NCBI RefSeq assembly: GCF_016592555.1
Contig: NZ_AP014546.1
Location: forward strand, 1-64,000
Length of the DNA: 64,000 nt
Source of the DNA: Neptunomonas japonica JAMM 1380
GTDB lineage: Bacteria > Pseudomonadota > Gammaproteobacteria > Pseudomonadales > Balneatricaceae
Direction of reading: 5' to 3'
Part shown: positions 1-64,000 of the stretch, one piece after another
Layout of the letters: each line of letters opens with the position of its first letter
Numbering within the stretch: position 1 is the stretch's first letter
Position numbers and translations under genes: made by a program
Notes under the pieces: model-generated
Databases searched by the model: none
The model's input: the letters and a program-made list of their open reading frames with translations, nothing else
What the model was told of the DNA's origin: nothing

Positions 1-300
1 TAGTCAGGAAACAAATAAAATTGTATAAAAATGTTCATAAGCTATTATTTCATTATATAACAACAAGTTATCCTGTTAATAAGTTATTATATATCATGTT
101 GATTTGCTGTTTGTAAGTCATAAATAGTATAAAAAACATACAATTATTTGTATGTTGGTGTTCATATTATAATATTTACTTAAGTTATGAATATTTAGCA
201 TTGCTGTGTGGATAAGTGCTGTGGATCACTGTAGAATAGCGGCTATATAACAGTAACTTATGCTGTTTTCAGTGCGAATCATTATTTTTGCGGAGAGTTT
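1..300. other. AT-rich dnaA upstream region, probable oriC-side segment
   Basis: The 300 bases before dnaA are very A+T rich, especially 1-200, which has runs such as tattatatatcatg. They hold no credible gene. In Pseudomonas and Oceanospirillales oriC lies between rpmH and dnaA, so this is probably the dnaA-proximal part of the origin plus the dnaA promoter. One perfect and one near-perfect DnaA box lie at 207-228. A possible -10 (TAGAAT, 232-237) follows them. The dnaA start has a good Shine-Dalgarno (GGAGAG, about 292-297). The window starts inside the region, so the whole origin cannot be seen. Confidence 0.6.
207..228 (-). promoter_or_regulatory. Pair of DnaA boxes upstream of dnaA
   Basis: TGTGGATAA at 207-215 is the exact reverse complement of the DnaA box TTATCCACA. 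TGTGGATCA at 220-228 differs from it at one base. They are 13 bp apart in the same orientation and lie just upstream of a TAGAAT -10-like hexamer. That position would suit autorepression of dnaA as well as origin binding. Confidence 0.7.
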
Positions 301-1812
301 ATGTCGGGAGATTTGTGGGAACGTTGTTTGCCTAGCTTGCAAAGTGAGTTCCCTGCCCAGCAGTATAATACTTGGATTCGCCCATTAAGTGCCGATGAAA
401 GCCAAGATTCTGTTGTGGTTCTTCTTGCTCCCAATCGATTCGTTCGTGATTGGGTTAATGATAAATTCCTCTCTCGTATTCGCCAAGTTGTCAGTGATGT
501 ATCCGGCGATATTAGTATTGATGTACGTGTTGATATTGCAGCGATATCTGCCGGCGCTTCTCAAGGACGGCGGATGCCTCCAAGGCCTCGCCCTACTTCG
601 CCGCCACCCGTGTCAGCTTATGTGGAGCCTGCGCAAACAGAATATGAGCAAGCACCACCAATACCTCGTAAAGAAGTAAGCACTCACTCTGCTCCTGTTG
701 CAGTTATACCAGCTCCGCAGCTTGAGTTGGACGTGGGTGTTTCTGAGCCGGGAAGAACGATCGATGTAAATGTTGAGGGTGGCTTGCGTCACCAATCAAA
801 CTTGAATAGAGCATTTACGTTTGAGTCCTTCGTTCAGGGTAAATCTAACCAGTTGGCATTAGCCGCCGCACAACAAGTCGCAGACAACCCAGGTGGTGCT
901 TATAACCCACTCTTTATATATGGTGGTGTTGGTTTAGGTAAAACCCATTTAATGCATGCTGTTGGTATGGAGATGCTGCGTCAGAACCCTAACGCTCATA
1001 TTGTTTATCTGCATTCTGAGCGCTTTGTTGCTGATATGGTTAAAGCATTGCAGCTAAACGCCATTAATGACTTTAAACGTTACTACCGTTCTGTTGATGC
1101 CTTGTTGATAGATGATATTCAGTTTTTTGCAGGCAAAGAGCGCTCCCAAGAAGAATTTTTCCACACCTTCAATGCGTTGCTTGAAGGTGGCCAGCAGATG
1201 ATTCTGACTAGTGATCGTTACCCTAAAGAGATTAACGGTGTTGAAGAACGTTTAAAATCACGTTTTGGCTGGGGCTTAACAGTGGCTGTTGAACCACCGG
1301 AATTAGAAACACGCGCCGCTATCGTCATGAAGAAAGCGGCTGAGGCAAAAATTGTATTGCCAGATGATGCTGCTTTCTTCCTTGCACAGAAGATTCGTTC
1401 TAATGTTCGTGAGCTTGAAGGAGCGCTTAAACGTGTCATAGCGAACGCTCATTTTACAGGTAATGCAATAACTACGCCTTTCATTAAAGAATCATTGAAA
1501 GACTTACTGGCATTACAGGATAAACAAGTTAGTATTGACAATATTCAGCGTGTGGTCGCGGAGTATTATAAAATTAAGATATCCGATTTGTTATCTAAGC
1601 GCAGAAGCCGCTCGGTAGCACGTCCACGTCAGGTTGCGATGAGCATCTCTAAAGAACTCACTAATCACAGTTTACCTGAGATTGGGAATGCTTTTGGTGG
1701 TCGCGATCATACGACAGTGTTACACGCTTGCCGTAAAATCAAAGAGTTGCGGGAAAGCGAACCGGATATTAGAGAAGATTATCAGAACCTGCTACGTCAT
1801 CTGACGGCGTAG
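301..1812 (+). CDS. dnaA: Chromosomal replication initiator protein DnaA
   Basis: This is the AAA+ initiator that binds DnaA boxes at oriC, melts the duplex and loads DnaB helicase. All four domains are visible. Domain I is residues 1 to about 85. A proline-rich linker spans about 92-150. The AAA+ core has Walker A GGVGLGKT at 208-215 and Walker [10 protein letters not shown] near 270. The C-terminal helix-turn-helix carries the DnaA signature GGRDHTTV at about 466-473. The length of 503 aa is normal for gammaproteobacteria. The ATG has GGAGAG five bases upstream. It leads the dnaA-dnaN-recF-gyrB cluster, and upstream DnaA boxes suggest autoregulation. Confidence 0.98.
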
Positions 1813-1840
1813 TACCGGAGCGGAATAAAGGTAGATTGCC

Positions 1841-2944
1841 ATGAAATTCGTTATTTCACGTGAAGCACTAATTAAACCGCTGCAATTGGTAGCGGGTGTG
1901 GTGGAGCGTCGTCAGACACTTCCAGTGTTGTCCAATATTTTATTGGTTGCTGAAGATCATAAACTGTCGATGACAGGGACCGATCTTGAAGTTGAGCTGG
2001 TTGGTTGTGTGATGCTTGATGAACCCGCAGAGCCGGGTTCTATCACCGTGCCAGCGCGTAAGCTTATGGATATTTGTAAATCACTTTCTGATGATGCACA
2101 GATTGAAATGACGCTTACTGGCCAAAAAATGATTATTAAATCTGGTCGCAGTCGCTTTACGCTGTCTACCTTGCCAGCTGTTGAGTTTCCAAATGTTGAA
2201 GATAGCCCGCAAACATTTGACCTGACTTTGTCACAAGGACAATTGCGTTACCTGATTGAGCAAACGGGTTTCTCGATGGCTCAACAGGATGTTCGTTACT
2301 ACCTAAATGGTATGCTCTTGGAGATTGCTGACGGCTCATTACGTACGGTAGCTACTGATGGGCACCGTTTGGCAACGAGCGTTGCTAGTGTTGAAACGGA
2401 TCAACAAACGGCTCAACAGATTATTGTTCCTCGTAAAGGGATTCTAGAATTGGCGCGTTTGCTTCAACATGGCGATGAGCCGCTTAAGTTAGTCGTGGGT
2501 GCTAATCATATTCGTGCTCATGTAGGTGATTTTATCTTCACCTCTAAGTTAGTTGATGGGAAGTTCCCAGACTACCAGCGTGTTATTCCTCGTAACGGGG
2601 ATAAATACGTATTGGGTGATCGCCAAGCCTTGCGTAAAGTGTTTAGTCGTATCGCGATTCTCTCAAACGAGAAGTACCGTGGTGTTCGTTTGACGTTGAC
2701 CAGTGGCTTCTTGCAAGTAATGGCCAATAACCCAGAGCAAGAGGAAGCAGAAGAAACTATCGCTATCGATTATGAAGGTGACTCTCTTGAGATCGGCTTC
2801 AATGTTAATTACTTGCTTGACGCGCTATCTATCCTAAATTCTGATGTGGTTCGTTTTACCCTGTCTGATTCTAATAGCAGTGCATTAATCGAAGGCTATG
2901 ATGAAGAGGGTAACCTCTACGTTGTCATGCCGATGAGAATGTAA
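1841..2944 (+). CDS. dnaN: DNA polymerase III beta subunit (sliding clamp)
   Basis: This is the ring-shaped processivity clamp that tethers DNA polymerase III and repair polymerases to DNA. The 367-aa protein starts MKFVISREALIKPLQLVAGVV and ends VVMPMRM. The start and the PMR(M/L) end are both hallmarks of the family, and its length is typical. The internal run ATDGHRLA (about residue 170) is the conserved hydrophobic-pocket region that takes clamp-binding peptides. The gene starts 28 bp after dnaA with AAAGGTAG upstream, so co-transcription with dnaA and recF is likely. Confidence 0.98.
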   Translation: MKFVISREALIKPLQLVAGVVERRQTLPVLSNILLVAEDHKLSMTGTDLEVELVGCVMLDEPAEPGSITVPARKLMDICKSLSDDAQIEMTLTGQKMIIKSGRSRFTLSTLPAVEFPNVEDSPQTFDLTLSQGQLRYLIEQTGFSMAQQDVRYYLNGMLLEIADGSLRTVATDGHRLATSVASVETDQQTAQQIIVPRKGILELARLLQHGDEPLKLVVGANHIRAHVGDFIFTSKLVDGKFPDYQRVIPRNGDKYVLGDRQALRKVFSRIAILSNEKYRGVRLTLTSGFLQVMANNPEQEEAEETIAIDYEGDSLEIGFNVNYLLDALSILNSDVVRFTLSDSNSSALIEGYDEEGNLYVVMPMRM

Positions 2945-2991
2945 GATAGGATGACTTGTGTGGAGTCGGTTTCGGCTTCACGCTACACTTT

Positions 2992-6518
<3,527 letters not shown>

Positions 6519-6546
6519 CTTTAAAAACCTCTAGAGTTTAAATATT

Positions 6547-6572
6547 AAAAGCAGCCGATTGGCTGCTTTTTT
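6547..6572 (+). terminator. Rho-independent terminator after gyrB
   Basis: The stem AAGCAGCC / GGCTGCTT has the tetraloop GATT and is followed by six T. It closes the dnaA-gyrB operon. The A-run on the other side would also let it stop leftward transcription from the regulator gene at 6658. Confidence 0.85.
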
Positions 6573-6657
6573 ACTTTCAGTAGCATTAGGCATTCTTCTG
6601 TCATACTCGTTTTCTTTCTGCTTCATATAGAGCTGGTTGACAATATTTGTCAGTCGG

Positions 6658-7668
6658 CTAAGACTCAACGGCGTTAAAAGGAAGGTATCTTACCTTAAAG
6701 CGCTTTTCATAGTCACTGGGTGTTACTTTTATCAACCGGACAAAGGATCGTCTCATCCCCTCTTCGTTGCCAAAACCACACTGCTTGGCGATAACTTTTA
6801 TTGATATCTTCCCATTTTCTAACATAGTACGTGCTGCTTCTACGCGCATCGCTTCAACTGCTTTAGCTGGGGTTTGCTTTGTTTCAGCAACATACAGCCG
6901 CGCAAAGTTTCGAGCACTCATTAACGCTTGATTTGCTAAGGTTGAAACACGAAGGTCTTGATCAAGATTACAGCGCATCCATTGATGAAGACTATCGAAA
7001 CGCCCGTTACCATCCGCAGTCTGTACTTTTAAAGCTTCGCTGAATTGTGATTGCCCTCCGGGTCGAACAACGTAGGTCACTAATGATCGTGCTAAATAGA
7101 GTGCAGCTGACCTACCTAAATCATCGCAGACCATAGCTAATGCCATATCAAGCCCGGCAGTAACACCTGCAGAGGTCCATACATTACGATCGTTAATAAA
7201 GATGGGTTCCGGCTCTACTTTTATATCGGGGTACGATGCGCCAAGCTCCTCACAAGATTCCCAATGAGTAACCGCGCGATAGCCTTTGAGTAAGCCACAT
7301 GCCGCTAATACAAAGGCGCCGCTGCATATTGAGCCTATTCTTTTTGATTTAGACGCTAGTTCAGTGATACTTGCTAAAAGGTCAGTGTTTTGGCTAGCTA
7401 TTCTCGCGCCTAAGCCCCCGACAACGATTAGAGTATCAATATGTTGCTCTGTCCACTCCAATATAGGCTCAGTGGACAGTGAAACAGGGGTGTCAGAATT
7501 AATCGAGTTGCCGTCTAGAGATAAAATAACGGTTTTATATACCGCAACACCTCTCTCATCCAAGGCGTCTGTAAAGACCTGTAGAGGGCCTGCAAGGTCA
7601 AGTAGCTTGATATTTGGATACACTATAAAGGCAATGATAGGCCGTTGTTTATTGTATTGAGATAGCAT
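6658..7668 (-). CDS. GlxA family transcriptional regulator (DJ-1/PfpI plus AraC HTH)
   Basis: This 336-aa two-domain regulator is built like GlxA, CdhR and ArgR(Pseudomonas)-type activators. Residues about 10-190 form a DJ-1/PfpI class I amidotransferase-like fold with the nucleophile-elbow stretch GSICSGAFVLAACGLL, then RAVTHWESCEEL. Residues about 225-325 are an AraC/XylS helix-turn-helix pair (ISIKVIAKQCGFGNEEGMRRSF, then VTPSDYEKRF). In this family the first domain usually senses a small nitrogenous ligand rather than acting as an enzyme. The target is unknown, because neither neighbour (gyrB, DUF1272 gene) is an obvious regulated catabolic gene. It is monocistronic. Confidence 0.88.
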   Translation of the reverse strand: MLSQYNKQRPIIAFIVYPNIKLLDLAGPLQVFTDALDERGVAVYKTVILSLDGNSINSDTPVSLSTEPILEWTEQHIDTLIVVGGLGARIASQNTDLLASITELASKSKRIGSICSGAFVLAACGLLKGYRAVTHWESCEELGASYPDIKVEPEPIFINDRNVWTSAGVTAGLDMALAMVCDDLGRSAALYLARSLVTYVVRPGGQSQFSEALKVQTADGNGRFDSLHQWMRCNLDQDLRVSTLANQALMSARNFARLYVAETKQTPAKAVEAMRVEAARTMLENGKISIKVIAKQCGFGNEEGMRRSFVRLIKVTPSDYEKRFKVRYLPFNAVES

Positions 7669-7751
7669 GGCAGTAAATGAGGTTATTGTGGCATTTTTGC
7701 CAAAAATAAAATTGCTATTCTAAACATCAAGTCACTGAATAGGAAACAGGA

Positions 7752-8000
7752 ATGCTTATTTTAAAACCAAACTGCGAATGCTGTGATGTTGATCTGCCTC
7801 CGGAAAGCCTCAACGCTAGAATATGCAGCTTTGAGTGCACTTTTTGTAATGATTGTGCTGATGTAAAGTTTGACGGAGTATGCCCAAACTGCGGTGGTGG
7901 GTTTGTACCGCGGCCAATACGGCCGATTAGACACCTAGAGAAGCACCCAGCATCAAGGGTGCGTTTCAATAAAATTCATGCGGAATGTTTTAGCAAATAA
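7752..8000 (+). CDS. DUF1272 domain-containing zinc-ribbon-like protein
   Basis: This small 82-aa protein matches the DUF1272 pattern. It starts with MLILKPNCECC and has four paired cysteine motifs: CECC, CSFECTFC, CNDC and CPNCGGG. They are followed by the RPIRP stretch typical of the family. The spacing suggests one or two structural zinc sites. The cellular function is not known. It has a strong ribosome site (AGGAAACAGGA) directly before the ATG. It is a single gene, divergent from the GlxA-type regulator and closed by a terminator. Confidence 0.88.
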   Translation: MLILKPNCECCDVDLPPESLNARICSFECTFCNDCADVKFDGVCPNCGGGFVPRPIRPIRHLEKHPASRVRFNKIHAECFSK

Positions 8001-8005
8001 CGTAT

Positions 8006-8036
8006 AAAAAAACCGCTCTTATTGAGCGGTTTTTTG
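8006..8036. terminator. Bidirectional terminator between DUF1272 gene and nhaA
   Basis: ACCGCTC and GAGCGGT form a 7-bp stem around TTATT. It has an A-run on the left and a T-run on the right, so it can serve both the rightward DUF1272 gene and the leftward nhaA gene. Confidence 0.85.
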
Positions 8037-8062
8037 TTTATTCTTAGATGTTACTTCAAGGC

Positions 8063-9472
8063 CTAATGATGAAGCGTTTCAGGCTCTAATTCTTGACCCT
8101 CATCTTCGGTGTGCGTTTTTTTAGACGTTAGATAAAGCCACGTAAATCCGACTAAGCCTGCGGTGAGTGAAGCAAATAGAATCCCCGTTTTAGCCATCAG
8201 TAAGTCTTGAGGGTGGTTTACAAAGCCCAATTCGGCGATAAAAATAGACATGGTGAATCCTATTCCGCCCATAAATGAAACACCAATAATATGGTTCATA
8301 TTGAGGCCTTTAGGAAGCTCGCTTACTCCCAATTTTACAGCAGCCCAGGTGAAGCCAGCGATCCCGATTAGCTTCCCGAATACTAAGCCTAAGCCTATAC
8401 CCATAGCTACGGGGTGAGATAAAACGCCACCAATATTGCCAAAGTCTATAGGTACGCCTGCATTGGCAAGCGCAAAAATAGGGATGACGAGATAGGCTGA
8501 TGAAAGATGTAGTTTGAGCTCAAGGGTTTGAGCTGGTGCTTGTACTAGATTAACACCATTACCAAGCGCTCGGACACGTGAGCGTAGAGCATCATTAACG
8601 AGTATATTTTCATTCTTTTTAAAGGCTGATTTTATTTTCTCTACACCTTCCTGAATTTGAGAAAGGAAGCGCTTTGGATCATATTTGGGCTTCATGGGAA
8701 TAGTAAAGGCCAATATAACCCCTGCTAATGTGGCATGAATACCGCTCTTTAGCATGGCTATCCACAGGATGATGCCTATGAGTATATAAGGTAGTAAGGT
8801 GCGCACGCCTCCTAAGTTGAAGCAGACTAAAATGAAAATTGAGAACCCAGCCAACATTAGTGCTGTTATGTTGAGGCTTTCGGTATAAAAAAGCGCAATG
8901 ACTATTACCGCACCCAAGTCATCAACAATAGCTAGAGCGACAAGAAACATCAGAAGACTTTGCGGAACTCTATTGCCTAATAACGCTAAGGCTCCTAACG
9001 CAAATGCTATATCCGTGGCCATTGGGATGCCCCATCCATCGAGGGTATGGCCGCTTGGGTTGATGGATATATAAATCAAAGCGGGAACTAGCATTCCGCC
9101 AACAGCAGCAATAATTGGTAGCAATGCCTGTTTCACATTGGCAAGCTCGCCCACTAGAAGCTCACGTTTTAACTCCAGTCCTACTACAAGAAAAAATATG
9201 GCCATGAGGCCGTCATTGATCCAGTGGTGCAGTGATTTTGATAGCTGGAAATTTTCTAGCCCAATAGTGAAATAGAGCATAAAAAAGTCATGATAGTGAT
9301 GAGCCATCGAACTGTTGGCAATGAACAGAGCGATAACAGCACAAAGCATCAGCAAAACACCACTGGTCGTTTGTCTGTGAATAAATTCATCTATGGGTGA
9401 GAGCACCTTGTCAAATGCTCGCTCCCAAGGCGCTATGTATTCTTTCCCTAAAAGCCTGCGCTTGCGCTTCAT
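8063..9472 (-). CDS. nhaA: Na+/H+ antiporter NhaA
   Basis: This inner-membrane electrogenic antiporter exports Na+ (or Li+) in exchange for two H+, for pH and salt homeostasis in a marine cell. The 469-aa protein has about 12 hydrophobic segments. It has the conserved ATDIAFALG stretch (counterpart of Asp133 in E. coli) and VDDLGAVIVIALFYT (the Asp163/Asp164 pair). PMATDIAFALGALALLGNRVP and GGIGFTMSIF are also family hallmarks. It is longer than E. coli NhaA (388 aa), with an extended N-terminus and a hydrophilic insertion around residues 265-305. GGGAG lies ahead of the ATG, and the gene stands alone. Confidence 0.95.
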   Translation of the reverse strand: MKRKRRLLGKEYIAPWERAFDKVLSPIDEFIHRQTTSGVLLMLCAVIALFIANSSMAHHYHDFFMLYFTIGLENFQLSKSLHHWINDGLMAIFFLVVGLELKRELLVGELANVKQALLPIIAAVGGMLVPALIYISINPSGHTLDGWGIPMATDIAFALGALALLGNRVPQSLLMFLVALAIVDDLGAVIVIALFYTESLNITALMLAGFSIFILVCFNLGGVRTLLPYILIGIILWIAMLKSGIHATLAGVILAFTIPMKPKYDPKRFLSQIQEGVEKIKSAFKKNENILVNDALRSRVRALGNGVNLVQAPAQTLELKLHLSSAYLVIPIFALANAGVPIDFGNIGGVLSHPVAMGIGLGLVFGKLIGIAGFTWAAVKLGVSELPKGLNMNHIIGVSFMGGIGFTMSIFIAELGFVNHPQDLLMAKTGILFASLTAGLVGFTWLYLTSKKTHTEDEGQELEPETLHH

Positions 9473-9575
9473 TATGATCTCCCTCTGAGATTTAGCTCAA
9501 ACTGTATAAAACTCACAAAAGACGTATGTTTAATTATTTCGCGCAAGATTTCACCTATTTATTGCCAATTAGCAC

Positions 9576-9983
9576 TTATGACTGCTGGCAAGGATAAAGA
9601 TTTCGTAAAGCCAGATAAACAGAGCTGGCTTTTTGTAAGTCTTTGCTACTATTCGCGCTTTTAACTTCTTTAATAATAGCGCTTATTACCGTTTTTTCTG
9701 AAGTTTCTTTTGGGATACAAAAACCGGCATAGTATGTGGCTGGTACAGCGGCTTGGCGCTCACCTACACGAGTTTTGAATGCCCTTTTGAAAAAGTCTGA
9801 TGGCTCATCGTTTTTAATATAAGTATTAAACCGTTTAATAATTACACGGTCGGTCAACTGCGCCCCAGCTAAAAAACCGGCAACATAGCTACTATCTATA
9901 TCATCATTTTGTATATTTTCTGCAAGTAAAGCTGGGGAAAACAAACAAGCCAATATTGTGAAGATGTGTGCAAATTTTTTCAT
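9576..9983 (-). CDS. Secreted protein resembling Rap1a/Tai-family immunity proteins
   Basis: This 135-aa protein has a clear signal peptide (MKKFAHIFTILACLFSPALLA). The mature part begins with a YVAGFLAGA motif and has a central GFCIP. It then has a segment of the pattern VISAIIKEVK...SASSVYLALRNLYPC. A YxxGxxxG start, a C(I/L)P motif and a C-terminal (F/Y)PC are what the Rap1a/Tai family looks like. That family contains periplasmic immunity proteins against type VI amidase effectors and many orphan members. No effector or T6SS gene is in the window, so an immunity role is only a family-based guess. Two cysteines could form the conserved disulfide. Confidence 0.6.
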   Translation of the reverse strand: MKKFAHIFTILACLFSPALLAENIQNDDIDSSYVAGFLAGAQLTDRVIIKRFNTYIKNDEPSDFFKRAFKTRVGERQAAVPATYYAGFCIPKETSEKTVISAIIKEVKSANSSKDLQKASSVYLALRNLYPCQQS

Positions 9984-10167
9984 TATTTCACCTCAGGTGT
10001 TAAATGACGAGATTACTGACATTATCGTTGACTGCTTTTCTCTCAACTTGAAAAACTGGAATGCTAGAAAGAGCGATAGAATTATTATGTGGTGCTTTTT
10101 ATATAGATAGAAATTGATATTAACTATGTTATAAATAGATAATAATCTATGTTTTGGGTCGCTTTTT

Positions 10168-11106
10168 ATGGCTAAGTTACACTCCCGGATTGGAACATTC
10201 CGGCAATTAGAGATTTTACTGGCTGTCTACCAGACGGGATCAATCACCGCTGCTTCGAAAAAGTTGTTCTTAACGCAACCGACAGTGTCTATGCAGCTTA
10301 AAAAACTGTCTGATGCGGTAGGAGTACCTATCTACAATCATGTAGGGCGTAAGCTAGTATTTACACAGGCTGGCTTAGAAGTTATCAACAGTGCTCGTGA
10401 TGTTTTAAATGGGATCGAGCGGCTCGAAATGAAGCTATCCGATATTCAAGGGTTGAAGGCGGGCACATTGCGTTTGGCGGTTGTTACTACTGCAAAATAT
10501 TTTATACCGCACCTATTGGGGGAGTTTTTAAAGCTCTATCCTGATATTGATATAAATTTTAAAGTTGGTAACCGTCAGCAGATCATGGATCGGTTAGCGA
10601 CAGGTGAGGATGACTTCTATGTTTTCAATCACCCACCTGAAAGTTCTACGCTGCATTTGCATGAATTTTTACCGAACCCTTTGGTAGCGATTGCTCAAAA
10701 GAATCATCCGCTTGCTAATGAAAAAAGTATTCCGTTAGAAATTTTTGCTGATCAGCCGTTTTTGATCCGCGAGGCAGGGTCTGGAACTCGCCATGCAATA
10801 GAGCAGCACTTTTCACAGCATGGGATTATACCAAATGTGAGGATGACCATAGAAAGCAATGAAGCCATCAAGCATGCGGTGATGTCTGGCCTCGGTGTTT
10901 CTATTCTCTCCAGCCATACGCTTGCGTTTGGCGGTAGTGGCGGCTTGGTTGTGCTGGACGTACAGCAATTACCTATTACAACTAAGTGGTATCTTGCAAA
11001 CTTACAGGTTAAAAAGCTGTCTGTCGTTGCACATACATTTTTTGAGTATATAACAGCTTATGAAAGAGAGAGCATGCTCTCGCAGATGCAGGAAAAGTAT
11101 AAGTAA
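10168..11106 (+). CDS. LysR family transcriptional regulator (CbbR/CysB-like subgroup)
   Basis: This 312-aa protein is a LysR-type regulator. The winged HTH is residues 8-70 (TFRQLEILLAVYQTGSITAASKKLFLTQPTVSMQ), followed by a periplasmic-binding-protein-like effector domain. The starting phrase FRQLEILLAVY and the segment LAVVTTAKYFIPHLLGEFLKLYPDI are typical of the CbbR/RbcR-like branch. No CO2-fixation gene is near, so the target is open. It is convergent with lysA (43 bp apart, terminator between) and divergent from the Rap1a/Tai-like gene. The start is ATG at 10168 without a strong Shine-Dalgarno. Confidence 0.88.
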   Translation: MAKLHSRIGTFRQLEILLAVYQTGSITAASKKLFLTQPTVSMQLKKLSDAVGVPIYNHVGRKLVFTQAGLEVINSARDVLNGIERLEMKLSDIQGLKAGTLRLAVVTTAKYFIPHLLGEFLKLYPDIDINFKVGNRQQIMDRLATGEDDFYVFNHPPESSTLHLHEFLPNPLVAIAQKNHPLANEKSIPLEIFADQPFLIREAGSGTRHAIEQHFSQHGIIPNVRMTIESNEAIKHAVMSGLGVSILSSHTLAFGGSGGLVVLDVQQLPITTKWYLANLQVKKLSVVAHTFFEYITAYERESMLSQMQEKYK

Positions 11107-11131
11107 AAGCAGCCCGGCGGCTGCTTGTTTA
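11107..11131. terminator. Terminator between LysR regulator and lysA
   Basis: The stem AAGCAGCC / GGCTGCTT surrounds CGGC and is followed by GTTT. It sits between two convergent genes. Its arms are the same as those of the gyrB terminator. Confidence 0.7.
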
Positions 11132-11148
11132 TTAAGAGTGATGTAACC

Positions 11149-12408
11149 TTACTGCTCATATTCTATGAGTTGGGCTTGCGTGATCTCTTTACGAATAACC
11201 TGCATTTCAGTACCGCTAACCAGTAGCTCCGGTAGAATACTTCGGCTGTTATAAGCCGAACTCATCACAGCCCCATAAGCACCCGTGCAGAGAAAAGCAA
11301 CGAGCTCTCCTGCTTTCAGTGATTTACTTAGTGGGTAGTTTCGCGTAAAGGTATCAGTGCTTTCGCAAATAGGGCCGACAATGTCATAGTGACGCATTGC
11401 AGAGTCGTTATTAGTGTCGGTTGATACAATCGGATGCGATGCTTGGTAGAGTGCCGGCCGCATTAAATCGTTCATAGCTGCATCAAGAATTAGGAATGGG
11501 TTGGGCTGTGCTTCTTTGATGTAGGTTATACGTGAAACCAACACACCCGCATTGGCGACTAAAGAGCGCCCTGGTTCAACGATAATACGGCCTTTAAAGC
11601 CGGCTGTAGAGCGCGCTATATCTTGCGCAACTGATGATAAATCTAAGTGTGCTCCATCTCCATAATCGACGCCGAATCCCCCTCCTAGATCAAGGCTGTT
11701 AATAGAAAAGCCCGCTTCTTCAAGTTTTGCTGTCAGAGCCATCAACTTATCAATTGCTTGGGAGTAAGGAGCAACGCTTTGGATTTGTGAGCCTATATGC
11801 ATTGCTAACCCATTTAACTTTATCCAAGGGTGGTCTGCATAGCGCTGATAGAGAGATAAGGCCTGTTCTATTGTGATGCCGAATTTATTCCCTTTGCTAC
11901 CTGTGGTTATGTTTTTATGAGTATCGACTGCTACATCAGGATTAACCCGAAGTGCCGCGTTAATTGGTCTCGCATGTTGTGTTGCCAACGTAGCGAGCAT
12001 TTCCAGCTCCTCTACTGACTCAACATTGAACTGACCAACACCTGCATGAATAGCCAACGTGAATTCGGCTGCCGTTTTACCTACCCCAGAAAATATCATT
12101 GATTTCTCAGGTATACCGGCAGCTTGAGCACGCAGTAGTTCTCCGCTAGATACGAGGTCAACGCCTAACCCTTGGTCGGCTATTAGCCTTAAAATACTTA
12201 GATTGCTGTTAGCTTTCATCGCATAGTGGATATCAATACTATGGGGCTGGAACGCTGTTTGGCAGCGATGGATATTGGATAAGAGTTGGGCTTTAGAGTA
12301 GCAATAAAAAGGTGTATTAACCTTTGCCGCAATCGACTCGATACTACATGCTTCGATGTGCAGCTGGCCTTTAGTATAGATAATATGTTCAGTGAGTGGC
12401 GGTGTCAT
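11149..12408 (-). CDS. lysA: Diaminopimelate decarboxylase
   Basis: This PLP-dependent fold-III decarboxylase converts meso-diaminopimelate to L-lysine, the last step of lysine synthesis. The PLP lysine is in HYAMKANSN (about residue 64). The phosphate-binding glycine stretch is GGGFGVDYG, and HIGSQ and EPGRSLVANAGVLV are conserved. The catalytic/substrate loop includes CESTDTF and GAYGAVMSSAYN. The 419-aa length is normal. It stands alone here, not in the usual lptM/lppL-lysA-dapF-xerC cluster. It is divergent from an Lrp-type regulator, which could control it. Confidence 0.96.
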   Translation of the reverse strand: MTPPLTEHIIYTKGQLHIEACSIESIAAKVNTPFYCYSKAQLLSNIHRCQTAFQPHSIDIHYAMKANSNLSILRLIADQGLGVDLVSSGELLRAQAAGIPEKSMIFSGVGKTAAEFTLAIHAGVGQFNVESVEELEMLATLATQHARPINAALRVNPDVAVDTHKNITTGSKGNKFGITIEQALSLYQRYADHPWIKLNGLAMHIGSQIQSVAPYSQAIDKLMALTAKLEEAGFSINSLDLGGGFGVDYGDGAHLDLSSVAQDIARSTAGFKGRIIVEPGRSLVANAGVLVSRITYIKEAQPNPFLILDAAMNDLMRPALYQASHPIVSTDTNNDSAMRHYDIVGPICESTDTFTRNYPLSKSLKAGELVAFLCTGAYGAVMSSAYNSRSILPELLVSGTEMQVIRKEITQAQLIEYEQ

Positions 12409-12615
12409 TATGAAGACCTATATGATGGTAAAAGACGTTGTCGATGTATTTATAAGATTACGAAAATAGGCCTTTGAGTACTGCTGCCAAATACGCCGAA
12501 TTTGCTGTTAAAGTGACGTTATTTCAGTAAAAATGCCGTGAATAGAAGCAATTTATCAGTCGAGATGATTTGTGCTGTTCGTTTGTGAAAACATGAAAGT
12601 AATGAGAGAGCTGTA

Positions 12616-13035
12616 ATGGATAAATTTGACAGCGCCATCCTTGATCTTCTTGCAAAAAATGCTCGGCAGCCATTGGCTGCAATAGGTGAAGCTATTGGCC
12701 TATCACGTACAGCGGTTAATGACCGTATTCGTAAGCTTGAGAGCCAAGGAGTGATCTGTCGTTACACGATTGAGAGAGGAGATACGCAAGAGCAGCAAAG
12801 CGTATGTGCTTATTTTGAGCTGACGTTTAGGCCTTTTGATCTCCCGACAGTTAAGAAGGAGATAAAAGCGATTGTAGAAGTCCGCCAAGCACACGCGTTG
12901 AGCGGAACAACGGATGTATTGGTGTTTGTAGAGGCACGATCAATGGAGCGTTTGACTCAGGTCCGCCAACAGCTAGCAGAATTACCGCAATTAGAAAAAA
13001 TTGTTACTTCCACAGCGCTAGAACAATTAGTTTGA
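12616..13035 (+). CDS. Lrp/AsnC family transcriptional regulator (next to lysA)
   Basis: This 139-aa protein has the Lrp/AsnC layout. An N-terminal HTH (FDSAILDLLAKNARQPLAAIGEAIGLSRTAVNDRIRKLE) covers residues 4-45. A RAM/ligand-binding domain follows, with the segment HALSGTTDVLVFVEARSMERL. Such proteins are feast/famine regulators that bind amino acids. It diverges from lysA across about 207 bp, so control of lysA in response to lysine is a reasonable but unproven idea. It is shorter than Lrp itself (164 aa). Confidence 0.9.
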   Translation: MDKFDSAILDLLAKNARQPLAAIGEAIGLSRTAVNDRIRKLESQGVICRYTIERGDTQEQQSVCAYFELTFRPFDLPTVKKEIKAIVEVRQAHALSGTTDVLVFVEARSMERLTQVRQQLAELPQLEKIVTSTALEQLV

Positions 13036-13162
13036 AACATAAACACGGCTCCATGGTTTCGTATTCTACTTAACAATATTAAAGTTAGAACGAGACTATA
13101 GCCTGTTAGCTGTATCAATAAGTGAATTACCCTAATATCGTGGCGCGGAACGCTATTTGGCT

Positions 13163-13196
13163 AATAATACATGCCAGTAGAAATGTATTATTTTTT
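13163..13196 (+). terminator. AT-rich terminator downstream of Lrp-type gene
   Basis: AATAATACAT and its complement ATGTATTATT form a 10-bp stem around a ten-base loop. A run of six T follows. It lies about 130 bp after the regulator stop codon. Confidence 0.6.
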
Positions 13197-13216
13197 ATGT
13201 GCTAAGGAGAATGTTT

Positions 13217-13239
13217 AAGGGAGGGCTTGCCTCTCTTAT
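13217..13239 (-). terminator. Hairpin downstream of the decayed paralog
   Basis: Read on the plus strand, AAGGGAGG and CCTCTCTT flank a short loop (an 8-bp stem with one G-T pair). It sits just after the stop codon of the minus-strand remnant. Intact copy B of the same family has a comparable GC-rich hairpin in its 3' region. No clear U-tract follows. Confidence 0.4.
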
Positions 13240-13253
13240 GCACTATCACAATA

Positions 13254-13391
13254 TTATAGTTGAGCTTCAGTTGATTCAGCTGGAGCGACTAAACCTGCCA
13301 GTGCAACTGTTATGCTATAAGCACTAACTAAGTTGTTATTACCCTTTCCCAAATGTGCTTGTACAGAAGAGCCCAAATCCGATAGTGGGCT
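13254..13391 (-). pseudogene. C-terminal remnant of the 95-aa secreted protein family (fourth copy)
   Basis: On the minus strand an open segment from 13391 to the TAA at 13254-13256 encodes 45 residues beginning SPLSDLGSSVQAHLG and ending STEAQL. This lines up along its whole length with the last 44 residues of the intact copy at 47405 (SPLSDLGVSVEAHL to STEAQL), with one extra residue in the middle. Upstream of the conserved SPL there is no signal peptide, no similarity to the family leader, and an in-frame stop a few codons before. I therefore read it as a 5'-truncated relic. A GTG shortly upstream could start a tiny protein, but it has no spaced ribosome site. Confidence 0.8.
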
Positions 13392-13539
13392 ATTGCACAC
13401 CTCTCTAACCGTAACCGAGCCTCATTACTAAAAGTGGTAAGCTCTCTTCTAAGTGACAGGCTTGCTCGGTGAATTCATAAAACCCTAAGATGGAGAGTTT
13501 CGCTTGTTAAGGTGTTTTTTCTACTGGTATTACTATGAG

Positions 13540-14469
13540 TCACTCGCGTACTAGTTTGCGATATTGAGCGGGGGTTATACCAACATACTGCTTGAAGGTA
13601 CGACCAAAATGGCTTTGGTTACTGAAGCCACATTGTAGCCCTATACCGCTTAAGGATGTCAGCTCCTCTTCATGCTGCGAACGGATCAGTAGCTCTTTAG
13701 CATGCTCAACTCTTCGCTGGGTAAGGTACTGGTGGGGAGTGCATGCCATGCTCATTCGGAACATTCTATTAAAATGAAAGGGGCTGAGTTGTGCTACGCC
13801 AGCAAGTTCTTCTAATGATACAGCCTCTCCTAATCTGCTGTGAATATATTCAACGATACGATTACGCACAGCTGTTGTTAAGCCCCCACGAAATAACTTA
13901 GGCGCAGTGCCTAGGCGCATGTGTTGTTTGAGTAAGTGCAGCATTATTGCTTCGCTACCCTGCTGCAACGCTAGGAAGTCACTACTGTCTTTCCAGTGCA
14001 GTGACAGCACTTCGTTATGCAGTATTTGTACTAGCTGCGGATCATTTACATAGGTTAAATCGGGCAACTCTATACAGCGTGGATCTAAGTCGAAAGCAGT
14101 GATGGCGAGCTTGCGAAGAGCATCGTCGCTGAAGTACAGGTGTATGAACTCGAGATGACTTTCAATTTCCCATTTTGAGTCATGTCCAACCGGGAAAAGG
14201 CAAACACTACCTGGCTCTCCTCTAAGTTGTGGAAGGTCGCATCGGCGCACCTGCGAGCCACCACCTTGCAGGTAAATACTGAGTGTATGATGATTAAGGT
14301 TTTGGTAGGTCACACGATCCCAGTCGTTAGCCCAGTGAGCAAAACTAAGACCCCCAGGTAGGTTGCAGATATTACGCTGTATAGCATTCGAAGCTGCTAG
14401 TGTGTCATCCACCCTTCTGGATGGCTGCTTATAGGGGCTATGTTCTCGTGCGGTTATTATCTGCGTCAT
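13540..14469 (-). CDS. AraC family transcriptional regulator
   Basis: This 309-aa protein has an N-terminal cupin-like sensing region (about residues 30-190, with SIYLQGGGSQVRRCDLPQLRGEPGS). It ends with a C-terminal AraC/XylS double helix-turn-helix. The HTH is EAVSLEELAGVAQLSPFHFNRMFRMSMACTPHQYLTQRRVEHAKELL, then GLQCGFSNQSHFGRTFKQYVGITPAQYRKL, which is a textbook family signature. It is divergent from an EamA exporter at 14616, whose expression it may control. The effector is not deducible. Confidence 0.9.
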   Translation of the reverse strand: MTQIITAREHSPYKQPSRRVDDTLAASNAIQRNICNLPGGLSFAHWANDWDRVTYQNLNHHTLSIYLQGGGSQVRRCDLPQLRGEPGSVCLFPVGHDSKWEIESHLEFIHLYFSDDALRKLAITAFDLDPRCIELPDLTYVNDPQLVQILHNEVLSLHWKDSSDFLALQQGSEAIMLHLLKQHMRLGTAPKLFRGGLTTAVRNRIVEYIHSRLGEAVSLEELAGVAQLSPFHFNRMFRMSMACTPHQYLTQRRVEHAKELLIRSQHEEELTSLSGIGLQCGFSNQSHFGRTFKQYVGITPAQYRKLVRE

Positions 14470-14615
14470 GGTTTTAGTCTATCACCAGTGTTTGTCAGAG
14501 TATTTGCTAATTGAGGCGTTCCTGTCAGCTAACCGCAAGATAAGAACAAAATAGCAAGATCGTGATATCTGCTCTTAGGTATAAGTTTTAGCATGCCAGG
14601 TCTTAGGAGAAAGCC

Positions 14616-15515
14616 ATGAATGCATTTTTATATTTAAACACGGTACTAATTTGGGGTTCGACGTGGATAGCTATCCATTGGCAGGCAGGTGATGTGCCGG
14701 TACTCGCGTCAGTATTTTATCGCTTTGCTATTGCGGGTGTAGTGCTGCTGCCGTTGCTCTACTTGCTCCGACGTGTACAAACCACAACGCGAGCGGATCA
14801 CGGCTTTATGCTGCTGCAAGGTGTATGTTTGTTCTCAATGAACTTCGTCTGTTTTTACATAGCAAGTCATACTATTGCGAGTGGGCTGTTGTCAGTTATT
14901 TTCTCTGCTGCCACCTTGTTTAATGCAATGAATAGTCGTTTTTTTTGGGGAGAACGCCCCTCTTCTGAAGTTTTTTTCGCAGGCATTTTAGGCGTGTTTG
15001 GACTTTGCTTAATGTTTTGGCCTGAGCTTAGCCATAGTGGTTTTGACGTATCTGATTTGAAAGGAATTGGTTTGGGGCTATTGGGTACCTACCTTTTCTC
15101 ATTAGGAAATATGATTTCCTTGAGGCACAGCAAGCGAGGACTGAAGCCGTTAACAAGTAATGGTTATGCAATGATCTATGGTGCACTCTTTCTTGCCGGC
15201 TTGATATGGATTACTGGTACGCCTTTGATATGGGATTCGAGTTCTCGTTATGTCTGGAGTCTGCTGTATTTGGCTATGATTGGGACGGTTGTAGGCTTTA
15301 CTGCTTACTTGTCTTTAGTTGGCCGTATAGGCGCTAACAAAGCAGCCTATGCGACTGTCATGTTTCCTGTTGTCGCGCTTAGTCTTTCGACCGTTTTTGA
15401 AGGCTATGTGTGGAGCCTTGGCAGCGTGGTTGGCTTATTATTGGTTTTGTTAGGCAATGGTTTAATACTGGGTGTTCGTTTACCTAGTCTTGGTTTTTTA
15501 AATAATAGTGCTTAA
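14616..15515 (+). CDS. EamA/DMT superfamily transporter
   Basis: This 299-aa inner-membrane protein has about ten hydrophobic segments in two EamA repeats. The first repeat starts LNTVLIWGSTWIAIHWQAG, the typical opening of drug/metabolite transporters. The second covers about residues 150-290. Proteins of this group export amino acids or other metabolites. The substrate cannot be told from the sequence. AGGAGAAAG lies just ahead of the ATG. It is divergent from an AraC regulator and followed by a parS site and a terminator. Confidence 0.88.
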   Translation: MNAFLYLNTVLIWGSTWIAIHWQAGDVPVLASVFYRFAIAGVVLLPLLYLLRRVQTTTRADHGFMLLQGVCLFSMNFVCFYIASHTIASGLLSVIFSAATLFNAMNSRFFWGERPSSEVFFAGILGVFGLCLMFWPELSHSGFDVSDLKGIGLGLLGTYLFSLGNMISLRHSKRGLKPLTSNGYAMIYGALFLAGLIWITGTPLIWDSSSRYVWSLLYLAMIGTVVGFTAYLSLVGRIGANKAAYATVMFPVVALSLSTVFEGYVWSLGSVVGLLLVLLGNGLILGVRLPSLGFLNNSA

Positions 15516-15521
15516 GCCTAA

Positions 15522-15537
15522 TGTTTCACGTGAAACA
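15522..15537. promoter_or_regulatory. parS: parS centromere site 1
   Basis: TGTTTCACGTGAAACA is a perfect 16-bp palindrome identical to the well-known chromosomal ParB-binding consensus of gammaproteobacteria. It sits between the EamA gene and its terminator, about 15 kb from dnaA. parA and parB are not in the window; they usually lie on the other side of oriC. Confidence 0.93.
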
Positions 15538-15554
15538 CTGTAATAGCAGACAAT

Positions 15555-15581
15555 AAAAAACCGGCCTAAGCCGGTTTTTTT
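15555..15581. terminator. Bidirectional terminator between EamA gene and glyS
   Basis: The stem CCGGC / GCCGG surrounds CTAA and is flanked by an A-run and a T-run of six or more. It can stop transcription of both convergent units. Confidence 0.88.
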
Positions 15582-15604
15582 ATATACAGTAAACTAGGTA
15601 TTGT

Positions 15605-17656
15605 TTAGCTGTTCAGTAATGAAATATCTGCAGTACGTAAGAACAAAGCACGAAGCTTGGCAAGAATCGCTATGCGATTATTACGAACATTAATATCTTC
15701 ATCCATAACCATTACAGCATCGAAGAACGCATCAACATCAGTCTGAAGTGTAGCTAGCTCAGCAAGTGCCTGAGTATAGTTACCCGCTTCAAATAGTGGC
15801 TGTATACGATTTTGCAATGCATCAACACTGTTGTTTAGCGAGACCTCTTCGGCTTGAGTAAGCAGAGACGATTCGACAGACGCAGATTCGCTGGCTTCAT
15901 TTTTTGCAAGAATGTTAGAAACACGTTTATTCGCAGCAGCCAGTGATGCGGCTTGTGGCAATGCCTTAAAGCTATTTACAGCGTTAACACGCTTATCAAA
16001 GTCTAAAGGTTGTGTTGGACGAACAGCAACAACGGCAAGGTAGCTATCAATAGAAACCCCTTTGTCTTCATACCATGCGCGTAAGCGTTCTAGCATAAAG
16101 TCCGTTACCTGCTTCGTTGCAGTATCTGCAGCGGGTAAATCTTTATGTAAAGACACTGCCTTAGCCACCACATCTGTTAGGTCGAGGTTTAATTCACGTT
16201 CAATGATAATGCGAAGGATACCTAGTGATGCGCGACGCAGTGCGAATGGATCTTTAGAGCCTGTAGGTGGCTGCTTGATACCAAACAAACCAGTCAATGT
16301 ATCTAAACGATCCGCCAAAGCAACAGCAATACCGGCATTGCTTGCAGGTAGTTCGTCCCCAGCAAATTTTGGAAGATATTGCTCGTTGATAGCTGTAGCC
16401 ACTTCGTTAGCTTCACCATCATTCAATGCGTAGTGATAACCCATGAGGCCTTGGAGGTCTGTGAATTCAAATACCATATCACTAAGTAAGTCACCTTTTG
16501 AAAGGTACCCTGCTCTTTTAGCATTATCTACATCAGTGTTCAGAAGCTCTGCTATATAGCCTGCCAGCTCAGAAATGCGCTTTGCTTTATCAAGTACAGT
16601 GCCTAATTGGTTTTGAAAAACTACGCTAGATAGCTTTTCCACACGTGACTCAAGTGTAGTCTTCTTATCTGTTTCAAAGAAGAATGCAGCATCAGCTAAG
16701 CGAGGACGAATAACTTTTTCGTTACCTGCGATTACCTGTTGTGGGTCTTTAGACTCAATGTTAGCAATCGTAATGAAGTAAGGCATCAGGCTGCCTTCAC
16801 TGTCTACTGCATGAAAGTACTTCTGGTTTTCTTTCATGGATAGAATGAGTGCTTCAGGAGGAACATCAAGAAAGCGCTCTTCAAAGCGGCCTGTGAGTGC
16901 GACTGGCCACTCGTTGAGGGCCGTAACTTCATCAAGCAGTTCAGGGTCGATTTCTGCTGTTCCACCAATATCACTGCCTGCTTTAATGATCTGCGCTTCA
17001 ATTTTAGCGCGTCGTTTTGCAAAATCAGTAATGACATAGCCTGGTGATAGTAGTTTTTCTTCATACTCGGAGGCTGCCATCAACTCAATTTCTTGGTTGT
17101 AATGGAAGCGATGGCCGCGTGTTTTACGTCCTGAAGTCACACCCAGAATTTCAGCTGGAACTACTTCATCTCCAAATAGTATTACTAACCATTTAGATGG
17201 TCTTACGAACTCAATGCGGCTCGCACCCCAACGCATACGCTTTGGAATGGGTAGTGCATTAATTGAATCTTGTATAAAGCTAGGCAACAACGAAATGGTT
17301 TCGCTACCCTTTTCTGTTGCGCGAAATACAAAGTAATCACCTTTGTTAGTCTCAAGAACCTCAAGCTCGCTAGCCTCAATACCACAAGAGCGAGCAAAAC
17401 CATCTATGGCTTGCTGAGGTGCTTTACAAGATGGGCCTCGTTTCTCAACAGCGGTATCTGGTTGTTGGCTGCTCAATGCAGAAATTTTAACGGCTAAGCG
17501 GCGCGGAGCAGCAAATGAACTGACTTCTCCAAAGCTAATGTTAGCTTTAGTCAGGGCATCAGTAATACCTTTGGTAAAGGCATTAGACAGGTTTTTGAGG
17601 GCCTTCGGTGGCAACTCTTCAGTACCGAGTTCTACCAGGAAATCACGAGCTGTCAT
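15605..17656 (-). CDS. glyS: Glycine-tRNA ligase beta subunit
   Basis: This is the beta chain of the heterotetrameric bacterial glycyl-tRNA synthetase, which carries tRNA-recognition parts. The 683-aa protein begins [20 protein letters not shown], the family start. It contains the conserved GPS motif region, the HD-like region LSDMVFEFTDLQGLMGYHYAL, and a C-terminal anticodon-binding domain with FDAVMVMDEDINVRNNRIAIL. Its ATG overlaps the glyQ stop codon (TAATG), so the two chains are translationally coupled. Confidence 0.97.
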   Translation of the reverse strand: MTARDFLVELGTEELPPKALKNLSNAFTKGITDALTKANISFGEVSSFAAPRRLAVKISALSSQQPDTAVEKRGPSCKAPQQAIDGFARSCGIEASELEVLETNKGDYFVFRATEKGSETISLLPSFIQDSINALPIPKRMRWGASRIEFVRPSKWLVILFGDEVVPAEILGVTSGRKTRGHRFHYNQEIELMAASEYEEKLLSPGYVITDFAKRRAKIEAQIIKAGSDIGGTAEIDPELLDEVTALNEWPVALTGRFEERFLDVPPEALILSMKENQKYFHAVDSEGSLMPYFITIANIESKDPQQVIAGNEKVIRPRLADAAFFFETDKKTTLESRVEKLSSVVFQNQLGTVLDKAKRISELAGYIAELLNTDVDNAKRAGYLSKGDLLSDMVFEFTDLQGLMGYHYALNDGEANEVATAINEQYLPKFAGDELPASNAGIAVALADRLDTLTGLFGIKQPPTGSKDPFALRRASLGILRIIIERELNLDLTDVVAKAVSLHKDLPAADTATKQVTDFMLERLRAWYEDKGVSIDSYLAVVAVRPTQPLDFDKRVNAVNSFKALPQAASLAAANKRVSNILAKNEASESASVESSLLTQAEEVSLNNSVDALQNRIQPLFEAGNYTQALAELATLQTDVDAFFDAVMVMDEDINVRNNRIAILAKLRALFLRTADISLLNS

Positions 17657-18621
17657 TACTTATCCTCCTGATGAGCGGCTAATATTTCGTTGCGCAATGC
17701 TTCAGGCGCTAACGGGAAACCAAGTTCTTTACGCGTGTTATAGTAGCCTTGTGCAACTCCGCGGGCTAAAGTTCTAACGCGTAATATATAACGCTGTCGT
17801 TCTGTCACTGAAATGGCATGACGAGCATCAAGCAGGTTAAATGTATGAGAAGCTTTTAGAACTTGCTCGTAAGCTGGTAGTGGTAAATTGACTTCAAGAA
17901 GCTTGTTACATTCTGCTTCGTAGTGATCAAAATTCTCAAAAAGCTTTGGAACATCGGCGTGTTCAAAGTTGTAGGTAGATTGCTCTACTTCGTTTTGGTG
18001 GAAAACATCGCCATAGGTCACCACGCTGCCGTCTGGGCTTTTTGCCCAAATGAGATCATAAACGCTATCGACGTTTTGCAAATACATGGCAATACGTTCA
18101 AGGCCATAAGTGATTTCACCTGTAACGGGATAACACTCTAGTCCGCCGGCTTGTTGAAAGTATGTGAATTGCGATACTTCCATTCCGTTAAGCCAGATTT
18201 CCCAGCCTAAACCCCACGCACCTAATGTTGGTGATTCCCAGTTATCTTCCACAAAGCGCACATCGTGAATCAGTGGATCAACACCAACACGTTGCAGCGA
18301 TTCCAAATACAGCTCTTGAATATTATCTGGTGAAGGTTTCAGTGCAACTTGGAATTGATAATAATGTTGCAGGCGGTTTGGGTTCTCACCATAGCGGCCG
18401 TCTGTTGGACGACGGCTTGGTTGAACGTACGCTGAGCGCCATGTCTCTGGCCCTATTGCACGCAAGAATGTAGCAGGATGAAATGTCCCCGCGCCCACTT
18501 CCATATCCAGAGGCTGGATGATAACGCAGCCCTGTTCAGCCCAATAGGTTTGGAGTGCCAGGATCAATCCCTGGAACGTACTTACATCCGGAGTCACATT
18601 GTCCGTCACGGAAACCACCAT
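17656..18621 (-). CDS. glyQ: Glycine-tRNA ligase alpha subunit
   Basis: This is the catalytic class II chain of glycyl-tRNA synthetase. The start [25 protein letters not shown], the string [20 protein letters not shown] and the tract [23 protein letters not shown] identify the family. I placed the start at the ATG at 18621 (MVVSVTDN...). An upstream ATG at 18663 would add 14 residues ([14 protein letters not shown]) with no family support. No strong ribosome site is visible for either. It is first of the glyQ-glyS pair and divergent from the acyltransferase at 18846. Confidence 0.96.
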
Positions 18622-18845
18622 TTTGAAATAGAATGAAAAATTTAGCGCTAAATTATACACCATTGACTCTGTTTTTCCTTTTCAAAAGACAGGTCGTCGG
18701 GCTGAAATCATCTAAGTCAGTGGTTTCTTATTAAATGTAAGCGTAGGTCATGTAGTAATCAGGACTAATTAATTATGAATTCCTCTTTTATTAAATTTTT
18801 TGAATAGGATTATATATAATGTCATTTTTGTTTTGAGGGCGTGCA

Positions 18846-19742
18846 ATGAAGCACTTAAAAGCGATTCTCGCTATTTTAGTATTAGGGTTGATGTCATTAC
18901 TTCCATTAAAGTGGGCCCAGTCATTAGGTGCTTTTATTGGTAAGCGCTCATCAAAAAATCATGACTCAAACTTGTATCGTATTACTAAGATTAATGTTGA
19001 TCTGTGCTTTCCTGAATTGTCTCCTGAACAAAAAGAGAAGCTTATTGCTACCAGCCTTATTGAAACTGGTAAGACATTTTCAGAGATGGGTATGTCTTGG
19101 TTATGGCCTCCCGCACGCTCTCTTAAAACTATTAAGCAAGTTAATAATGAGTCACTTGTTGAAGAGAGCTTGTCGCATGGTAAGGGCGTTATTCTAATTG
19201 CTCCTCATCTGGGTAACTGGGAAATTCTTAATTTATATTTGTCTGGTCGTTATACTTTTACGGCTATGTATCGTCCCCCCAAACTAAAATTGATGGACGA
19301 TATGATTAAAAAGATGCGTGCACGCCTAGGTACAAAGCTTGCTGCAGCTGATGCTTCAGGTGTCAGGATTGTTATGAAGGCACTTAAGCGAGGCGAAATG
19401 GTTGGAATATTACCTGATCAAGAACCGGCTATCGGTGGTGAGTACGCTTCGTTTTTTGGGAATTCTGCATACACTATGAAGCTGCTACCGCAACTCGCTA
19501 AACAAACAGGGGCTAAAGTTATCTGTGGTTATGCCGAGCGTTTGGGAAATGGAGAAGGTTTTAATCTTCATTTCATAGAGGCAGACCCGTCTATCTATGA
19601 GAAAGATCTGTCTGTCGCAATTGAGGGGATGAATCGCTCAGTAGAGCGCTGCGTTAGAGCGCTTCCTGAGCAATATCAGTGGGAGTATAAACGCTTCGAT
19701 CATCAGCCTGACGGCGTATTAAGGCCCTATCGGAAGCGCTAA
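18846..19742 (+). CDS. LpxL/HtrB-family lysophospholipid (lipid A) acyltransferase
   Basis: This 298-aa membrane-anchored acyltransferase is of the LpxL/LpxM family, which adds secondary acyl chains to lipid A. The N-terminal hydrophobic segment (residues 1-25) would anchor it to the inner membrane. The catalytic H-x4-E appears as APHLGNWEILN (about residue 117). The conserved GILPDQEP tract (about 194) and the C-terminal QWEYKRF (about 280) are family features. It could be an aminolipid acyltransferase rather than LpxL itself. The stop is 3 bp from the convergent trkH, and one hairpin spans both stops. Confidence 0.88.
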   Translation: MKHLKAILAILVLGLMSLLPLKWAQSLGAFIGKRSSKNHDSNLYRITKINVDLCFPELSPEQKEKLIATSLIETGKTFSEMGMSWLWPPARSLKTIKQVNNESLVEESLSHGKGVILIAPHLGNWEILNLYLSGRYTFTAMYRPPKLKLMDDMIKKMRARLGTKLAAADASGVRIVMKALKRGEMVGILPDQEPAIGGEYASFFGNSAYTMKLLPQLAKQTGAKVICGYAERLGNGEGFNLHFIEADPSIYEKDLSVAIEGMNRSVERCVRALPEQYQWEYKRFDHQPDGVLRPYRKR

Positions 19743-19755
19743 GACTAGCGCTTCC
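19732..19755. terminator. Palindrome spanning the convergent ends of lpxL-like gene and trkH
   Basis: GGAAGCGCT and AGCGCTTCC flank AAGACT and form a perfect 9-bp stem. The arms are themselves coding: both proteins end in Lys-Arg-stop using the same bases. There is no U-tract, so termination here may be weak or need help. The symmetry between two genes 3 bp apart still suggests a shared stop signal. Confidence 0.5.
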
Positions 19756-21193
19756 AGAATGCTGGGGTAAAGAGAACCAGCAGTGTAAATACTTCTAAGC
19801 GTCCTAGCAGCATGGCAAAGCAAAGGATCCATTTTGCTGTTTCGTTTAGGTTGCCATAGTAAACAGCAACGTCACCCAGGCCTGGCCCTAAGTTGTTAAG
19901 TGCAGCACCAACAGCAGACCATGCTGTGACTTGATCAAGCCCTGTTCCTAGTAGTGCAATCAGCATGATGATGAATACGATCAGGTAGACTGAGAAAAAA
20001 CCCCATACTGCCTCTAGTACGCGATCAGAGATGGGCTTATTGCCAAGCTTTACGGGTATTACTGCATTGGGGTGTACTAAGCGCATGATCTCTCGGTAGC
20101 CTTGCTTAAGGATAAGCAGTACGCGAATTACCTTCATCCCACCGCCGGTAGAGCCTGCACAGCCTCCAGCAAATGCTGCAACAAACAACATAAATGGCAA
20201 CATGACAGGCCAGTGCGCAAAGTCTGCTGTTGCAAAGCCTGTTGTTGTAGCTATCGAAACAACCATGAAAATAGACTTTCGCATAGAATCAATGGGTGCG
20301 TATGTTTCTGTGCTAACCAGTACGAGCATTGTGATTAATGTTACGGCAGCCAATATGCTGACATAAAATTGAAACTCAGGATCTTGGAAGTAATGTAGTA
20401 TGGTTTTTTGACGCCATGCAAAGAAGTGCAAACTGAAATTTACGGCAGAAATCACCATAAAGAAGATGCAAATTGCTTCGATAACTGAGCTGTCAAAGTA
20501 ACCAATACTCGCATCATGAGTTGAAAAGCCACCTATTGCTACCGTTGAGAAGCTATGGCCTATGGCATCAAACGGTGTCATGCCTGCGGCCCAGTACCCT
20601 AGAGCGCAGGCAATAGTGAGCGATAGGTAGATATACCAGAGTGCTTTTGCTGTTTCGGTGATGCGTGGTGTTAGCTTGCTGTCTTTTACCGGCCCTGGTG
20701 TTTCTGCTCGATATAGCTGCATGCCACCGATCCCTAACATCGGAAGTATTGCAACGGCGAGTACGATGATACCCATGCCGCCTAGCCATTGAAGTTGCTG
20801 GCGGTAGTAAAGTATTGATTTTGGGAGGGCATCGATGCCGGTTATGACGGTTGCCCCGGTGGTAGTTAAGCCTGAAAGCGACTCAAAAACTGCGTCAACA
20901 ACCGTTAGGTGTGGGCTTTGTGACAGTATTAATGGGACGGCCCCAAACATACCTAGTACTACCCAAAAGAGTACTGTTATGAGAAACCCATCTCGTGTTC
21001 TTAAGTCTTGGCGTACACGATAAACCGGAAGCCATATGAGAAACCCGGTGGTTATGGTAATCGCAAAGGCGCCCACAAAGGCATAGTCATGGCCATCATC
21101 ATAGAATAATGAAACGGCGATTGGCGGCAGCATAGTTATGCTGAATACCATTAAAAGTATGCCTAAAATTCTTAGTATAACGCGATAGTGCAT
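19745..21193 (-). CDS. trkH: Trk system potassium uptake protein TrkH
   Basis: This is the membrane pore of the Trk K+ uptake system, working with cytosolic TrkA. The 482-aa protein has the four pore-loop repeats that make the selectivity filter, visible as LTTTGATVITG, TVAIGGFSTHD, ATTTGFATADF and ALNNLGPGLG. About ten transmembrane segments are present, and the conserved GGxGxxxLxVAI motif appears as LGGMGIIVLAVAILP. It directly follows trkA (15 bp), so the two form one transcription unit. Confidence 0.96.
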   Translation of the reverse strand: MHYRVILRILGILLMVFSITMLPPIAVSLFYDDGHDYAFVGAFAITITTGFLIWLPVYRVRQDLRTRDGFLITVLFWVVLGMFGAVPLILSQSPHLTVVDAVFESLSGLTTTGATVITGIDALPKSILYYRQQLQWLGGMGIIVLAVAILPMLGIGGMQLYRAETPGPVKDSKLTPRITETAKALWYIYLSLTIACALGYWAAGMTPFDAIGHSFSTVAIGGFSTHDASIGYFDSSVIEAICIFFMVISAVNFSLHFFAWRQKTILHYFQDPEFQFYVSILAAVTLITMLVLVSTETYAPIDSMRKSIFMVVSIATTTGFATADFAHWPVMLPFMLFVAAFAGGCAGSTGGGMKVIRVLLILKQGYREIMRLVHPNAVIPVKLGNKPISDRVLEAVWGFFSVYLIVFIIMLIALLGTGLDQVTAWSAVGAALNNLGPGLGDVAVYYGNLNETAKWILCFAMLLGRLEVFTLLVLFTPAFWKR

Positions 21194-21208
21194 AACGAGT
21201 TCTCAGGG

Positions 21209-22585
21209 TTAGAAGAATGCGAGGCCGACTTGGAATAGCCGCTCTACTTCGCTAATGCGTCGTTTATCAACTAAAAATAAGATGACATGATCCCCATTTT
21301 CAACGATAACATCATCATGTGCGATTAATACTTCATCGTTTCGCACGATAGCCCCAATGGTAGTTCCAGGAGGAAGGTCAATATCTTCAATTGCACGCCC
21401 CACTACTTTTGAGCTGCGCTTGTCACCATGAGCAACTGCTTCTAAAGCCTCAGCTGCACCACGGCGTAAAGAATGAACTGCAGCTACATCACCACGCCTT
21501 ACGTGAGTAAGTAGAGCGCCAATGGTGGTTTGCTGTGGTGATATAGCAATATCGATGACACCGCCTTGAACAAGGTCGACATAAGCAGGGTTGTTGATGA
21601 GCGTCATGACGGTTCTTGCACCAAGGCGTTTAGCAAGCATTGAAGCCATTATGTTGGCCTCATCATCATTCGTTAATGCGCAGAATACATCGGTGTCTTC
21701 GATGTTCTCTTCCAGCAATAACTCTTTATCTGAGGCGCTGCCATTCAAAACAATCGTGTTGTTCAGTGTGCGTGCCAGTTGGTTGCAACGTTGCATGCTG
21801 CGTTCAATAATTTTGACTCGAAAATCAGACTCTATATTACTGGCCAAACGCGCCCCAATATTACCTCCGCCGGCAATAATGATTCGCTTGTAAGGGTTGT
21901 CTAAACGGCGTAGCTCACTCATCACTGCTCTGATATCTTTCTTGGCAGCAATAAAAAACACTTCATCATCAGCTTCGATAACAGTGTCACCTTGAGGAAT
22001 AATTGGTTTACCTTGTCGAAAAATTGCGGCGACTCGGGTGTCGACTGCTGGCATGTGGGTGCGCAAGTAAGCTATTTCTCTCCCTACGAGAGGGCCTCCA
22101 TAGTAGGCCTTAACGGCAACGAGTTGGGCTTTGCCATCAGCAAAGTCGAGCACCTGTAGTGCGCCGGGTTGCTGGATCAGTCGCTTAATATGTTGAGTTA
22201 CTAGTTGTTCTGGGCTGATGAGTACATCAATAGGCATAGCCTCTTTATTGAAAAGTAGCTTGTCTTGTTCTAGATAATCATGAGCTCGTACGCGTGCTAT
22301 CTTGGTTGGGATATTAAATAGAGTTTGCCCTATTTGGCACGCTACCATGTTTACTTCATCACTGTTGGTTACCGCAATCAGCATATCTGCATCTTGAGCT
22401 CCCGCTTGTGCTAAAGGGCCTGGGTAGGATGCGTTACCTTCCACGGTGCGGATGTCCAATCGGTCTTGTAGCTCACGAATTCGATTGATATCAGTATCGA
22501 CAATCGTAATGTCATTGGCTTCGTTTGCTAGGTTTTCTGCAAGTGTGCCGCCAACCTGGCCTGCTCCTAGAATAACTATTTTCAT
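21209..22585 (-). CDS. trkA: Trk system potassium transporter TrkA
   Basis: This is the peripheral regulatory subunit that binds NAD(H) and nucleotides and gates TrkH. The 458-aa protein has two tandem RCK units. The first Rossmann start is [19 protein letters not shown] and the second is [17 protein letters not shown] (about residue 232). Each is followed by a TrkA_C domain, with DEVFFIAAK and [12 protein letters not shown] ends. The order rsmB-trkA-trkH is the one seen in Pseudomonas and relatives. The 17-bp gap from rsmB suggests one leftward operon running from def to trkH. Confidence 0.97.
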
Positions 22586-22602
22586 CCGCTTTTCCGCTAA
22601 AG

Positions 22603-23901
22603 TTAATCGTCAGCTTTTTTTAGACTTGCGTAGAAGAATCCATCATGGCCATTTGGCTGAGGGAAAAGTTGTCTTCCGTATGGTCTTTCTACACCCCAGC
22701 TTGCATCAATAGGGAGGTGGCTAGCATCTTCGTGTTGTTTTAAGAAACGTTCGATGAGACGTTCGTTTTCTTGAGGGAAAATTGAACAGGTCGCATAAAC
22801 TAACGTTCCGCCACTCTTTAGCATGTCCCATAAATTATTAAGAATTTTCAGCTGAAGGTTTGATATAGCTAAAATTTCTTCTGCTTTACGCAAGACTTTA
22901 ATGTCGGGGTTTCTACGAATAACACCCGTTGCGCTGCATGGAGCGTCTACTAGAATCTTGTCGTACTGAGTAGCATCCCACCATTCATTCGTTGATGCGT
23001 CACCGATAATGAGTCTTGCATTAAGCCTAAGTCTTTCAAGGTTTTCATTAATTCTTTGGGCACGTTTTTCAGATATTTCTAACGCATCAACAGTAATGCC
23101 TTTTACTGACTCTAATAAATGGCATAATTTTCCGCCGGGAGCTGCACAGGCATCGAGGATATGTTCGCCCTCTTTTGCTGCTAATAACGATGTACTCAGC
23201 TGAGCAGCTTCGTCTTGTACGCTAACATTGCCCTCATCAAATCCTGGTAAATTTGACACATCGATGGGTACGGCAAGCGTGATACCGTGTTCAGAATAAA
23301 TACATGGGCTTGCACTAATATCCATATCAGCCAAAATGGATAAGTATGTTTCACGTGAAACATGCTGCTGATTTACACGAATGGTCATTGGCGCTTGCTG
23401 ATTATTTTGCGCCAGAATCTCTTGCCAAAAATGTGGCCAATTATGTTTAAGTTTTTCTATAAACCAACTCGGGTGATTAAATAAGAAAACTGGCTCGTCA
23501 TATAAGGTCTCAATGATCTGATCTTTTTCTCTGTCAAAGCGTCTAAGTACGGCATTAAGAAGCCCTGTAACTCTCATTGCATCAAGCTGGTGCGCCGCTT
23601 CAACTGTTTCGCTAATGGCTGCATGTGCAGGGATTCGCATCTCTAGCAACTGATAAAGGCCCACGAGTAGTAATGCGCGAATGTGAGTGTCAGATTTACG
23701 AATCGGCCTTTCAAGCAACGCGTCAGCTATGAGCTGTAGTTTTGGGTAGTTTCTAGTGGTACCAAAGCATATTTGCCTAAGTAGTGACTTATCTTTTTCA
23801 TCACACTGTTGCAGTGAATCAGCTAAGGACTGCTTTAATGAACCTCTTTCTTCAAGCAGAGGAGCTATGGCGAGAGCGGCTAAGCCACGAACGTTAATCA
23901 T
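22603..23901 (-). CDS. rsmB: 16S rRNA (cytosine(967)-C(5))-methyltransferase RsmB
   Basis: This enzyme methylates C967 of 16S rRNA with S-adenosylmethionine. The 432-aa protein has an N-terminal NusB-like RNA-binding domain (residues 1 to about 140) and a C-terminal Sun/NOP2 methyltransferase domain. The SAM-binding loop is [16 protein letters not shown]. The two family cysteines lie in [18 protein letters not shown] and [12 protein letters not shown]. It overlaps fmt by 4 bp, showing translational coupling. A perfect parS palindrome lies inside the coding sequence at 23347-23362. Confidence 0.97.
23347..23362. promoter_or_regulatory. parS: parS centromere site 2 (inside rsmB)
   Basis: This is a second exact TGTTTCACGTGAAACA, within the rsmB coding sequence and 7.8 kb from site 1. 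A perfect 16-bp consensus palindrome twice within 8 kb near dnaA is very unlikely by chance and fits an origin-proximal ParB loading zone. Confidence 0.92.
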
Positions 23902-24857
23902 ATGCCTAATTGTGCTCCTATAGAGAAGAGCTCTTTACGAGAGTTAAGTACATCTCTGGTCGCTAGAGGCTTGCCTCCCGGTAGTTGAAGGCGAGTTATA
24001 CCTAGTGCAGTAGCGTTGCCACAAGCAATAATGATGCGGTCTTTGTGTGTTTCTATGATAGTGCCGGGTTGTGCGCTAACATTCTCTATTTCTGGTTGAG
24101 GAGTAGCGCTTAATATCCGCAAGTTGCCGTCACCTAGAGAAGTGTAAGCAATGGGCCAGGGTGAAAGCCCCCTCACCTGCTTATCGATTACCTTTGCAGA
24201 GTTTGACCAGTCGATCAGCCCTTCTTCTTTTGTTAGCTTGTGCGCATAACATGCATCAGCGTCATCTTGCTTAAGAGGCTTGAGTTGGTTTGCTTGAATC
24301 AACTGCAGTGTTTCAATTAAGGCGTTAGCGCCAAAGGTAGCTAAGCGGTCATGTAAGCTGCCACTGGTGTCATCTGCTAAGATGGGACAAGTGTTTTTGA
24401 ATAACATGTCTCCGGTATCCAAACCTTCATCCATCTGCATAATTGTTATGCCGGTCTCTGTATCGCCTGCCAGAAGTGAGCGGTGAATAGGAGCTGCGCC
24501 GCGCCATCTTGGTAATAATGATGCATGCACATTAATGCACCCATGCTTGGGCGCTTCTAAGACAGCTAAAGGCAACAATAACCCATAAGCAACGACAACC
24601 ATGAGGTCAGCATTAAGTGATGCTAGCTCCGCCTGTTCTATCTCCCCTTTAAGGCGTTGAGGCTGGTACACCGGAATATCATGCTCAAGCGCAAGTGATT
24701 TAACGGGACTGGCTTTAAGCTTACGGCCTCTACCTGCTGGGCGGTCGGGCTGAGTGTAAACGCCAATAACATCATGTTCGCTGTTAATCAGAGCCGCTAG
24801 GCTACTCGCTGCAAAGTCGGGTGTGCCAGCAAAGATTATTCTTAAAGGTGTTGTCAT
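23898..24857 (-). CDS. fmt: Methionyl-tRNA formyltransferase
   Basis: This enzyme transfers formyl from 10-formyl-THF to Met-tRNAfMet for translation initiation. It has the start IIFAGTPDFAASSLAAL and the signature HASLLPRWRGAAPIHRSLLAGDTETGITIMQMD, which holds the catalytic Asn-His-Asp set. It also has the C-terminal OB-fold (PWPIAYTSLGDGNLRIL and beyond). I used the ATG at 24857 (MTTPLRII); an upstream ATG at 24911 would add 18 residues with no family support. It sits between def (67 bp upstream) and rsmB (overlap), the usual def-fmt-rsmB order. Confidence 0.97.
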   Translation of the reverse strand: MTTPLRIIFAGTPDFAASSLAALINSEHDVIGVYTQPDRPAGRGRKLKASPVKSLALEHDIPVYQPQRLKGEIEQAELASLNADLMVVVAYGLLLPLAVLEAPKHGCINVHASLLPRWRGAAPIHRSLLAGDTETGITIMQMDEGLDTGDMLFKNTCPILADDTSGSLHDRLATFGANALIETLQLIQANQLKPLKQDDADACYAHKLTKEEGLIDWSNSAKVIDKQVRGLSPWPIAYTSLGDGNLRILSATPQPEIENVSAQPGTIIETHKDRIIIACGNATALGITRLQLPGGKPLATRDVLNSRKELFSIGAQLGI

Positions 24858-24923
24858 TAGGTGTCCATAAACAAAAACAGGCTTGCGTCTGGCAAACCTG
24901 TTGGTAATCAAAATCGAACAGCT

Positions 24924-25436
24924 TTAGTTAGTCTGTTCAAGTTTATGTATTTTTTCTAGCTTAGAGCGAATACGGCTTCGCTTTAAGTTAGATAGGTAGT
25001 CAACGAACAACTTACCATTAAGGTGATCTATCTCATGCTGTATGCAAACAGCCAGTAGATCGTGAGCTTCCATTTCAAATGATTCGCCATTGCGATCTAA
25101 TGCTTTTACACGGATATGGTTGGGGCGTTTAATTTCTTCATAAAAGCCTGGGACAGATAAGCAGCCTTCTTGCATCTGCTCAAGTTCATCCGAGATAGTT
25201 TCAAATGAAGGGTTTATCAAAACCAAAGGCTCATCACTCTCTTCTGATATATCAATAGTGATGATTTGACGATGAATATTGACTTGTGTTGCCGCAAGAC
25301 CAATACCAGGAGCGTCGTACATGGTTTCAAACATATCGTCGATCACTTGGCGTAATGCATCATCGACATGTTCAACGGGCTCTGCGATGGTGCGCAGTCG
25401 TGGATCAGGAAATTCTAGAACGGTTAACAGGGCCAT
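24924..25436 (-). CDS. def: Peptide deformylase
   Basis: This Fe2+/Zn2+ hydrolase removes the N-formyl group from nascent proteins. The three motifs are present: GIGLAATQV (about residue 45), EGCLSVPG (about 90) and [11 protein letters not shown] (about 133). They hold the metal ligands Cys and two His and the catalytic Glu. The 170-aa length is normal. It is the first gene of the leftward def-fmt-rsmB-trkA-trkH unit and divergent from the LysM gene, again as in Pseudomonas. Confidence 0.97.
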
Positions 25437-25595
25437 AAATTCACATATTCTTCACAAAATTATTATAAGAGCCATATTCGGCACAAAATATCATTTAACC
25501 TATTATACTGATATGACGCTACGATGCATTTGTCGTTTACCATTGTTTATTATAGGTGCAATGGATCATTCCGGGCACTCAGCAAGGGAACTGAG

Positions 25596-26633
25596 ATGAA
25601 AAGACTGTTTGGTATATGTTTGGCTTCATGGCTTGCTTTGTCAACGCCAATTCAAGTGCAAGCAAGAGCTGATCAAATACAGCTGCAAGAGAACCACCCT
25701 CAAGAGTATGTGGTTGTTAAAGGCGACACTCTGTGGGATATCTCTGGACACTTTTTGAAAAAACCTTGGCGCTGGCCTGAGCTGTGGGATGTGAATCCGC
25801 AGATTGATGACCCACATTGGATCTACCCTGGAGACATTCTTTATCTGACATGGGTTAATGGTCAGCCGAAATTGCGTTTGAAAAATGATCGGATGCAACC
25901 GCGAGCACGTGTTTCTAAACTGGATAGTGCTATTCCCGCTATTCCATTAAAAGACTTATTTGCCTTCCTCAGTGATAACGTTGTATTAGATGAAGAGTTA
26001 CTGAAGAAAACACCTTATGTACTGGGGGGGCGTAACGAGCGAATTATTGCGGGTGCAGGTGACCGAATTTATGCGCGTGGTGAAATTGATCAAGGGCATA
26101 TAGCACAAAATGTTTATCGTCCTGCCAAAAAGTACATCGATCCTAGCACTAAAGAGTTGCTAGGTTATGAGTTGCTAAAAGTAGCGGAAGCGAGAATTAG
26201 TGCTTTAAATGGTGATATTACGAGCTTGGAAATTATCAAATCTCGTGAAGAGGTTCGGGTGTTAGATAGGGTTATTCCCGCGCCTGAAGCACGTATACAG
26301 TCAGTCTTTTACCCCGTGGCGGCGCCGCTTGAATCTAGAGGTCAGATTCTGGCTGTTCTACGTGGTGTAACCAAAATTGGTCGTTATGATGCAGTGACTA
26401 TTAACTTGGGTAAACGTGAAGGCTTAAAATCGGGGCATGTTTTTAAGGTATTCACACGGGGTGAAACGATTAAAGATCCGCTCACTAAAGAGAAAGTCAC
26501 ACTTCCCGCTGAAGAAGCCGGCACATTAATGGTTTTTAAAACCTATGACAAAGTCAGTTACGGTTTAATCATGACAGCAACAAATGTGTTGTCTATTGGA
26601 GATACGATTCGCTCCCCTGACGCGGATAATTAA
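25596..26633 (+). CDS. LysM peptidoglycan-binding domain protein
   Basis: This 345-aa exported protein belongs to the family that sits between def and dprA in many gammaproteobacteria. It has a signal peptide (MKRLFGICLASWLALSTPIQVQA). A LysM domain follows at about residues 37-85 (YVVVKGDTLWDISGHFLKKPWRWPELWDVNPQ...WIYPGDILYL). A long C-terminal region of unknown fold covers the rest. It probably acts in the periplasm on the cell wall. The ATG at 25596 has AAGGGAACTGAG upstream and directly precedes the signal peptide. A longer in-frame start at 25524 would bury the signal peptide. Confidence 0.92.
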   Translation: MKRLFGICLASWLALSTPIQVQARADQIQLQENHPQEYVVVKGDTLWDISGHFLKKPWRWPELWDVNPQIDDPHWIYPGDILYLTWVNGQPKLRLKNDRMQPRARVSKLDSAIPAIPLKDLFAFLSDNVVLDEELLKKTPYVLGGRNERIIAGAGDRIYARGEIDQGHIAQNVYRPAKKYIDPSTKELLGYELLKVAEARISALNGDITSLEIIKSREEVRVLDRVIPAPEARIQSVFYPVAAPLESRGQILAVLRGVTKIGRYDAVTINLGKREGLKSGHVFKVFTRGETIKDPLTKEKVTLPAEEAGTLMVFKTYDKVSYGLIMTATNVLSIGDTIRSPDADN

Positions 26634-26669
26634 GAAATAATATCAATGATATAAAAATGAGAGAGCAAT

Positions 26670-27812
26670 ATGCCAAGCGATCCAAAGGACTGGATCGCTA
26701 TCAGCCAGTTGCCGGGTATAGGCCCTGCAACATTAGGTAAGTTATTCCGCGGTAAATGGACGCCTAAGAAGCTGATAGCAGATCAAGATAGCCAGTCGGC
26801 CACCTCAAGTAATACTCCTCGGTTAAACAAGCTACAAAAAGCTCAGCTGTACAATTATGTTATGCAAAGAGGGTCTTTGTGGGATTCAACACAGCAGTGT
26901 GTTGAGCAGCTACAGCGTATAAACGTTCAATGCTTGTTGGCAGATGACGATGCTTATCCTGCCCTTCTTCGAGAAGCACCCGATCATCCTGTGATGTTGT
27001 TCTTACAGGGCTCTATTGATGCCTTACACATGCCGATGGTCTCCGTTGTGGGTAGCCGTAATGCCAGCGCTGCGGGGTTGCGTCACGCTTACCAGTTCTC
27101 AAAAGCACTTTCGGCGGGAGGCTTTGTGGTTACCAGTGGTATGGCATTGGGTATTGATGGTGCTGCACATCAGGCTGCTGTAGATTTAGGTTTGCCTACG
27201 GTTGCTGTGATGGGCACAGGAAGTGACCAGGTTTATCCACGTCGTCACCAAAAATTATCAGAAAAAATCTTGGAAACAGGAGGGGCGCTGATGACTGAGC
27301 TACTACCTGGCGCAGGACCATTGGCTGCACATTTTCCTAGGCGCAATAGAATTATCAGTGGGCTTTCGACTGGGGTTCTGGTGGTCGAGGCGGCCGTGAA
27401 AAGTGGCTCTCTAATTACGGCACGAATGGCGCTTAATCAAGGACGAGAAGTGTTTGCATTACCCGGTTCTATTGATCACCCAGGAAGTCGAGGTTGCCAT
27501 GCGCTTATTAGGGAAGGCGCAGTACTAGTTGAGTCTGTAGACCATATGTTGGATGAGCTATCGGCCATGCTGGGTTTGTTGCGGCGTGTGTCAGAAGATA
27601 CAGAGGCAACGGGCAATCAGAATGAGCTTCAAAAAGGCTTATCGGATATTCAAAATATGGTATTGAATTCAGTCGATTTCTCGCAAACATTATTGGAAGA
27701 GATTATCATACGAACGGATAGTCTCGACTGCCAGTTGCAATCACACTTAGTAGAATTGGAGTTACTCGGCTGGATTGAAGCCACGGCAGGTGGCTATCAA
27801 AGGATACGTTGA
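26670..27812 (+). CDS. dprA: DNA-processing protein DprA
   Basis: This protein loads RecA on incoming single-stranded DNA in natural transformation, and it is widely kept in non-competent species. The 380-aa protein has an N-terminal helix-hairpin-helix/SAM-like region (WIAISQLPGIGPATLGKLF). The Rossmann-like DprA core follows (VSVVGSRNASAAGLRHAYQFSKALSAGGFVVTSGMALGIDGAAH, VYPRRHQKL, FPRRNRIISGLSTGVLVVEA). A C-terminal winged helix covers about residues 320-380. It is part of the rightward LysM-dprA-tsaC-hemF-aroE run. Confidence 0.96.
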   Translation: MPSDPKDWIAISQLPGIGPATLGKLFRGKWTPKKLIADQDSQSATSSNTPRLNKLQKAQLYNYVMQRGSLWDSTQQCVEQLQRINVQCLLADDDAYPALLREAPDHPVMLFLQGSIDALHMPMVSVVGSRNASAAGLRHAYQFSKALSAGGFVVTSGMALGIDGAAHQAAVDLGLPTVAVMGTGSDQVYPRRHQKLSEKILETGGALMTELLPGAGPLAAHFPRRNRIISGLSTGVLVVEAAVKSGSLITARMALNQGREVFALPGSIDHPGSRGCHALIREGAVLVESVDHMLDELSAMLGLLRRVSEDTEATGNQNELQKGLSDIQNMVLNSVDFSQTLLEEIIIRTDSLDCQLQSHLVELELLGWIEATAGGYQRIR

Positions 27813-27884
27813 TGCACTCATGTAGAGTTGCAAGTAGGATGTGAAACAGGTAGTTTCCCGGCTTTAATACAAAGAGTTTTTGGT

Positions 27885-29386
<1,502 letters not shown>

Positions 29387-29388
29387 TT

Positions 29389-30213
29389 GTGGATAAGTAT
29401 GCCGTTTTTGGTAACCCAATATCACACTCAAAGTCTCCTGTTATACATGCGCAGTTTGCTCAACAAACCTCTCAGCTGCTGAGCTATGAAGCTATTTGTG
29501 CGCCTGTGGGTAAGTTTGAAGAAACGGTCCGGAGCTTTTTGGCTGAAGGAGGCAAAGGGCTTAATGTGACCGTTCCTTTTAAAGAAGAGGCATGGCAAGT
29601 AGCGAAAGTGCGTTCAGAACGCGCTGAGCTTGCGGGTGCCGTTAATACCTTGTATTTCAACGATGAAGGCTTATTGTGCGGCGAAAATACTGATGGTGTG
29701 GGTATGGTAAGAGATATCCAAGAAAACCACGGTTATTCGATAACGGGAAAAAAGGTCTTAGTGCTGGGTGCGGGGGGCGCTGTTCGTGGTGTTATGAAGC
29801 CTATATTGGAACAAAATCCGGGCGAAGTCGTGATTGCTAACCGGACCGTTTCAAAAGCACAAACCTTGGCCGAGCTATTTTCGCCGTTCGGACATGTTAG
29901 CGCTTCATCTTTGGATACACTGCGCGGCCCATTTGATCTTATTATCAATGGTACTGCTGCAAGCCTTCAAGGAGAGATGCCGGTATTGCCACAAGGGATG
30001 GTGCACTCCCAGTCATGGTGTTATGACATGATGTATAGTACTGAGCCTACCCCATTTAACCGGTGGGCGAGTAATGAAGGAGCCTGTCGGCAACTCGATG
30101 GTCTTGGCATGCTCGTTGAGCAGGCTGCCGAATCTTTCTATATTTGGAGGGGTGTGCGCCCCGATACCAGCTCACTAATTAGTCGTTTGCGTGAACAGAT
30201 ATTAAATCATTGA
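29389..30213 (+). CDS. aroE: Shikimate dehydrogenase (NADP+)
   Basis: This enzyme reduces 3-dehydroshikimate to shikimate in aromatic amino acid synthesis. The shikimate site is seen in GNPISHSKSPVIHAQFA, NVTVPFKEEA (catalytic Lys) and GAVNTL...NTDGVGMVRDI (catalytic Asp). The NADP-binding loop is VLGAGGAVRGV. It starts with GTG only 2 bp after the hemF stop, with GGAGG inside the hemF end serving as ribosome site, so coupling to hemF is likely. Its 274-aa length is normal. Confidence 0.97.
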   Translation: MDKYAVFGNPISHSKSPVIHAQFAQQTSQLLSYEAICAPVGKFEETVRSFLAEGGKGLNVTVPFKEEAWQVAKVRSERAELAGAVNTLYFNDEGLLCGENTDGVGMVRDIQENHGYSITGKKVLVLGAGGAVRGVMKPILEQNPGEVVIANRTVSKAQTLAELFSPFGHVSASSLDTLRGPFDLIINGTAASLQGEMPVLPQGMVHSQSWCYDMMYSTEPTPFNRWASNEGACRQLDGLGMLVEQAAESFYIWRGVRPDTSSLISRLREQILNH

Positions 30214-30312
30214 TTTAGAAGCCTTAAACCTAGACTAATTTCATCTGTTTTCTTGCATACCTGCCGATCAGGGTTTATAAAGTTTATAAACCCTCCGGCT
30301 CAGGATGTACTG

Positions 30313-32691
30313 ATGGAAAAGTTGAAATCCCTCCCTACCGAAGCCCTTTATAAAGTATGTGACACTGATATTTTGCCTTTTTTAACCACGGAAACCTTAG
30401 AGAACTTCAATGGTTTTTTTGGTCAGGAACGTGCTATTGAAGCAATGGGCTTCGGCGTGGGAATGCGCCGCCCCGGTTATAATCTTTTTGTTATGGGTAA
30501 TCCGCATACTGGGCGTTTTTCATTCGCGATGGAAAGCTTAAAAGGCATTGCGAAAAAAGAAAAGAAGCCCAGCGACTGGTGTTATCTGAATAATTTATTG
30601 GATGACCGCTACCCTGTTGCGATGGAGCTGCAAGCAGGCAAAGCTTCACAGCTGCGCCGTGATAATAAGCGCATGATTGAAACGATCATGACAGAGTTGC
30701 CCGCCGTGTTTGAGAACCCTGCTTATCAGCGTAAGAAAAGTAAAATAGAGCGAGATTTTAATCGCCACTATGATCAAGCCATTGATAGTGTGGAAAAACG
30801 TGCGCGTGAAAATAGTATTGCAGTCTATCAAGAAGGTGGAACGGTAGGTTTTACTCCCGTTGCTGAAGGTCAGGCAATGGATGAGGCAATGTTTTCTCAG
30901 CTATCAGAAGAGGTGCGAGATACATTCTCGAAAAACATATCTGAGTTAGAAGATTATCTTACAGAGAGCCTGACTGAATTACCGCAATGGCGCCGTGAAG
31001 CCGCCGAAAAAATGAAAATACTCGACCGCGATACCGCACGCCAAACAGTATCTCCTCTGATTCAAACAGTGAAAGAGAAATATAATAATATTAGCGGTTT
31101 GGCTGATTACTTTAATCAGTTAGAAAGCCATATTGTTAAAAATAGCGCCGATTTGATTAATGATGAAAGACTAATTGAAGCACGCACAGAGAACGGCCGC
31201 CGCACATTACTGGATGACCAATTTGGTGTGAATCTGCTTGTGGATAACAGTAAAACCAAAGGATCGCCTGTTATTTTTGAAGCTCACCCTAGTTACGAGA
31301 ACCTATTTGGTCGGGTTGAATACAATAATGATATGGGGGCAATGGTCACTAATTATCAAATGATTCGCCCGGGCGCATTACATAATGCGAACGGTGGATA
31401 TCTTGTCTTAGAGGCTGAGAAACTGTTAGAGCAGCCCTTTGTATATGGGGCGCTAAAGCGTGCACTTAAAGCGCATGAGATTCGCATAGAAAACCCAATG
31501 AGCGAGTATTCGGGTATCAGTACCATTACACTCAGCCCTGCTCCTATGCCGTTGCATGTAAAAGTTGTATTAATTGGGGGACGCGATACGTACTACTTGC
31601 TGCAAGAGATGGATCAAGATTTCGAGAAGATGTTTCGTGTCGTTGTCGATTTTGACGAAGACGTGGAGCGAGCGCCAGCTACCATCCGTAATTATGCGCG
31701 CTTGATGAAAACCTTAGCGGCTGAAGAGAGCTTGGCGCCTCTAACACGTGATGCAGTGGCGCGTTTAGTTGAGCAAAGCTCACGTTTGTCTGGTGATCAG
31801 GATCTGTTATCGGCGCATATTGGTGAGTTGGTTGATCTGTTATGCGAAGCTGATTACAAACGAAAATCAGCAGGTGAAGACCTGATTAATGCCAAGCATG
31901 TTGAAATGGCGCTAGATGCTCAAGAGAAGCGTACCGGTCGGCTTGCACAGAAAATTTTGGAAAGCATCTTAAACGAAACCGTGCTGATCGATACTGATGG
32001 TAAGGCCATCGGGAAAAGTAACGGCCTAACGGTGTTACAGGTAGGTGATGTTTCGTTTGGTACACCTGCACGTATAACTGCGACAGTACACCCTGGTAGT
32101 CGTGGTATTGTCGATATCGAGCGTGAAGTACAGCTGGGCCAGTCGATACACTCGAAAGGCGTGTTAATACTCTCTGGCTATTTAGGGCATCAGTATGCTC
32201 AAGACTTTCCGTTAACCCTCTCTGCCAGTATCGCATTAGAACAATCTTATGGTTACATTGATGGTGATAGCGCCTCATTAGCTGAGATATGCACGCTTAT
32301 TTCTGCCTTGACGCATATTCCTATTTTTCAACAATATGCTCTAACCGGTTCAATCAACCAGTACGGTGAAGTTCAAGCGATTGGTGGTGTGAACGAAAAA
32401 ATTGAAGGCTTTTATAAACTATGCGAAACCCGTGGTTTAACGGGCCAGCAAGGGGTCATCATTCCTCGGGCAAATGTACGTAATCTGATGCTTAAAAAGA
32501 CGGTAGTAGAGGCCGTTGAGCGTGGTGAGTTCAAAATTTATGCCGTTGCTACGGTTGATGAATGCTTAGAAATTTTAATGGGGCGCTCAGTGGGCAAACG
32601 TAAAGCTGATGGAAGCTTTACTCAACGCAGCATTAACCACCAAGTAGTTAAGCGTCTTAAAGAGTTACATAAAGCGACAACAGCGGGCTGA
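30313..32691 (+). CDS. Lon-like ATP-dependent protease (AAA_32 / LonB-like family)
   Basis: This 792-aa protein belongs to the Lon-related family without a Lon substrate-recognition domain. The N-terminal half is an AAA_32-type ATPase region with a divergent P-loop (MGNPHTGRFSF, about residue 61). The usual Lys-Ser/Thr is replaced by Arg-Phe-Ser. The C-terminal Lon protease domain (about residues 545-755) has the catalytic Ser in GDSASLAE and Lys in GGVNEKIEGFY. I placed the start at the ATG at 30313 (MEKLKSLP); an earlier TTG in frame at 30253 would add 20 odd residues. Its substrates are not known. Confidence 0.93.
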   Translation: MEKLKSLPTEALYKVCDTDILPFLTTETLENFNGFFGQERAIEAMGFGVGMRRPGYNLFVMGNPHTGRFSFAMESLKGIAKKEKKPSDWCYLNNLLDDRYPVAMELQAGKASQLRRDNKRMIETIMTELPAVFENPAYQRKKSKIERDFNRHYDQAIDSVEKRARENSIAVYQEGGTVGFTPVAEGQAMDEAMFSQLSEEVRDTFSKNISELEDYLTESLTELPQWRREAAEKMKILDRDTARQTVSPLIQTVKEKYNNISGLADYFNQLESHIVKNSADLINDERLIEARTENGRRTLLDDQFGVNLLVDNSKTKGSPVIFEAHPSYENLFGRVEYNNDMGAMVTNYQMIRPGALHNANGGYLVLEAEKLLEQPFVYGALKRALKAHEIRIENPMSEYSGISTITLSPAPMPLHVKVVLIGGRDTYYLLQEMDQDFEKMFRVVVDFDEDVERAPATIRNYARLMKTLAAEESLAPLTRDAVARLVEQSSRLSGDQDLLSAHIGELVDLLCEADYKRKSAGEDLINAKHVEMALDAQEKRTGRLAQKILESILNETVLIDTDGKAIGKSNGLTVLQVGDVSFGTPARITATVHPGSRGIVDIEREVQLGQSIHSKGVLILSGYLGHQYAQDFPLTLSASIALEQSYGYIDGDSASLAEICTLISALTHIPIFQQYALTGSINQYGEVQAIGGVNEKIEGFYKLCETRGLTGQQGVIIPRANVRNLMLKKTVVEAVERGEFKIYAVATVDECLEILMGRSVGKRKADGSFTQRSINHQVVKRLKELHKATTAG

Positions 32692-32699
32692 AGGTAATG

Positions 32700-32728
32700 A
32701 ACCAGACGGGGCACCTGCCCCTCTGGTT
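32700..32728. terminator. Terminator between Lon-like gene and cytochrome c gene
   Basis: AACCAGA and TCTGGTT enclose an inner GGGGCA / TGCCCC stem, giving a strong hairpin between two convergent genes. Only a weak T-rich tail follows on the plus strand. Confidence 0.65.
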
Positions 32729-32745
32729 GTTAAGGCTACGGATGC

Positions 32746-33129
32746 TTATTTCAGCGAGCGTAAGAAGCTTATGAGGTAGTCCTGTTCTGCTTTGTCTGTG
32801 ATGGACACATGACGCATGCGAGTTCCAGGTACAAGGGCTTCGTTGTCAGAAATCCATTTTCGCAGGTTGTCTTCATCCCATGTAATGCCAGATTTTTTCA
32901 TCGCTTCAGAATAAGCAAAGCGAGGCATTGACGCTGCTTTACGATTTACAACGCCGATCAGATTCGGGCCGAAGGAGTTTTTGCTCGGCTCAAGTGAATG
33001 GCAGGCGGTGCAATGGTGGTTAAAAATCTGCCGTCCGGCTTCAGTCATACCGCCCTCTTCTGCTTGTACCGATAACGGTGAAGCCAGTGCAGAGCATAAA
33101 ATTAAAGACGATAGCAAGGTTGCTTTCAT
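32746..33129 (-). CDS. Small class I cytochrome c
   Basis: This 127-aa periplasmic mono-haem cytochrome c is of the c2/c550 type. It has a signal peptide (residues 1-23, ending VQA) and a haem-binding CTACH near residue 39. The family segment FGPNLIGVVNRKAASMPRFAYSEAMK follows. Possible axial Met ligands are in the stretch TRMRHVS near residue 104. It is monocistronic, convergent with the Lon-like gene. The electron-transfer partner cannot be deduced from the neighbours. Confidence 0.93.
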   Translation of the reverse strand: MKATLLSSLILCSALASPLSVQAEEGGMTEAGRQIFNHHCTACHSLEPSKNSFGPNLIGVVNRKAASMPRFAYSEAMKKSGITWDEDNLRKWISDNEALVPGTRMRHVSITDKAEQDYLISFLRSLK

Positions 33130-33525
33130 TAGGTATCCCCTCTCAATAACAGGTAAAGACAGTATATTGAGTAAGGCTTTTCTTAGGCTGTTCTACAAAA
33201 GCACCGGTTCTATAGGACTAAAGTACCTGAATTGGCCACCGGCTTAAGAGATGTCCTAGATATGCCGTATGGCGGTACTTGGCGGCGATAAAATTGCGCC
33301 ACTAAATAGAGAAATTGCGTCATTCTCGTGAAGTTTTGCAGAAATCTATTAAAGAGTAGACTAAAGTTTGATGCGCACCTTTTCAGGGCATATCATACTG
33401 AAAACAGCTAGATCTGATAATTTAAGCGTTATGATTTTTCATTGATCCCATTTTATCCCGATAAGCAAACAGTGGAGCTCACACTAAATGGACAGCGAGA
33501 TAGCTAATAAAAAAATAATAAAACC
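33130..33525. other. Divergent intergenic region upstream of cytochrome c and gdhB
   Basis: This stretch of about 395 bp has no gene of normal size. It carries two copies of AAATTGCG(C/T)CA (33291-33301 and 33312-33322), 21 bp apart in the same orientation, a possible regulator site. It also has a short ATG-started leader frame (33488-33529) that overlaps the TTG start of the glutamate dehydrogenase gene and contains an A7 run. Confidence 0.6.
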
Positions 33526-33529
33526 TTGA
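33488..33529 (+). promoter_or_regulatory. Short leader frame with A7 run overlapping the gdhB start
   Basis: An ATG at 33488 is preceded by GGAG (33474-33477) and opens a 13-codon frame, MDSEIANKKIIKP-stop. It ends in a TGA (33527-33529) that overlaps the TTG used for gdhB. The frame contains seven consecutive A (33509-33515). One extra A there, or a -1 slip, would join this ATG to the dehydrogenase frame. It may be a slippage site, a coupling leader peptide or a homopolymer sequencing error. Confidence 0.35.
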
Positions 33530-36500
33530 TCAAATTAAAGGAATTGCTCCAAAAAAGACTAGGTGGCGATCAAGCCCCAAAAGTTGAGCAGTTTGCTGAT
33601 CAGTTTTTCACTTACGCCCCTGAAGACGAAATTGCGCAACGACCGATAGAAGCTATTTATGGCGCTACTCTGTCTTCTTGGTCTTTCCTAAAACAGTTTG
33701 ATGCCTCGTGTTCTAAAATTCAGGTGTTTAACCCTGACTTAGAACAGCATGGTTGGCATAGTAACCATACTGTTGTACAAATTCTGACCGTAGACTCCCC
33801 TTTTATTGTTGATTCAGTTCGTATGGAGTTGAATCGACAAGGTATAGGGATCCATGTGATTCAGAATGTTGTCTTATGGGTAGATCGTGAAGGCGAGGCT
33901 CTCAATGCGTTAACCAGTAACGGCGAGGGTGTTTCTGAGTCGTACATTTATCTAGAAGTTGATCGTCACACTGAACCAGAATTACTTAAAGACTTGCAAT
34001 CAGAACTGATGCTTGCAATGTCTGCAGTATCTGTTTCTGTTAATGATTTCATTTCTATGAAAGACCGTGCCGCAGGATGCGCAACAGCATTGTCCGCAGC
34101 AGGCCATGAACAAGAGAATGCATTTACTGAATGGTTAATGGATGATCACTTTACTTTTTTAGCAAGCGATCAGGTTGAGTTTAACGGCACCGAAATGCTG
34201 GTGAAAAAGAATTCAGCACTAGGTCTGTTAACGCTACCTGAGTTGGTGCACCTGGGAAATACTGAGCGCTCTGAATTACCTTTGCGTGTTGAGCGTCACT
34301 GCGAGCGCTCCAGAGTACATCGCCCTGCGTATTTAGATTTAGTCATTATTAGTCACTTTAATGAAAAGAACGAATGTGTTGGTGCAACGCGCTTTCTTGG
34401 TTTGTATACCTCACCTGTTTATCGTGAAAGACCTAAGCGCATACCAATGATTCGCCAGAAAGTAGAGCGCGTATTGGCACACTCTGGCTTTAACCCTCAC
34501 GGCCATAGTGGCAAGTCTCTAGAGCAAGTATTGATTGATCTTCCACGTGACGAGCTATTTTTAGCATCAGAAGAAGAGCTGTATCAGATAGCGCTTAAGA
34601 TTTTCTATTTGCAAGAAAGGCGACGTGCCTGTTTGTTGGTACGTGAAGATAAGAGTGGTCAGTTCTTTTCATGCTTGTATTACGCACCACGTGATCTCTT
34701 TAGTACGGCACTGCGTTTGAATGTGCAGCACTTGCTAGAGAAAGTGTTTAATGCGCAGGATATTGAGTTTACCAACTCATTTAGTGAGTCAGTGTTGGCC
34801 CGTACACATTTTGTATTGCGTGTTAAGCCGGGCCAAGAAGCACCTGATCTTGAGCAGCTCGAAGCAGAAGTTCAAGAGTTGTCACGTTCATGGAACGATG
34901 ACCTACAGAGCGCACTGATTGAAGCCTGTGGTGAAGAGCAAGGTACAACGCGCAGTAACCTGTATCGCGAGTCATTTCCTGTTGCCTATCGCGAACATTT
35001 TACGACGCTACATGCGGTACACGATATTGAAAAGATGGAACAGCTGGCTAAGCAGCCTCTAAGCATGAGTTTCTATCGCCTCCTTGAACAATCTCAGTCT
35101 GTATTGCGTTTTAAGTTATTTACTGAAGAAGAGCCGCTAATTCTATCTGACGTTATTCCTGTGTTAGAAAACTTAGGTTTACGCGTGGTGGGTGAGCACC
35201 CTTATGTCGTGAGCTGTGTGAACGGAAAAACCTATTGGATTCATGATTTCTCGTTATCACACCGTGGTGGCTCAGAGCCGATTGAATTAGATGAAGTTAA
35301 AGATATTTTCCAGCAATCTTATGCTGCTATTTGGCAGGGGTTGGCTGATAATGATGAATTTAACCGTTTAGTACTGGGCGCAGGTTTAAATTGGCGTGAA
35401 GTAGCGATGTTACGTGCTTATGCTCGTTACAATCAGCAGATCCGCTTTGGCTTTAGTCAGGCTTATATTGCTGAAACCTTGACGCGTCATACACAGGTTA
35501 GCCGTTTGCTGGTGGCTCTGTTCCGTGCACGTTTTGATCCAACTCGCCAGACTAAGGGTAAAGTACAAGCATTAGTCGGGCGTATTGAAAGCAGTATCCT
35601 TGATGCCTTGGATAAGGTTGATAACCTTAACGATGACAAAATTCTGAGACGTTTCCTGGAGCTGATCAAAGCGACGTTACGTACTAACTTTTTTCAGCTC
35701 AACGAGAACAATGAGCCTAAAGAATATCAATCCTTTAAGCTCGATCCGCATCTGATAGCGGATATACCTAAACCGTTACCCATGTTCGAAATGTTTGTCT
35801 ACTCACCTCGTGTAGAGGGTGTACATCTACGTGGTGGTAAGGTTGCTCGTGGTGGCTTGCGTTGGTCAGACCGCCAGGAAGATTACCGTACTGAGGTTCT
35901 GGGTTTAGTTAAAGCTCAGCAAGTTAAAAATGCAGTCATTGTACCGGTGGGTGCAAAAGGTGGTTTTGTTGCTAAATGTCTACCGCAAGGTGGCACACGT
36001 GATGAAATACTGGCTGAAGGCATTGCCAGCTATAAAATCTTTATTCGTGGTTTACTTGATGTGGCTGATAACTTACAAAATGGCGAAGTTATCCCTCCTG
36101 TAAATGTGGTCCGCCATGATGAAGATGATCCTTACTTGGTGGTCGCCGCTGATAAAGGCACAGCTACATTCTCTGATATTGCCAATGAGATTGCCGAGAC
36201 CTACGGCTTCTGGATGGGCGATGCATTCGCTTCGGGCGGAAGCCAAGGATATGACCATAAAGGCATGGGAATTACCGCCAAGGGCGCTTGGGAGTCCGTT
36301 AAACTACATTTTCGCGAAATGGGTATCAACACCCAAACAGACCCATTCACCGTTATCGCTGTGGGTGACATGGCAGGCGATGTGTTTGGTAATGGCATGT
36401 TGTTGTCGGATAAAATCCGCTTAGTGGCCGCATTTAACCATATGCATATCTTTATCGACCCAACGCCTGACGAAGCCAGTAGCTTTGTAGAACGCCAGCG

Positions 36501-38250
36501 CATGTTTGCATTGCCGCGTTCTGGCTGGGAAGACTATAACACCACACTAATTTCTAAAGGTGGTGGTGTTTTCCTACGCTCGGCTAAATCGATTACGTTG
36601 ACACCCGAGATGAAGAAGCACTTCGATATTAAAGAAGACAAGCTTTCGCCGAATGATTTGATCTCAGCATTACTGAAAGCACCTATCGATCTTTTCTGGA
36701 ACGGTGGTATTGGTACTTATGTGAAATCCAGTCAAGAAAGTCATTCAGATGTGGGAGATAAGGCGAATGACTCATTACGTGTAAACGGTAATGAACTGCG
36801 CTGTAAAGTACTCGGTGAAGGCGGTAACTTAGGCTTTACTCAATTAGGGCGTATTGAGTTCTGTCACAATGGCGGCGCTTGTAACACTGACTTTATCGAT
36901 AATGCCGGTGGGGTTGATTGCTCCGACCATGAAGTAAATATCAAGATCTTGCTTAATAAATGTATTGCCGATGGTGACTTAACAGTTAAACAGCGTAATG
37001 ATTTGTTGCGTGATATGACTGATGCTGTGGCGGTGCAAGTTCTGAAAAGTAATGACCGACAGGCAAGAGCACTCAGTTTAGCGCTTGAGCATGCCGGTAA
37101 ATCTCAGGATGAATATGTGCGTTTGATGGATCGCCTTGAAGATGAAGGTCGTTTGGATCGTGCTTTGGAATTCTTACCTGATAACGAAGCACTACAACAG
37201 CGCCAGCAGGCCAAATTGCAGCTCACTAGACCTGAACTGTCGGTGCTGATCTCCTATACCAAGGCGGAGCTTAAAGAACAGCTAACGCATAGTTGGATTA
37301 CTGACGACCCGTACGTCAAAAATGAGATTAAAGAAGCCTTTCCTGAGCAATTGGTTGAACGCTTCCCTGAGGCCGTGCAAGACCATCAGCTGAAGAAGGA
37401 GATCATTGCAACTCAGGTTGCTAATGCGATGGTGAACCATATGGGTATCACTTTCACCAACCGCATGATGGAAACCGCTGGCCAATCTGCCGATCAGGTA
37501 GCAGTTGCTTATCTGGTAGCGCGAGATGTGTTCGAGCTACGTGAGATCTGGGAACAGATTGAAGCATTAGATAACATAGTGCCAACAGGTGTGCAGCAGC
37601 GAATGATGGTTGACCTGTTGCGCTTGATGCGCCGTGCAAGCTATTGGTTGCTACGAAATGTCTGTAACCGAGGCTGCTTTAAAGTACAGGAAGTGATTAA
37701 TCGCTTTAAGCCAGCAGTCGCAGAGATCAGGTCGTCGTTTACTGAGCTACTTTCAGGAGACTTGAAAACGCATTGGTTAGGTCAGTGCCAGAAGCTCATT
37801 GATGTAGGTATTCCTGAAGACCTTGCAGCGCGTATTACCTGTGCTGAGCGTTTGTATGCGGCACTGGCTATCAGTGACGTGTCTGATGAGGTTAACCAAC
37901 CGATTCTCAACACCGCCGAAGTCGACTTCTGGTTGGGTGAACGCTTGCAGCTGGATTGGGTGAGTGAACGTATTCGCCAAATTGAGCCTGAAAACCATTG
38001 GCAGTTGTTGGCGAGGGAGGGATTTAATGAAGACCTGAACACGCAGCAAAGCCGCCTGACACGCTCTGTATTAATAAGTGATAGTGAGTTAAGTGGGCAA
38101 GCACTAGCGCAAAGTTGGCTTGAGAAAAACGAGCCAGGCTTGAAGCGTTGGGAGCGTGTATTAGGGGAGCTACGCTCTACCACTGATGCCGATAGTGCGA
38201 CCTTTACGGTCGTTATTCGCGAACTAACAGAGCTGTCTAAAAAGCTATAA
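33526..38250 (+). CDS. gdhB: NAD-specific glutamate dehydrogenase, large (GDH-180) type
   Basis: This giant NAD+-dependent dehydrogenase oxidatively deaminates L-glutamate to 2-oxoglutarate and ammonia, a catabolic role. The 1574-aa length fits the about 180-kDa class of Pseudomonas and Streptomyces. N-terminal ACT-like sensory segments cover about residues 1-600. The catalytic core begins near residue 765 with KVARGGLRWSDRQEDYRTEVLGL and VPVGAKGGFV. VVAADKGTATFSDIAN and GDMAGDVFGNGM follow. A stop codon 15 bp upstream leaves TTG at 33526 as the only close start in frame. It lacks a clear ribosome site, so the N-terminus is uncertain (see leader frame at 33488). A terminator follows. Confidence 0.94.
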   Translation: MIKLKELLQKRLGGDQAPKVEQFADQFFTYAPEDEIAQRPIEAIYGATLSSWSFLKQFDASCSKIQVFNPDLEQHGWHSNHTVVQILTVDSPFIVDSVRMELNRQGIGIHVIQNVVLWVDREGEALNALTSNGEGVSESYIYLEVDRHTEPELLKDLQSELMLAMSAVSVSVNDFISMKDRAAGCATALSAAGHEQENAFTEWLMDDHFTFLASDQVEFNGTEMLVKKNSALGLLTLPELVHLGNTERSELPLRVERHCERSRVHRPAYLDLVIISHFNEKNECVGATRFLGLYTSPVYRERPKRIPMIRQKVERVLAHSGFNPHGHSGKSLEQVLIDLPRDELFLASEEELYQIALKIFYLQERRRACLLVREDKSGQFFSCLYYAPRDLFSTALRLNVQHLLEKVFNAQDIEFTNSFSESVLARTHFVLRVKPGQEAPDLEQLEAEVQELSRSWNDDLQSALIEACGEEQGTTRSNLYRESFPVAYREHFTTLHAVHDIEKMEQLAKQPLSMSFYRLLEQSQSVLRFKLFTEEEPLILSDVIPVLENLGLRVVGEHPYVVSCVNGKTYWIHDFSLSHRGGSEPIELDEVKDIFQQSYAAIWQGLADNDEFNRLVLGAGLNWREVAMLRAYARYNQQIRFGFSQAYIAETLTRHTQVSRLLVALFRARFDPTRQTKGKVQALVGRIESSILDALDKVDNLNDDKILRRFLELIKATLRTNFFQLNENNEPKEYQSFKLDPHLIADIPKPLPMFEMFVYSPRVEGVHLRGGKVARGGLRWSDRQEDYRTEVLGLVKAQQVKNAVIVPVGAKGGFVAKCLPQGGTRDEILAEGIASYKIFIRGLLDVADNLQNGEVIPPVNVVRHDEDDPYLVVAADKGTATFSDIANEIAETYGFWMGDAFASGGSQGYDHKGMGITAKGAWESVKLHFREMGINTQTDPFTVIAVGDMAGDVFGNGMLLSDKIRLVAAFNHMHIFIDPTPDEASSFVERQRMFALPRSGWEDYNTTLISKGGGVFLRSAKSITLTPEMKKHFDIKEDKLSPNDLISALLKAPIDLFWNGGIGTYVKSSQESHSDVGDKANDSLRVNGNELRCKVLGEGGNLGFTQLGRIEFCHNGGACNTDFIDNAGGVDCSDHEVNIKILLNKCIADGDLTVKQRNDLLRDMTDAVAVQVLKSNDRQARALSLALEHAGKSQDEYVRLMDRLEDEGRLDRALEFLPDNEALQQRQQAKLQLTRPELSVLISYTKAELKEQLTHSWITDDPYVKNEIKEAFPEQLVERFPEAVQDHQLKKEIIATQVANAMVNHMGITFTNRMMETAGQSADQVAVAYLVARDVFELREIWEQIEALDNIVPTGVQQRMMVDLLRLMRRASYWLLRNVCNRGCFKVQEVINRFKPAVAEIRSSFTELLSGDLKTHWLGQCQKLIDVGIPEDLAARITCAERLYAALAISDVSDEVNQPILNTAEVDFWLGERLQLDWVSERIRQIEPENHWQLLAREGFNEDLNTQQSRLTRSVLISDSELSGQALAQSWLEKNEPGLKRWERVLGELRSTTDADSATFTVVIRELTELSKKL

Positions 38251-38269
38251 ATAATAGCTGAGCTATATT

Positions 38270-38307
38270 AAAGGGGGTTCTCATACAGCGTATGAGGCCC
38301 CTTTTTT
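38270..38307 (+). terminator. Rho-independent terminator after gdhB
   Basis: AAAGGGG and CCCCTTT form an outer stem and CTCATAC / GTATGAG an inner stem around AGC. Six T follow. Confidence 0.88.
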
Positions 38308-38427
38308 ATGGATGTTTTTTCTAATCGCGGTATTTGTGCGTTGCTTAAGCATTGTCTTGCTGAGGTAGGCTGCCGCATAAAGTGTGCTAATGTTAGTTAT
38401 GCGTTGGTATGTTTAATTTAAAAGGTA

Positions 38428-39315
38428 GTGGCTCTGGATATGGTTAGCGAAATTACTCAACAACTCTACTCCGATACACCCAGTGAAACGATTTACCACT
38501 ATACATCTTTCTCGGGTTTGTTAGGTATTGTGGGCAGTGGCTCGCTATGGGCCAGTGATATTCGCTACATGAATGACTCCGCTGAATTGAATCATATGGT
38601 GACCTTGATACGTGAAGAGGTGAACGAGCGTATTACCCTGGGCCACCCGAATCCTAAGTTACTAAACCAGTTTGAAGACTGGATAGCCCGGCGGGTGACA
38701 AACGGGCATATGTTGTTTGCTGGTTCGTTCAGAGCTAATGGTAATTTATTGAGCCAATGGAGAGGTTATAGCGAGCTAGGTAAAGGCGTTAGTATTGGTT
38801 TTGACCCTAGGCAAATACTCTCGTGCGCGTGTCAGCAGTCGTTTATGGTGGGTAAGTGCATCTATGATCGCCAACGTCAACGGGCCCTGATCCATCAAAT
38901 AGTAGACTTTGTGGAAGACCTTGCCGCGTTGTCGTGTGGTACGCATGGCTGTCGTGATGACTTAGTATTTGCCGAAGTGTTTGAACAAGTCGAGAGTGAT
39001 TTGCTACGTATTGCTGCGGTACTTAAACATCCTTCTTTTCAGGAGGAAGAGGAATGGCGCATTGTTTCACCGGTCATTACTGATTTTAAAGACCCGTCAG
39101 TGCATTATCGTGAAGGTACCTCAATGCTAGTACCCTTCTTTGAGTTTTCGCTGGTGGCCCCCTCTGAAGAAAAGCTGCAGATTCAGCATATTTTCTTGGG
39201 GCCTACTCCCAATATTAACCTCTCAATGAACTCTTTATCTATGTACTTGGCTAAGGAAGGAGTAGCGCCAAAGCGCGGAATTGGCTATTGTCAGATTCCC
39301 TATCGACAGCGCTAA
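38428..39315 (+). CDS. DUF2971 domain-containing protein
   Basis: This 295-aa cytosolic protein matches DUF2971. It has an N-terminal YHYTSFSGLLGIVGSGSLWASDIRYMNDSAEL and a middle FAGSFRANGNLLSQWRGYSELGKGVSIGFDP. A C-terminal EEEWRIV follows, then an acidic/hydrophobic region. The function is unknown; the family has scattered distribution and some members occur near defence or mobile genes. The GTG at 38428 has AAAGG three bases upstream, and an ATG at 38440 is the alternative. It lies between gdhB and an Lrp-type regulator, with no other link evident. Confidence 0.85.
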   Translation: MALDMVSEITQQLYSDTPSETIYHYTSFSGLLGIVGSGSLWASDIRYMNDSAELNHMVTLIREEVNERITLGHPNPKLLNQFEDWIARRVTNGHMLFAGSFRANGNLLSQWRGYSELGKGVSIGFDPRQILSCACQQSFMVGKCIYDRQRQRALIHQIVDFVEDLAALSCGTHGCRDDLVFAEVFEQVESDLLRIAAVLKHPSFQEEEEWRIVSPVITDFKDPSVHYREGTSMLVPFFEFSLVAPSEEKLQIQHIFLGPTPNINLSMNSLSMYLAKEGVAPKRGIGYCQIPYRQR

Positions 39316-39357
39316 TACCGCTGTTTTTAGTCGCTTTTAAGGAATGATTTTGTAGGT

Positions 39358-39801
39358 ATGATTGATAATATAAACCGCCGTATTTTGAAAGCATTGCAGC
39401 ATAACGCTCGTATCTCCTATGCAGAGCTTGGCAAGCAGGTCCACCTTTCAGCACCGGCAGTAGCTGAGCGCATCCGAAAATTAGAACAAGAAGGCGTTAT
39501 CAGCGGCTATTGCGTATCAGTGGATATGGATAAGTTGGGGCTTCCGGTTGTAGCGATTGTGCAGTGTAAAGTGTTTCGCGCGATGGAGCGCCAGTTTAAA
39601 GAGTTGCTGCTAACAATACCGGACATTATTGAGTGTTATAACACCACTGGAGAGCAAGCGTTCGTCATTAAAATGGCCACCGTATCAATGGCCAGATTAG
39701 ATGAAATATTGGAACTGTTTGGTGATATGAGTGACACCAACACCATGATGATTCTGTCAACACCTGTACATCGTACGCTGCCCGATACTTTTTTTGAGTA
39801 G
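39358..39801 (+). CDS. Lrp/AsnC family transcriptional regulator (second copy)
   Basis: This 147-aa feast/famine regulator has an HTH at residues 5-50 (INRRILKALQHNARISYAELGKQVHLSAPAVAERIRKLEQEGVI). Its RAM ligand-binding domain contains CYNTTGEQAFVIKMA. It lies 43 bp after the DUF2971 gene and may be co-transcribed with it. It is convergent with an EamA exporter at 39848, and Lrp-type regulators often control such exporters. The effector is unknown. Confidence 0.9.
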   Translation: MIDNINRRILKALQHNARISYAELGKQVHLSAPAVAERIRKLEQEGVISGYCVSVDMDKLGLPVVAIVQCKVFRAMERQFKELLLTIPDIIECYNTTGEQAFVIKMATVSMARLDEILELFGDMSDTNTMMILSTPVHRTLPDTFFE

Positions 39802-39847
39802 GCGTTTTGAATAAGTTTTTTGTAAAAGCTGATTCTGTTAGTTGTCT

Positions 39848-40738
39848 CTAGGTGGCACTTTGCTCAATGGTCACTTTGCTTTTACGCTGAGGCCACTGGC
39901 TAATTAGCATTCCCAATAGCATTAACCCACACCCTGTCAGCTGGTTATTAGTGAGCTGCTCGTTGAGGAGTAACCATCCTCCAATGACAGCAAAAACAGC
40001 CTCTGTGGATAAAATAAGCGCCGTGACACTGGGCTCCACTTGGCGCTGAGCAATGATCTGAAGTGTGAAGGCGATACCACTAGAGGCGACACCAGCATAA
40101 AGCAAAGGCAAAAGTGCCAGTTCAAACTGTGCAAGTGTGGGTTCTTCAAAAATAAGCATGGCGACAGTGGCTAAAACTGTTGCTACCAGAAACTGTACGA
40201 TCGTTAAGCTAATGGCATCTACTTTACTGCATAACCAGCCTAAAATAAGCACATGGGCTGTCCAGAACAGCGCTCCCACAAGCTCCAGAGCATCGCCTTT
40301 ATTGACTGTTAAATCATCAGATACTGACAGTGCAAAAAGTCCAGCAAGTGCGAGTAAAACCCCACACCACGTTTTCATATTAGTCGCATGCCCTAGCGCA
40401 ATACCTGCAATCGGAACCATAACAATATACATACCCGTAATAAAGCCGGCATTACCCGCGGTGGTGTATTGCAGCCCTATTTGCTGAAAACTAAACCCTG
40501 CAAACATGACTGTACCGGCGACTAAACCACCAATGAACAAGTCTTTGTTGAGCGTAAGTTTGTGCTTACCTAAAACGAGCCATAAAGGAACAAGAGAAAG
40601 CGCACCTAATAAAAATCGTGCAGCATTAAAGCTGTGTGGGCCAAGATGTTTCATTCCAGTGGTTTGTGCAACAAAGGCAAAACCCCAAATAGCGGCAACT
40701 AAAACGAGAAGTGCGTGAGATGGTTTCAGTGTGTTCAT
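39848..40738 (-). CDS. EamA/DMT superfamily transporter (second copy)
   Basis: This 296-aa inner-membrane protein has about ten hydrophobic segments and two EamA repeats. It starts LVLVAAIWGFAFVAQTTGMKHLGPHSFNAARFLLGALSLVP. The second repeat ends with SLVTALILSTEAVFAVIGGWLLLNEQL-type residues. It is presumably a metabolite exporter, with unknown substrate. I used the ATG at 40738 (MNTLKPSH); an earlier ATG at 40825 would add 29 residues that do not fit the family. It shows little similarity to the EamA protein at 14616 beyond the fold. Confidence 0.9.
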   Translation of the reverse strand: MNTLKPSHALLVLVAAIWGFAFVAQTTGMKHLGPHSFNAARFLLGALSLVPLWLVLGKHKLTLNKDLFIGGLVAGTVMFAGFSFQQIGLQYTTAGNAGFITGMYIVMVPIAGIALGHATNMKTWCGVLLALAGLFALSVSDDLTVNKGDALELVGALFWTAHVLILGWLCSKVDAISLTIVQFLVATVLATVAMLIFEEPTLAQFELALLPLLYAGVASSGIAFTLQIIAQRQVEPSVTALILSTEAVFAVIGGWLLLNEQLTNNQLTGCGLMLLGMLISQWPQRKSKVTIEQSAT

Positions 40739-40980
40739 ACATGTAGGGTCCAATAGAAGGTCTTGAATGGAGCTATTGTAAGGTGGGAATATACGTGGAA
40801 GGTAGAGACTAACTAACGAAAACAAAGCAACATGGTTTAATAAACAACGTTATTGGTTGTTTTTGCTTTGCTTTCGTAAGCCTGAGTGTTTTTTGACTGA
40901 TAAGTGTTAAAAATTCTAGCTTTATTGGTTCAAGCTAACGAGAAATACTTGCAACAGCGGTGGTCGTTAAGGCGCGCAGG

Positions 40981-42096
40981 TTAAACCTGCGCGATTATGG
41001 ATAGGTGGTTATCCCATTTGACCTTGAGTGTTGTTGGGATTGCAGTACGAGTCATTTTCTGACTATCCAATGTATACAAGCGTCCGGCTCCAGAGCTCAC
41101 TATAAACTCTCCGGCATGTTTAGTTTTGGCGATACCACAGCCATCGTTTACCTTAATGGCGGCATGAAACTGTTGTGTTTTAATATTCCACAGCGTAATC
41201 AAGTTACCTCGAGGTGCAGACACCGCTGCAAAATCACCTGTGCTATCAAAGCAAGCACTGCCGCAATACTGATTAAGGCGTCCATTGATGTGTGCTGGGA
41301 TCGCTAATGCTTGGATCGCTTCGCCTCGAGAATGCAGAGCGATAAGAGGCACTGAGTCGCCAGGGTTTCCTTGATACTGCATAGCGATAAGCACTTGGCC
41401 ATTGGGTGAAATATCAAGATGTCGAATGCTGGATTGGTGATATTGAGCAGGCAAATATACTTGCTCTAGTAACTTACCGCTGTGGATATCTACATAAGTT
41501 AATGAGGGCTGCATTGATTCTAGGTTGATCTTTTCACGGCCTTTGGTTTGTATGCCTCCATTAGCAATTACCATGGTTCTTTGGTCCGCAAAGAGGCGTA
41601 ACTCATGTGGACCAATACCGGCGGTGGAGTGATCCTTTGCTATTTTAAAATTTTGCTCGATATCACGAACAACTAAGCGTCCATCTTCGTGTGAGGGACT
41701 TTTTTCAGTGGTCAGTAGGTAGCGGCCATCGATAGTGATTTGAGCGTGCCCGTATAGGTGATAACCACGACTACAATTAAGACGTGCTACCAAGCTCCCT
41801 GTTTGATAATCGAAAATATCAATAGTGGTGCCGGGGCGGCGTGCTACCGCTAGTACCCATGGTTTAGTGGGATGGCTTACTATTTGGTGAGCACGGCTTG
41901 GTAATAAGTGTTTGGCAACCTCTTTGCCAAGACCATCAAATATGTTCAGGTAGAATAAGCCATCAGCGGCGTGGTTTGCTGAAGCAAAGCGCTGAGCAGG
42001 GAAGTTATCCACAACCGCTAGCGTTACGCGGCTGTGTAACAGAACGGGCGCGGCAGCAGCCCAACCAAGAAACGTGCGCCGATTAATCCCCGTCAC
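40981..42096 (-). CDS. DUF1513 family protein of the iron/imelysin locus
   Basis: This 371-aa exported protein is predicted to be a beta-propeller of the DUF1513 family. It has a Tat-like leader (INRRTFLGWAAAAPVLLHS). Repeated blade-like stretches follow, such as GYHLYGHAQITIDGRYLLTTEKSP, GIGPHELRLFADQ and SSIRHLDISPNGQVLIAMQYQG. The family is commonly encoded with imelysins and DUF1111 proteins under iron control. It starts with GTG inside the end of the upstream imelysin gene (14-bp overlap), so translation is coupled. It is the last gene of the Fur-controlled leftward operon. Confidence 0.88.
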   Translation of the reverse strand: MTGINRRTFLGWAAAAPVLLHSRVTLAVVDNFPAQRFASANHAADGLFYLNIFDGLGKEVAKHLLPSRAHQIVSHPTKPWVLAVARRPGTTIDIFDYQTGSLVARLNCSRGYHLYGHAQITIDGRYLLTTEKSPSHEDGRLVVRDIEQNFKIAKDHSTAGIGPHELRLFADQRTMVIANGGIQTKGREKINLESMQPSLTYVDIHSGKLLEQVYLPAQYHQSSIRHLDISPNGQVLIAMQYQGNPGDSVPLIALHSRGEAIQALAIPAHINGRLNQYCGSACFDSTGDFAAVSAPRGNLITLWNIKTQQFHAAIKVNDGCGIAKTKHAGEFIVSSGAGRLYTLDSQKMTRTAIPTTLKVKWDNHLSIIAQV

Positions 42097-43210
42097 GGCT
42101 GTTGAACCCCAGTTGAATATTGAGTGTCTGCATAGCCGCTGTTAGTTTACCCTGAAGGGCTTTTAACTGGTCGCTGGTGTGCATCAATGTTTGATGTGTT
42201 TCTGGTGTGACGTTTAACTGAGCAATGGCAGATACGCTGTTGAGGTCTTCACTGATCCGATTAAATTCTGCATCAATTGCTTGGGCATTTAGCGTATCAC
42301 CCGCCGCTTCCAGTAGTGTTTTAACGCTGATTGGCTGTGTACCACTGTAGAGCTCATGTAAAGCAGCTAGATTCTGTTGGATATTATTAACGGACTGCTC
42401 GCTGCGCCATGATTCGCTTTTCTTCCAGCGGCTTTCTTCAGCAGAGGCGGCTAGTGGTTTTAGCAGCTTGTTGTCACGAATTGCTTCTACGGGTTCAACG
42501 AGCGACTTCATGAACTCTGTGGATGCTTCAGAAGGTGTTTCGTAAGCTTGGTAGGCAGCAGCATGGCTATCGCTGGGAAGTGCGTCTTGGCCTGCCAGTG
42601 AGATCTGTCGGGCTTCTTCTGCCCACTCGCTCTGGATCGACAGTGATGTTTCGTGAATATGCAGGGCGATTGCAGTAGCAAGGCTGCATTCAACGGCTTT
42701 GCTGTTTTGTATGCGCTTGTTTTTGGCAAACAGTAAGCGCTCTAGAGCAGGGAAACCTTTTAAGCTGATGCTAGCTGAGCGGAAAAACTCATCGTCAAAT
42801 GCTTGATCAGTTGTCTTTAGAATAGACTTGAGTTGCTTTGCGCCTGTGTTTTTTTTGTCCGGCCAGTATTGTAGTGAGTGATTACGCATCAGCATGGTGA
42901 CGGGGCCAAACTGTATATGCTGTACACCTTGCCAGCTTGCTTGAGCGGCATTAAAGCTTGTCTGGGCTGCGTTTAAGTTATCGCTGTTAGGGGTTGTACA
43001 CAAACGCTTTAACTGTTGTGACATCACATCACTGTTGTCAGCTAAGCGCTGGTAACGCGGTAAGACATGTTGCTCGATAATGGCATTGTTTAATGTGTGC
43101 CATTGCTTCTCAGAAGGGGCTTGTGACGATGCCGCGTGAACAGCCCCTGCTCCTAATATACATAAAGTGACGCCGAGTAACACAGGTGTCAGCGAACCGG
43201 TAGGTAACAT
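42083..43210 (-). CDS. Imelysin family protein (second, variant type)
   Basis: This 375-aa periplasmic protein is of the imelysin/M75-like fold, whose members bind iron or act in its uptake. It has a signal peptide (ending VHA, about residue 26) and an imelysin domain over most of the chain. SLKGFPALERLLFA is at about residue 153. In this protein the GxHxxE motif of canonical imelysins reads GFPALE, so the His is missing, as in the variant subgroup. Its start overlaps the stop of the DUF1111 gene. It forms an operon with the flanking iron-locus genes. Confidence 0.88.
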   Translation of the reverse strand: MLPTGSLTPVLLGVTLCILGAGAVHAASSQAPSEKQWHTLNNAIIEQHVLPRYQRLADNSDVMSQQLKRLCTTPNSDNLNAAQTSFNAAQASWQGVQHIQFGPVTMLMRNHSLQYWPDKKNTGAKQLKSILKTTDQAFDDEFFRSASISLKGFPALERLLFAKNKRIQNSKAVECSLATAIALHIHETSLSIQSEWAEEARQISLAGQDALPSDSHAAAYQAYETPSEASTEFMKSLVEPVEAIRDNKLLKPLAASAEESRWKKSESWRSEQSVNNIQQNLAALHELYSGTQPISVKTLLEAAGDTLNAQAIDAEFNRISEDLNSVSAIAQLNVTPETHQTLMHTSDQLKALQGKLTAAMQTLNIQLGFNSRDGD

Positions 43211-44694
43211 TAGAGAGACTCCAAAAAAGTGATCAGATTGTTTCTATCTTGTAGTGGTAATTGCATGAAACTAGCTTTACTCGCTTGTGCTTCCCCACCG
43301 TGCCAAAGAATGGCTTCGTATAAATTTCTCGCGCGCCCATCATGTAAAAATTGAGTATGCTGGCTAACGGCTTTTGTTAAGCCGACTCCCCATAGAGGCG
43401 GAGTGCGCCACTCACGGCCCGATGCCTGAAACTCTGGACGATGATCAGCCAGCGCTTCGCCCATATCATGCAGTAATAGATCTGTATAAGGCCAAATTAC
43501 TTGGTTAGCTTGAGCTGTGGGCGCATTGCTAGGTGTTTCATAACGAGGTGTATGACAGCTATGACAGCCGATTTGTGCAAAGGTAATTTGTCCACTAAGG
43601 ACTGCGGGCGTTTGGCTGTTTCTTCTTTTGGGAACAGCGAGGTTACGTGTGTAAAATTCAATTAAATCCACCATTTGAGCGGATGCTTCAGCATTATCCA
43701 AATGTACGCTATTCCCATTGGGAAATGATCGGCAGTCCGTTTGTTGTACGGTGCACTCCCCTGCCCCCAAAGGAAACATCGGTGATGAGATACCGATGTC
43801 AGAATGCAGGGCTGCATTATTTTGCTGTAGCAGCGTGGGGTTACCTGCTTTCCAACCAAAACGTCCTAGAGTGGTTTGTTGTTGCTGAATATTCCAGACG
43901 CGGTTGGCTCGCCCAGAAATACCATTCCCGTCTATGTCGTTGGGGTCTTCTTTGGCAAGAATATCTGCTTCGCTAATGGCTGCCAGTAAACCAAGGCCAA
44001 TCATCATAGGGGCGATGCGCGGTGACATCTGTATATTGTTTGGCAGTGGGCCGTAGTTAAGCTGCTCTATTGTATATATTGGAGCACGCAACGAGATTAC
44101 GCTTTGCTCTGTTGGGTTAGGAGCCTCTGTGGATAACTTAATCGGTATTTCTTTATAACGTATCGTCGCTTTTCCTTCACTAAGCAGCCCTTGCACCGAA
44201 AAATCTTGTAGCTGAGTACCATAGATTGGCTCGGGTATCACGCCAATGTGCCCTGCTGCTAGGTCTGCTTTATGTTGTTCTGTTTGTGCTGGGATACTAA
44301 GACGCATCATCATAGATGCTGCCATTAGGCTTGGTTTTTTGGGGCTCGTCGGCTGTCCACGGCCATTTCTAATATGGCAGCTTTGGCATGATCGAGCATT
44401 ATAAAGTGGTCCAAGACCGTCGCTGGCTGTTGTTGACGACGGTGAAGATACCCATATCTTCTCAAATAAACTTTTCCCCAGAATAAATACGAGCTGCTCT
44501 TCTTGAGTCAGGTTGGCTTGGGGTAGTGAAAAAATATGTTTACTAACTGCAGGTGTGGAGTTGCTGGTGTTTTGAGTTGAGGGTACAGGGGCCGCAGCGT
44601 ACGCTTTAGGAAACAAAGAAAGGCCAGACGCGATTGTTGCTGTAAAAGCAGCCATCGCGCCGAGAAGTGCCAAGATGAAAAATGATTTTTTCAT
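43210..44694 (-). CDS. Di-haem DUF1111 family protein (thiol oxidoreductase-like)
   Basis: This 494-aa periplasmic c-type cytochrome is of the DUF1111 family. It has a signal peptide (about residues 1-33), a haem motif CQSCH near residue 104, and a second CHSCH near residue 378 (IGCHSCHTPRY). The C-terminus has WRTPPLWGVGLTKAVSQHTQFLHDGRARNLYEAILWHGGEA, typical of MauG/CCP-related di-haem proteins. The family accompanies imelysins in iron-uptake loci; a redox role on iron is likely but not proven. It starts 9 bp after the first imelysin gene ends. Confidence 0.92.
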   Translation of the reverse strand: MKKSFFILALLGAMAAFTATIASGLSLFPKAYAAAPVPSTQNTSNSTPAVSKHIFSLPQANLTQEEQLVFILGKSLFEKIWVSSPSSTTASDGLGPLYNARSCQSCHIRNGRGQPTSPKKPSLMAASMMMRLSIPAQTEQHKADLAAGHIGVIPEPIYGTQLQDFSVQGLLSEGKATIRYKEIPIKLSTEAPNPTEQSVISLRAPIYTIEQLNYGPLPNNIQMSPRIAPMMIGLGLLAAISEADILAKEDPNDIDGNGISGRANRVWNIQQQQTTLGRFGWKAGNPTLLQQNNAALHSDIGISSPMFPLGAGECTVQQTDCRSFPNGNSVHLDNAEASAQMVDLIEFYTRNLAVPKRRNSQTPAVLSGQITFAQIGCHSCHTPRYETPSNAPTAQANQVIWPYTDLLLHDMGEALADHRPEFQASGREWRTPPLWGVGLTKAVSQHTQFLHDGRARNLYEAILWHGGEAQASKASFMQLPLQDRNNLITFLESL

Positions 44695-44703
44695 GTGCCC
44701 GTA

Positions 44704-45975
44704 TTAATTCGCTAGTACAGTACTTGGGTTATCTAGGCTATCAGAACCTTCTAGTTCAATATTTTCTAGCATTAATACACGCATCGCTTTTTCAATTGAG
44801 CGAGTTTGTGTTGTTAGAGCATCAACCGTTTTTTGTACGACAGCATTACCTGCTGGGTTACCACTGGCAATCAATACGTCAAAGGTATTACCCATGTTTG
44901 CTTGGTCAACCATCGCCTGCATAGCGGCTTCTGTAGCATTTAACTCTGCACGTAATTGCTGATCAACTTCAGATGACTGAGCACGTACCATCGAGGATAG
45001 GCTGGGCCCTTTAACAACGCTGCCATCAACGCGAGTGTATTCGCCTAGGTAAACGTTTTTAATCCCTTTGGCATCAAAATAGTGTGAGTTATGAGTGTTA
45101 TCTGAAAAGCAATCATGTTCTTCTTCAGGATCGTGCAGCATTAGACCTAGCTTGATACGTTCCCCTGCGAGTTCGCCATAAGAGAGGCTACCCATACCGT
45201 TCAGAATAGTAGCGAGCGCTTGGTTATCACTTTTAGCTGCCAACTCTTTACGTGCCGCACCACCGTCTTTCCAGTTATTCGTCATCTCTTCTAGATCGGT
45301 AATTAGCAGTGTTGTAACAGCGCTTAGATATTCACGACGGCGCTCACAGCTGCCGCCAGTGCAGTCTGTTAGGCTGTAGTCAGTGACGGGCCGGGTACCT
45401 GCCCCTTTTTCTGTGCCATTAAGATCTTGGCCCCATAATAAAAACTCAATAGCATGGTAGCCAGTCGCAACATTTGCCTCGACATCATCAACTTCATGTA
45501 ATGTCTCGGATAGCAATTGTGGAGTGATGTTACTTGCATCAATAGTGGTATTGCCGAGTTTCAGTATAGGGTTAGCAACGACGTTAGCGGTATATAGCAA
45601 GTTTTCGTCAGACTCTTCGCCATAACTACCGTTGTTAACGTAATCAATAAGCCCTTCATCCAAAGGCCATGCATTTACTTTGCCTTCCCACTCATCAACA
45701 ATCGCGTTGCCAAAACGAAACGCCTCTGTTTGTTGGTAAGGTACGCGAGCATCAATCCATGCCTGCTTGGCTGCATTTAGGCTTGCCTGAGTAGGCGATG
45801 CTAACAGGGCATCAATTGATGCTTTGAGCGTTTTAGCTGTGGAAAGAGAGTCGCCATAAGTTGCTTCGGCAATATCAGCATATGTGTCGATAACAGAGGT
45901 GGCGTTGTTGGCTAGCACTGCACAGCTAGTGGTTCCAAGTGCAACGGTGAGTGCTAGTTTTGTCAATGTTTTCAT
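44704..45975 (-). CDS. Imelysin family protein (canonical type)
   Basis: This 423-aa periplasmic imelysin (peptidase M75/ICMP/IrpA-like) is thought to bind iron at the cell surface or in the periplasm. It has a signal peptide (MKTLTKLALTVALGTTSCAVLA) and two imelysin repeats. The GxHxxE motif is GYHAIEFLLWGQDL, about residue 147. I use the ATG at 45975, directly before the signal peptide; an ATG at 46032 would add 19 residues and overlap the Fur box. It is the first gene of the leftward operon behind a strong Fur box. Confidence 0.93.
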   Translation of the reverse strand: MKTLTKLALTVALGTTSCAVLANNATSVIDTYADIAEATYGDSLSTAKTLKASIDALLASPTQASLNAAKQAWIDARVPYQQTEAFRFGNAIVDEWEGKVNAWPLDEGLIDYVNNGSYGEESDENLLYTANVVANPILKLGNTTIDASNITPQLLSETLHEVDDVEANVATGYHAIEFLLWGQDLNGTEKGAGTRPVTDYSLTDCTGGSCERRREYLSAVTTLLITDLEEMTNNWKDGGAARKELAAKSDNQALATILNGMGSLSYGELAGERIKLGLMLHDPEEEHDCFSDNTHNSHYFDAKGIKNVYLGEYTRVDGSVVKGPSLSSMVRAQSSEVDQQLRAELNATEAAMQAMVDQANMGNTFDVLIASGNPAGNAVVQKTVDALTTQTRSIEKAMRVLMLENIELEGSDSLDNPSTVLAN

Positions 45976-46014
45976 TAGAAAAGCCCTGAGATGAAATTCT
46001 TGGATGAAAATATA

Positions 46015-46033
46015 AATGATAAGCGTTATCATT
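46015..46033. promoter_or_regulatory. Fur box in the divergent iron-locus promoter
   Basis: AATGATAAGCGTTATCATT is a perfect inverted repeat around GCG. It closely matches the Fur consensus (GATAATGATAATCATTATC). It lies between the imelysin operon (start 45975) and the cytochrome-c peroxidase gene (start 46081), so one operator can control both. Confidence 0.88.
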
Positions 46034-46080
46034 ACAAATAGTGTTGTTGTTTTTTTATATGTATTTTCGGAGATGTTACC

Positions 46081-47220
46081 TTGAGAACGGCAAGCGTATT
46101 TTTGTTAGCTTCGGTTGCGCTATTAAATATTAGTGCTGTATATGCAGCTCAACCTCTTTCGCTGGAAAGTGCTCAAAAAGCAACACTAGGGCAGCAGTTG
46201 TTCTTTGATGTTAACTTGTCACAAAACCGAACACAGTCATGTGCGAGCTGTCATGCGCCTGATAAAGGCTTTTCGGACCATCGCGGTTTAAGTACTGCTT
46301 TAGCTGCATCGCTAGGTGATGATGGAAAATCGCTAGGCGATCGAAATGCGCCATCAGCCAGTTATGCGGCGTTTTCACCGCATTTTCAGAAAACATCAGA
46401 GGGTGTTTTTAAAGGAGGACAGTTCTGGGATGGGCGTGCTGACTCTTTAACGGAACAAGCCGGTGGGCCGCCGCTAAACCCTGGCGAAATGGGGCTAGCA
46501 AATAAAGCCAGTGCGGTTGACCGAATACAAGAAAACAGCCAGTACCAAGTGACGTTTAAAGACATTTATGGTGACGCTATTTTTGAGGATGCAGATAAGG
46601 CCTATGCTGCCATGAGCGATGCTATTGCAGCCTTTGAAGAAAGTGAATTTTTCTCCCCGTTTGATGCCAAATATGATCGTTATTTACGCGGTGAGTACCA
46701 ATTAACACCGCAAGAGGATTTAGGGCGTACTCTTTTTTTCTCCCAGCAGTTTACCAACTGTAATCTTTGCCACCAGTTACGTACCTTGCCAGAACAACAA
46801 AAGGAAACATTTAGTAATTATGAGTTCCATAACATCGGTGTGCCTGCTAACACAGCTTTGCGAGCAATCAATGGTGCTACACAGGTTGATCAGGGTTTGC
46901 TTAACCATCCTGATGTAGAGGATTTAGCCCAGCGTGGCAAATTTAAAACACCAACATTGCGTAACGTTGCGGTGACTGGCCCCTATATGCATAACGGCGT
47001 TTTTACCGACTTACGCACCGTTGTTCTGTTTTATAACAAATACAACAGCCGTAGTGTTAAACGACAGATCAACCCTGAAACGGGCGAGCAATGGCGTGAG
47101 CCAGAAATTGCGCAAACCCTCTCTCGTAAAGAACTAGAAACAGGCCCTGCTTTGGATGATAAGCGTATTGATGCGTTGGTGGCTTTTTTAAAAACATTGA
47201 CTGATAAGAAGTATGAATAA
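46081..47220 (+). CDS. Cytochrome-c peroxidase / MauG family di-haem protein
   Basis: This 379-aa periplasmic di-haem enzyme is of the bacterial cytochrome-c peroxidase family. It has a signal peptide ending YAA (about residue 22) and haem motifs CASCH (about 58) and CNLCH (about 224). TLGQQLFFDVNLSQNRTQSCASCHAPDKGFSD and FKTPTLRNVAVTGPYMHNGVF are hallmark stretches. It starts with TTG at 46081, preceded by CGGAG at good spacing. Divergence from the imelysin operon and the shared Fur box indicate iron-linked expression, which is odd for a plain H2O2 scavenger and suggests a role in iron-uptake redox chemistry. Confidence 0.92.
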   Translation: MRTASVFLLASVALLNISAVYAAQPLSLESAQKATLGQQLFFDVNLSQNRTQSCASCHAPDKGFSDHRGLSTALAASLGDDGKSLGDRNAPSASYAAFSPHFQKTSEGVFKGGQFWDGRADSLTEQAGGPPLNPGEMGLANKASAVDRIQENSQYQVTFKDIYGDAIFEDADKAYAAMSDAIAAFEESEFFSPFDAKYDRYLRGEYQLTPQEDLGRTLFFSQQFTNCNLCHQLRTLPEQQKETFSNYEFHNIGVPANTALRAINGATQVDQGLLNHPDVEDLAQRGKFKTPTLRNVAVTGPYMHNGVFTDLRTVVLFYNKYNSRSVKRQINPETGEQWREPEIAQTLSRKELETGPALDDKRIDALVAFLKTLTDKKYE

Positions 47221-47285
47221 CGATTAGCGTTTTGTTCTGAGTAAATAAGGCGTTATCGTCACGTTTAAGCTAAAAAATACAAGGA

Positions 47286-47404
47286 TTACATATAACAAAA
47301 GATTTTTAAAATAAGTTTTCTTATTTCAGTTTCGTTTCAGCTACGGATTTTAAAGTAGCACCATCACAGTGCAACACGCTGAACCACTTTAAGGAAACGA
47401 CATT
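47286..47404 (+). promoter_or_regulatory. Conserved leader of secreted-protein copy A, with possible SD-sequestering RNA fold
   Basis: This block is nearly identical to those before copies B and C. It holds two TTTCAG elements 11 bp apart (47324-47329, 47335-47340). TTAAAGT (47350-47356) is complementary to ACTTTAA (47386-47392). Inside that pair CAGTG (47367-47371) and CGCTG (47377-47381) pair with one G-U. The outer helix can extend by two G-U pairs over the GG of the ribosome site AAGGAA (47391-47396). If transcription starts upstream, it is a translational control element. If TTTTAAAGT is a -10, it is promoter. Confidence 0.6.
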
Positions 47405-47692
47405 ATGAAAACGTTACTAACGACAGCTATTCTTTCTTCTGCTCTGTTCGCTTCACAGGCATTTGCCGGTGGTTTAAGCCATTTTGATACTCAGTCTGTT
47501 GAAGCTAACCTAGCTGCGGGCCATGTATCTACAGCGCAGGGGTTTGCCTCTGTTAGCAGCCCATTGTCTGATCTAGGCGTATCTGTAGAGGCTCACTTGG
47601 CCGGTAACAGCAACCTAGTTAGCACTTATAGCAACACCGTTGCACTGGTAGGTTTAGTTGTACCGGCTGGATCAACAGAAGCACAGCTTTAA
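47405..47692 (+). CDS. Small secreted protein, unrecognised three-copy family (copy A)
   Basis: This 95-aa protein has a 21-residue signal peptide (MKTLLTTAILSSALFASQAFA). The 74-residue mature chain starts GGLSHFDTQSVEANLAAGHV and ends VPAGSTEAQL. The mature part has no Lys, Arg, Cys or Trp, is acidic and rich in Ser, Ala and Val. The family core is SPLSDLGVSVEAHL. I recognise no domain. It is exported and probably periplasmic or extracellular. Copies B (51032) and C (52892) are the same length with the same leader, and a truncated relic lies at 13254. It stands alone with its own conserved leader and an AAGGAAACGA ribosome site. Confidence 0.85.
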   Translation: MKTLLTTAILSSALFASQAFAGGLSHFDTQSVEANLAAGHVSTAQGFASVSSPLSDLGVSVEAHLAGNSNLVSTYSNTVALVGLVVPAGSTEAQL

Positions 47693-47702
47693 TTTTTTAT
47701 TA

Positions 47703-47721
47703 GAGAGTTATGTGCTCTCTC
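47703..47721. terminator. Weak hairpin after copy A
   Basis: AGAGAG and CTCTCT flank TTATGTG about 10 bp after the stop codon of copy A. The position suits a terminator, but no T-run follows. Confidence 0.35.
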
Positions 47722-47833
47722 AATTAACACAGGCCTTTTGCCGCTAATTATTCAAATTAATGTAGAACAATTCAGCGGCATTTTTGTAGGGCGCACATGC
47801 TCAGATCATTGTTTGAGTGAGCCTAAAACCCTG

Positions 47834-48874
47834 CTATAGCTGACCCTTGGCTAGCTGCTTTGTAAGCTCTGCTGCTGGTATCTCTTTACACCCTGTCGAG
47901 TTTTGCCCGCACCACAAGGGTGAAAAGTCACCGCTGCCATTGGCTTCGGCTTTTGAGCGCAGCGCCGTAATGGCTGTTGTCGCCAATGGAAATTCAGGTG
48001 TGCAGTTACTGATAGGGCCCATTTCCTTAATAACGCGGTTAACGATACTACGCGCCGGCCTACCTGAGAAAAGGTTAGTAAGAGCGGTGTGTTGTGCCGA
48101 GGGGCTTTTCAGTGCTGCGCGGTGAACCCCGCTTGTTTTTGTTTCTGGACAAAGTAAATAAGCAGTACCCACTTGTACTGCGGCTGCACCAAGAGACAAA
48201 GCTGCTGAAATACCTTTAGCGTCGGCAATACCGCCAGCGGCAATAACAGGAATATTCACGGCCTGGGCAATTTGAGGTAGTAACGAAAAAGTACCTATTT
48301 GTGTGGTGATATCATCAGATAAAAAGATTCCTCGATGCCCACCGGCTTCGAGCCCTTGCGCAATGATGGCATCGGCACCATTTGCTTCAAGCCATAGGGC
48401 CTCTTCAACCGTTGTTGCTGATGAGATTACCTTGGCGCCCCAGCTCTTAACGCGTGTGATTAAATCGGGTGAAGGCAAACCAAAATGAAAGCTAACTACA
48501 GGTGGTTGAAACTCTTCAATTATATCGGCAATTTCATGGGAAAACGGCGCGCGGCCAAGCGCAACAGGGATCTCGTCAGCATTGATTTTATACTCACGAA
48601 AGTAAGGTTGTAGTGCGTTGCGCCAAATACCTTCACGTTCTGTGTTTACCGAGGGGGGGGTATGACAAAAGAAATTTACATTAAAAGGTTTACGGGTTTT
48701 TGTAGTAATGGTGGTTAGTTCGCTACGAATCATGTCAGGTGTAAGCATGGCGCAAGGTAGTGAGCCTAATCCTCCGGCTTGAGATACCGCAATGGCCAGT
48801 TCGCTCCCTTGCACTCCAGCCATAGGTGCTTGAATAATAGGTAACTCAATGCCTAACAAATCCTTGATATTCAT
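47834..48874 (-). CDS. Nitronate monooxygenase (2-nitropropane dioxygenase-like)
   Basis: This 346-aa FMN-dependent TIM-barrel enzyme oxidises alkyl nitronates such as propionate 3-nitronate. Family stretches are PIIQAPMAGVQGSELAIAVSQAGGLGSLPC at the N-terminus, AQGLEAGGHRGIFLSDD (about residue 175) and IPVIAAGGIADAKGISAALSLGAAAVQVGTAYLLCPE (about 210-245), which binds FMN phosphate. It is the last of a possible leftward unit with the CHMI-type and HAD genes (spacings 47 and 16 bp). No nitro-compound pathway is visible. Confidence 0.93.
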   Translation of the reverse strand: MNIKDLLGIELPIIQAPMAGVQGSELAIAVSQAGGLGSLPCAMLTPDMIRSELTTITTKTRKPFNVNFFCHTPPSVNTEREGIWRNALQPYFREYKINADEIPVALGRAPFSHEIADIIEEFQPPVVSFHFGLPSPDLITRVKSWGAKVISSATTVEEALWLEANGADAIIAQGLEAGGHRGIFLSDDITTQIGTFSLLPQIAQAVNIPVIAAGGIADAKGISAALSLGAAAVQVGTAYLLCPETKTSGVHRAALKSPSAQHTALTNLFSGRPARSIVNRVIKEMGPISNCTPEFPLATTAITALRSKAEANGSGDFSPLWCGQNSTGCKEIPAAELTKQLAKGQL

Positions 48875-48921
48875 ATTGCTTATTCGCCTTTAGCTATTAT
48901 GTTTCCTGATGATTAACGCAT

Positions 48922-49263
48922 TTACTGTACAGCTTTTGCGTAGGAATACTTTTCCATATTACAGACTTCCACTGTTAATGAGACATCTGATAATTCTATT
49001 ACTTGAAGCCCTTTTAAGACCGCTTCAGATAGATCACTGCGTTGCTCAATGGTTCGGCCGGATAAAATCTTCAAAGTTACGTGAACAAATTCTTGTTGCT
49101 TCGAGCCCGTTTGATAGTGCTTATAGCAGAGCGCTCGGGTCTTAATGTCTGGCTCTGTAAACAATCCAGAAGAGAGTGCTCCTTGAAAAACGGCATTAAT
49201 CAAATCAGCTGGGGCTGTTGATGCTTCTAAACCTTCAGAATATTCAATAATACAGTGTGGCAT
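48922..49263 (-). CDS. 5-carboxymethyl-2-hydroxymuconate delta-isomerase family protein
   Basis: This 113-aa tautomerase-superfamily protein is of the CHMI (HpaF) type. It begins MPHCIIEYSEGLE, where Pro after the initiator Met is the catalytic base in the family. RALCYKHYQTGSKQQEFVHVTLKILSGRTIEQR matches the conserved region. True HpaF acts in homoprotocatechuate breakdown, but no other hpa gene is here. It is probably an orphan tautomerase of unknown substrate. It lies between the nitronate monooxygenase and HAD genes, all leftward. Confidence 0.88.
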   Translation of the reverse strand: MPHCIIEYSEGLEASTAPADLINAVFQGALSSGLFTEPDIKTRALCYKHYQTGSKQQEFVHVTLKILSGRTIEQRSDLSEAVLKGLQVIELSDVSLTVEVCNMEKYSYAKAVQ

Positions 49264-49279
49264 GAGGGGGCCTTAATAA

Positions 49280-49753
49280 TTATGTTGCTGTGCATAACTC
49301 ACTCAAACAGCGGATAGTTCTTACCTCTTGCGAGGGCGGCTGATTGTTATCTGGAGCAAACCAGACGGGTGTAATCCCTAAGCTAAGCGCTGGTTTTATA
49401 TCCTTTGCATAGCTGTCGCCCACCATGATGACCTGTGAAGCGGGAATATCTAATTGCTGTAAAATTACTCTGAAAAAGTCAGGAGACTCTTTGGTTACAC
49501 CCAAATTTTCTTTACAAAAGACACCAGTAATATACTGGTTTAACCCGACACGTTGAAAGGCTCTTTTGATATCTTGTTCAGATGAGTCAACCGCACCTGT
49601 CGCTAGATATATTGGCGCATCTTTAGAGAGCTGGGCCAATACTTCTTCTGCACCCGTAACCGCTTCTACATTGGCCCAGTCGCACATTTTTCCGTCAATA
49701 TCAGGGAAATCTACCATCAAGGTATCTCCCCAGTCGAACAGGTAAGTAGTCAC
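49280..49753 (-). CDS. HAD family hydrolase, small, with DWG motif I
   Basis: This 157-aa HAD-fold hydrolase has motif I FDWGDTLM (residues 6-11) and motif II in YLATGAVDSS. Motif III is a Lys in GVTKESPDFF and motif IV is VGDSYAKDI. In motif I the second Asp (nucleophile +2) is replaced by Gly, a pattern seen in phosphonatase-like members and some uncharacterised HADs. Catalysis may therefore differ from the standard DxD type. The substrate is unknown. It is first in the leftward HAD-CHMI-nitronate monooxygenase run and downstream of the Sel1 gene (33 bp). Confidence 0.88.
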   Translation of the reverse strand: MTTYLFDWGDTLMVDFPDIDGKMCDWANVEAVTGAEEVLAQLSKDAPIYLATGAVDSSEQDIKRAFQRVGLNQYITGVFCKENLGVTKESPDFFRVILQQLDIPASQVIMVGDSYAKDIKPALSLGITPVWFAPDNNQPPSQEVRTIRCLSELCTAT

Positions 49754-49786
49754 TAATGCCGCCTCCCGTTATTTTATGTAAATCCT

Positions 49787-50683
49787 TTACCAACCCGCTT
49801 GTTGCTTAACTGTTAAAGCAGGCCTAAAGTTTTGTGCTGCAGACTTTAAGGTTAGCTCTTTTGCTTTGCTCATATCTTTAGTAACCGCTTCACCCCGTAA
49901 ATACATTTGGCCAAGCCAGAACTGTGCCGCCGCATGATTCTTTTTTGCTAAGGCCTGATAAATTTTCGCTGCTTTGCTTTTGTTTGGTTTAATGCCATAA
50001 CCATTTGAAAGCATGTAAGCATATTCAAACTGAGCCGTTGTATTGCTTTTATCTGCAGCAACTTTAAAGTTGCCTAAAGCCCTCTTAAACCAGTAATGGG
50101 ATTTTTTCTGGTTTTTTTCAATACCCTCACGGCCGTCTCTGTACCAGTAAGCAAGTTGCTTTTGAGCCATGGGGTTCTTGTCTTGTGCTGATTTAAGCAT
50201 CCATTTTTCAGCTAAAAATACATCTTTAGCGACGCCCTCACCCCGCAACAACTGAATGGCATAGTCAAATTTTGCATGTTTATGCCCTACTTCAGCGGCC
50301 AGTCTAAATAACTCAGCGGCCTGTTTTATATCTTTCGCTACACCAGCGCCAGCAGCATAGTTGTGCCCGAGTGTATGCAAAGCATCAGGGTGTTTTTTAT
50401 TAGCGGCTATAACTAGATATTCTTTCGCCTTACGGTGATCTACAGAAGTGCCAATTCCATTCGTATACAAAAGATAGAGTAAATATGATGAATGTATATG
50501 GCCTTTATCTGAGGCGATAACAAGGTGTTCAACAGCTTTTTGGGGGTGACGGTTTGCACGATCAAGGTAGCTAATACCTTTTTTATATAAAGAATCTGCA
50601 GATAATGAGGGGGCTATTTCTTTAGAGTTTACATGTAAGGGAATTAAACATAGAACGATAATAACAAAACGTAAGAGCTGCAT
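49787..50683 (-). CDS. Sel1-like repeat (SLR) exported protein
   Basis: This 298-aa protein has a signal peptide (MQLLRFVIIVLCLIPLHVNS). About six to seven Sel1-like tetratricopeptide-type repeats follow, for example HPDALHTLGHNYAAGAGVAKDIKQAAELFRLAAEVGH, AKFDYAIQLLRGEGVAKDVFLAEKWMLKSAQDKN and AAQFWLGQMYLRGEAVTKDMSKAKELTLKSA. SLR proteins are scaffolds for protein interaction. The ATG at 50683 has AAGGGG eight bases upstream and directly opens the signal peptide. An ATG at 50710 would add nine residues. Its partner is unknown. Confidence 0.92.
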   Translation of the reverse strand: MQLLRFVIIVLCLIPLHVNSKEIAPSLSADSLYKKGISYLDRANRHPQKAVEHLVIASDKGHIHSSYLLYLLYTNGIGTSVDHRKAKEYLVIAANKKHPDALHTLGHNYAAGAGVAKDIKQAAELFRLAAEVGHKHAKFDYAIQLLRGEGVAKDVFLAEKWMLKSAQDKNPMAQKQLAYWYRDGREGIEKNQKKSHYWFKRALGNFKVAADKSNTTAQFEYAYMLSNGYGIKPNKSKAAKIYQALAKKNHAAAQFWLGQMYLRGEAVTKDMSKAKELTLKSAAQNFRPALTVKQQAGW

Positions 50684-51031
50684 AATATAACCCCTTTTGT
50701 TTTTAATCACTAAGCTAGAAACACAACGTGAGTGCTACTAAAAGCATATGTTCATACAAGTTATATAAAGACTATAAAAGCAGAAAATTATATTATCAAT
50801 AAAAGCATTGAAGAACAGGGGTATAAAGAGCCTGAAAAATAATATTATTAAAACTATGCCTACGGTTTAATGTTATTAATTAAAGTACGGTTTTATTCGT
50901 GTTTTTTTGATTAGAAGCAATAATATAAAATATTTTATAATTGTTTTCTTATTTCACTTTGGTTTCAGCTAGTGGTTTTAAAGTAGCACCATCAACAGCG
51001 AAACACGCTGCACAACTTTAAGGAAACGACT
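50684..51031. other. AT-rich divergent intergenic region (Sel1 gene / copy B)
   Basis: This stretch of about 350 bp has no gene. The left part (50700-50940) is A+T rich without a recognised element. The last 90 bp (50942-51031) are the conserved leader of copy B. Confidence 0.6.
50942..51031 (+). promoter_or_regulatory. Conserved leader of secreted-protein copy B
   Basis: It has the same layout as before copy A. TTTCAC and TTTCAG are 11 bp apart (50952-50957, 50963-50968). TTAAAGT (50978-50984) is complementary to ACTTTAA (51015-51021), next to the ribosome-site GG. CAGCG (50996-51000) pairs with CGCTG (51006-51010) around AAACA. Confidence 0.6.
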
Positions 51032-51319
51032 ATGAAAACTTTACTGACAACAGCTCTTCTTGCTTCTGCCCTTTTCACTTCACAGGCGTTTGCTGGTGGC
51101 CTAAGTGACTTTTCTGCACAGTCTGTTGAATCAAACTTAGCAGCAGTCAATCTGACTTCAGCACAAGGTTTTGTATCAGTTGATAGCCCGCTGTCTGACT
51201 TAGGTGCATCAGTGGAAGCGCAATTAAGTAACGATAGTCACCGTACTGTTAGTACTACAAGTTACAATTTTGTAGCGGGTTTGGATGTACCAGCTCAGTC
51301 ACAAGAAGCTTTATTATAA
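51032..51319 (+). CDS. Small secreted protein, unrecognised three-copy family (copy B)
   Basis: This 95-aa protein has signal peptide MKTLLTTALLASALFTSQAFA and a 74-residue mature chain starting GGLSDFSAQSVESNLAAVNL and ending LDVPAQSQEALL. It has one Arg and no Lys, Cys or Trp. The core SPLSDLGASVEAQL matches copies A and C. No known domain is recognised. The ribosome site AAGGAAACGAC and the leader are family-specific. It is convergent with a DUF1127 gene, with a strong hairpin (51377-51395) between them. Confidence 0.85.
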   Translation: MKTLLTTALLASALFTSQAFAGGLSDFSAQSVESNLAAVNLTSAQGFVSVDSPLSDLGASVEAQLSNDSHRTVSTTSYNFVAGLDVPAQSQEALL

Positions 51320-51376
51320 GCGCCGAGTATTTAACGTAATTTTTTTAATACATTGCTTAACGGTAGTTGTTAAAAG

Positions 51377-51395
51377 ATGGGAGGCTACCTCCCAT
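51377..51395. terminator. Hairpin between copy B and DUF1127 gene
   Basis: ATGGGAGG and CCTCCCAT form an 8-bp stem around CTA between two convergent genes. The T-content after it is modest (TATTTCTAT on the plus strand). Confidence 0.6.
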
Positions 51396-51441
51396 GCTAT
51401 TTCTATCGTCCAGCGTAATCTCCTTGTTCTACTTACCCTTA

Positions 51442-51678
51442 TCAGTCCTTCCAAAAGGATTTATCCGCTTCTTGCTGTGCCTCCCCCGTGCTAATACCGA
51501 TATCTTTTAATTGATAAGCACTGAGTTGGGATAACTGTCGGCGAGTTCTCCAGTTCATACGCCAATGTTGTAGGCGCTCCTTCCAGTGTTGTAGCGTCTG
51601 TTGTAACTGCGTTGTGAATTTAGCATTTTGGGTATCTCTAAATATAGTTTTTCTTAAGCATATATCGTTAGTGTTCAT
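51442..51678 (-). CDS. DUF1127 domain-containing protein
   Basis: This 78-aa basic protein has the C-terminal DUF1127 motif WRTRRQLSQLSAYQLKDIGISTGEAQQEADKSFW. This arginine-rich family includes small proteins that affect RNA turnover, phosphate or carbon metabolism and envelope traits in several proteobacteria. The N-terminal about 35 residues are variable. It is divergent from a GcvA-type LysR gene (51835), a pairing commonly seen for DUF1127 genes, so regulation by that LysR protein is likely by context only. Confidence 0.92.
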   Translation of the reverse strand: MNTNDICLRKTIFRDTQNAKFTTQLQQTLQHWKERLQHWRMNWRTRRQLSQLSAYQLKDIGISTGEAQQEADKSFWKD

Positions 51679-51834
51679 TGTCCTTCCTCATCAGTGTTCG
51701 GTTTTATCTACGTTATTAAAAAATAAAACGCCGTTTTTGCGGCTTATGAGGTTATTTTTATCGAACGGATGGCAGACGACAAACGAGTAATTCGTCAGTA
51801 TGATTAAGAAAATCTAATCTATATGTGGGCATCT

Positions 51835-52773
51835 ATGAACAGACTACCTTCATTAAAAGCGCTTCAGGCCTTCTATTACGCTGCGCAAGATCAGAGCTTT
51901 AAACAGGCTGCTGAGCGTTTGCATGTAACACAAGCTGCTATTAGCCAGCAGATTAAAACCTTGGAACAGCAGCTTGGAGTATCGTTGTTCAAGCGTATGA
52001 CGCGTGAGGTGGTATTAACACCGGAGGGCATGCAGCTTTTGCCTTTTGTTAATAAGGCGTTTTCTTTGTTTGAGCAAGGAGTAGCTGAGCTAGGGCAGGA
52101 TGCGCAGCCAAATAGATTAACGCTGAGTGTTCTACCGTCATTTGCTGGGCGCTGGTTAGTACCAAGGTTAGGTATATTTCAACAGCACTACCCTGAACTT
52201 ATTATTCATTTGACGCCTAGCTTAAAGTTAGGTTCATTTGAGGCAAACGATTTGGACCTAGCGGTACGTTTTGGTAGAGGAAAATATCCCGGATTGAGTG
52301 CTCGATTACTGCAAAAAGAGTATTTACTACCGGTGTGCCATCCGTCGCTGCTTGATCATATGCAGCCGATTGCCGAGCAATTAGTAAAGCTACCGCTATT
52401 AGCTGATGATGCCCCTGATATGAAAGAGGTCTGGCCTCAGTTTGAGCAGGCGTTGGGTATGCCTTTACCGCAAAACACAACACGCTTGTATGTATCCGAC
52501 TCTACCATGCTTGTAGAGGCATTATTAAGCGGCCAAGGTTTTGCGATGTTACGCTTTAGTTTGGCGTATGAACTATTACAACGTGGACAACTCATCTGCC
52601 CTTTGCCTATTTATATTAAGTCTATTTACGACTACTACTTAGTAGCGCCTGAGTCTTATTTTAAACGCCCTAAGGTTGTTCAATTTGAAGGATGGATACG
52701 GCAAGAGATTAAGGAAATAGATCACAGTTGGCAGCAGTTTACTAAGCTATCATCTGACGGTGACCATGCTTAA
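51835..52773 (+). CDS. LysR family transcriptional regulator, GcvA-like
   Basis: This 312-aa regulator begins MNRLPSLKALQAFYYAAQDQSFKQAAERLHVTQAAISQQIKTLEQQLGVSLFKR, the typical GcvA-subgroup opening. A LysR substrate domain with SVLPSFAGRWLVPRLGIF and DLAVRFGRGKYPGLSARLL follows. I chose the ATG at 51835 on family grounds; an ATG at 51823 would add MWAS. It is divergent from the DUF1127 gene and followed after 118 bp by copy C of the small secreted family, so either may be a target. Confidence 0.9.
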   Translation: MNRLPSLKALQAFYYAAQDQSFKQAAERLHVTQAAISQQIKTLEQQLGVSLFKRMTREVVLTPEGMQLLPFVNKAFSLFEQGVAELGQDAQPNRLTLSVLPSFAGRWLVPRLGIFQQHYPELIIHLTPSLKLGSFEANDLDLAVRFGRGKYPGLSARLLQKEYLLPVCHPSLLDHMQPIAEQLVKLPLLADDAPDMKEVWPQFEQALGMPLPQNTTRLYVSDSTMLVEALLSGQGFAMLRFSLAYELLQRGQLICPLPIYIKSIYDYYLVAPESYFKRPKVVQFEGWIRQEIKEIDHSWQQFTKLSSDGDHA

Positions 52774-52775
52774 TT

Positions 52776-52891
52776 ACATATAACTAAAACAATATTAAAA
52801 AATGTTTTCTTATTTCAGTTTGGTTTCAGCTACAGGTTTTAAAGTAGCACCATCACAGCGAATCACGCTGAACAACTTTAAGGAAACGACC
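52776..52891 (+). promoter_or_regulatory. Conserved leader of secreted-protein copy C
   Basis: It has the same elements as copies A and B. TTTCAG repeats lie at 52813-52818 and 52824-52829 (11 bp apart). TTAAAGT (52839-52845) is complementary to ACTTTAA (52875-52881), and CAGCG (52856-52860) pairs with CGCTG (52866-52870) around AATCA. Similarity to copy A continues upstream to ATTACATATAAC. Confidence 0.6.
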
Positions 52892-53179
52892 ATGAAAACA
52901 ATACTAACGACGGCTCTACTTTCTTCAGCTCTTTTCGCTTCACAGGCATTTGCCGGTGGTTTAAGTGATTTTTCTGCTCAGTCTATTGAAGCTAACTTAG
53001 CGGCAGGCCATGTTGTAACTGCGCAAGGCTTTGAGTCTGCTAGCAGCCCGCTGACTAACTTAGGCGCATCTACACAAGCGCATTTAGGTGATGGCAGTCA
53101 CAGCAACGTAAATCAGGCACATAGTAACGCTGTAGTGAGCTTTGGTTTAGACGTTCCAGCACACTCTAGCGAAGTTTAG
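52892..53179 (+). CDS. Small secreted protein, unrecognised three-copy family (copy C)
   Basis: This 95-aa protein has signal peptide MKTILTTALLSSALFASQAFA and a 74-residue mature chain starting GGLSDFSAQSIEANLAAGHV and ending LDVPAHSSEV. It has no Lys, Arg, Cys or Trp. It has several His in the middle (AHLGDGSH, NQAHSN). The core SPLTNLGASTQAHL matches the others. The frame is open further upstream to 52802, but the family leader and ribosome site AAGGAAACGAC fix the start at 52892. It lies just after a GcvA-type LysR gene. Confidence 0.85.
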   Translation: MKTILTTALLSSALFASQAFAGGLSDFSAQSIEANLAAGHVVTAQGFESASSPLTNLGASTQAHLGDGSHSNVNQAHSNAVVSFGLDVPAHSSEV

Positions 53180-53262
53180 TATTAGGGGACTAGTCTTTAA
53201 AATAGTACGGACTTCTACAAGCAATAGGGGTATTGCTTATCTACATTAAAGCGCATTTTTTT

Positions 53263-53284
53263 GAACCGGCTAATTAGCCGGTTC
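53263..53284. terminator. Perfect 22-bp palindrome over the stop codon of the deiminase-like gene
   Basis: GAACCGGC and GCCGGTTC flank TAATTA. The stop codon of the leftward gene is inside. On the plus strand a run of seven T lies before it rather than after, so it looks like a hairpin stop for both converging units but not a classical U-tract terminator in either direction. Confidence 0.5.
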
Positions 53285-54364
53285 TTGCTGTGTCGCGCAG
53301 TGAATGCTCCCTCCTCCACTGGCTATTCCATCAATAGAAATCTGTTCGATTTGGTGCTCAGGAAAGGCTTTGACTAGTTGGTTTTTAGCAGCGCTATCGG
53401 CTATTTTGTCACCAAATTTTTGCATAATAATGGCACCATTACAGGCGTAATAGCCGACATAGCCTGCCGCGAAGTCTCTAGTTCCGTATCTTGTATTGAT
53501 ATCCCAGGGAGTATCTAAAATAACCAGTTCAAGATTATTGCCCTGCGCATCGCTCGCTTTACTCAGAGTATTTATATTGTCGCGGGTGATTGTGTAATCG
53601 TAAGAGTCTTTGTCTGTATCGCGGCTAACCGCAACAACACCCGGCTTGATGAAGCGGGCATAAAAATCGGTATGGCCATCGGTAATGTCTTTGCCTTTAA
53701 TGCCCTTCAGCCAGATGATTTTGGTTAATCCAAGTAGCTGCTTTAGCTCAGCTTCCACCTCTACTTTTGATTTTCCTGGGTTGCGATTCTTATTAAGAAT
53801 GCAGCTTTCAGTCAAAATAGCGGTACCGTGACCATCTAACTCAAAGCAGCCCCCTTCCATTACCACGTTAGAAACAATGCTTTTCGCTCCTGCTTGCTGG
53901 GCAACAAAGTCAGCTACTTTTGCATCGTATTTATAGGCTTGATCTTCACCCCAGCCATTAAAGTTAAAGCTAACCGCTGCTTTTTCCCCTGCGCTATTGG
54001 TTATAAATGCTGGCCCAGTGTCTCTCATCCATAAATCATTTAAGGGGAACTCAATTAAGTCGATGGGATGATTGTGGTTGTCTAAGCCTCCCAGAAGCGC
54101 TAATGCCGTGTCGTAGTCTTGCTGGCGTACTAATAAGGAGACAGGTTCATATTTGGCAATAGTTTTAGCAATAGTCGCTAAGTTACGTTGAACTTCGGGT
54201 ACTTGGTGCGCTTCCCAAATGTCGTAGCTAGCGATAAATGCCATCCAAGTACGTTTATGTGGGGCGCTTTCATCAGGCATGTGATTTTGCCCAAAAGCAC
54301 GCTGCGCTAAAAAACCACCACTGAGAAGCGATAAGAGCTGCAAAAAGCGACGCCTACTGGGCAT
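53270..54364 (-). CDS. Exported agmatine deiminase / peptidyl-arginine deiminase-like enzyme
   Basis: This 364-aa enzyme is of the bacterial PAD_porph family, which includes agmatine deiminase (agmatine to N-carbamoylputrescine) and Porphyromonas peptidyl-arginine deiminase. The guanidino-group catalytic set is intact: NDLWMRDTGP (about residue 110), MEGGCFELDG (about 166), DGHTDFYARF (about 227) and the nucleophile Cys in GGGSIHCATQ (about 357). Unlike cytosolic AguA it has a leader (SRRRFLQLLSLLSGGFLAQRAFG) with an Arg-rich Tat-like start, so it is exported. No putrescine genes adjoin. The real substrate, free agmatine or peptide arginine, is open. Confidence 0.9.
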   Translation of the reverse strand: MPSRRRFLQLLSLLSGGFLAQRAFGQNHMPDESAPHKRTWMAFIASYDIWEAHQVPEVQRNLATIAKTIAKYEPVSLLVRQQDYDTALALLGGLDNHNHPIDLIEFPLNDLWMRDTGPAFITNSAGEKAAVSFNFNGWGEDQAYKYDAKVADFVAQQAGAKSIVSNVVMEGGCFELDGHGTAILTESCILNKNRNPGKSKVEVEAELKQLLGLTKIIWLKGIKGKDITDGHTDFYARFIKPGVVAVSRDTDKDSYDYTITRDNINTLSKASDAQGNNLELVILDTPWDINTRYGTRDFAAGYVGYYACNGAIIMQKFGDKIADSAAKNQLVKAFPEHQIEQISIDGIASGGGSIHCATQQEPAN

Positions 54365-54378
54365 TGAGTAAACTCCGG

Positions 54379-55161
54379 TTACTTTTGCGAGACGTTCTCA
54401 TCATATATATACGGCGCCAATAGAGTAAACCAGCTATGGCTGAGGCTGTTATATTCTTCTATACACAACTCCGCACGACCTTCTGAAAAGTCGGCATCTT
54501 CTGCGATATGGGCATATTTTTCTGGGTTACTGCCATAAACATGGCATAAGGTGCTGTAATAGCGCTGAACGTCTAGACTATGTTCATCCCAGAAATCATC
54601 CTCCTCAAAGGTTTCGCTGTCAGTGCTTTCGAAATCAAATAAATCGGCCGCACTAATGGCAATTTCTTGGCCTTCATTAAAGAACTCGATTAATAAAACC
54701 GAAGCCAGGCTGTCAGCAGCATCTTCTTCTTTACCTACAATGGGAAGCTCATGCATAAATATGAGTGCATGGGCCAGCTCATGAAACAAGGTGTGCATGA
54801 CGGCATCCATTGTAGCTGCAGCGATACTGCGGCCTGAGTCATCATACTTGGCCGTAATAAAGCGTGACTCCACTTTTTTGATAAAGCTGTAGGGAATCAA
54901 GATCTGTAGAGAGTCTCCATCAAACAACGGGCCATCTTTACCGCCAAAGATGATCTGCAACGGTGCCTCTAAACGAAATGTATCGTTTATCAGGTCCAGC
55001 GTTTCTGGTATCTCGCTAGATGCTTTAAGCTGCTGTTCAATGCGGATTTCAATTTTATCCACAGGCGCTTGGTAGATAATACTGACTTGGCTTTGTGCGT
55101 GTGCAAGGCTTACTGCCAGTATACTAGAGAGTAAGAGAACAATTTTGTATGCTGCCCGCAT
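54379..55161 (-). CDS. DUF4344 putative metallopeptidase
   Basis: This 260-aa exported protein has signal peptide MRAAYKIVLLLSSILAVSLAHA and a DUF4344-type region. The zinc motif HELAH (TLFHELAHALIFMHELP, about residue 128) is followed by EEDAADSLAS, which supplies a likely third ligand. That layout is gluzincin-like. The ATG at 55161 has AGAGGAA upstream and opens the signal peptide; an ATG at 55206 would add 15 residues. It sits 14 bp upstream of the deiminase-like gene and may be co-transcribed with it and the carbonic anhydrase-like gene. Confidence 0.85.
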   Translation of the reverse strand: MRAAYKIVLLLSSILAVSLAHAQSQVSIIYQAPVDKIEIRIEQQLKASSEIPETLDLINDTFRLEAPLQIIFGGKDGPLFDGDSLQILIPYSFIKKVESRFITAKYDDSGRSIAAATMDAVMHTLFHELAHALIFMHELPIVGKEEDAADSLASVLLIEFFNEGQEIAISAADLFDFESTDSETFEEDDFWDEHSLDVQRYYSTLCHVYGSNPEKYAHIAEDADFSEGRAELCIEEYNSLSHSWFTLLAPYIYDENVSQK

Positions 55162-55196
55162 CACTGTATTTCCTCTAACAAAAATGATAACTCGTG

Positions 55197-55736
55197 TTAT
55201 ACCCATTCTTCTTGGAGATGCTGGTCTTTGAGTTTTACGTAGTTACCGGCAGTATAGGTAAAATAGCTCATCTCTTTCTCTGTAAGCGCCCTCACCTGCT
55301 TGGCAGGCCTGCCAACATATAAAAAGCCACTGGCCAGTGTTTTGCCTGGAGGAACTAAGCTTCCTGCCCCTACAACAACATCTGACTCAACGACTGCGCC
55401 ATCCATGATCATTGCACCCATACCTACTAAAACACGATCGCCAATTGAGCAACCGTGCAGCATTGCTTGGTGCCCAACAGTTACATGGTCGCCAATGACC
55501 AGAGGGTAGCCATCAGGGTTATAAGGGCCTGCATGTGTGATATGTAGAATGGATCCATCTTGTATGCTGCACGAGTGACCAATACGGATACGATGCATAT
55601 CGCCACGAATCACAACAAGTGGCCAAACCGAGCTATCAGCACCGATTTTTACATCACCCAGTACCACCGCAGATGGATCCACAAAGACTTTATCGCCAAG
55701 TGTGGGTGTCATTCCTTGAAAAGATCGAATATTCAT
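55197..55736 (-). CDS. Gamma-carbonic anhydrase family protein (YrdA-like)
   Basis: This 179-aa left-handed beta-helix protein is of the gamma-CA/YrdA/PaaY family. It has hexapeptide repeats, for example AVVLGDVKIGADSSVWPLVVIRGDMHRIRIGHSCSIQDGSILH and VTVGHQAMLHGCSIGDRVLVGMGAMIMDGAVV. The His ligands for the metal are present (SILHITH, VGHQAMLHGC). Activity as a carbonic anhydrase is uncertain for this subgroup. The ATG at 55736 has GAGTGAG upstream; a GTG at 55745 is the alternative. It is divergent from prlC. Confidence 0.93.
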   Translation of the reverse strand: MNIRSFQGMTPTLGDKVFVDPSAVVLGDVKIGADSSVWPLVVIRGDMHRIRIGHSCSIQDGSILHITHAGPYNPDGYPLVIGDHVTVGHQAMLHGCSIGDRVLVGMGAMIMDGAVVESDVVVGAGSLVPPGKTLASGFLYVGRPAKQVRALTEKEMSYFTYTAGNYVKLKDQHLQEEWV

Positions 55737-55926
55737 TAAACTCACTCGCTTGCATCGCCATAATCAGTCCCCATTGTATACTAATCACTATTTTCTGTTG
55801 TATTGACATAAGTACTGCATAAGCAGCTACCAAGCACTGGCATGAACAGTTACGAGAGTATTTACGGCTGTACTGACATGTATATGGCTGCGTGCAGACA
55901 TACAAAAGCCCGATTTGGAGAAATCA

Positions 55927-57957
55927 ATGAGCAACCCGTTATTGGAATCTACCCTGTTACCTCCTTTTAGCCTGATCAAACCGGCTGATATATCCCCAGC
56001 GGTTGATCAACTGTTACAACAAGGGCGTGAGCAAATTGCTAAATTAAATACTGACGTGAGCAGTGCAGACTGGGATAAAGTCATTGCGCCGTTAGATAGT
56101 ATTAATGATGCGCTAAGTCAGGCGTGGTCACCGGTATCACACCTAAATAGCGTGTTGAACAGTGATGAACTGCGTGAGGCTTATAACGAGAATTTACCTA
56201 AGCTATCTGTCTATTGGACGGAGATGGGTCAAAATGAAGACTTATTCAATGCTTATCAGCGCGTTGCTGAACTGTCCTCAAACTTAGATGCGGCTCAGAA
56301 AACAGTCATAGCACATAACCTACGTGATTTTCGTTTATCAGGTATTGATCTGCCTGTGGATAAAAAACAGCGCTATGCTGATATTAGCCAACGCTTGTCT
56401 GAGTTGAGTACAAAGTTCTCTGAAAATGTGATGGATGCTACGCAAGGCTGGGAAAAGCTAATCGCTGATCCAGCATTGTTAAAAGGTATGCCAGAAATGT
56501 CGCTAGCGGCAGCAAAACAGGCCGCCGAAGAAAAAGGTAAAGAAGGCTACTTGCTCACGCTTGAATTCCCTTCTTACTTTCCGGTGATTACGCATTGTGA
56601 TGACCAAGCATTACGCCGTGAAGTGTATGAAGCCTTTGCCACACGTGCTTCAGACCAAGGGCCAAATGCAGGCCAGTGGGATAACTCAGAGGTGATGACT
56701 GAAATCCTGACATTGCGCCAAGAGATGTCCGCGCTGTTGGGTTTTGATAGTTATGCTCATTACTCGCTAGCCACTAAGATGGCAGATACACCAGAGCAAG
56801 TGTTGCAGTTCTTATATGACCTTGCTGATAAAAGTGTGGATGTGGCTCGCCAGGAATACAAAGAACTCTGTGCGTTTGCCAAAGATGAGTTTGGCGCAGA
56901 GAGCGTTGAGTCGTGGGATGTGTCTTACTATTCTGAAAAGCTCAAACAAGCGCGCTATTCGTTATCGCAAGAAATGTTACGTCCTTACTTCCCATTTCCT
57001 AAAGTGCTAGAAGGAATGTTTGAAGTAGCAGGGCGCTTATTTAACATTGAAATTGAAGAAGTCTCCGAGGTTGATAGCTGGCATAGTGATGCACGTTTGT
57101 TTGTTGTTAAGCGCAACGCAGAAACCATCGCACGCTTTTATTTAGATCCTTATGCACGTGCTAATAAGCGTGGCGGAGCATGGATGGATGTGTGCCGTAC
57201 CCGCCGACGTTTAGAAGATGGCTCGTTACAGCTGCCAACAGCTTACCTTGTGTGTAACTTTAACGGCCCGGTAGGTGATGATCCTGCGTTATTAACACAT
57301 AACGAGGTGACTACCTTGTTCCATGAGTTTGGCCATGGTTTACATCACATGCTAACGCAAATGGAGTACGCTGATGTTAGTGGTATTAATGGCGTTGCCT
57401 GGGATGCTGTAGAGTTGCCGAGCCAGTTTATGGAAAACTGGTGTTGGGAGCCTGAAGCGCTAGAGATTATTTCTGGACACTACCAAACTGGCGAAACACT
57501 GCCTGCTGAGCTGCTAGATAAGATGCTAGCCGCTAAAAACTTCCAGTCTGCATTGATGATGGTTCGCCAGTTAGAGTTTTCTATTTTTGATTTTAAACTG
57601 CATCATGAGTTTGAAGCCGGTAAAACGGATATTCGCTCATTACTACAGGGTGTTCGCCAGCAAGTAGCTGCAATTACCCCGCCTGAGTTTAATCGTTTTC
57701 AACATAGTTTCAGCCATATATTTGGTGGCGGTTATGCGGCGGGCTACTATAGCTACAAATGGGCAGAAGTACTGTCTGCTGATGCCTTTTCTATGTTTGA
57801 AGAGCAGGGTGTGTTTAACCCAGAAGCAGGGCAGCGTTTCCGTGAAACCGTACTAGAACAAGGTGGCTCAAAAGAACCTATGGAGCTGTTTGTTGCTTTT
57901 CGTGGTCGTGAGCCCAAAGTTGATGCCTTGTTAAGACATTCCGGTATTAATGTTTAG
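55927..57957 (+). CDS. prlC: Oligopeptidase A (M3 metallopeptidase)
   Basis: This 676-aa cytosolic zinc oligopeptidase degrades short peptides and signal-peptide fragments. The catalytic motif is LFHEFGHGLHHML (about residue 465). The C-terminal FSHIFGGGYAAGYYSYKWAEVLSADAFSMFEEQG with the FGGGYAAGYYSY stretch is typical of OpdA/PrlC. The ATG at 55927 has TTGGAG upstream; a TTG at 55915 would add MEKS. It is followed 20 bp later by yheV, the usual prlC-yheV pair in gammaproteobacteria. Confidence 0.96.
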   Translation: MSNPLLESTLLPPFSLIKPADISPAVDQLLQQGREQIAKLNTDVSSADWDKVIAPLDSINDALSQAWSPVSHLNSVLNSDELREAYNENLPKLSVYWTEMGQNEDLFNAYQRVAELSSNLDAAQKTVIAHNLRDFRLSGIDLPVDKKQRYADISQRLSELSTKFSENVMDATQGWEKLIADPALLKGMPEMSLAAAKQAAEEKGKEGYLLTLEFPSYFPVITHCDDQALRREVYEAFATRASDQGPNAGQWDNSEVMTEILTLRQEMSALLGFDSYAHYSLATKMADTPEQVLQFLYDLADKSVDVARQEYKELCAFAKDEFGAESVESWDVSYYSEKLKQARYSLSQEMLRPYFPFPKVLEGMFEVAGRLFNIEIEEVSEVDSWHSDARLFVVKRNAETIARFYLDPYARANKRGGAWMDVCRTRRRLEDGSLQLPTAYLVCNFNGPVGDDPALLTHNEVTTLFHEFGHGLHHMLTQMEYADVSGINGVAWDAVELPSQFMENWCWEPEALEIISGHYQTGETLPAELLDKMLAAKNFQSALMMVRQLEFSIFDFKLHHEFEAGKTDIRSLLQGVRQQVAAITPPEFNRFQHSFSHIFGGGYAAGYYSYKWAEVLSADAFSMFEEQGVFNPEAGQRFRETVLEQGGSKEPMELFVAFRGREPKVDALLRHSGINV

Positions 57958-57977
57958 ATTTATAGTAAGGAATAGTT

Positions 57978-58256
57978 ATGTCGGTTATTAAACGTTTTGT
58001 AGCGGGGGCTGTGTGCCCTCGTTGTGGTGAGATGGATACTATTCGTGTTTATCGCAATGAGATTCGCGAATACCGTGAGTGCGTTAAGTGTGATTACGTA
58101 GATGGGCAAAACCTAGATGGCTCACCTGAGGAAGCAGAGCTAGAAACACGCGTAAATAAGCAGCAGCCTAAGCAGGCAGAGCCTAAACCTGATCCTAACC
58201 CAGCAGCTCAACCGTTGATGTTTGTACCCAACCCGGGTCAAAAGAAAAAAGAGTAA
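57978..58256 (+). CDS. yheV: YheV family zinc-ribbon protein
   Basis: This 92-aa protein starts MSVIKRFVAGAVCPRCGEMDTIRVY. It has two CxxC pairs (CPRC, about residue 13, and CVKCDY, about residue 35) that would bind one zinc, then a Lys/Pro-rich tail and LMFVPNPG. This matches YheV, a conserved gammaproteobacterial protein of unknown function encoded after prlC. Confidence 0.93.
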   Translation: MSVIKRFVAGAVCPRCGEMDTIRVYRNEIREYRECVKCDYVDGQNLDGSPEEAELETRVNKQQPKQAEPKPDPNPAAQPLMFVPNPGQKKKE

Positions 58257-58326
58257 GTGCTAATTAAGCCGCTCATTTAATCGATGTTGGTTTAAATGGG
58301 AGGCTAGCGCTAAAAAGGAGCTATTC

Positions 58327-58920
58327 ATGTGTCAGCGATGTCATTGGGCAACCAATCAGACTTTGTTAGAGCAGGATTATCACGATAAAGAGTGGGGAAT
58401 GCCGCAAACAGACGATAACGTACTGTTTGAGTTTCTTGTATTAGAAGCCGCTCAGGCAGGTTTGAGCTGGCGCACTGTCTTGGAAAAGAGAGAAGGTTAT
58501 CGTCATCATTACCGCAATTTTGATCCGCTGGCCGTTGCGGCATTTGGCGACGCTGAGCAGCAAATAATGCTGGCTGATCCGGCCATTATTCGTAACAAGC
58601 TTAAAGTGGCATCATCCATCTCAAATGCGCGTGAGTTTTTACGCTTGCAGAAGGAGCATGGTAGCTTTGCGCGTTACTTGTGGCGCTTTGTAGATAATAA
58701 ACCGATACAAAATAGCTGGAAAGACCACACCGAAGTACCAGCCGAAACGGATATCTCAATACAGCTTTCTAAAGCGCTCAAAAAAGAGGGGATGCGCTTT
58801 GTAGGTCCAACAATTATGTACGCTTATATGCAAGCCGTCGGCATGGTGAATGATCATGAAGTGAGCTGCTGCCGGTATCAGGCATGTTGTGATGCAGGTG
58901 CTGCCTTTTCTTTAACCTAA
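58327..58920 (+). CDS. tag: DNA-3-methyladenine glycosylase I
   Basis: This base-excision enzyme removes 3-methyladenine from alkylated DNA. The 197-aa protein has the N-terminal CQRCHWA (zinc Cys), YHDKEWGMP and FEFLVLEAAQAGLSWRTVLEKREGYR. GMRFVGPTIMYAYMQAVGMVNDHEVSCC supplies the remaining His/Cys zinc ligands. AAAAAGGAG precedes the ATG. It follows yheV and is convergent with a MATE exporter gene (17 bp). Confidence 0.96.
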   Translation: MCQRCHWATNQTLLEQDYHDKEWGMPQTDDNVLFEFLVLEAAQAGLSWRTVLEKREGYRHHYRNFDPLAVAAFGDAEQQIMLADPAIIRNKLKVASSISNAREFLRLQKEHGSFARYLWRFVDNKPIQNSWKDHTEVPAETDISIQLSKALKKEGMRFVGPTIMYAYMQAVGMVNDHEVSCCRYQACCDAGAAFSLT

Positions 58921-58936
58921 GGGCTTCTTAGCTAGT

Positions 58937-60289
58937 TTATTTGCGTTTAATTTGCCACTGTTGGTGGTGAGATAAACGCCAGAACACCCAACCACCACTG
59001 ACTCCGCGCGCGAAAAATAACGTTAGAAATGCGATCCATAAACCGTGATTTTCTAATGGACGAAGTAACCACCAAATAGGCAGAAATACGCAAAACACTG
59101 AAAATAACATGGTGTTTTGCATCGCTTTAACTTGTGTCGCCCCAATAAAAATACCGTCCAGTAAGAAGCTCCATACACTGATAATGGGTAAAACAATAAG
59201 CCAGGGCAGGTAAATCATTGCTTGTTGCTGCACGTTCTCAAGTGATGTGAGTAAGCGGATGATTGTTCCACCGAACAGCCAGAAAAATAGTGTAAATAGA
59301 AGGGCAGCTATGAGTGACCAGATCGCGGCCGTGGTAATGGTGCGATAGAAGCCTTTTATGTCTTGTCGTCCGGTGCGCTTTCCTACTAAGGCTTCTGTCG
59401 CATGTGCAAAGCCATCGAGCCCATTTGATATTAATAATAGGAAATTCAGTAAGACTGCATTAGCTGAGAGAATATCAGTACCTTGGCGGGCGCCTTGAGC
59501 GGTAAAAAAAGCCAGTGAAAAGAGAATAGCGAGCGTTCGTACAAAGAGATAGCGGTTGACTTTGAATAGCTCAGTGTAGTGTTTAATTTGTGTTAGGGAG
59601 CTCCTTAATAACTGGCCTCCCATTGGTTTTAAGACGCGCCTGCAAAGATATAAACCCAGTAGTAAACTGCCATATTCTGCAATGACCGTTGCTAAAGCTA
59701 CGCCGTCTGCAAACATGCCAAGTCCGTAGACCGCAATAATATCCATCACCATGTTTAGTAGGTTGGTTACTGTTAATAACAGCAGAGGGATTTTGGTATT
59801 TTGATTACCCACAAACCAGCCGAGTAATGCAAAATTACACAGCACTGCGGGTGCTCCGTAGATGCGTATAGACGCGTAGTTAAGCGCTTCCTCTGTTACC
59901 AGTGGTTCGGCAGCAATCCAGTGTAACGCTAACTGAATAATGGGACCTTGCAGCAAAATAATGCAGATACCAATGAAGGTTGCCATCACCAGCGATTGTG
60001 CCAATAAAGTGCGATTGGTGGTGTCGTCGTCTGCCCCAACAGCTTGAGCGGTTAAGCCGGTAGTACCCATGCGCAAGAAGCCAAATGCCCAATAGACAAT
60101 CGAGAAAATCATGCTGCCAATGGCTACTGCTGCTAGATGCTGGCTTTCGGGTAGATGACCGATAACTGCTGTATCGACTAAGCCGACCAGCGGAACGGTA
60201 ATATTGGAAAGAATCATTGGCCATGCGATTGACCAAACCTCTTTATGGTCGCGTTGAGTTGGCCAATAGGTTGGAAGTGTCTTAAACAT
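58937..60289 (-). CDS. MATE family efflux transporter (DinF-like)
   Basis: This 450-aa inner-membrane protein has about 12 transmembrane segments in two MatE domains. It begins EVWSIAWPMILSNITVPLVGLVDTAVIGHLPESQHLAAVAIGSMIF, the DinF-type start. It probably exports toxic or oxidised compounds with Na+ or H+ coupling. The ATG overlaps the end of znuB at 60289. It is thus attached to the zur-znuCB operon and may be zinc-regulated with it, an unusual partner for the zinc system. Confidence 0.93.
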   Translation of the reverse strand: MFKTLPTYWPTQRDHKEVWSIAWPMILSNITVPLVGLVDTAVIGHLPESQHLAAVAIGSMIFSIVYWAFGFLRMGTTGLTAQAVGADDDTTNRTLLAQSLVMATFIGICIILLQGPIIQLALHWIAAEPLVTEEALNYASIRIYGAPAVLCNFALLGWFVGNQNTKIPLLLLTVTNLLNMVMDIIAVYGLGMFADGVALATVIAEYGSLLLGLYLCRRVLKPMGGQLLRSSLTQIKHYTELFKVNRYLFVRTLAILFSLAFFTAQGARQGTDILSANAVLLNFLLLISNGLDGFAHATEALVGKRTGRQDIKGFYRTITTAAIWSLIAALLFTLFFWLFGGTIIRLLTSLENVQQQAMIYLPWLIVLPIISVWSFLLDGIFIGATQVKAMQNTMLFSVFCVFLPIWWLLRPLENHGLWIAFLTLFFARGVSGGWVFWRLSHHQQWQIKRK

Positions 60290-61089
60290 CAGGTATTTGC
60301 TGAGTGCCTAGATGGCATCAGGTAAATAACCATGAATTCAAACAAAGCAGCTACCACAACCGATGGGCCTGCTGGTGTATCCCATGTCCATGAACCCCAG
60401 ATACCGATTAATACCGCTACACAGCCCAGCATTGATGCGTAAACAGCCATCTGTTCTGGCGTGCTAGAGAGGCGCCTAGCGGCCGCAGCAGGGATTACTA
60501 ATAAAGATGTAATGAGCAAGATACCAACGATCTTCATTGATACGGCAATTACAACAGCAATAAGCACCATCAAAATAAGACGAGTGCGGCTAACATGGAT
60601 GCCTTCAACCTGCGCTAGCTCTTCGTTGATTGTTATGGCAAGTAATGGCTCCCAGAAGATGCGGATGGTAAGCAAGACAGCGGCACCACCTACTAGAATC
60701 CATGCAAGGTCAGCCGGGGCTATAGCGAGTAGGTCGCCAAATAGATAGTCCATCAAATCCAACCGAGCACCATCTATAAAAGAGATAGCGACCAAGCCTA
60801 ATGAAAGGGTACTGTGGGCCATGATCCCAAGCAGGGTATCGGTCGCGATTAGCCGCTGTTTTTGAAGGGAAACCAATATGAGTGCTAAGAGAACGCAGCA
60901 GGCAATAACGGCAAGGTTGAGACTAATGTCGAGCAAAATCCCTAGCGCTACACCTAAAAGAGCCGAATGCGCCAAACTGTCGCCAAAATAGGCCATGCGA
61001 CGCCACACAACAAAGGCGCCTAGTGGGCCTGCAACAGCGGCGACACCAAGACCGCCAATAATGGCGTAAATTAAAAAATCATAAGTCAT
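60289..61089 (-). CDS. znuB: Zinc ABC transporter permease ZnuB
   Basis: This 266-aa ABC-3-type permease of the high-affinity zinc importer has about eight transmembrane segments. GPLGAFVVWRRMAYFGDSLAHSALLGVALG near the start and LLVIPAAAARRLS near residue 205 are family marks. It starts directly after znuC (spacing 0-1 bp) and overlaps the MATE gene at its end. It acts with ZnuA and ZnuC to import Zn2+ across the inner membrane. Confidence 0.96.
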   Translation of the reverse strand: MTYDFLIYAIIGGLGVAAVAGPLGAFVVWRRMAYFGDSLAHSALLGVALGILLDISLNLAVIACCVLLALILVSLQKQRLIATDTLLGIMAHSTLSLGLVAISFIDGARLDLMDYLFGDLLAIAPADLAWILVGGAAVLLTIRIFWEPLLAITINEELAQVEGIHVSRTRLILMVLIAVVIAVSMKIVGILLITSLLVIPAAAARRLSSTPEQMAVYASMLGCVAVLIGIWGSWTWDTPAGPSVVVAALFEFMVIYLMPSRHSANT

Positions 61090-61887
61090 TTAGTGATTAC
61101 ACTCGCTATGTGCTGTTGCGCTATGTTCATTGGGATGAGGGTGGTCCGCAATAACATCACCGTGGGTATCGTGGTTGTGATTATGATGGTGGCTATAGAG
61201 AGCTAGACTTTCAGCGCCTTGTTTGCCAAATAAATCAATAAAGGATGGATCTGTACTGACATGTTCTGGACGTCCAGAACAGCAGACATGGTGATTAAGG
61301 CATATCACATGATCAGTAGAAGACATCACCAGATGTAAGTCATGAGAGATCATTAAAACACCACAGCCACGTTGTTTACGGATGCTCGTGATTAGATTGT
61401 AAAGCTCAACCTGACCATTAATATCAACGCCTTGAACCGGCTCATCCAATACTAATAACTCCGGTTCGCGCAATAGTGCTCGTGCTAGCATAACACGCTG
61501 TGTTTCGCCGCCCGAAAGGTCATGCATGGAGTGTTCTAGAAGGTGCTCGGCACTCACATCTTTAAGCGCGCCATGCATTTTCGATAGCTCTTTTACGCGT
61601 GCGGTTTGTAAAAAACGCTTAACCGTTAATGGAAATGTGCGGTCAATGTGTAACTTTTGCGGCATATAACCCACACGTAAATTAGGTTGCAACCAGACCT
61701 GCCCGCTCGTTGGTTTGATCAAGCCTAAAACAATACGAACAAGTGTGGTCTTGCCTGCACCGTTTGGCCCTATCAGTGTGGTTATACAGTCTTTATGTAG
61801 CGTCAGGTTAACATCTTGCAGTACATGGCTATGCCCAAACTCAACATTAATATTATCGAGCCTAATTAAATCGACGGGGTGACTCAT
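61090..61887 (-). CDS. znuC: Zinc ABC transporter ATP-binding protein ZnuC
   Basis: This 265-aa ATPase of the zinc importer has Walker [10 protein letters not shown] (about residue 40), signature [16 protein letters not shown] (about 130) and Walker [13 protein letters not shown]. The last about 45 residues form a His/Asp-rich tail ([25 protein letters not shown]), which may hold zinc. The ATG at 61887 forms ATGA with the zur stop, so the start is firm and translation is coupled. The order is zur-znuC-znuB. Confidence 0.96.
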
Positions 61888-62378
61888 GGAGTGTTGTCTT
61901 CCTGTTGGCAGTTTGGGCATATACCTGCGACTTCTAACATTTCGCTTTCTACGTTAAATCCAACAGCTTTGGCAGAAGCCTTAATGGCTTTAGAGACGCT
62001 AGCAGATTCGAGTTCAACAGCGCTGTGGCAGCGAGTGCAAATCAAAAAGGTATTGTTGCACTGGTGTTCTGGGTGGCTACAGCCAATAAAAGCGTTGAGA
62101 GAAGCAATGCGGTGGACTAAACCTTGCTCTTGAAGAAAGTCTAGTGCTCGATAAACAGTAGGAGGCGCAGAGTTAAAACCTGCTTTAGCTAACGCCGGTA
62201 AAATATCATAAGCCCCCAGTGGCTTATGGCTTTGCCAAATGAGTTGTAGTACCAGTTCTCGAACAGGCGTTAAGCGCTGTTGACGGCTAGAGCAAAGTTC
62301 CGCTGCGTCTTTTAACGCCTGTGTAATGCAGCGGCTATGGTCATGTTCTGGTTGGAAAGCAATGTCTGAGTTATTCAT
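61884..62378 (-). CDS. zur: Zinc uptake regulator Zur (Fur family)
   Basis: This 164-aa Fur-family repressor of zinc uptake has an N-terminal winged helix ([41 protein letters not shown]). The C-terminal domain has the Cys pairs [10 protein letters not shown] and GICPNCQQ for the structural zinc and HPEHQCN for the regulatory site. Heading znuCB in the same operon and facing znuA across two Zur boxes shows it is Zur rather than Fur. It is probably autoregulated. Confidence 0.95.
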
Positions 62379-62409
62379 AGGTAATGAGCCATGGGCAACA
62401 ATTAAGCTT

Positions 62410-62424
62410 TGTTATATTGTAACA
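62410..62424. promoter_or_regulatory. Zur box 1
   Basis: TGTTATATTGTAACA lies in the zur/znuA divergent promoter. It is a near-perfect inverted repeat that fits the Zur core TGTTATAATATAACA. Confidence 0.82.
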
Positions 62425-62436
62425 ACTATATGAGCT

Positions 62437-62451
62437 TGTTATATTGTAACA
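62437..62451. promoter_or_regulatory. Zur box 2
   Basis: This is a second identical TGTTATATTGTAACA, 27 bp from the first and 24 bp before the znuA start. The pair suggests one box for each divergent unit, or cooperative binding. Confidence 0.82.
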
Positions 62452-62474
62452 TCAAATTACGCTGGAAAAAGAGC

Positions 62475-63422
62475 ATGCACCTACAAAGATTATTATCGTC
62501 ATTATTACTTACTTTATTTATACCTGTTGCAGGGGCCGCAGAGTTAAAAGTTCTCACGAGTATCACGCCTGTACAGCTCATAGCGAGTGAAGTCCTAGCT
62601 GGTGTATCACAGCCCGAGGTGCTATTGCCCCCGGGTGCCTCACCGCATCAATACTCGTTACGCCCTTCGGATGTACGCAAAGTGAAACAAGCGGATCTGA
62701 TTTTTTGGATTGGGCCTGAGTTGGAGCGTTTTTTAGAAAAAACGCTCAGTAAAACAGATGCGACAGTCTTGTCTTTTCTAGAAGAGGAGGAAGGGCATCA
62801 ACACGAAGGTGAAGCGGCTCATGAAGATGAGCATGAGTCACCGCATCACGATAGCGATGAAAACCTTTTAGAAAGCAGCCAGGAACATGACGAGCATGAC
62901 CACGGAGGTATTGACCCTCATCTTTGGCTTGACCCTGTGCATGCATTAGAAATGGCCGAAATAATTCGTGATGCAGCGATCAAAGTCGCTCCAAACAAGC
63001 AAGCGTTACTCGAACAAAACTATGCAGAATTTGCAGCCGCTTTATTAGAAAAAGACCAACTAATAATGTCTCAGCTGGCTCCTTTCAGTGATCGGGGTTT
63101 TGTTGTATTTCACGATGCATACAGCCGCTTTGTTAAGCATTACAACCTGAAACAACTAGGTGCGGTGACTATTAACCCGTCACGTAAAGCCGGGGCAAAG
63201 CACTTAAGCGAGTTACGTGAGGCGGTCATTCAAAGTAAAGCAGTCTGTATTTTTAGTGAGCCGCAATTTAGTGGGTCTATACTGAAAACAATTGCTTCTG
63301 GGACGAGTGTTCGTACTGCAGAGCTAGACCCTCTGGGGCAAAAAATAAAGCCTGAAAAAGGTGCGTATCTGGCATTTCTTACTGATTTTGCACAGGTCTT
63401 TGAGGAGTGTTTACAGGATTAA
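62475..63422 (+). CDS. znuA: Zinc ABC transporter substrate-binding protein ZnuA
   Basis: This 315-aa periplasmic zinc-binding protein has a signal peptide (MHLQRLLSSLLLTLFIPVAGA). Metal-binding segments include LLPPGASPHQYSLRPSD (first His) and a His/Asp/Glu-rich loop (about residues 110-155, with HQHEGEAAHEDEHESPHH and HDEHDHGG). GIDPHLWLDP (second His) and FHDAYSRFVKHY (third His) follow. The acidic His loop is typical of ZnuA and passes or stores zinc. The ATG at 62475 follows AAAAAGAG and opens the signal peptide; earlier in-frame starts would overlap the Zur boxes. Confidence 0.96.
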   Translation: MHLQRLLSSLLLTLFIPVAGAAELKVLTSITPVQLIASEVLAGVSQPEVLLPPGASPHQYSLRPSDVRKVKQADLIFWIGPELERFLEKTLSKTDATVLSFLEEEEGHQHEGEAAHEDEHESPHHDSDENLLESSQEHDEHDHGGIDPHLWLDPVHALEMAEIIRDAAIKVAPNKQALLEQNYAEFAAALLEKDQLIMSQLAPFSDRGFVVFHDAYSRFVKHYNLKQLGAVTINPSRKAGAKHLSELREAVIQSKAVCIFSEPQFSGSILKTIASGTSVRTAELDPLGQKIKPEKGAYLAFLTDFAQVFEECLQD

Positions 63423-63476
63423 AAAAAGCCTAGCAGCTGTGGTTTATTGAAATAGCTAAATTACATTCTGAACGGC

Positions 63477-63505
63477 TTCCAAAAGACAAAGCTGGTCTAT
63501 ATAAT
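63477..63505 (+). promoter_or_regulatory. tRNA promoter with GC-rich discriminator
   Basis: A perfect TATAAT (63500-63505) is followed by ACCGCCC, a GC-rich discriminator typical of stringently controlled tRNA promoters. The -35 (TTCCAA, 63477-63482) is weak. It lies 16 bp before the first tRNA-Leu. Confidence 0.6.
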
Positions 63506-63520
63506 ACCGCCCACTTTCGA

Positions 63521-63607
63521 GCAGATGTGGTGGAATTGGTAGACACGCTAGCTTCAGGTGCTAGTGCCTTCACGGGCGTGGGAGTTCGAGTCTCCCCATC
63601 TGCACCA
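63521..63607 (+). tRNA. tRNA-Leu (CAG), copy 1
   Basis: This 87-nt gene has encoded CCA. The acceptor arm is GCAGATG / CATCTGC with discriminator A. The anticodon stem CTAGC / GCTAG has loop TTCAGGT, giving anticodon CAG. It has a long variable arm of class II (CTTCACGGGCGTG region) and T-loop GTTCGAGTC. Confidence 0.95.
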
Positions 63608-63632
63608 AACTCTGAGCTTTCAGGTTTGGTGC
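63602..63632 (+). repeat. Inverted repeat of the tRNA-Leu 3' end
   Basis: GCACCAAAC (63602-63610), which includes the CCA end of tRNA copy 1, is followed 13 bases later by its complement GTTTGGTGC (63624-63632). A 9-bp hairpin could form in the precursor. Confidence 0.6.
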
Positions 63633-63691
63633 CCAAAGTAGAAAGTTAAGAGGTGTGTTTTCTGCATGCCTTCTTTAAAAGTAAGACCGAT

Positions 63692-63778
63692 GCAGATGTG
63701 GTGGAATTGGTAGACACGCTAGCTTCAGGTGCTAGTGCCTTCACGGGCGTGGGAGTTCGAGTCTCCCCATCTGCACCA
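63692..63778 (+). tRNA. tRNA-Leu (CAG), copy 2
   Basis: Base-for-base it looks identical to copy 1 over all 87 nt, with anticodon CAG and encoded CCA, 171 bp further on. The spacer between copies differs from the flanks, so the repeat is limited to the tRNA gene. Probably co-transcribed with copy 1. Confidence 0.95.
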
Positions 63779-63942
63779 ATCGGTTAATGCTTTGTTTATA
63801 GCATCCCTATTTTGTATCTCCCACCCTAACCTTGTTATGCCTATCAACTGTTATTTTTGCTGCTTTTTGCCTTGATAATTTTCGTGCGCATGGCTGTATT
63901 TATTCGAGCTTAGCTAAGGTGTGTTATTGATTTTTAGGCATG

Positions 63943-63970
63943 AAAAAGCCGGGACAAACCCGGCAAAAAG
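63943..63970 (-). terminator. Terminator for a leftward gene at the right edge
   Basis: GCCGGG and CCCGGC surround ACAAA. Read leftward the stem is followed by five T. It lies 19 bp after the apparent stop codon at 63989-63991. Confidence 0.75.
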
Positions 63971-63988
63971 GTGAGTAGAAAAGTGGGC

Positions 63989-64000
63989 TTACTTAGCGAG
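63989..64000 (-). CDS. 3' end of a leftward gene cut by the window edge
   Basis: The last 12 bases read CTC GCT AAG TAA on the minus strand (Leu-Ala-Lys-stop), followed by a terminator. This suggests the end of a protein gene that continues beyond the window. The identity cannot be told. Confidence 0.35.
   Translation of the reverse strand, partial: LAK

What the first reader, a model, noticed from the sequence alone, without database searches (positions are those of the whole stretch)
47405..53179. Three-copy family of unrecognised 95-aa secreted proteins
Copies at 47405, 51032 and 52892 each encode exactly 95 residues: a nearly identical 21-aa signal peptide and a 74-aa mature chain starting GGLS. 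The mature chains lack Lys, Cys and Trp (one Arg in copy B only), are acidic, and are Ser/Ala/Val rich around a shared SPL(S/T)(D/N)LG core. The copies are separated by unrelated genes, not tandem. I know no named family that fits. The lack of Lys and Arg in an exported protein could mean resistance to trypsin-like proteases or a structural or self-assembling role; that is speculation.
Basis: partly seen in the sequence, partly recalled or inferred. Interest (0 to 1): 0.82.

Follow-up and report, generated by a model that had tools for sequence, protein, structure and literature searches.

The report
Secreted mini-proteins under one stress switch
A marine bacterium carries eight near-copies of an unnamed small exported protein, and every copy sits behind the same rare DNA switch, which appears to belong to a sensor system that also controls copper-binding peptides.

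Summary
In detail: three 95-aa exported proteins at 47405, 51032 and 52892, with no match above cut-off in Pfam, NCBIfam, PHROGs or PADLOC. It is larger than described: the 4.1-Mb genome has eight full copies plus a remnant (13257-13403). Six of eight Neptunomonas genomes searched have the family; database hits with a genus name are all Neptunomonas.

The key is the promoter. All eight copies carry TTTCA[G/C]-N5-TTTCAG, 10 nt, TAAAGT, the layout of an OmpR/PhoB-type response-regulator box. Similar boxes precede four other transcription units: an operon PepSY-response regulator-PhoQ-like kinase headed by a 106-aa secreted protein, a bufferin (copper-chelating RiPP) operon, and two YHS units, one with cytochrome P460. 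Across 116 genomes of the bacterial family the box tracks that kinase (32 of 33 box genomes). Elsewhere it also precedes BufA2, HvfA-type, DsbC and MsrAB genes and other tiny secreted proteins.

Mature chains carry about three S-x-E-x-x-L motifs 29-30 residues apart and look disordered. Best reading: main output of an undescribed envelope-stress (probably copper/oxidative) two-component system. The regulation is well supported by inference; the biochemical function is not. Lys/Arg avoidance is partial (31 of 55 relatives lack both).

The parts
47405..47692 (+). copy A, 95-aa secreted protein (signal peptide 47405-47467, mature 47468-47689)
47324..47356 (+). promoter box of copy A: TTTCAG-N5-TTTCAG-N10-TAAAGT
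47495..47512 (+). copy A first S-x-E-x-x-L motif (SVEANL)
47582..47599 (+). copy A second motif (SVEAHL)
47672..47689 (+). copy A third motif at the C-terminus (STEAQL)
51032..51319 (+). copy B, 95-aa secreted protein (mature 51095-51316), motifs SVESNL, SVEAQL, SQEALL
50952..50984 (+). promoter box of copy B (first half TTTCAC)
51377..51395 (+). terminator-like hairpin downstream of copy B (consensus scan; number of such sites in the region not above shuffles)
52892..53179 (+). copy C, 95-aa secreted protein (mature 52955-53176), two motifs SIEANL and STQAHL; its C-terminus ends SSEV, short of a third
52813..52845 (+). promoter box of copy C
13257..13403 (-). 5'-truncated remnant of a further copy (second half of the mature chain to the stop), no signal peptide; no box on the - strand of the window

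Best explanation
The three genes are part of an eight-gene, apparently genus-restricted family of small exported proteins that form the main output of one two-component system. SHOWN by sequence: every copy in this genome has the same 11-bp direct-repeat box 10 nt upstream of a -10-like TAAAGT; a box of the same kind precedes the PepSY-response regulator-kinase operon in all seven Neptunomonas genomes that have this operon. INFERRED: the response regulator of that operon (OmpR/PhoB fold) binds the box and activates its own operon, the family and a small set of envelope genes (bufferin operon, YHS proteins, cytochrome P460; in other genera BufA2, HvfA-type, DsbC, MsrAB). INFERRED, less sure: the signal is excess copper or related oxidative stress in the periplasm. 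INFERRED, weakest step: the mature chains act as abundant, acidic, largely disordered periplasmic or extracellular buffer or shield proteins, made from a triplicated ~30-residue unit (S-x-E-x-x-L core) of the same type as the secreted protein that heads the sensor operon; many gene copies supply dose. They look like outputs rather than ligands of the sensor, because in the g2 and g6 loci read the sensor operon is kept without such a secreted protein gene.
For: Box: 8 exact sites = 8 copies, 2 two-mismatch sites elsewhere, control 0; looser pattern 11 sites, control 0. Union 12 sites: 8 family genes + TCS operon, DUF2282-MNIO operon, P460-YHS, YHS. Genus: 54 sites in 8 genomes; by position and by eye 36 family genes plus one at a contig end, 7 TCS operons, 5 bufferin, 4 YHS, 1 unassigned. 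G074 lacks box, family, PepSY gene and kinase ortholog. Of 30 PepSY loci, 28 showed my PepSY signature and all 28 have the box (21) or a one-base variant (7) upstream. Family: 33 of 116 genomes have the box; kinase orthologs at E 2.3e-149 or lower in 39, next best 2.6e-71; 32 of 33 box genomes have the kinase. Order: 4 of 390 genomes, two of them own genus. Regulon: BufB 314.5 bits (cut-off 310); DUF2282; BufA2 122.8 (60) and HvfA-type domain 66.8 (19.5); DsbC_N, PMSR/SelR, YHS. Bufferins chelate copper: PMC12452194, passages. Motif: 3.09 per chain vs 0.22 in shuffles, 32 chains; period 29/30. dN/dS 0.09-0.32 whole gene, 0.09-0.36 mature, 4 pairs. Disorder.
Against: No expression, binding or export data. 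The seven g6 genomes have the kinase but no exact box; a variant ATTCAG-N5-TTTCA[G/C] stands before PepSY in the five g6 loci read, so the genome-level match is imperfect, and related genomes are not independent. Of 57 box sites read, several have no clear gene or a housekeeping gene downstream. Against copper buffering: no Cys, almost no Met, 1-6 His per chain, no invariant His; CopM is described as rich in Met and His (PMC4335983 passages). Sensor MxxH: the Met is specific to this kinase group (30 of 30), but the His is also in 10 of 10 paralogs. The internal period is clear for the averaged family, but single chains mostly do not stand out (2 to 286 of 2000 shuffles reach the score). Kinship with the 106-aa protein is weak by profile (E 0.028); my motif pattern admitted Met after I had seen that protein; without Met it gives two motifs (27 of 10000 shuffles) in G000 and one (831 of 10000) in G070, and G073 has one even with Met (2674 of 20000). 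The low-confidence fold may reflect a shallow alignment. The HvfA full-length model (59.4 vs 95) and NCBIfam DsbC (169.5 vs 215) stay below their cut-offs.
Confidence: 0.55

Rival explanations
1. Feedback or signalling proteins: the S-x-E-x-x-L repeats bind the PepSY protein or the kinase sensor and tune or shut off the system, as CpxP-like auxiliary proteins do (recalled).
For: A secreted protein with the same triplicated motif heads the sensor operon in 4 of 7 Neptunomonas operons clearly and in a diverged form in a fifth; the copies share the sensor operon's box; in G071 the family exists without the 106-aa gene and could replace it.
Against: In the 15 g2 loci read there is either too little room for such a gene between box and PepSY (11 loci, 205-362 nt to the PepSY signature) or a second PepSY-like gene (4 loci), and the five g6 loci read have the box directly before PepSY. 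The head protein of G076 has quite different repeats (PLxAPKD, six copies) although its kinase is 92% identical, so no conserved interface is seen.
Confidence: 0.2
2. Metal-binding buffer: the mature chains chelate Cu(II) or Zn(II) through His, Asp and Glu in the periplasm or outside, a Cys-free counterpart of bufferins or of CopM.
For: Same box as bufferin, BufA2 and HvfA-type genes; net charge -2 to -9 and 1-6 His per chain; copMRS of Synechocystis has a comparable gene layout.
Against: No invariant His, no Cys, nearly no Met.
Confidence: 0.25
3. Weapon, decoy or interaction protein against outside agents (cationic peptides, competitors, phage), explaining lineage-specific sequence turnover.
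For: Different tiny secreted proteins behind the same box in different genera; 4-10 matches per genome.
Against: dN/dS 0.09-0.36 in four pairs with G072 shows constraint, not rapid change, within the genus; no toxin, immunity or defence match above a cut-off.
Confidence: 0.15
4. Functional amyloid or other self-assembling fibre (three imperfect repeats, Ser/Ala/Val/Gly/Asn rich, few charges).
For: Triplicated ~30-residue unit; composition.
Against: Model shows weak helices and no strands, at low confidence; no Pfam match at all for copies A and C and only DUF6488 at E 0.16 for copy B; no assembly genes noticed by eye near the copies.
Confidence: 0.08
5. The box belongs to another regulator (for example PhoB or a CreB-like regulator; the CreB tag TTCAC-N6-TTCAC is recalled), and the PepSY operon is only one of its targets.
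For: The half-sites resemble several OmpR-family boxes (recalled).
Against: The box or a one-base variant precedes PepSY in 28 of 28 loci with the PepSY signature; it tracks that kinase in 32 of 33 box genomes, and 76 genomes of the same family have neither.
Confidence: 0.1

Closest known systems
Bufferins (BufA1/DUF2282, BufA2) and HvfA-type MNIO-modified RiPPs
   Same: Small exported proteins, same promoter box in these genomes, one of them in this genome
   Different: Bufferins need Cys motifs and an MNIO maturase; the 95-aa family has no Cys and no such neighbour was seen
CopM with CopRS (Synechocystis)
   Same: A small exported protein encoded in an operon with its two-component system and induced with it (PMC4335983, passages)
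   Different: CopM has DUF305 domains and is rich in Met and His; this family has no DUF305 match, no Met and few His, and lies away from the sensor operon in many copies
PhoPQ / PmrAB / QseBC type two-component systems
   Same: OmpR-type regulator and PhoQ-like kinase core, direct-repeat box, box before its own operon
   Different: All scores are far below the curated cut-offs (e.g. PhoQ 162.8 vs 497); a PepSY gene and often a secreted repeat protein head the operon
CpxP and other small exported stress proteins (recalled)
   Same: Small exported product of an envelope-stress regulon
   Different: CpxP is a folded helical protein (recalled); this one looks disordered and acidic, without a match in the family libraries

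Membership tests
Bufferin / MNIO-modified RiPP | Cys-containing core motif | tested here: not met
   0 Cys in 55 of 55 mature chains
Bufferin / MNIO-modified RiPP | MNIO maturase gene adjacent | tested here: not met
   none seen by eye in the ORF lists beside the eight copies; an MNIO gene is at 2.32 Mb with its own DUF2282 gene
CopM / DUF305 or other Met/His-rich copper buffer | DUF305 match and Met/His-rich chain | tested here: not met
   no Pfam match above cut-off, no DUF305 at E up to 10; Met absent in 54 of 55
DUF4142 (label on two UniRef entries) | Pfam DUF4142 match | tested here: not met
   no DUF4142 hit among the three copies at E up to 10; label seen
Functional amyloid (curli/Fap type) | curlin-type repeat, beta-rich assembly | tested here: inconclusive
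   no curlin hit; low-confidence model without strands; assembly not testable here
OmpR/PhoB-type regulon | direct repeat with 11-bp period about 10 nt upstream of a -10 element | tested here: met
   8 of 8 copies in this genome
OmpR/PhoB-type regulon | binding and activation by the regulator | not testable with these tools
   only co-occurrence of box and kinase was tested
PepSY-RR-HK two-component system | PepSY, response regulator + Trans_reg_C, HATPase_c kinase in one operon | tested here: met
   in this genome; PepSY loci of other genera
Exported protein (Sec signal peptide) | Lys after Met, hydrophobic core, A-x-A type cleavage site | tested here: met
   read from sequence; no signal-peptide predictor was run, export not measured
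Secreted repeat protein of the sensor operon (106 aa) | three S-x-E-x-x-[LM] motifs about 30 residues apart | tested here: inconclusive
   motif shared in 4 of 5 orthologs, but profile alignment E 0.028 and weaker counts with the strict motif

The most novel reading that the evidence does not exclude
One conserved envelope sensor system, marked by its own highly specific DNA box, drives in each genus a different, locally expanded family of tiny secreted repeat or acidic proteins alongside copper-chelating RiPPs. These proteins would be a new class of Cys-free exported stress proteins whose sequence is almost freely replaceable between lineages.
Probability: 0.35. Interest if true: 0.75.

Novelty: new variant of a known kind. 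Interest (0 to 1): 0.6.

Why it matters
It turns an orphan family of hypothetical proteins into a testable regulon: a specific box, an identified operon and a short list of co-regulated genes. It links copper-chelating RiPPs (whose clusters often hold sigma factors and NrsF, PMC12452194 passages) to a two-component system, and shows that one switch can stand before unrelated tiny exported proteins in different genera, which bears on what such orphan families are for.

Tried and rejected
Toxin/antitoxin, phage or defence origin: no PHROGs match better than E 0.02 (signal-peptide region) and no PADLOC match. Shared mobile cassette: beyond promoter and leader the flanks of the eight copies differ by eye. 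A relative in another genus (G026, E 8.8e-5) matches over residues 1-48 and the ORF there is unrelated. A general E-x-H-[LM] motif linking the tiny proteins of the regulon: a position matrix from the family scored at p 0.001 (L148), 0.0056 (L141a), 0.011 and 0.016 (two 106-aa orthologs), but the other 17 of the 21 sequences tested were above 0.05, so I do not claim it. Profile comparison of four tiny-protein groups: no pair convincing. Copper sensing from the MxxH of the kinase sensor: only half of the motif is specific. Mistakes redone: the first kinase alignment caught 7 of 30 loci because of a narrow pattern (redone); the first paralog extraction failed (redone); one search read minus-strand loci in the wrong direction (redone for all 30 loci, two without my PepSY signature). 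Papers: search listings; none of the listed titles or abstracts describes a two-component system for bufferins or this box. The library is open-access only, and one search matched mostly 'buffering' (170 papers, 10 listed), so this is weak evidence of absence. I saw passages of three papers: PMC12452194, PMC4335983 and PMC11278893, whose TTTCAG is part of an IHF site and unrelated. The CreB tag, CpxP and the general OmpR/PhoB promoter rule are recalled.
Full report
WHAT IS THERE. A search of the closed 4,095,481-bp genome in which the window lies finds eight full copies and one remnant. The remnant lies in the window at 13257-13403 (-) and keeps only the second half of the mature chain. All eight copies lie on the + strand; three of them sit within 3.2 kb at 3.114-3.118 Mb. 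The neighbours seen differ from site to site, so there is no common operon.

DISTRIBUTION. For the three copies, Pfam, NCBIfam, PHROGs and PADLOC give nothing above a cut-off, and copy B has no PDB sequence match at E up to 10. A single-sequence search finds 26 proteins and a 24-row profile search 55, the weakest at 3e-24. Every entry with a genus name is Neptunomonas; one is called only Pseudomonadales; most have no name. In 116 genomes of the family, 7 match at E up to 0.001: six of eight Neptunomonas genomes with 4-10 matches each (fragments and the remnant included), and one other genus (G026), which matches over residues 1-48 only and whose ORF there is unrelated. In four pairs of similar copies between this genome and G072, dN/dS is about 0.09, 0.24, 0.32 and 0.18 over the whole gene and 0.09, 0.29, 0.36 and 0.24 over the mature part, so the genes are under purifying selection. 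G072 is N. japonica DSM 18939, because three boxes on its contig have the same positions and contig length as on NZ_AUGR01000002.1.

THE PROMOTER. Aligning 160 bp upstream of the eight copies shows one strongly conserved block, TTTCAG-N5-TTTCAG followed after 10 nt by TAAAGT. A pattern from this block matches eight places in the genome exactly, all eight the family, and two more with two mismatches; the reversed control pattern matches none. A looser pattern gives 11 sites, control none. The four sites that are not family genes precede: (a) at 443935, an operon of a 106-aa secreted protein, a PepSY protein, an OmpR-type response regulator and a kinase; (b) at 2070272, a cytochrome P460 gene and a YHS gene; (c) at 2074691, another YHS gene; (d) at 2321998, a DUF2282 gene, a DUF692 gene whose protein passes the NCBIfam cut-off for the bufferin maturase, a gene I take by eye for DUF2063, and a DoxX gene. 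Repeats with an 11-bp period next to a -10 element are the usual target of OmpR/PhoB-type regulators (recalled).

WHICH REGULATOR. In all seven Neptunomonas genomes with the PepSY gene a box lies upstream of it, with at most one gene between. The eighth, G074, has no box, no family, no PepSY gene and no kinase ortholog. G076 has operon and boxes but no family. I re-read all 30 PepSY loci in the right direction: 28 show my PepSY signature, and 28 of 28 have the box (21) or a variant differing in one base of a half-site (7) upstream. Among 116 genomes of the family, kinase orthologs at E 2.3e-149 or lower occur in 39 (7 of 8 in g1, 17 of 17 in g2, 7 of 7 in g6, 3 of 4 in g7, 5 of 5 in g15); the next best are at 2.6e-71. 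The exact box occurs in 33 genomes, g1 7, g2 17, g7 4, g15 5. Thirty-two of the 33 have the kinase; the exception, G036, is 71% complete and its PepSY gene lies 31 bases from a contig end. The seven g6 genomes have the kinase without an exact box; in the five g6 loci read a variant ATTCAG-N5-TTTCAG (TTTCAC in one) stands before PepSY. A Fisher test on 32/7/1/76 gives 1e-20, which overstates the case because the genomes are related. Over 390 genomes spread over the order, 4 match: two are Neptunomonas and two have a single hit each. I infer that this regulator acts at the box; nothing here shows binding.

WHAT ELSE THE BOX CONTROLS. By position and by eye, the 54 sites in eight Neptunomonas genomes fall into 36 family genes plus one at a contig end, 7 sensor operons, 5 bufferin operons, 4 YHS genes and 1 unassigned site. 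One search lists 143 sites in all, 89 of them outside the genus. I fetched 50 regions holding 57 sites, 48 of them outside the genus; I chose them to cover genera and clusters, not at random. Downstream genes include BufA1 (DUF2282-like, by eye outside this genome), BufA2 (122.8 bits, cut-off 60), HvfA-type precursors (repeat domain 66.8, cut-off 19.5; full-length model 59.4, below 95), a DsbC-like protein (DsbC_N 54 bits, cut-off 25; NCBIfam DsbC 169.5, below 215), MsrAB, YHS, a radical SAM protein and several groups of tiny secreted proteins, some in clusters with a box for nearly each gene. Some boxes have no clear gene or a housekeeping gene downstream (L136, L137, L146, L164, L171, L180 and one of three in L142). 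Bufferins are described as periplasmic copper chelators (PMC12452194, passages). The common theme, periplasmic copper and oxidative damage, is inference.

THE PROTEINS. The mature chains hold S-x-[EQ]-x-x-L motifs at about residues 10, 39 and 69: 3.09 per chain on average over 32 distinct chains against 0.22 in shuffles; 5 of the 32 have two, copy C among them. Offset scoring of 12 chains peaks at 29 and 30 residues (22.4 against a null maximum of 14.7), although single chains mostly do not stand out (2 to 286 of 2000 shuffles). The 106-aa protein of the sensor operon shows the same plan at 31-33 residues in four orthologs (21.8 against 19.5). Profile alignment alone is weak (E 0.028). In G076 the same slot holds a different secreted protein with six PLxAPKD repeats spaced 29-35, and in G035 a 314-aa protein with six repeats spaced 41-43. 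In four of five g15 genomes the slot holds short secreted proteins (L141, L144, L148, L153; the fifth was not read). In 11 of 15 g2 loci read there is too little room for such a gene, and in four a second PepSY-like gene fills the slot. So the slot often holds a secreted repeat protein, but its sequence changes and it can be absent. AlphaFold2 on 27 sequences gives pLDDT 51 and pTM 0.19, with helices over the motifs and no strands: probably disordered, but a shallow alignment could give the same.

HOW IT LIKELY WORKS. Stress in the envelope activates the kinase; the regulator binds the direct repeat and induces its own operon, a copper-chelating RiPP, YHS and P460 proteins and eight copies of the small protein, which accumulates outside the cytoplasm. 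Because the sensor operon is kept in genera without such a gene in it, and the proteins change faster than the sensor, I read them as output. An acidic, Cys-, Trp- and Met-free chain would not be damaged easily by oxidants (inference) and could bind cations or shield other proteins. Specific copper binding is doubtful, because no His is invariant.

VERDICT. Real, a new family, and best explained as a two-component-system output. The regulatory part I hold at about 0.9, copper or oxidative stress as the signal at about 0.5, and any particular biochemical function at no more than 0.3.

Noticed in passing
window 43210-47220: Di-haem oxidoreductase (DHOR), imelysin (Peptidase_M75) and a MauG-type di-haem peroxidase lie together directly upstream of copy A; they look like an iron-related set (recalled). 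The only exact boxes in the window are those of copies A, B and C.
   Followed up: partly
window 47357-47404, 50985-51031, 52846-52891: The leaders of copies A-C share a short inverted repeat (CAGCG-N5-CGCTG or CAGTG-N5-CGCTG) just before the ribosome binding site; it is absent from the three copies at 3.11 Mb.
   Followed up: no
L057 277-921: In Neptunomonas G076 the gene between box and PepSY encodes a 215-residue secreted protein with six PLxAPKD repeats and a C-terminal Cys, quite unlike the 106-aa protein of its relatives.
   Followed up: partly
L139 498-1439 (-): In genome G035 the gene behind the sensor-operon box is a 314-aa secreted protein with six repeats of 41-43 residues (AHSDREL...DHWGKSVYDYQ) and no NCBIfam match at E up to 0.01.
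   Followed up: partly
L133, L134, L135, L142: Clusters of 67-74-aa secreted proteins (SVEQSQLGAG...SHYDSVEKVTIDG...LYIGSK and relatives), nearly all with an exact box each, in genera g7 and g15: a second lineage-specific family in the same regulon.
   Followed up: partly
L158, L161, L166, L179: HvfA-type EGKCGG RiPP precursors behind the same box in genus g2, and BufA2-type precursors in g15 (L140, L147, L151); only L158 and L147 were scanned, the rest are by eye. It suggests the system controls whichever copper RiPP a genus has.
   Followed up: partly
L037 and L042: A family copy in G070 is split over two matches, apparently a broken gene that still has a box with a 9-nt spacer.
   Followed up: no
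L154, L159, L182: A radical SAM gene stands behind a box of the form TTTCAGGTTGCTTTCAG...TACGAT in several g2 genomes; NCBIfam places the one scanned (L154) below all cut-offs listed, nearest Rv1681-type.
   Followed up: no
window 63521-63607 and 63692-63778: Two tRNA-Leu(CAG) genes in tandem.
   Followed up: no
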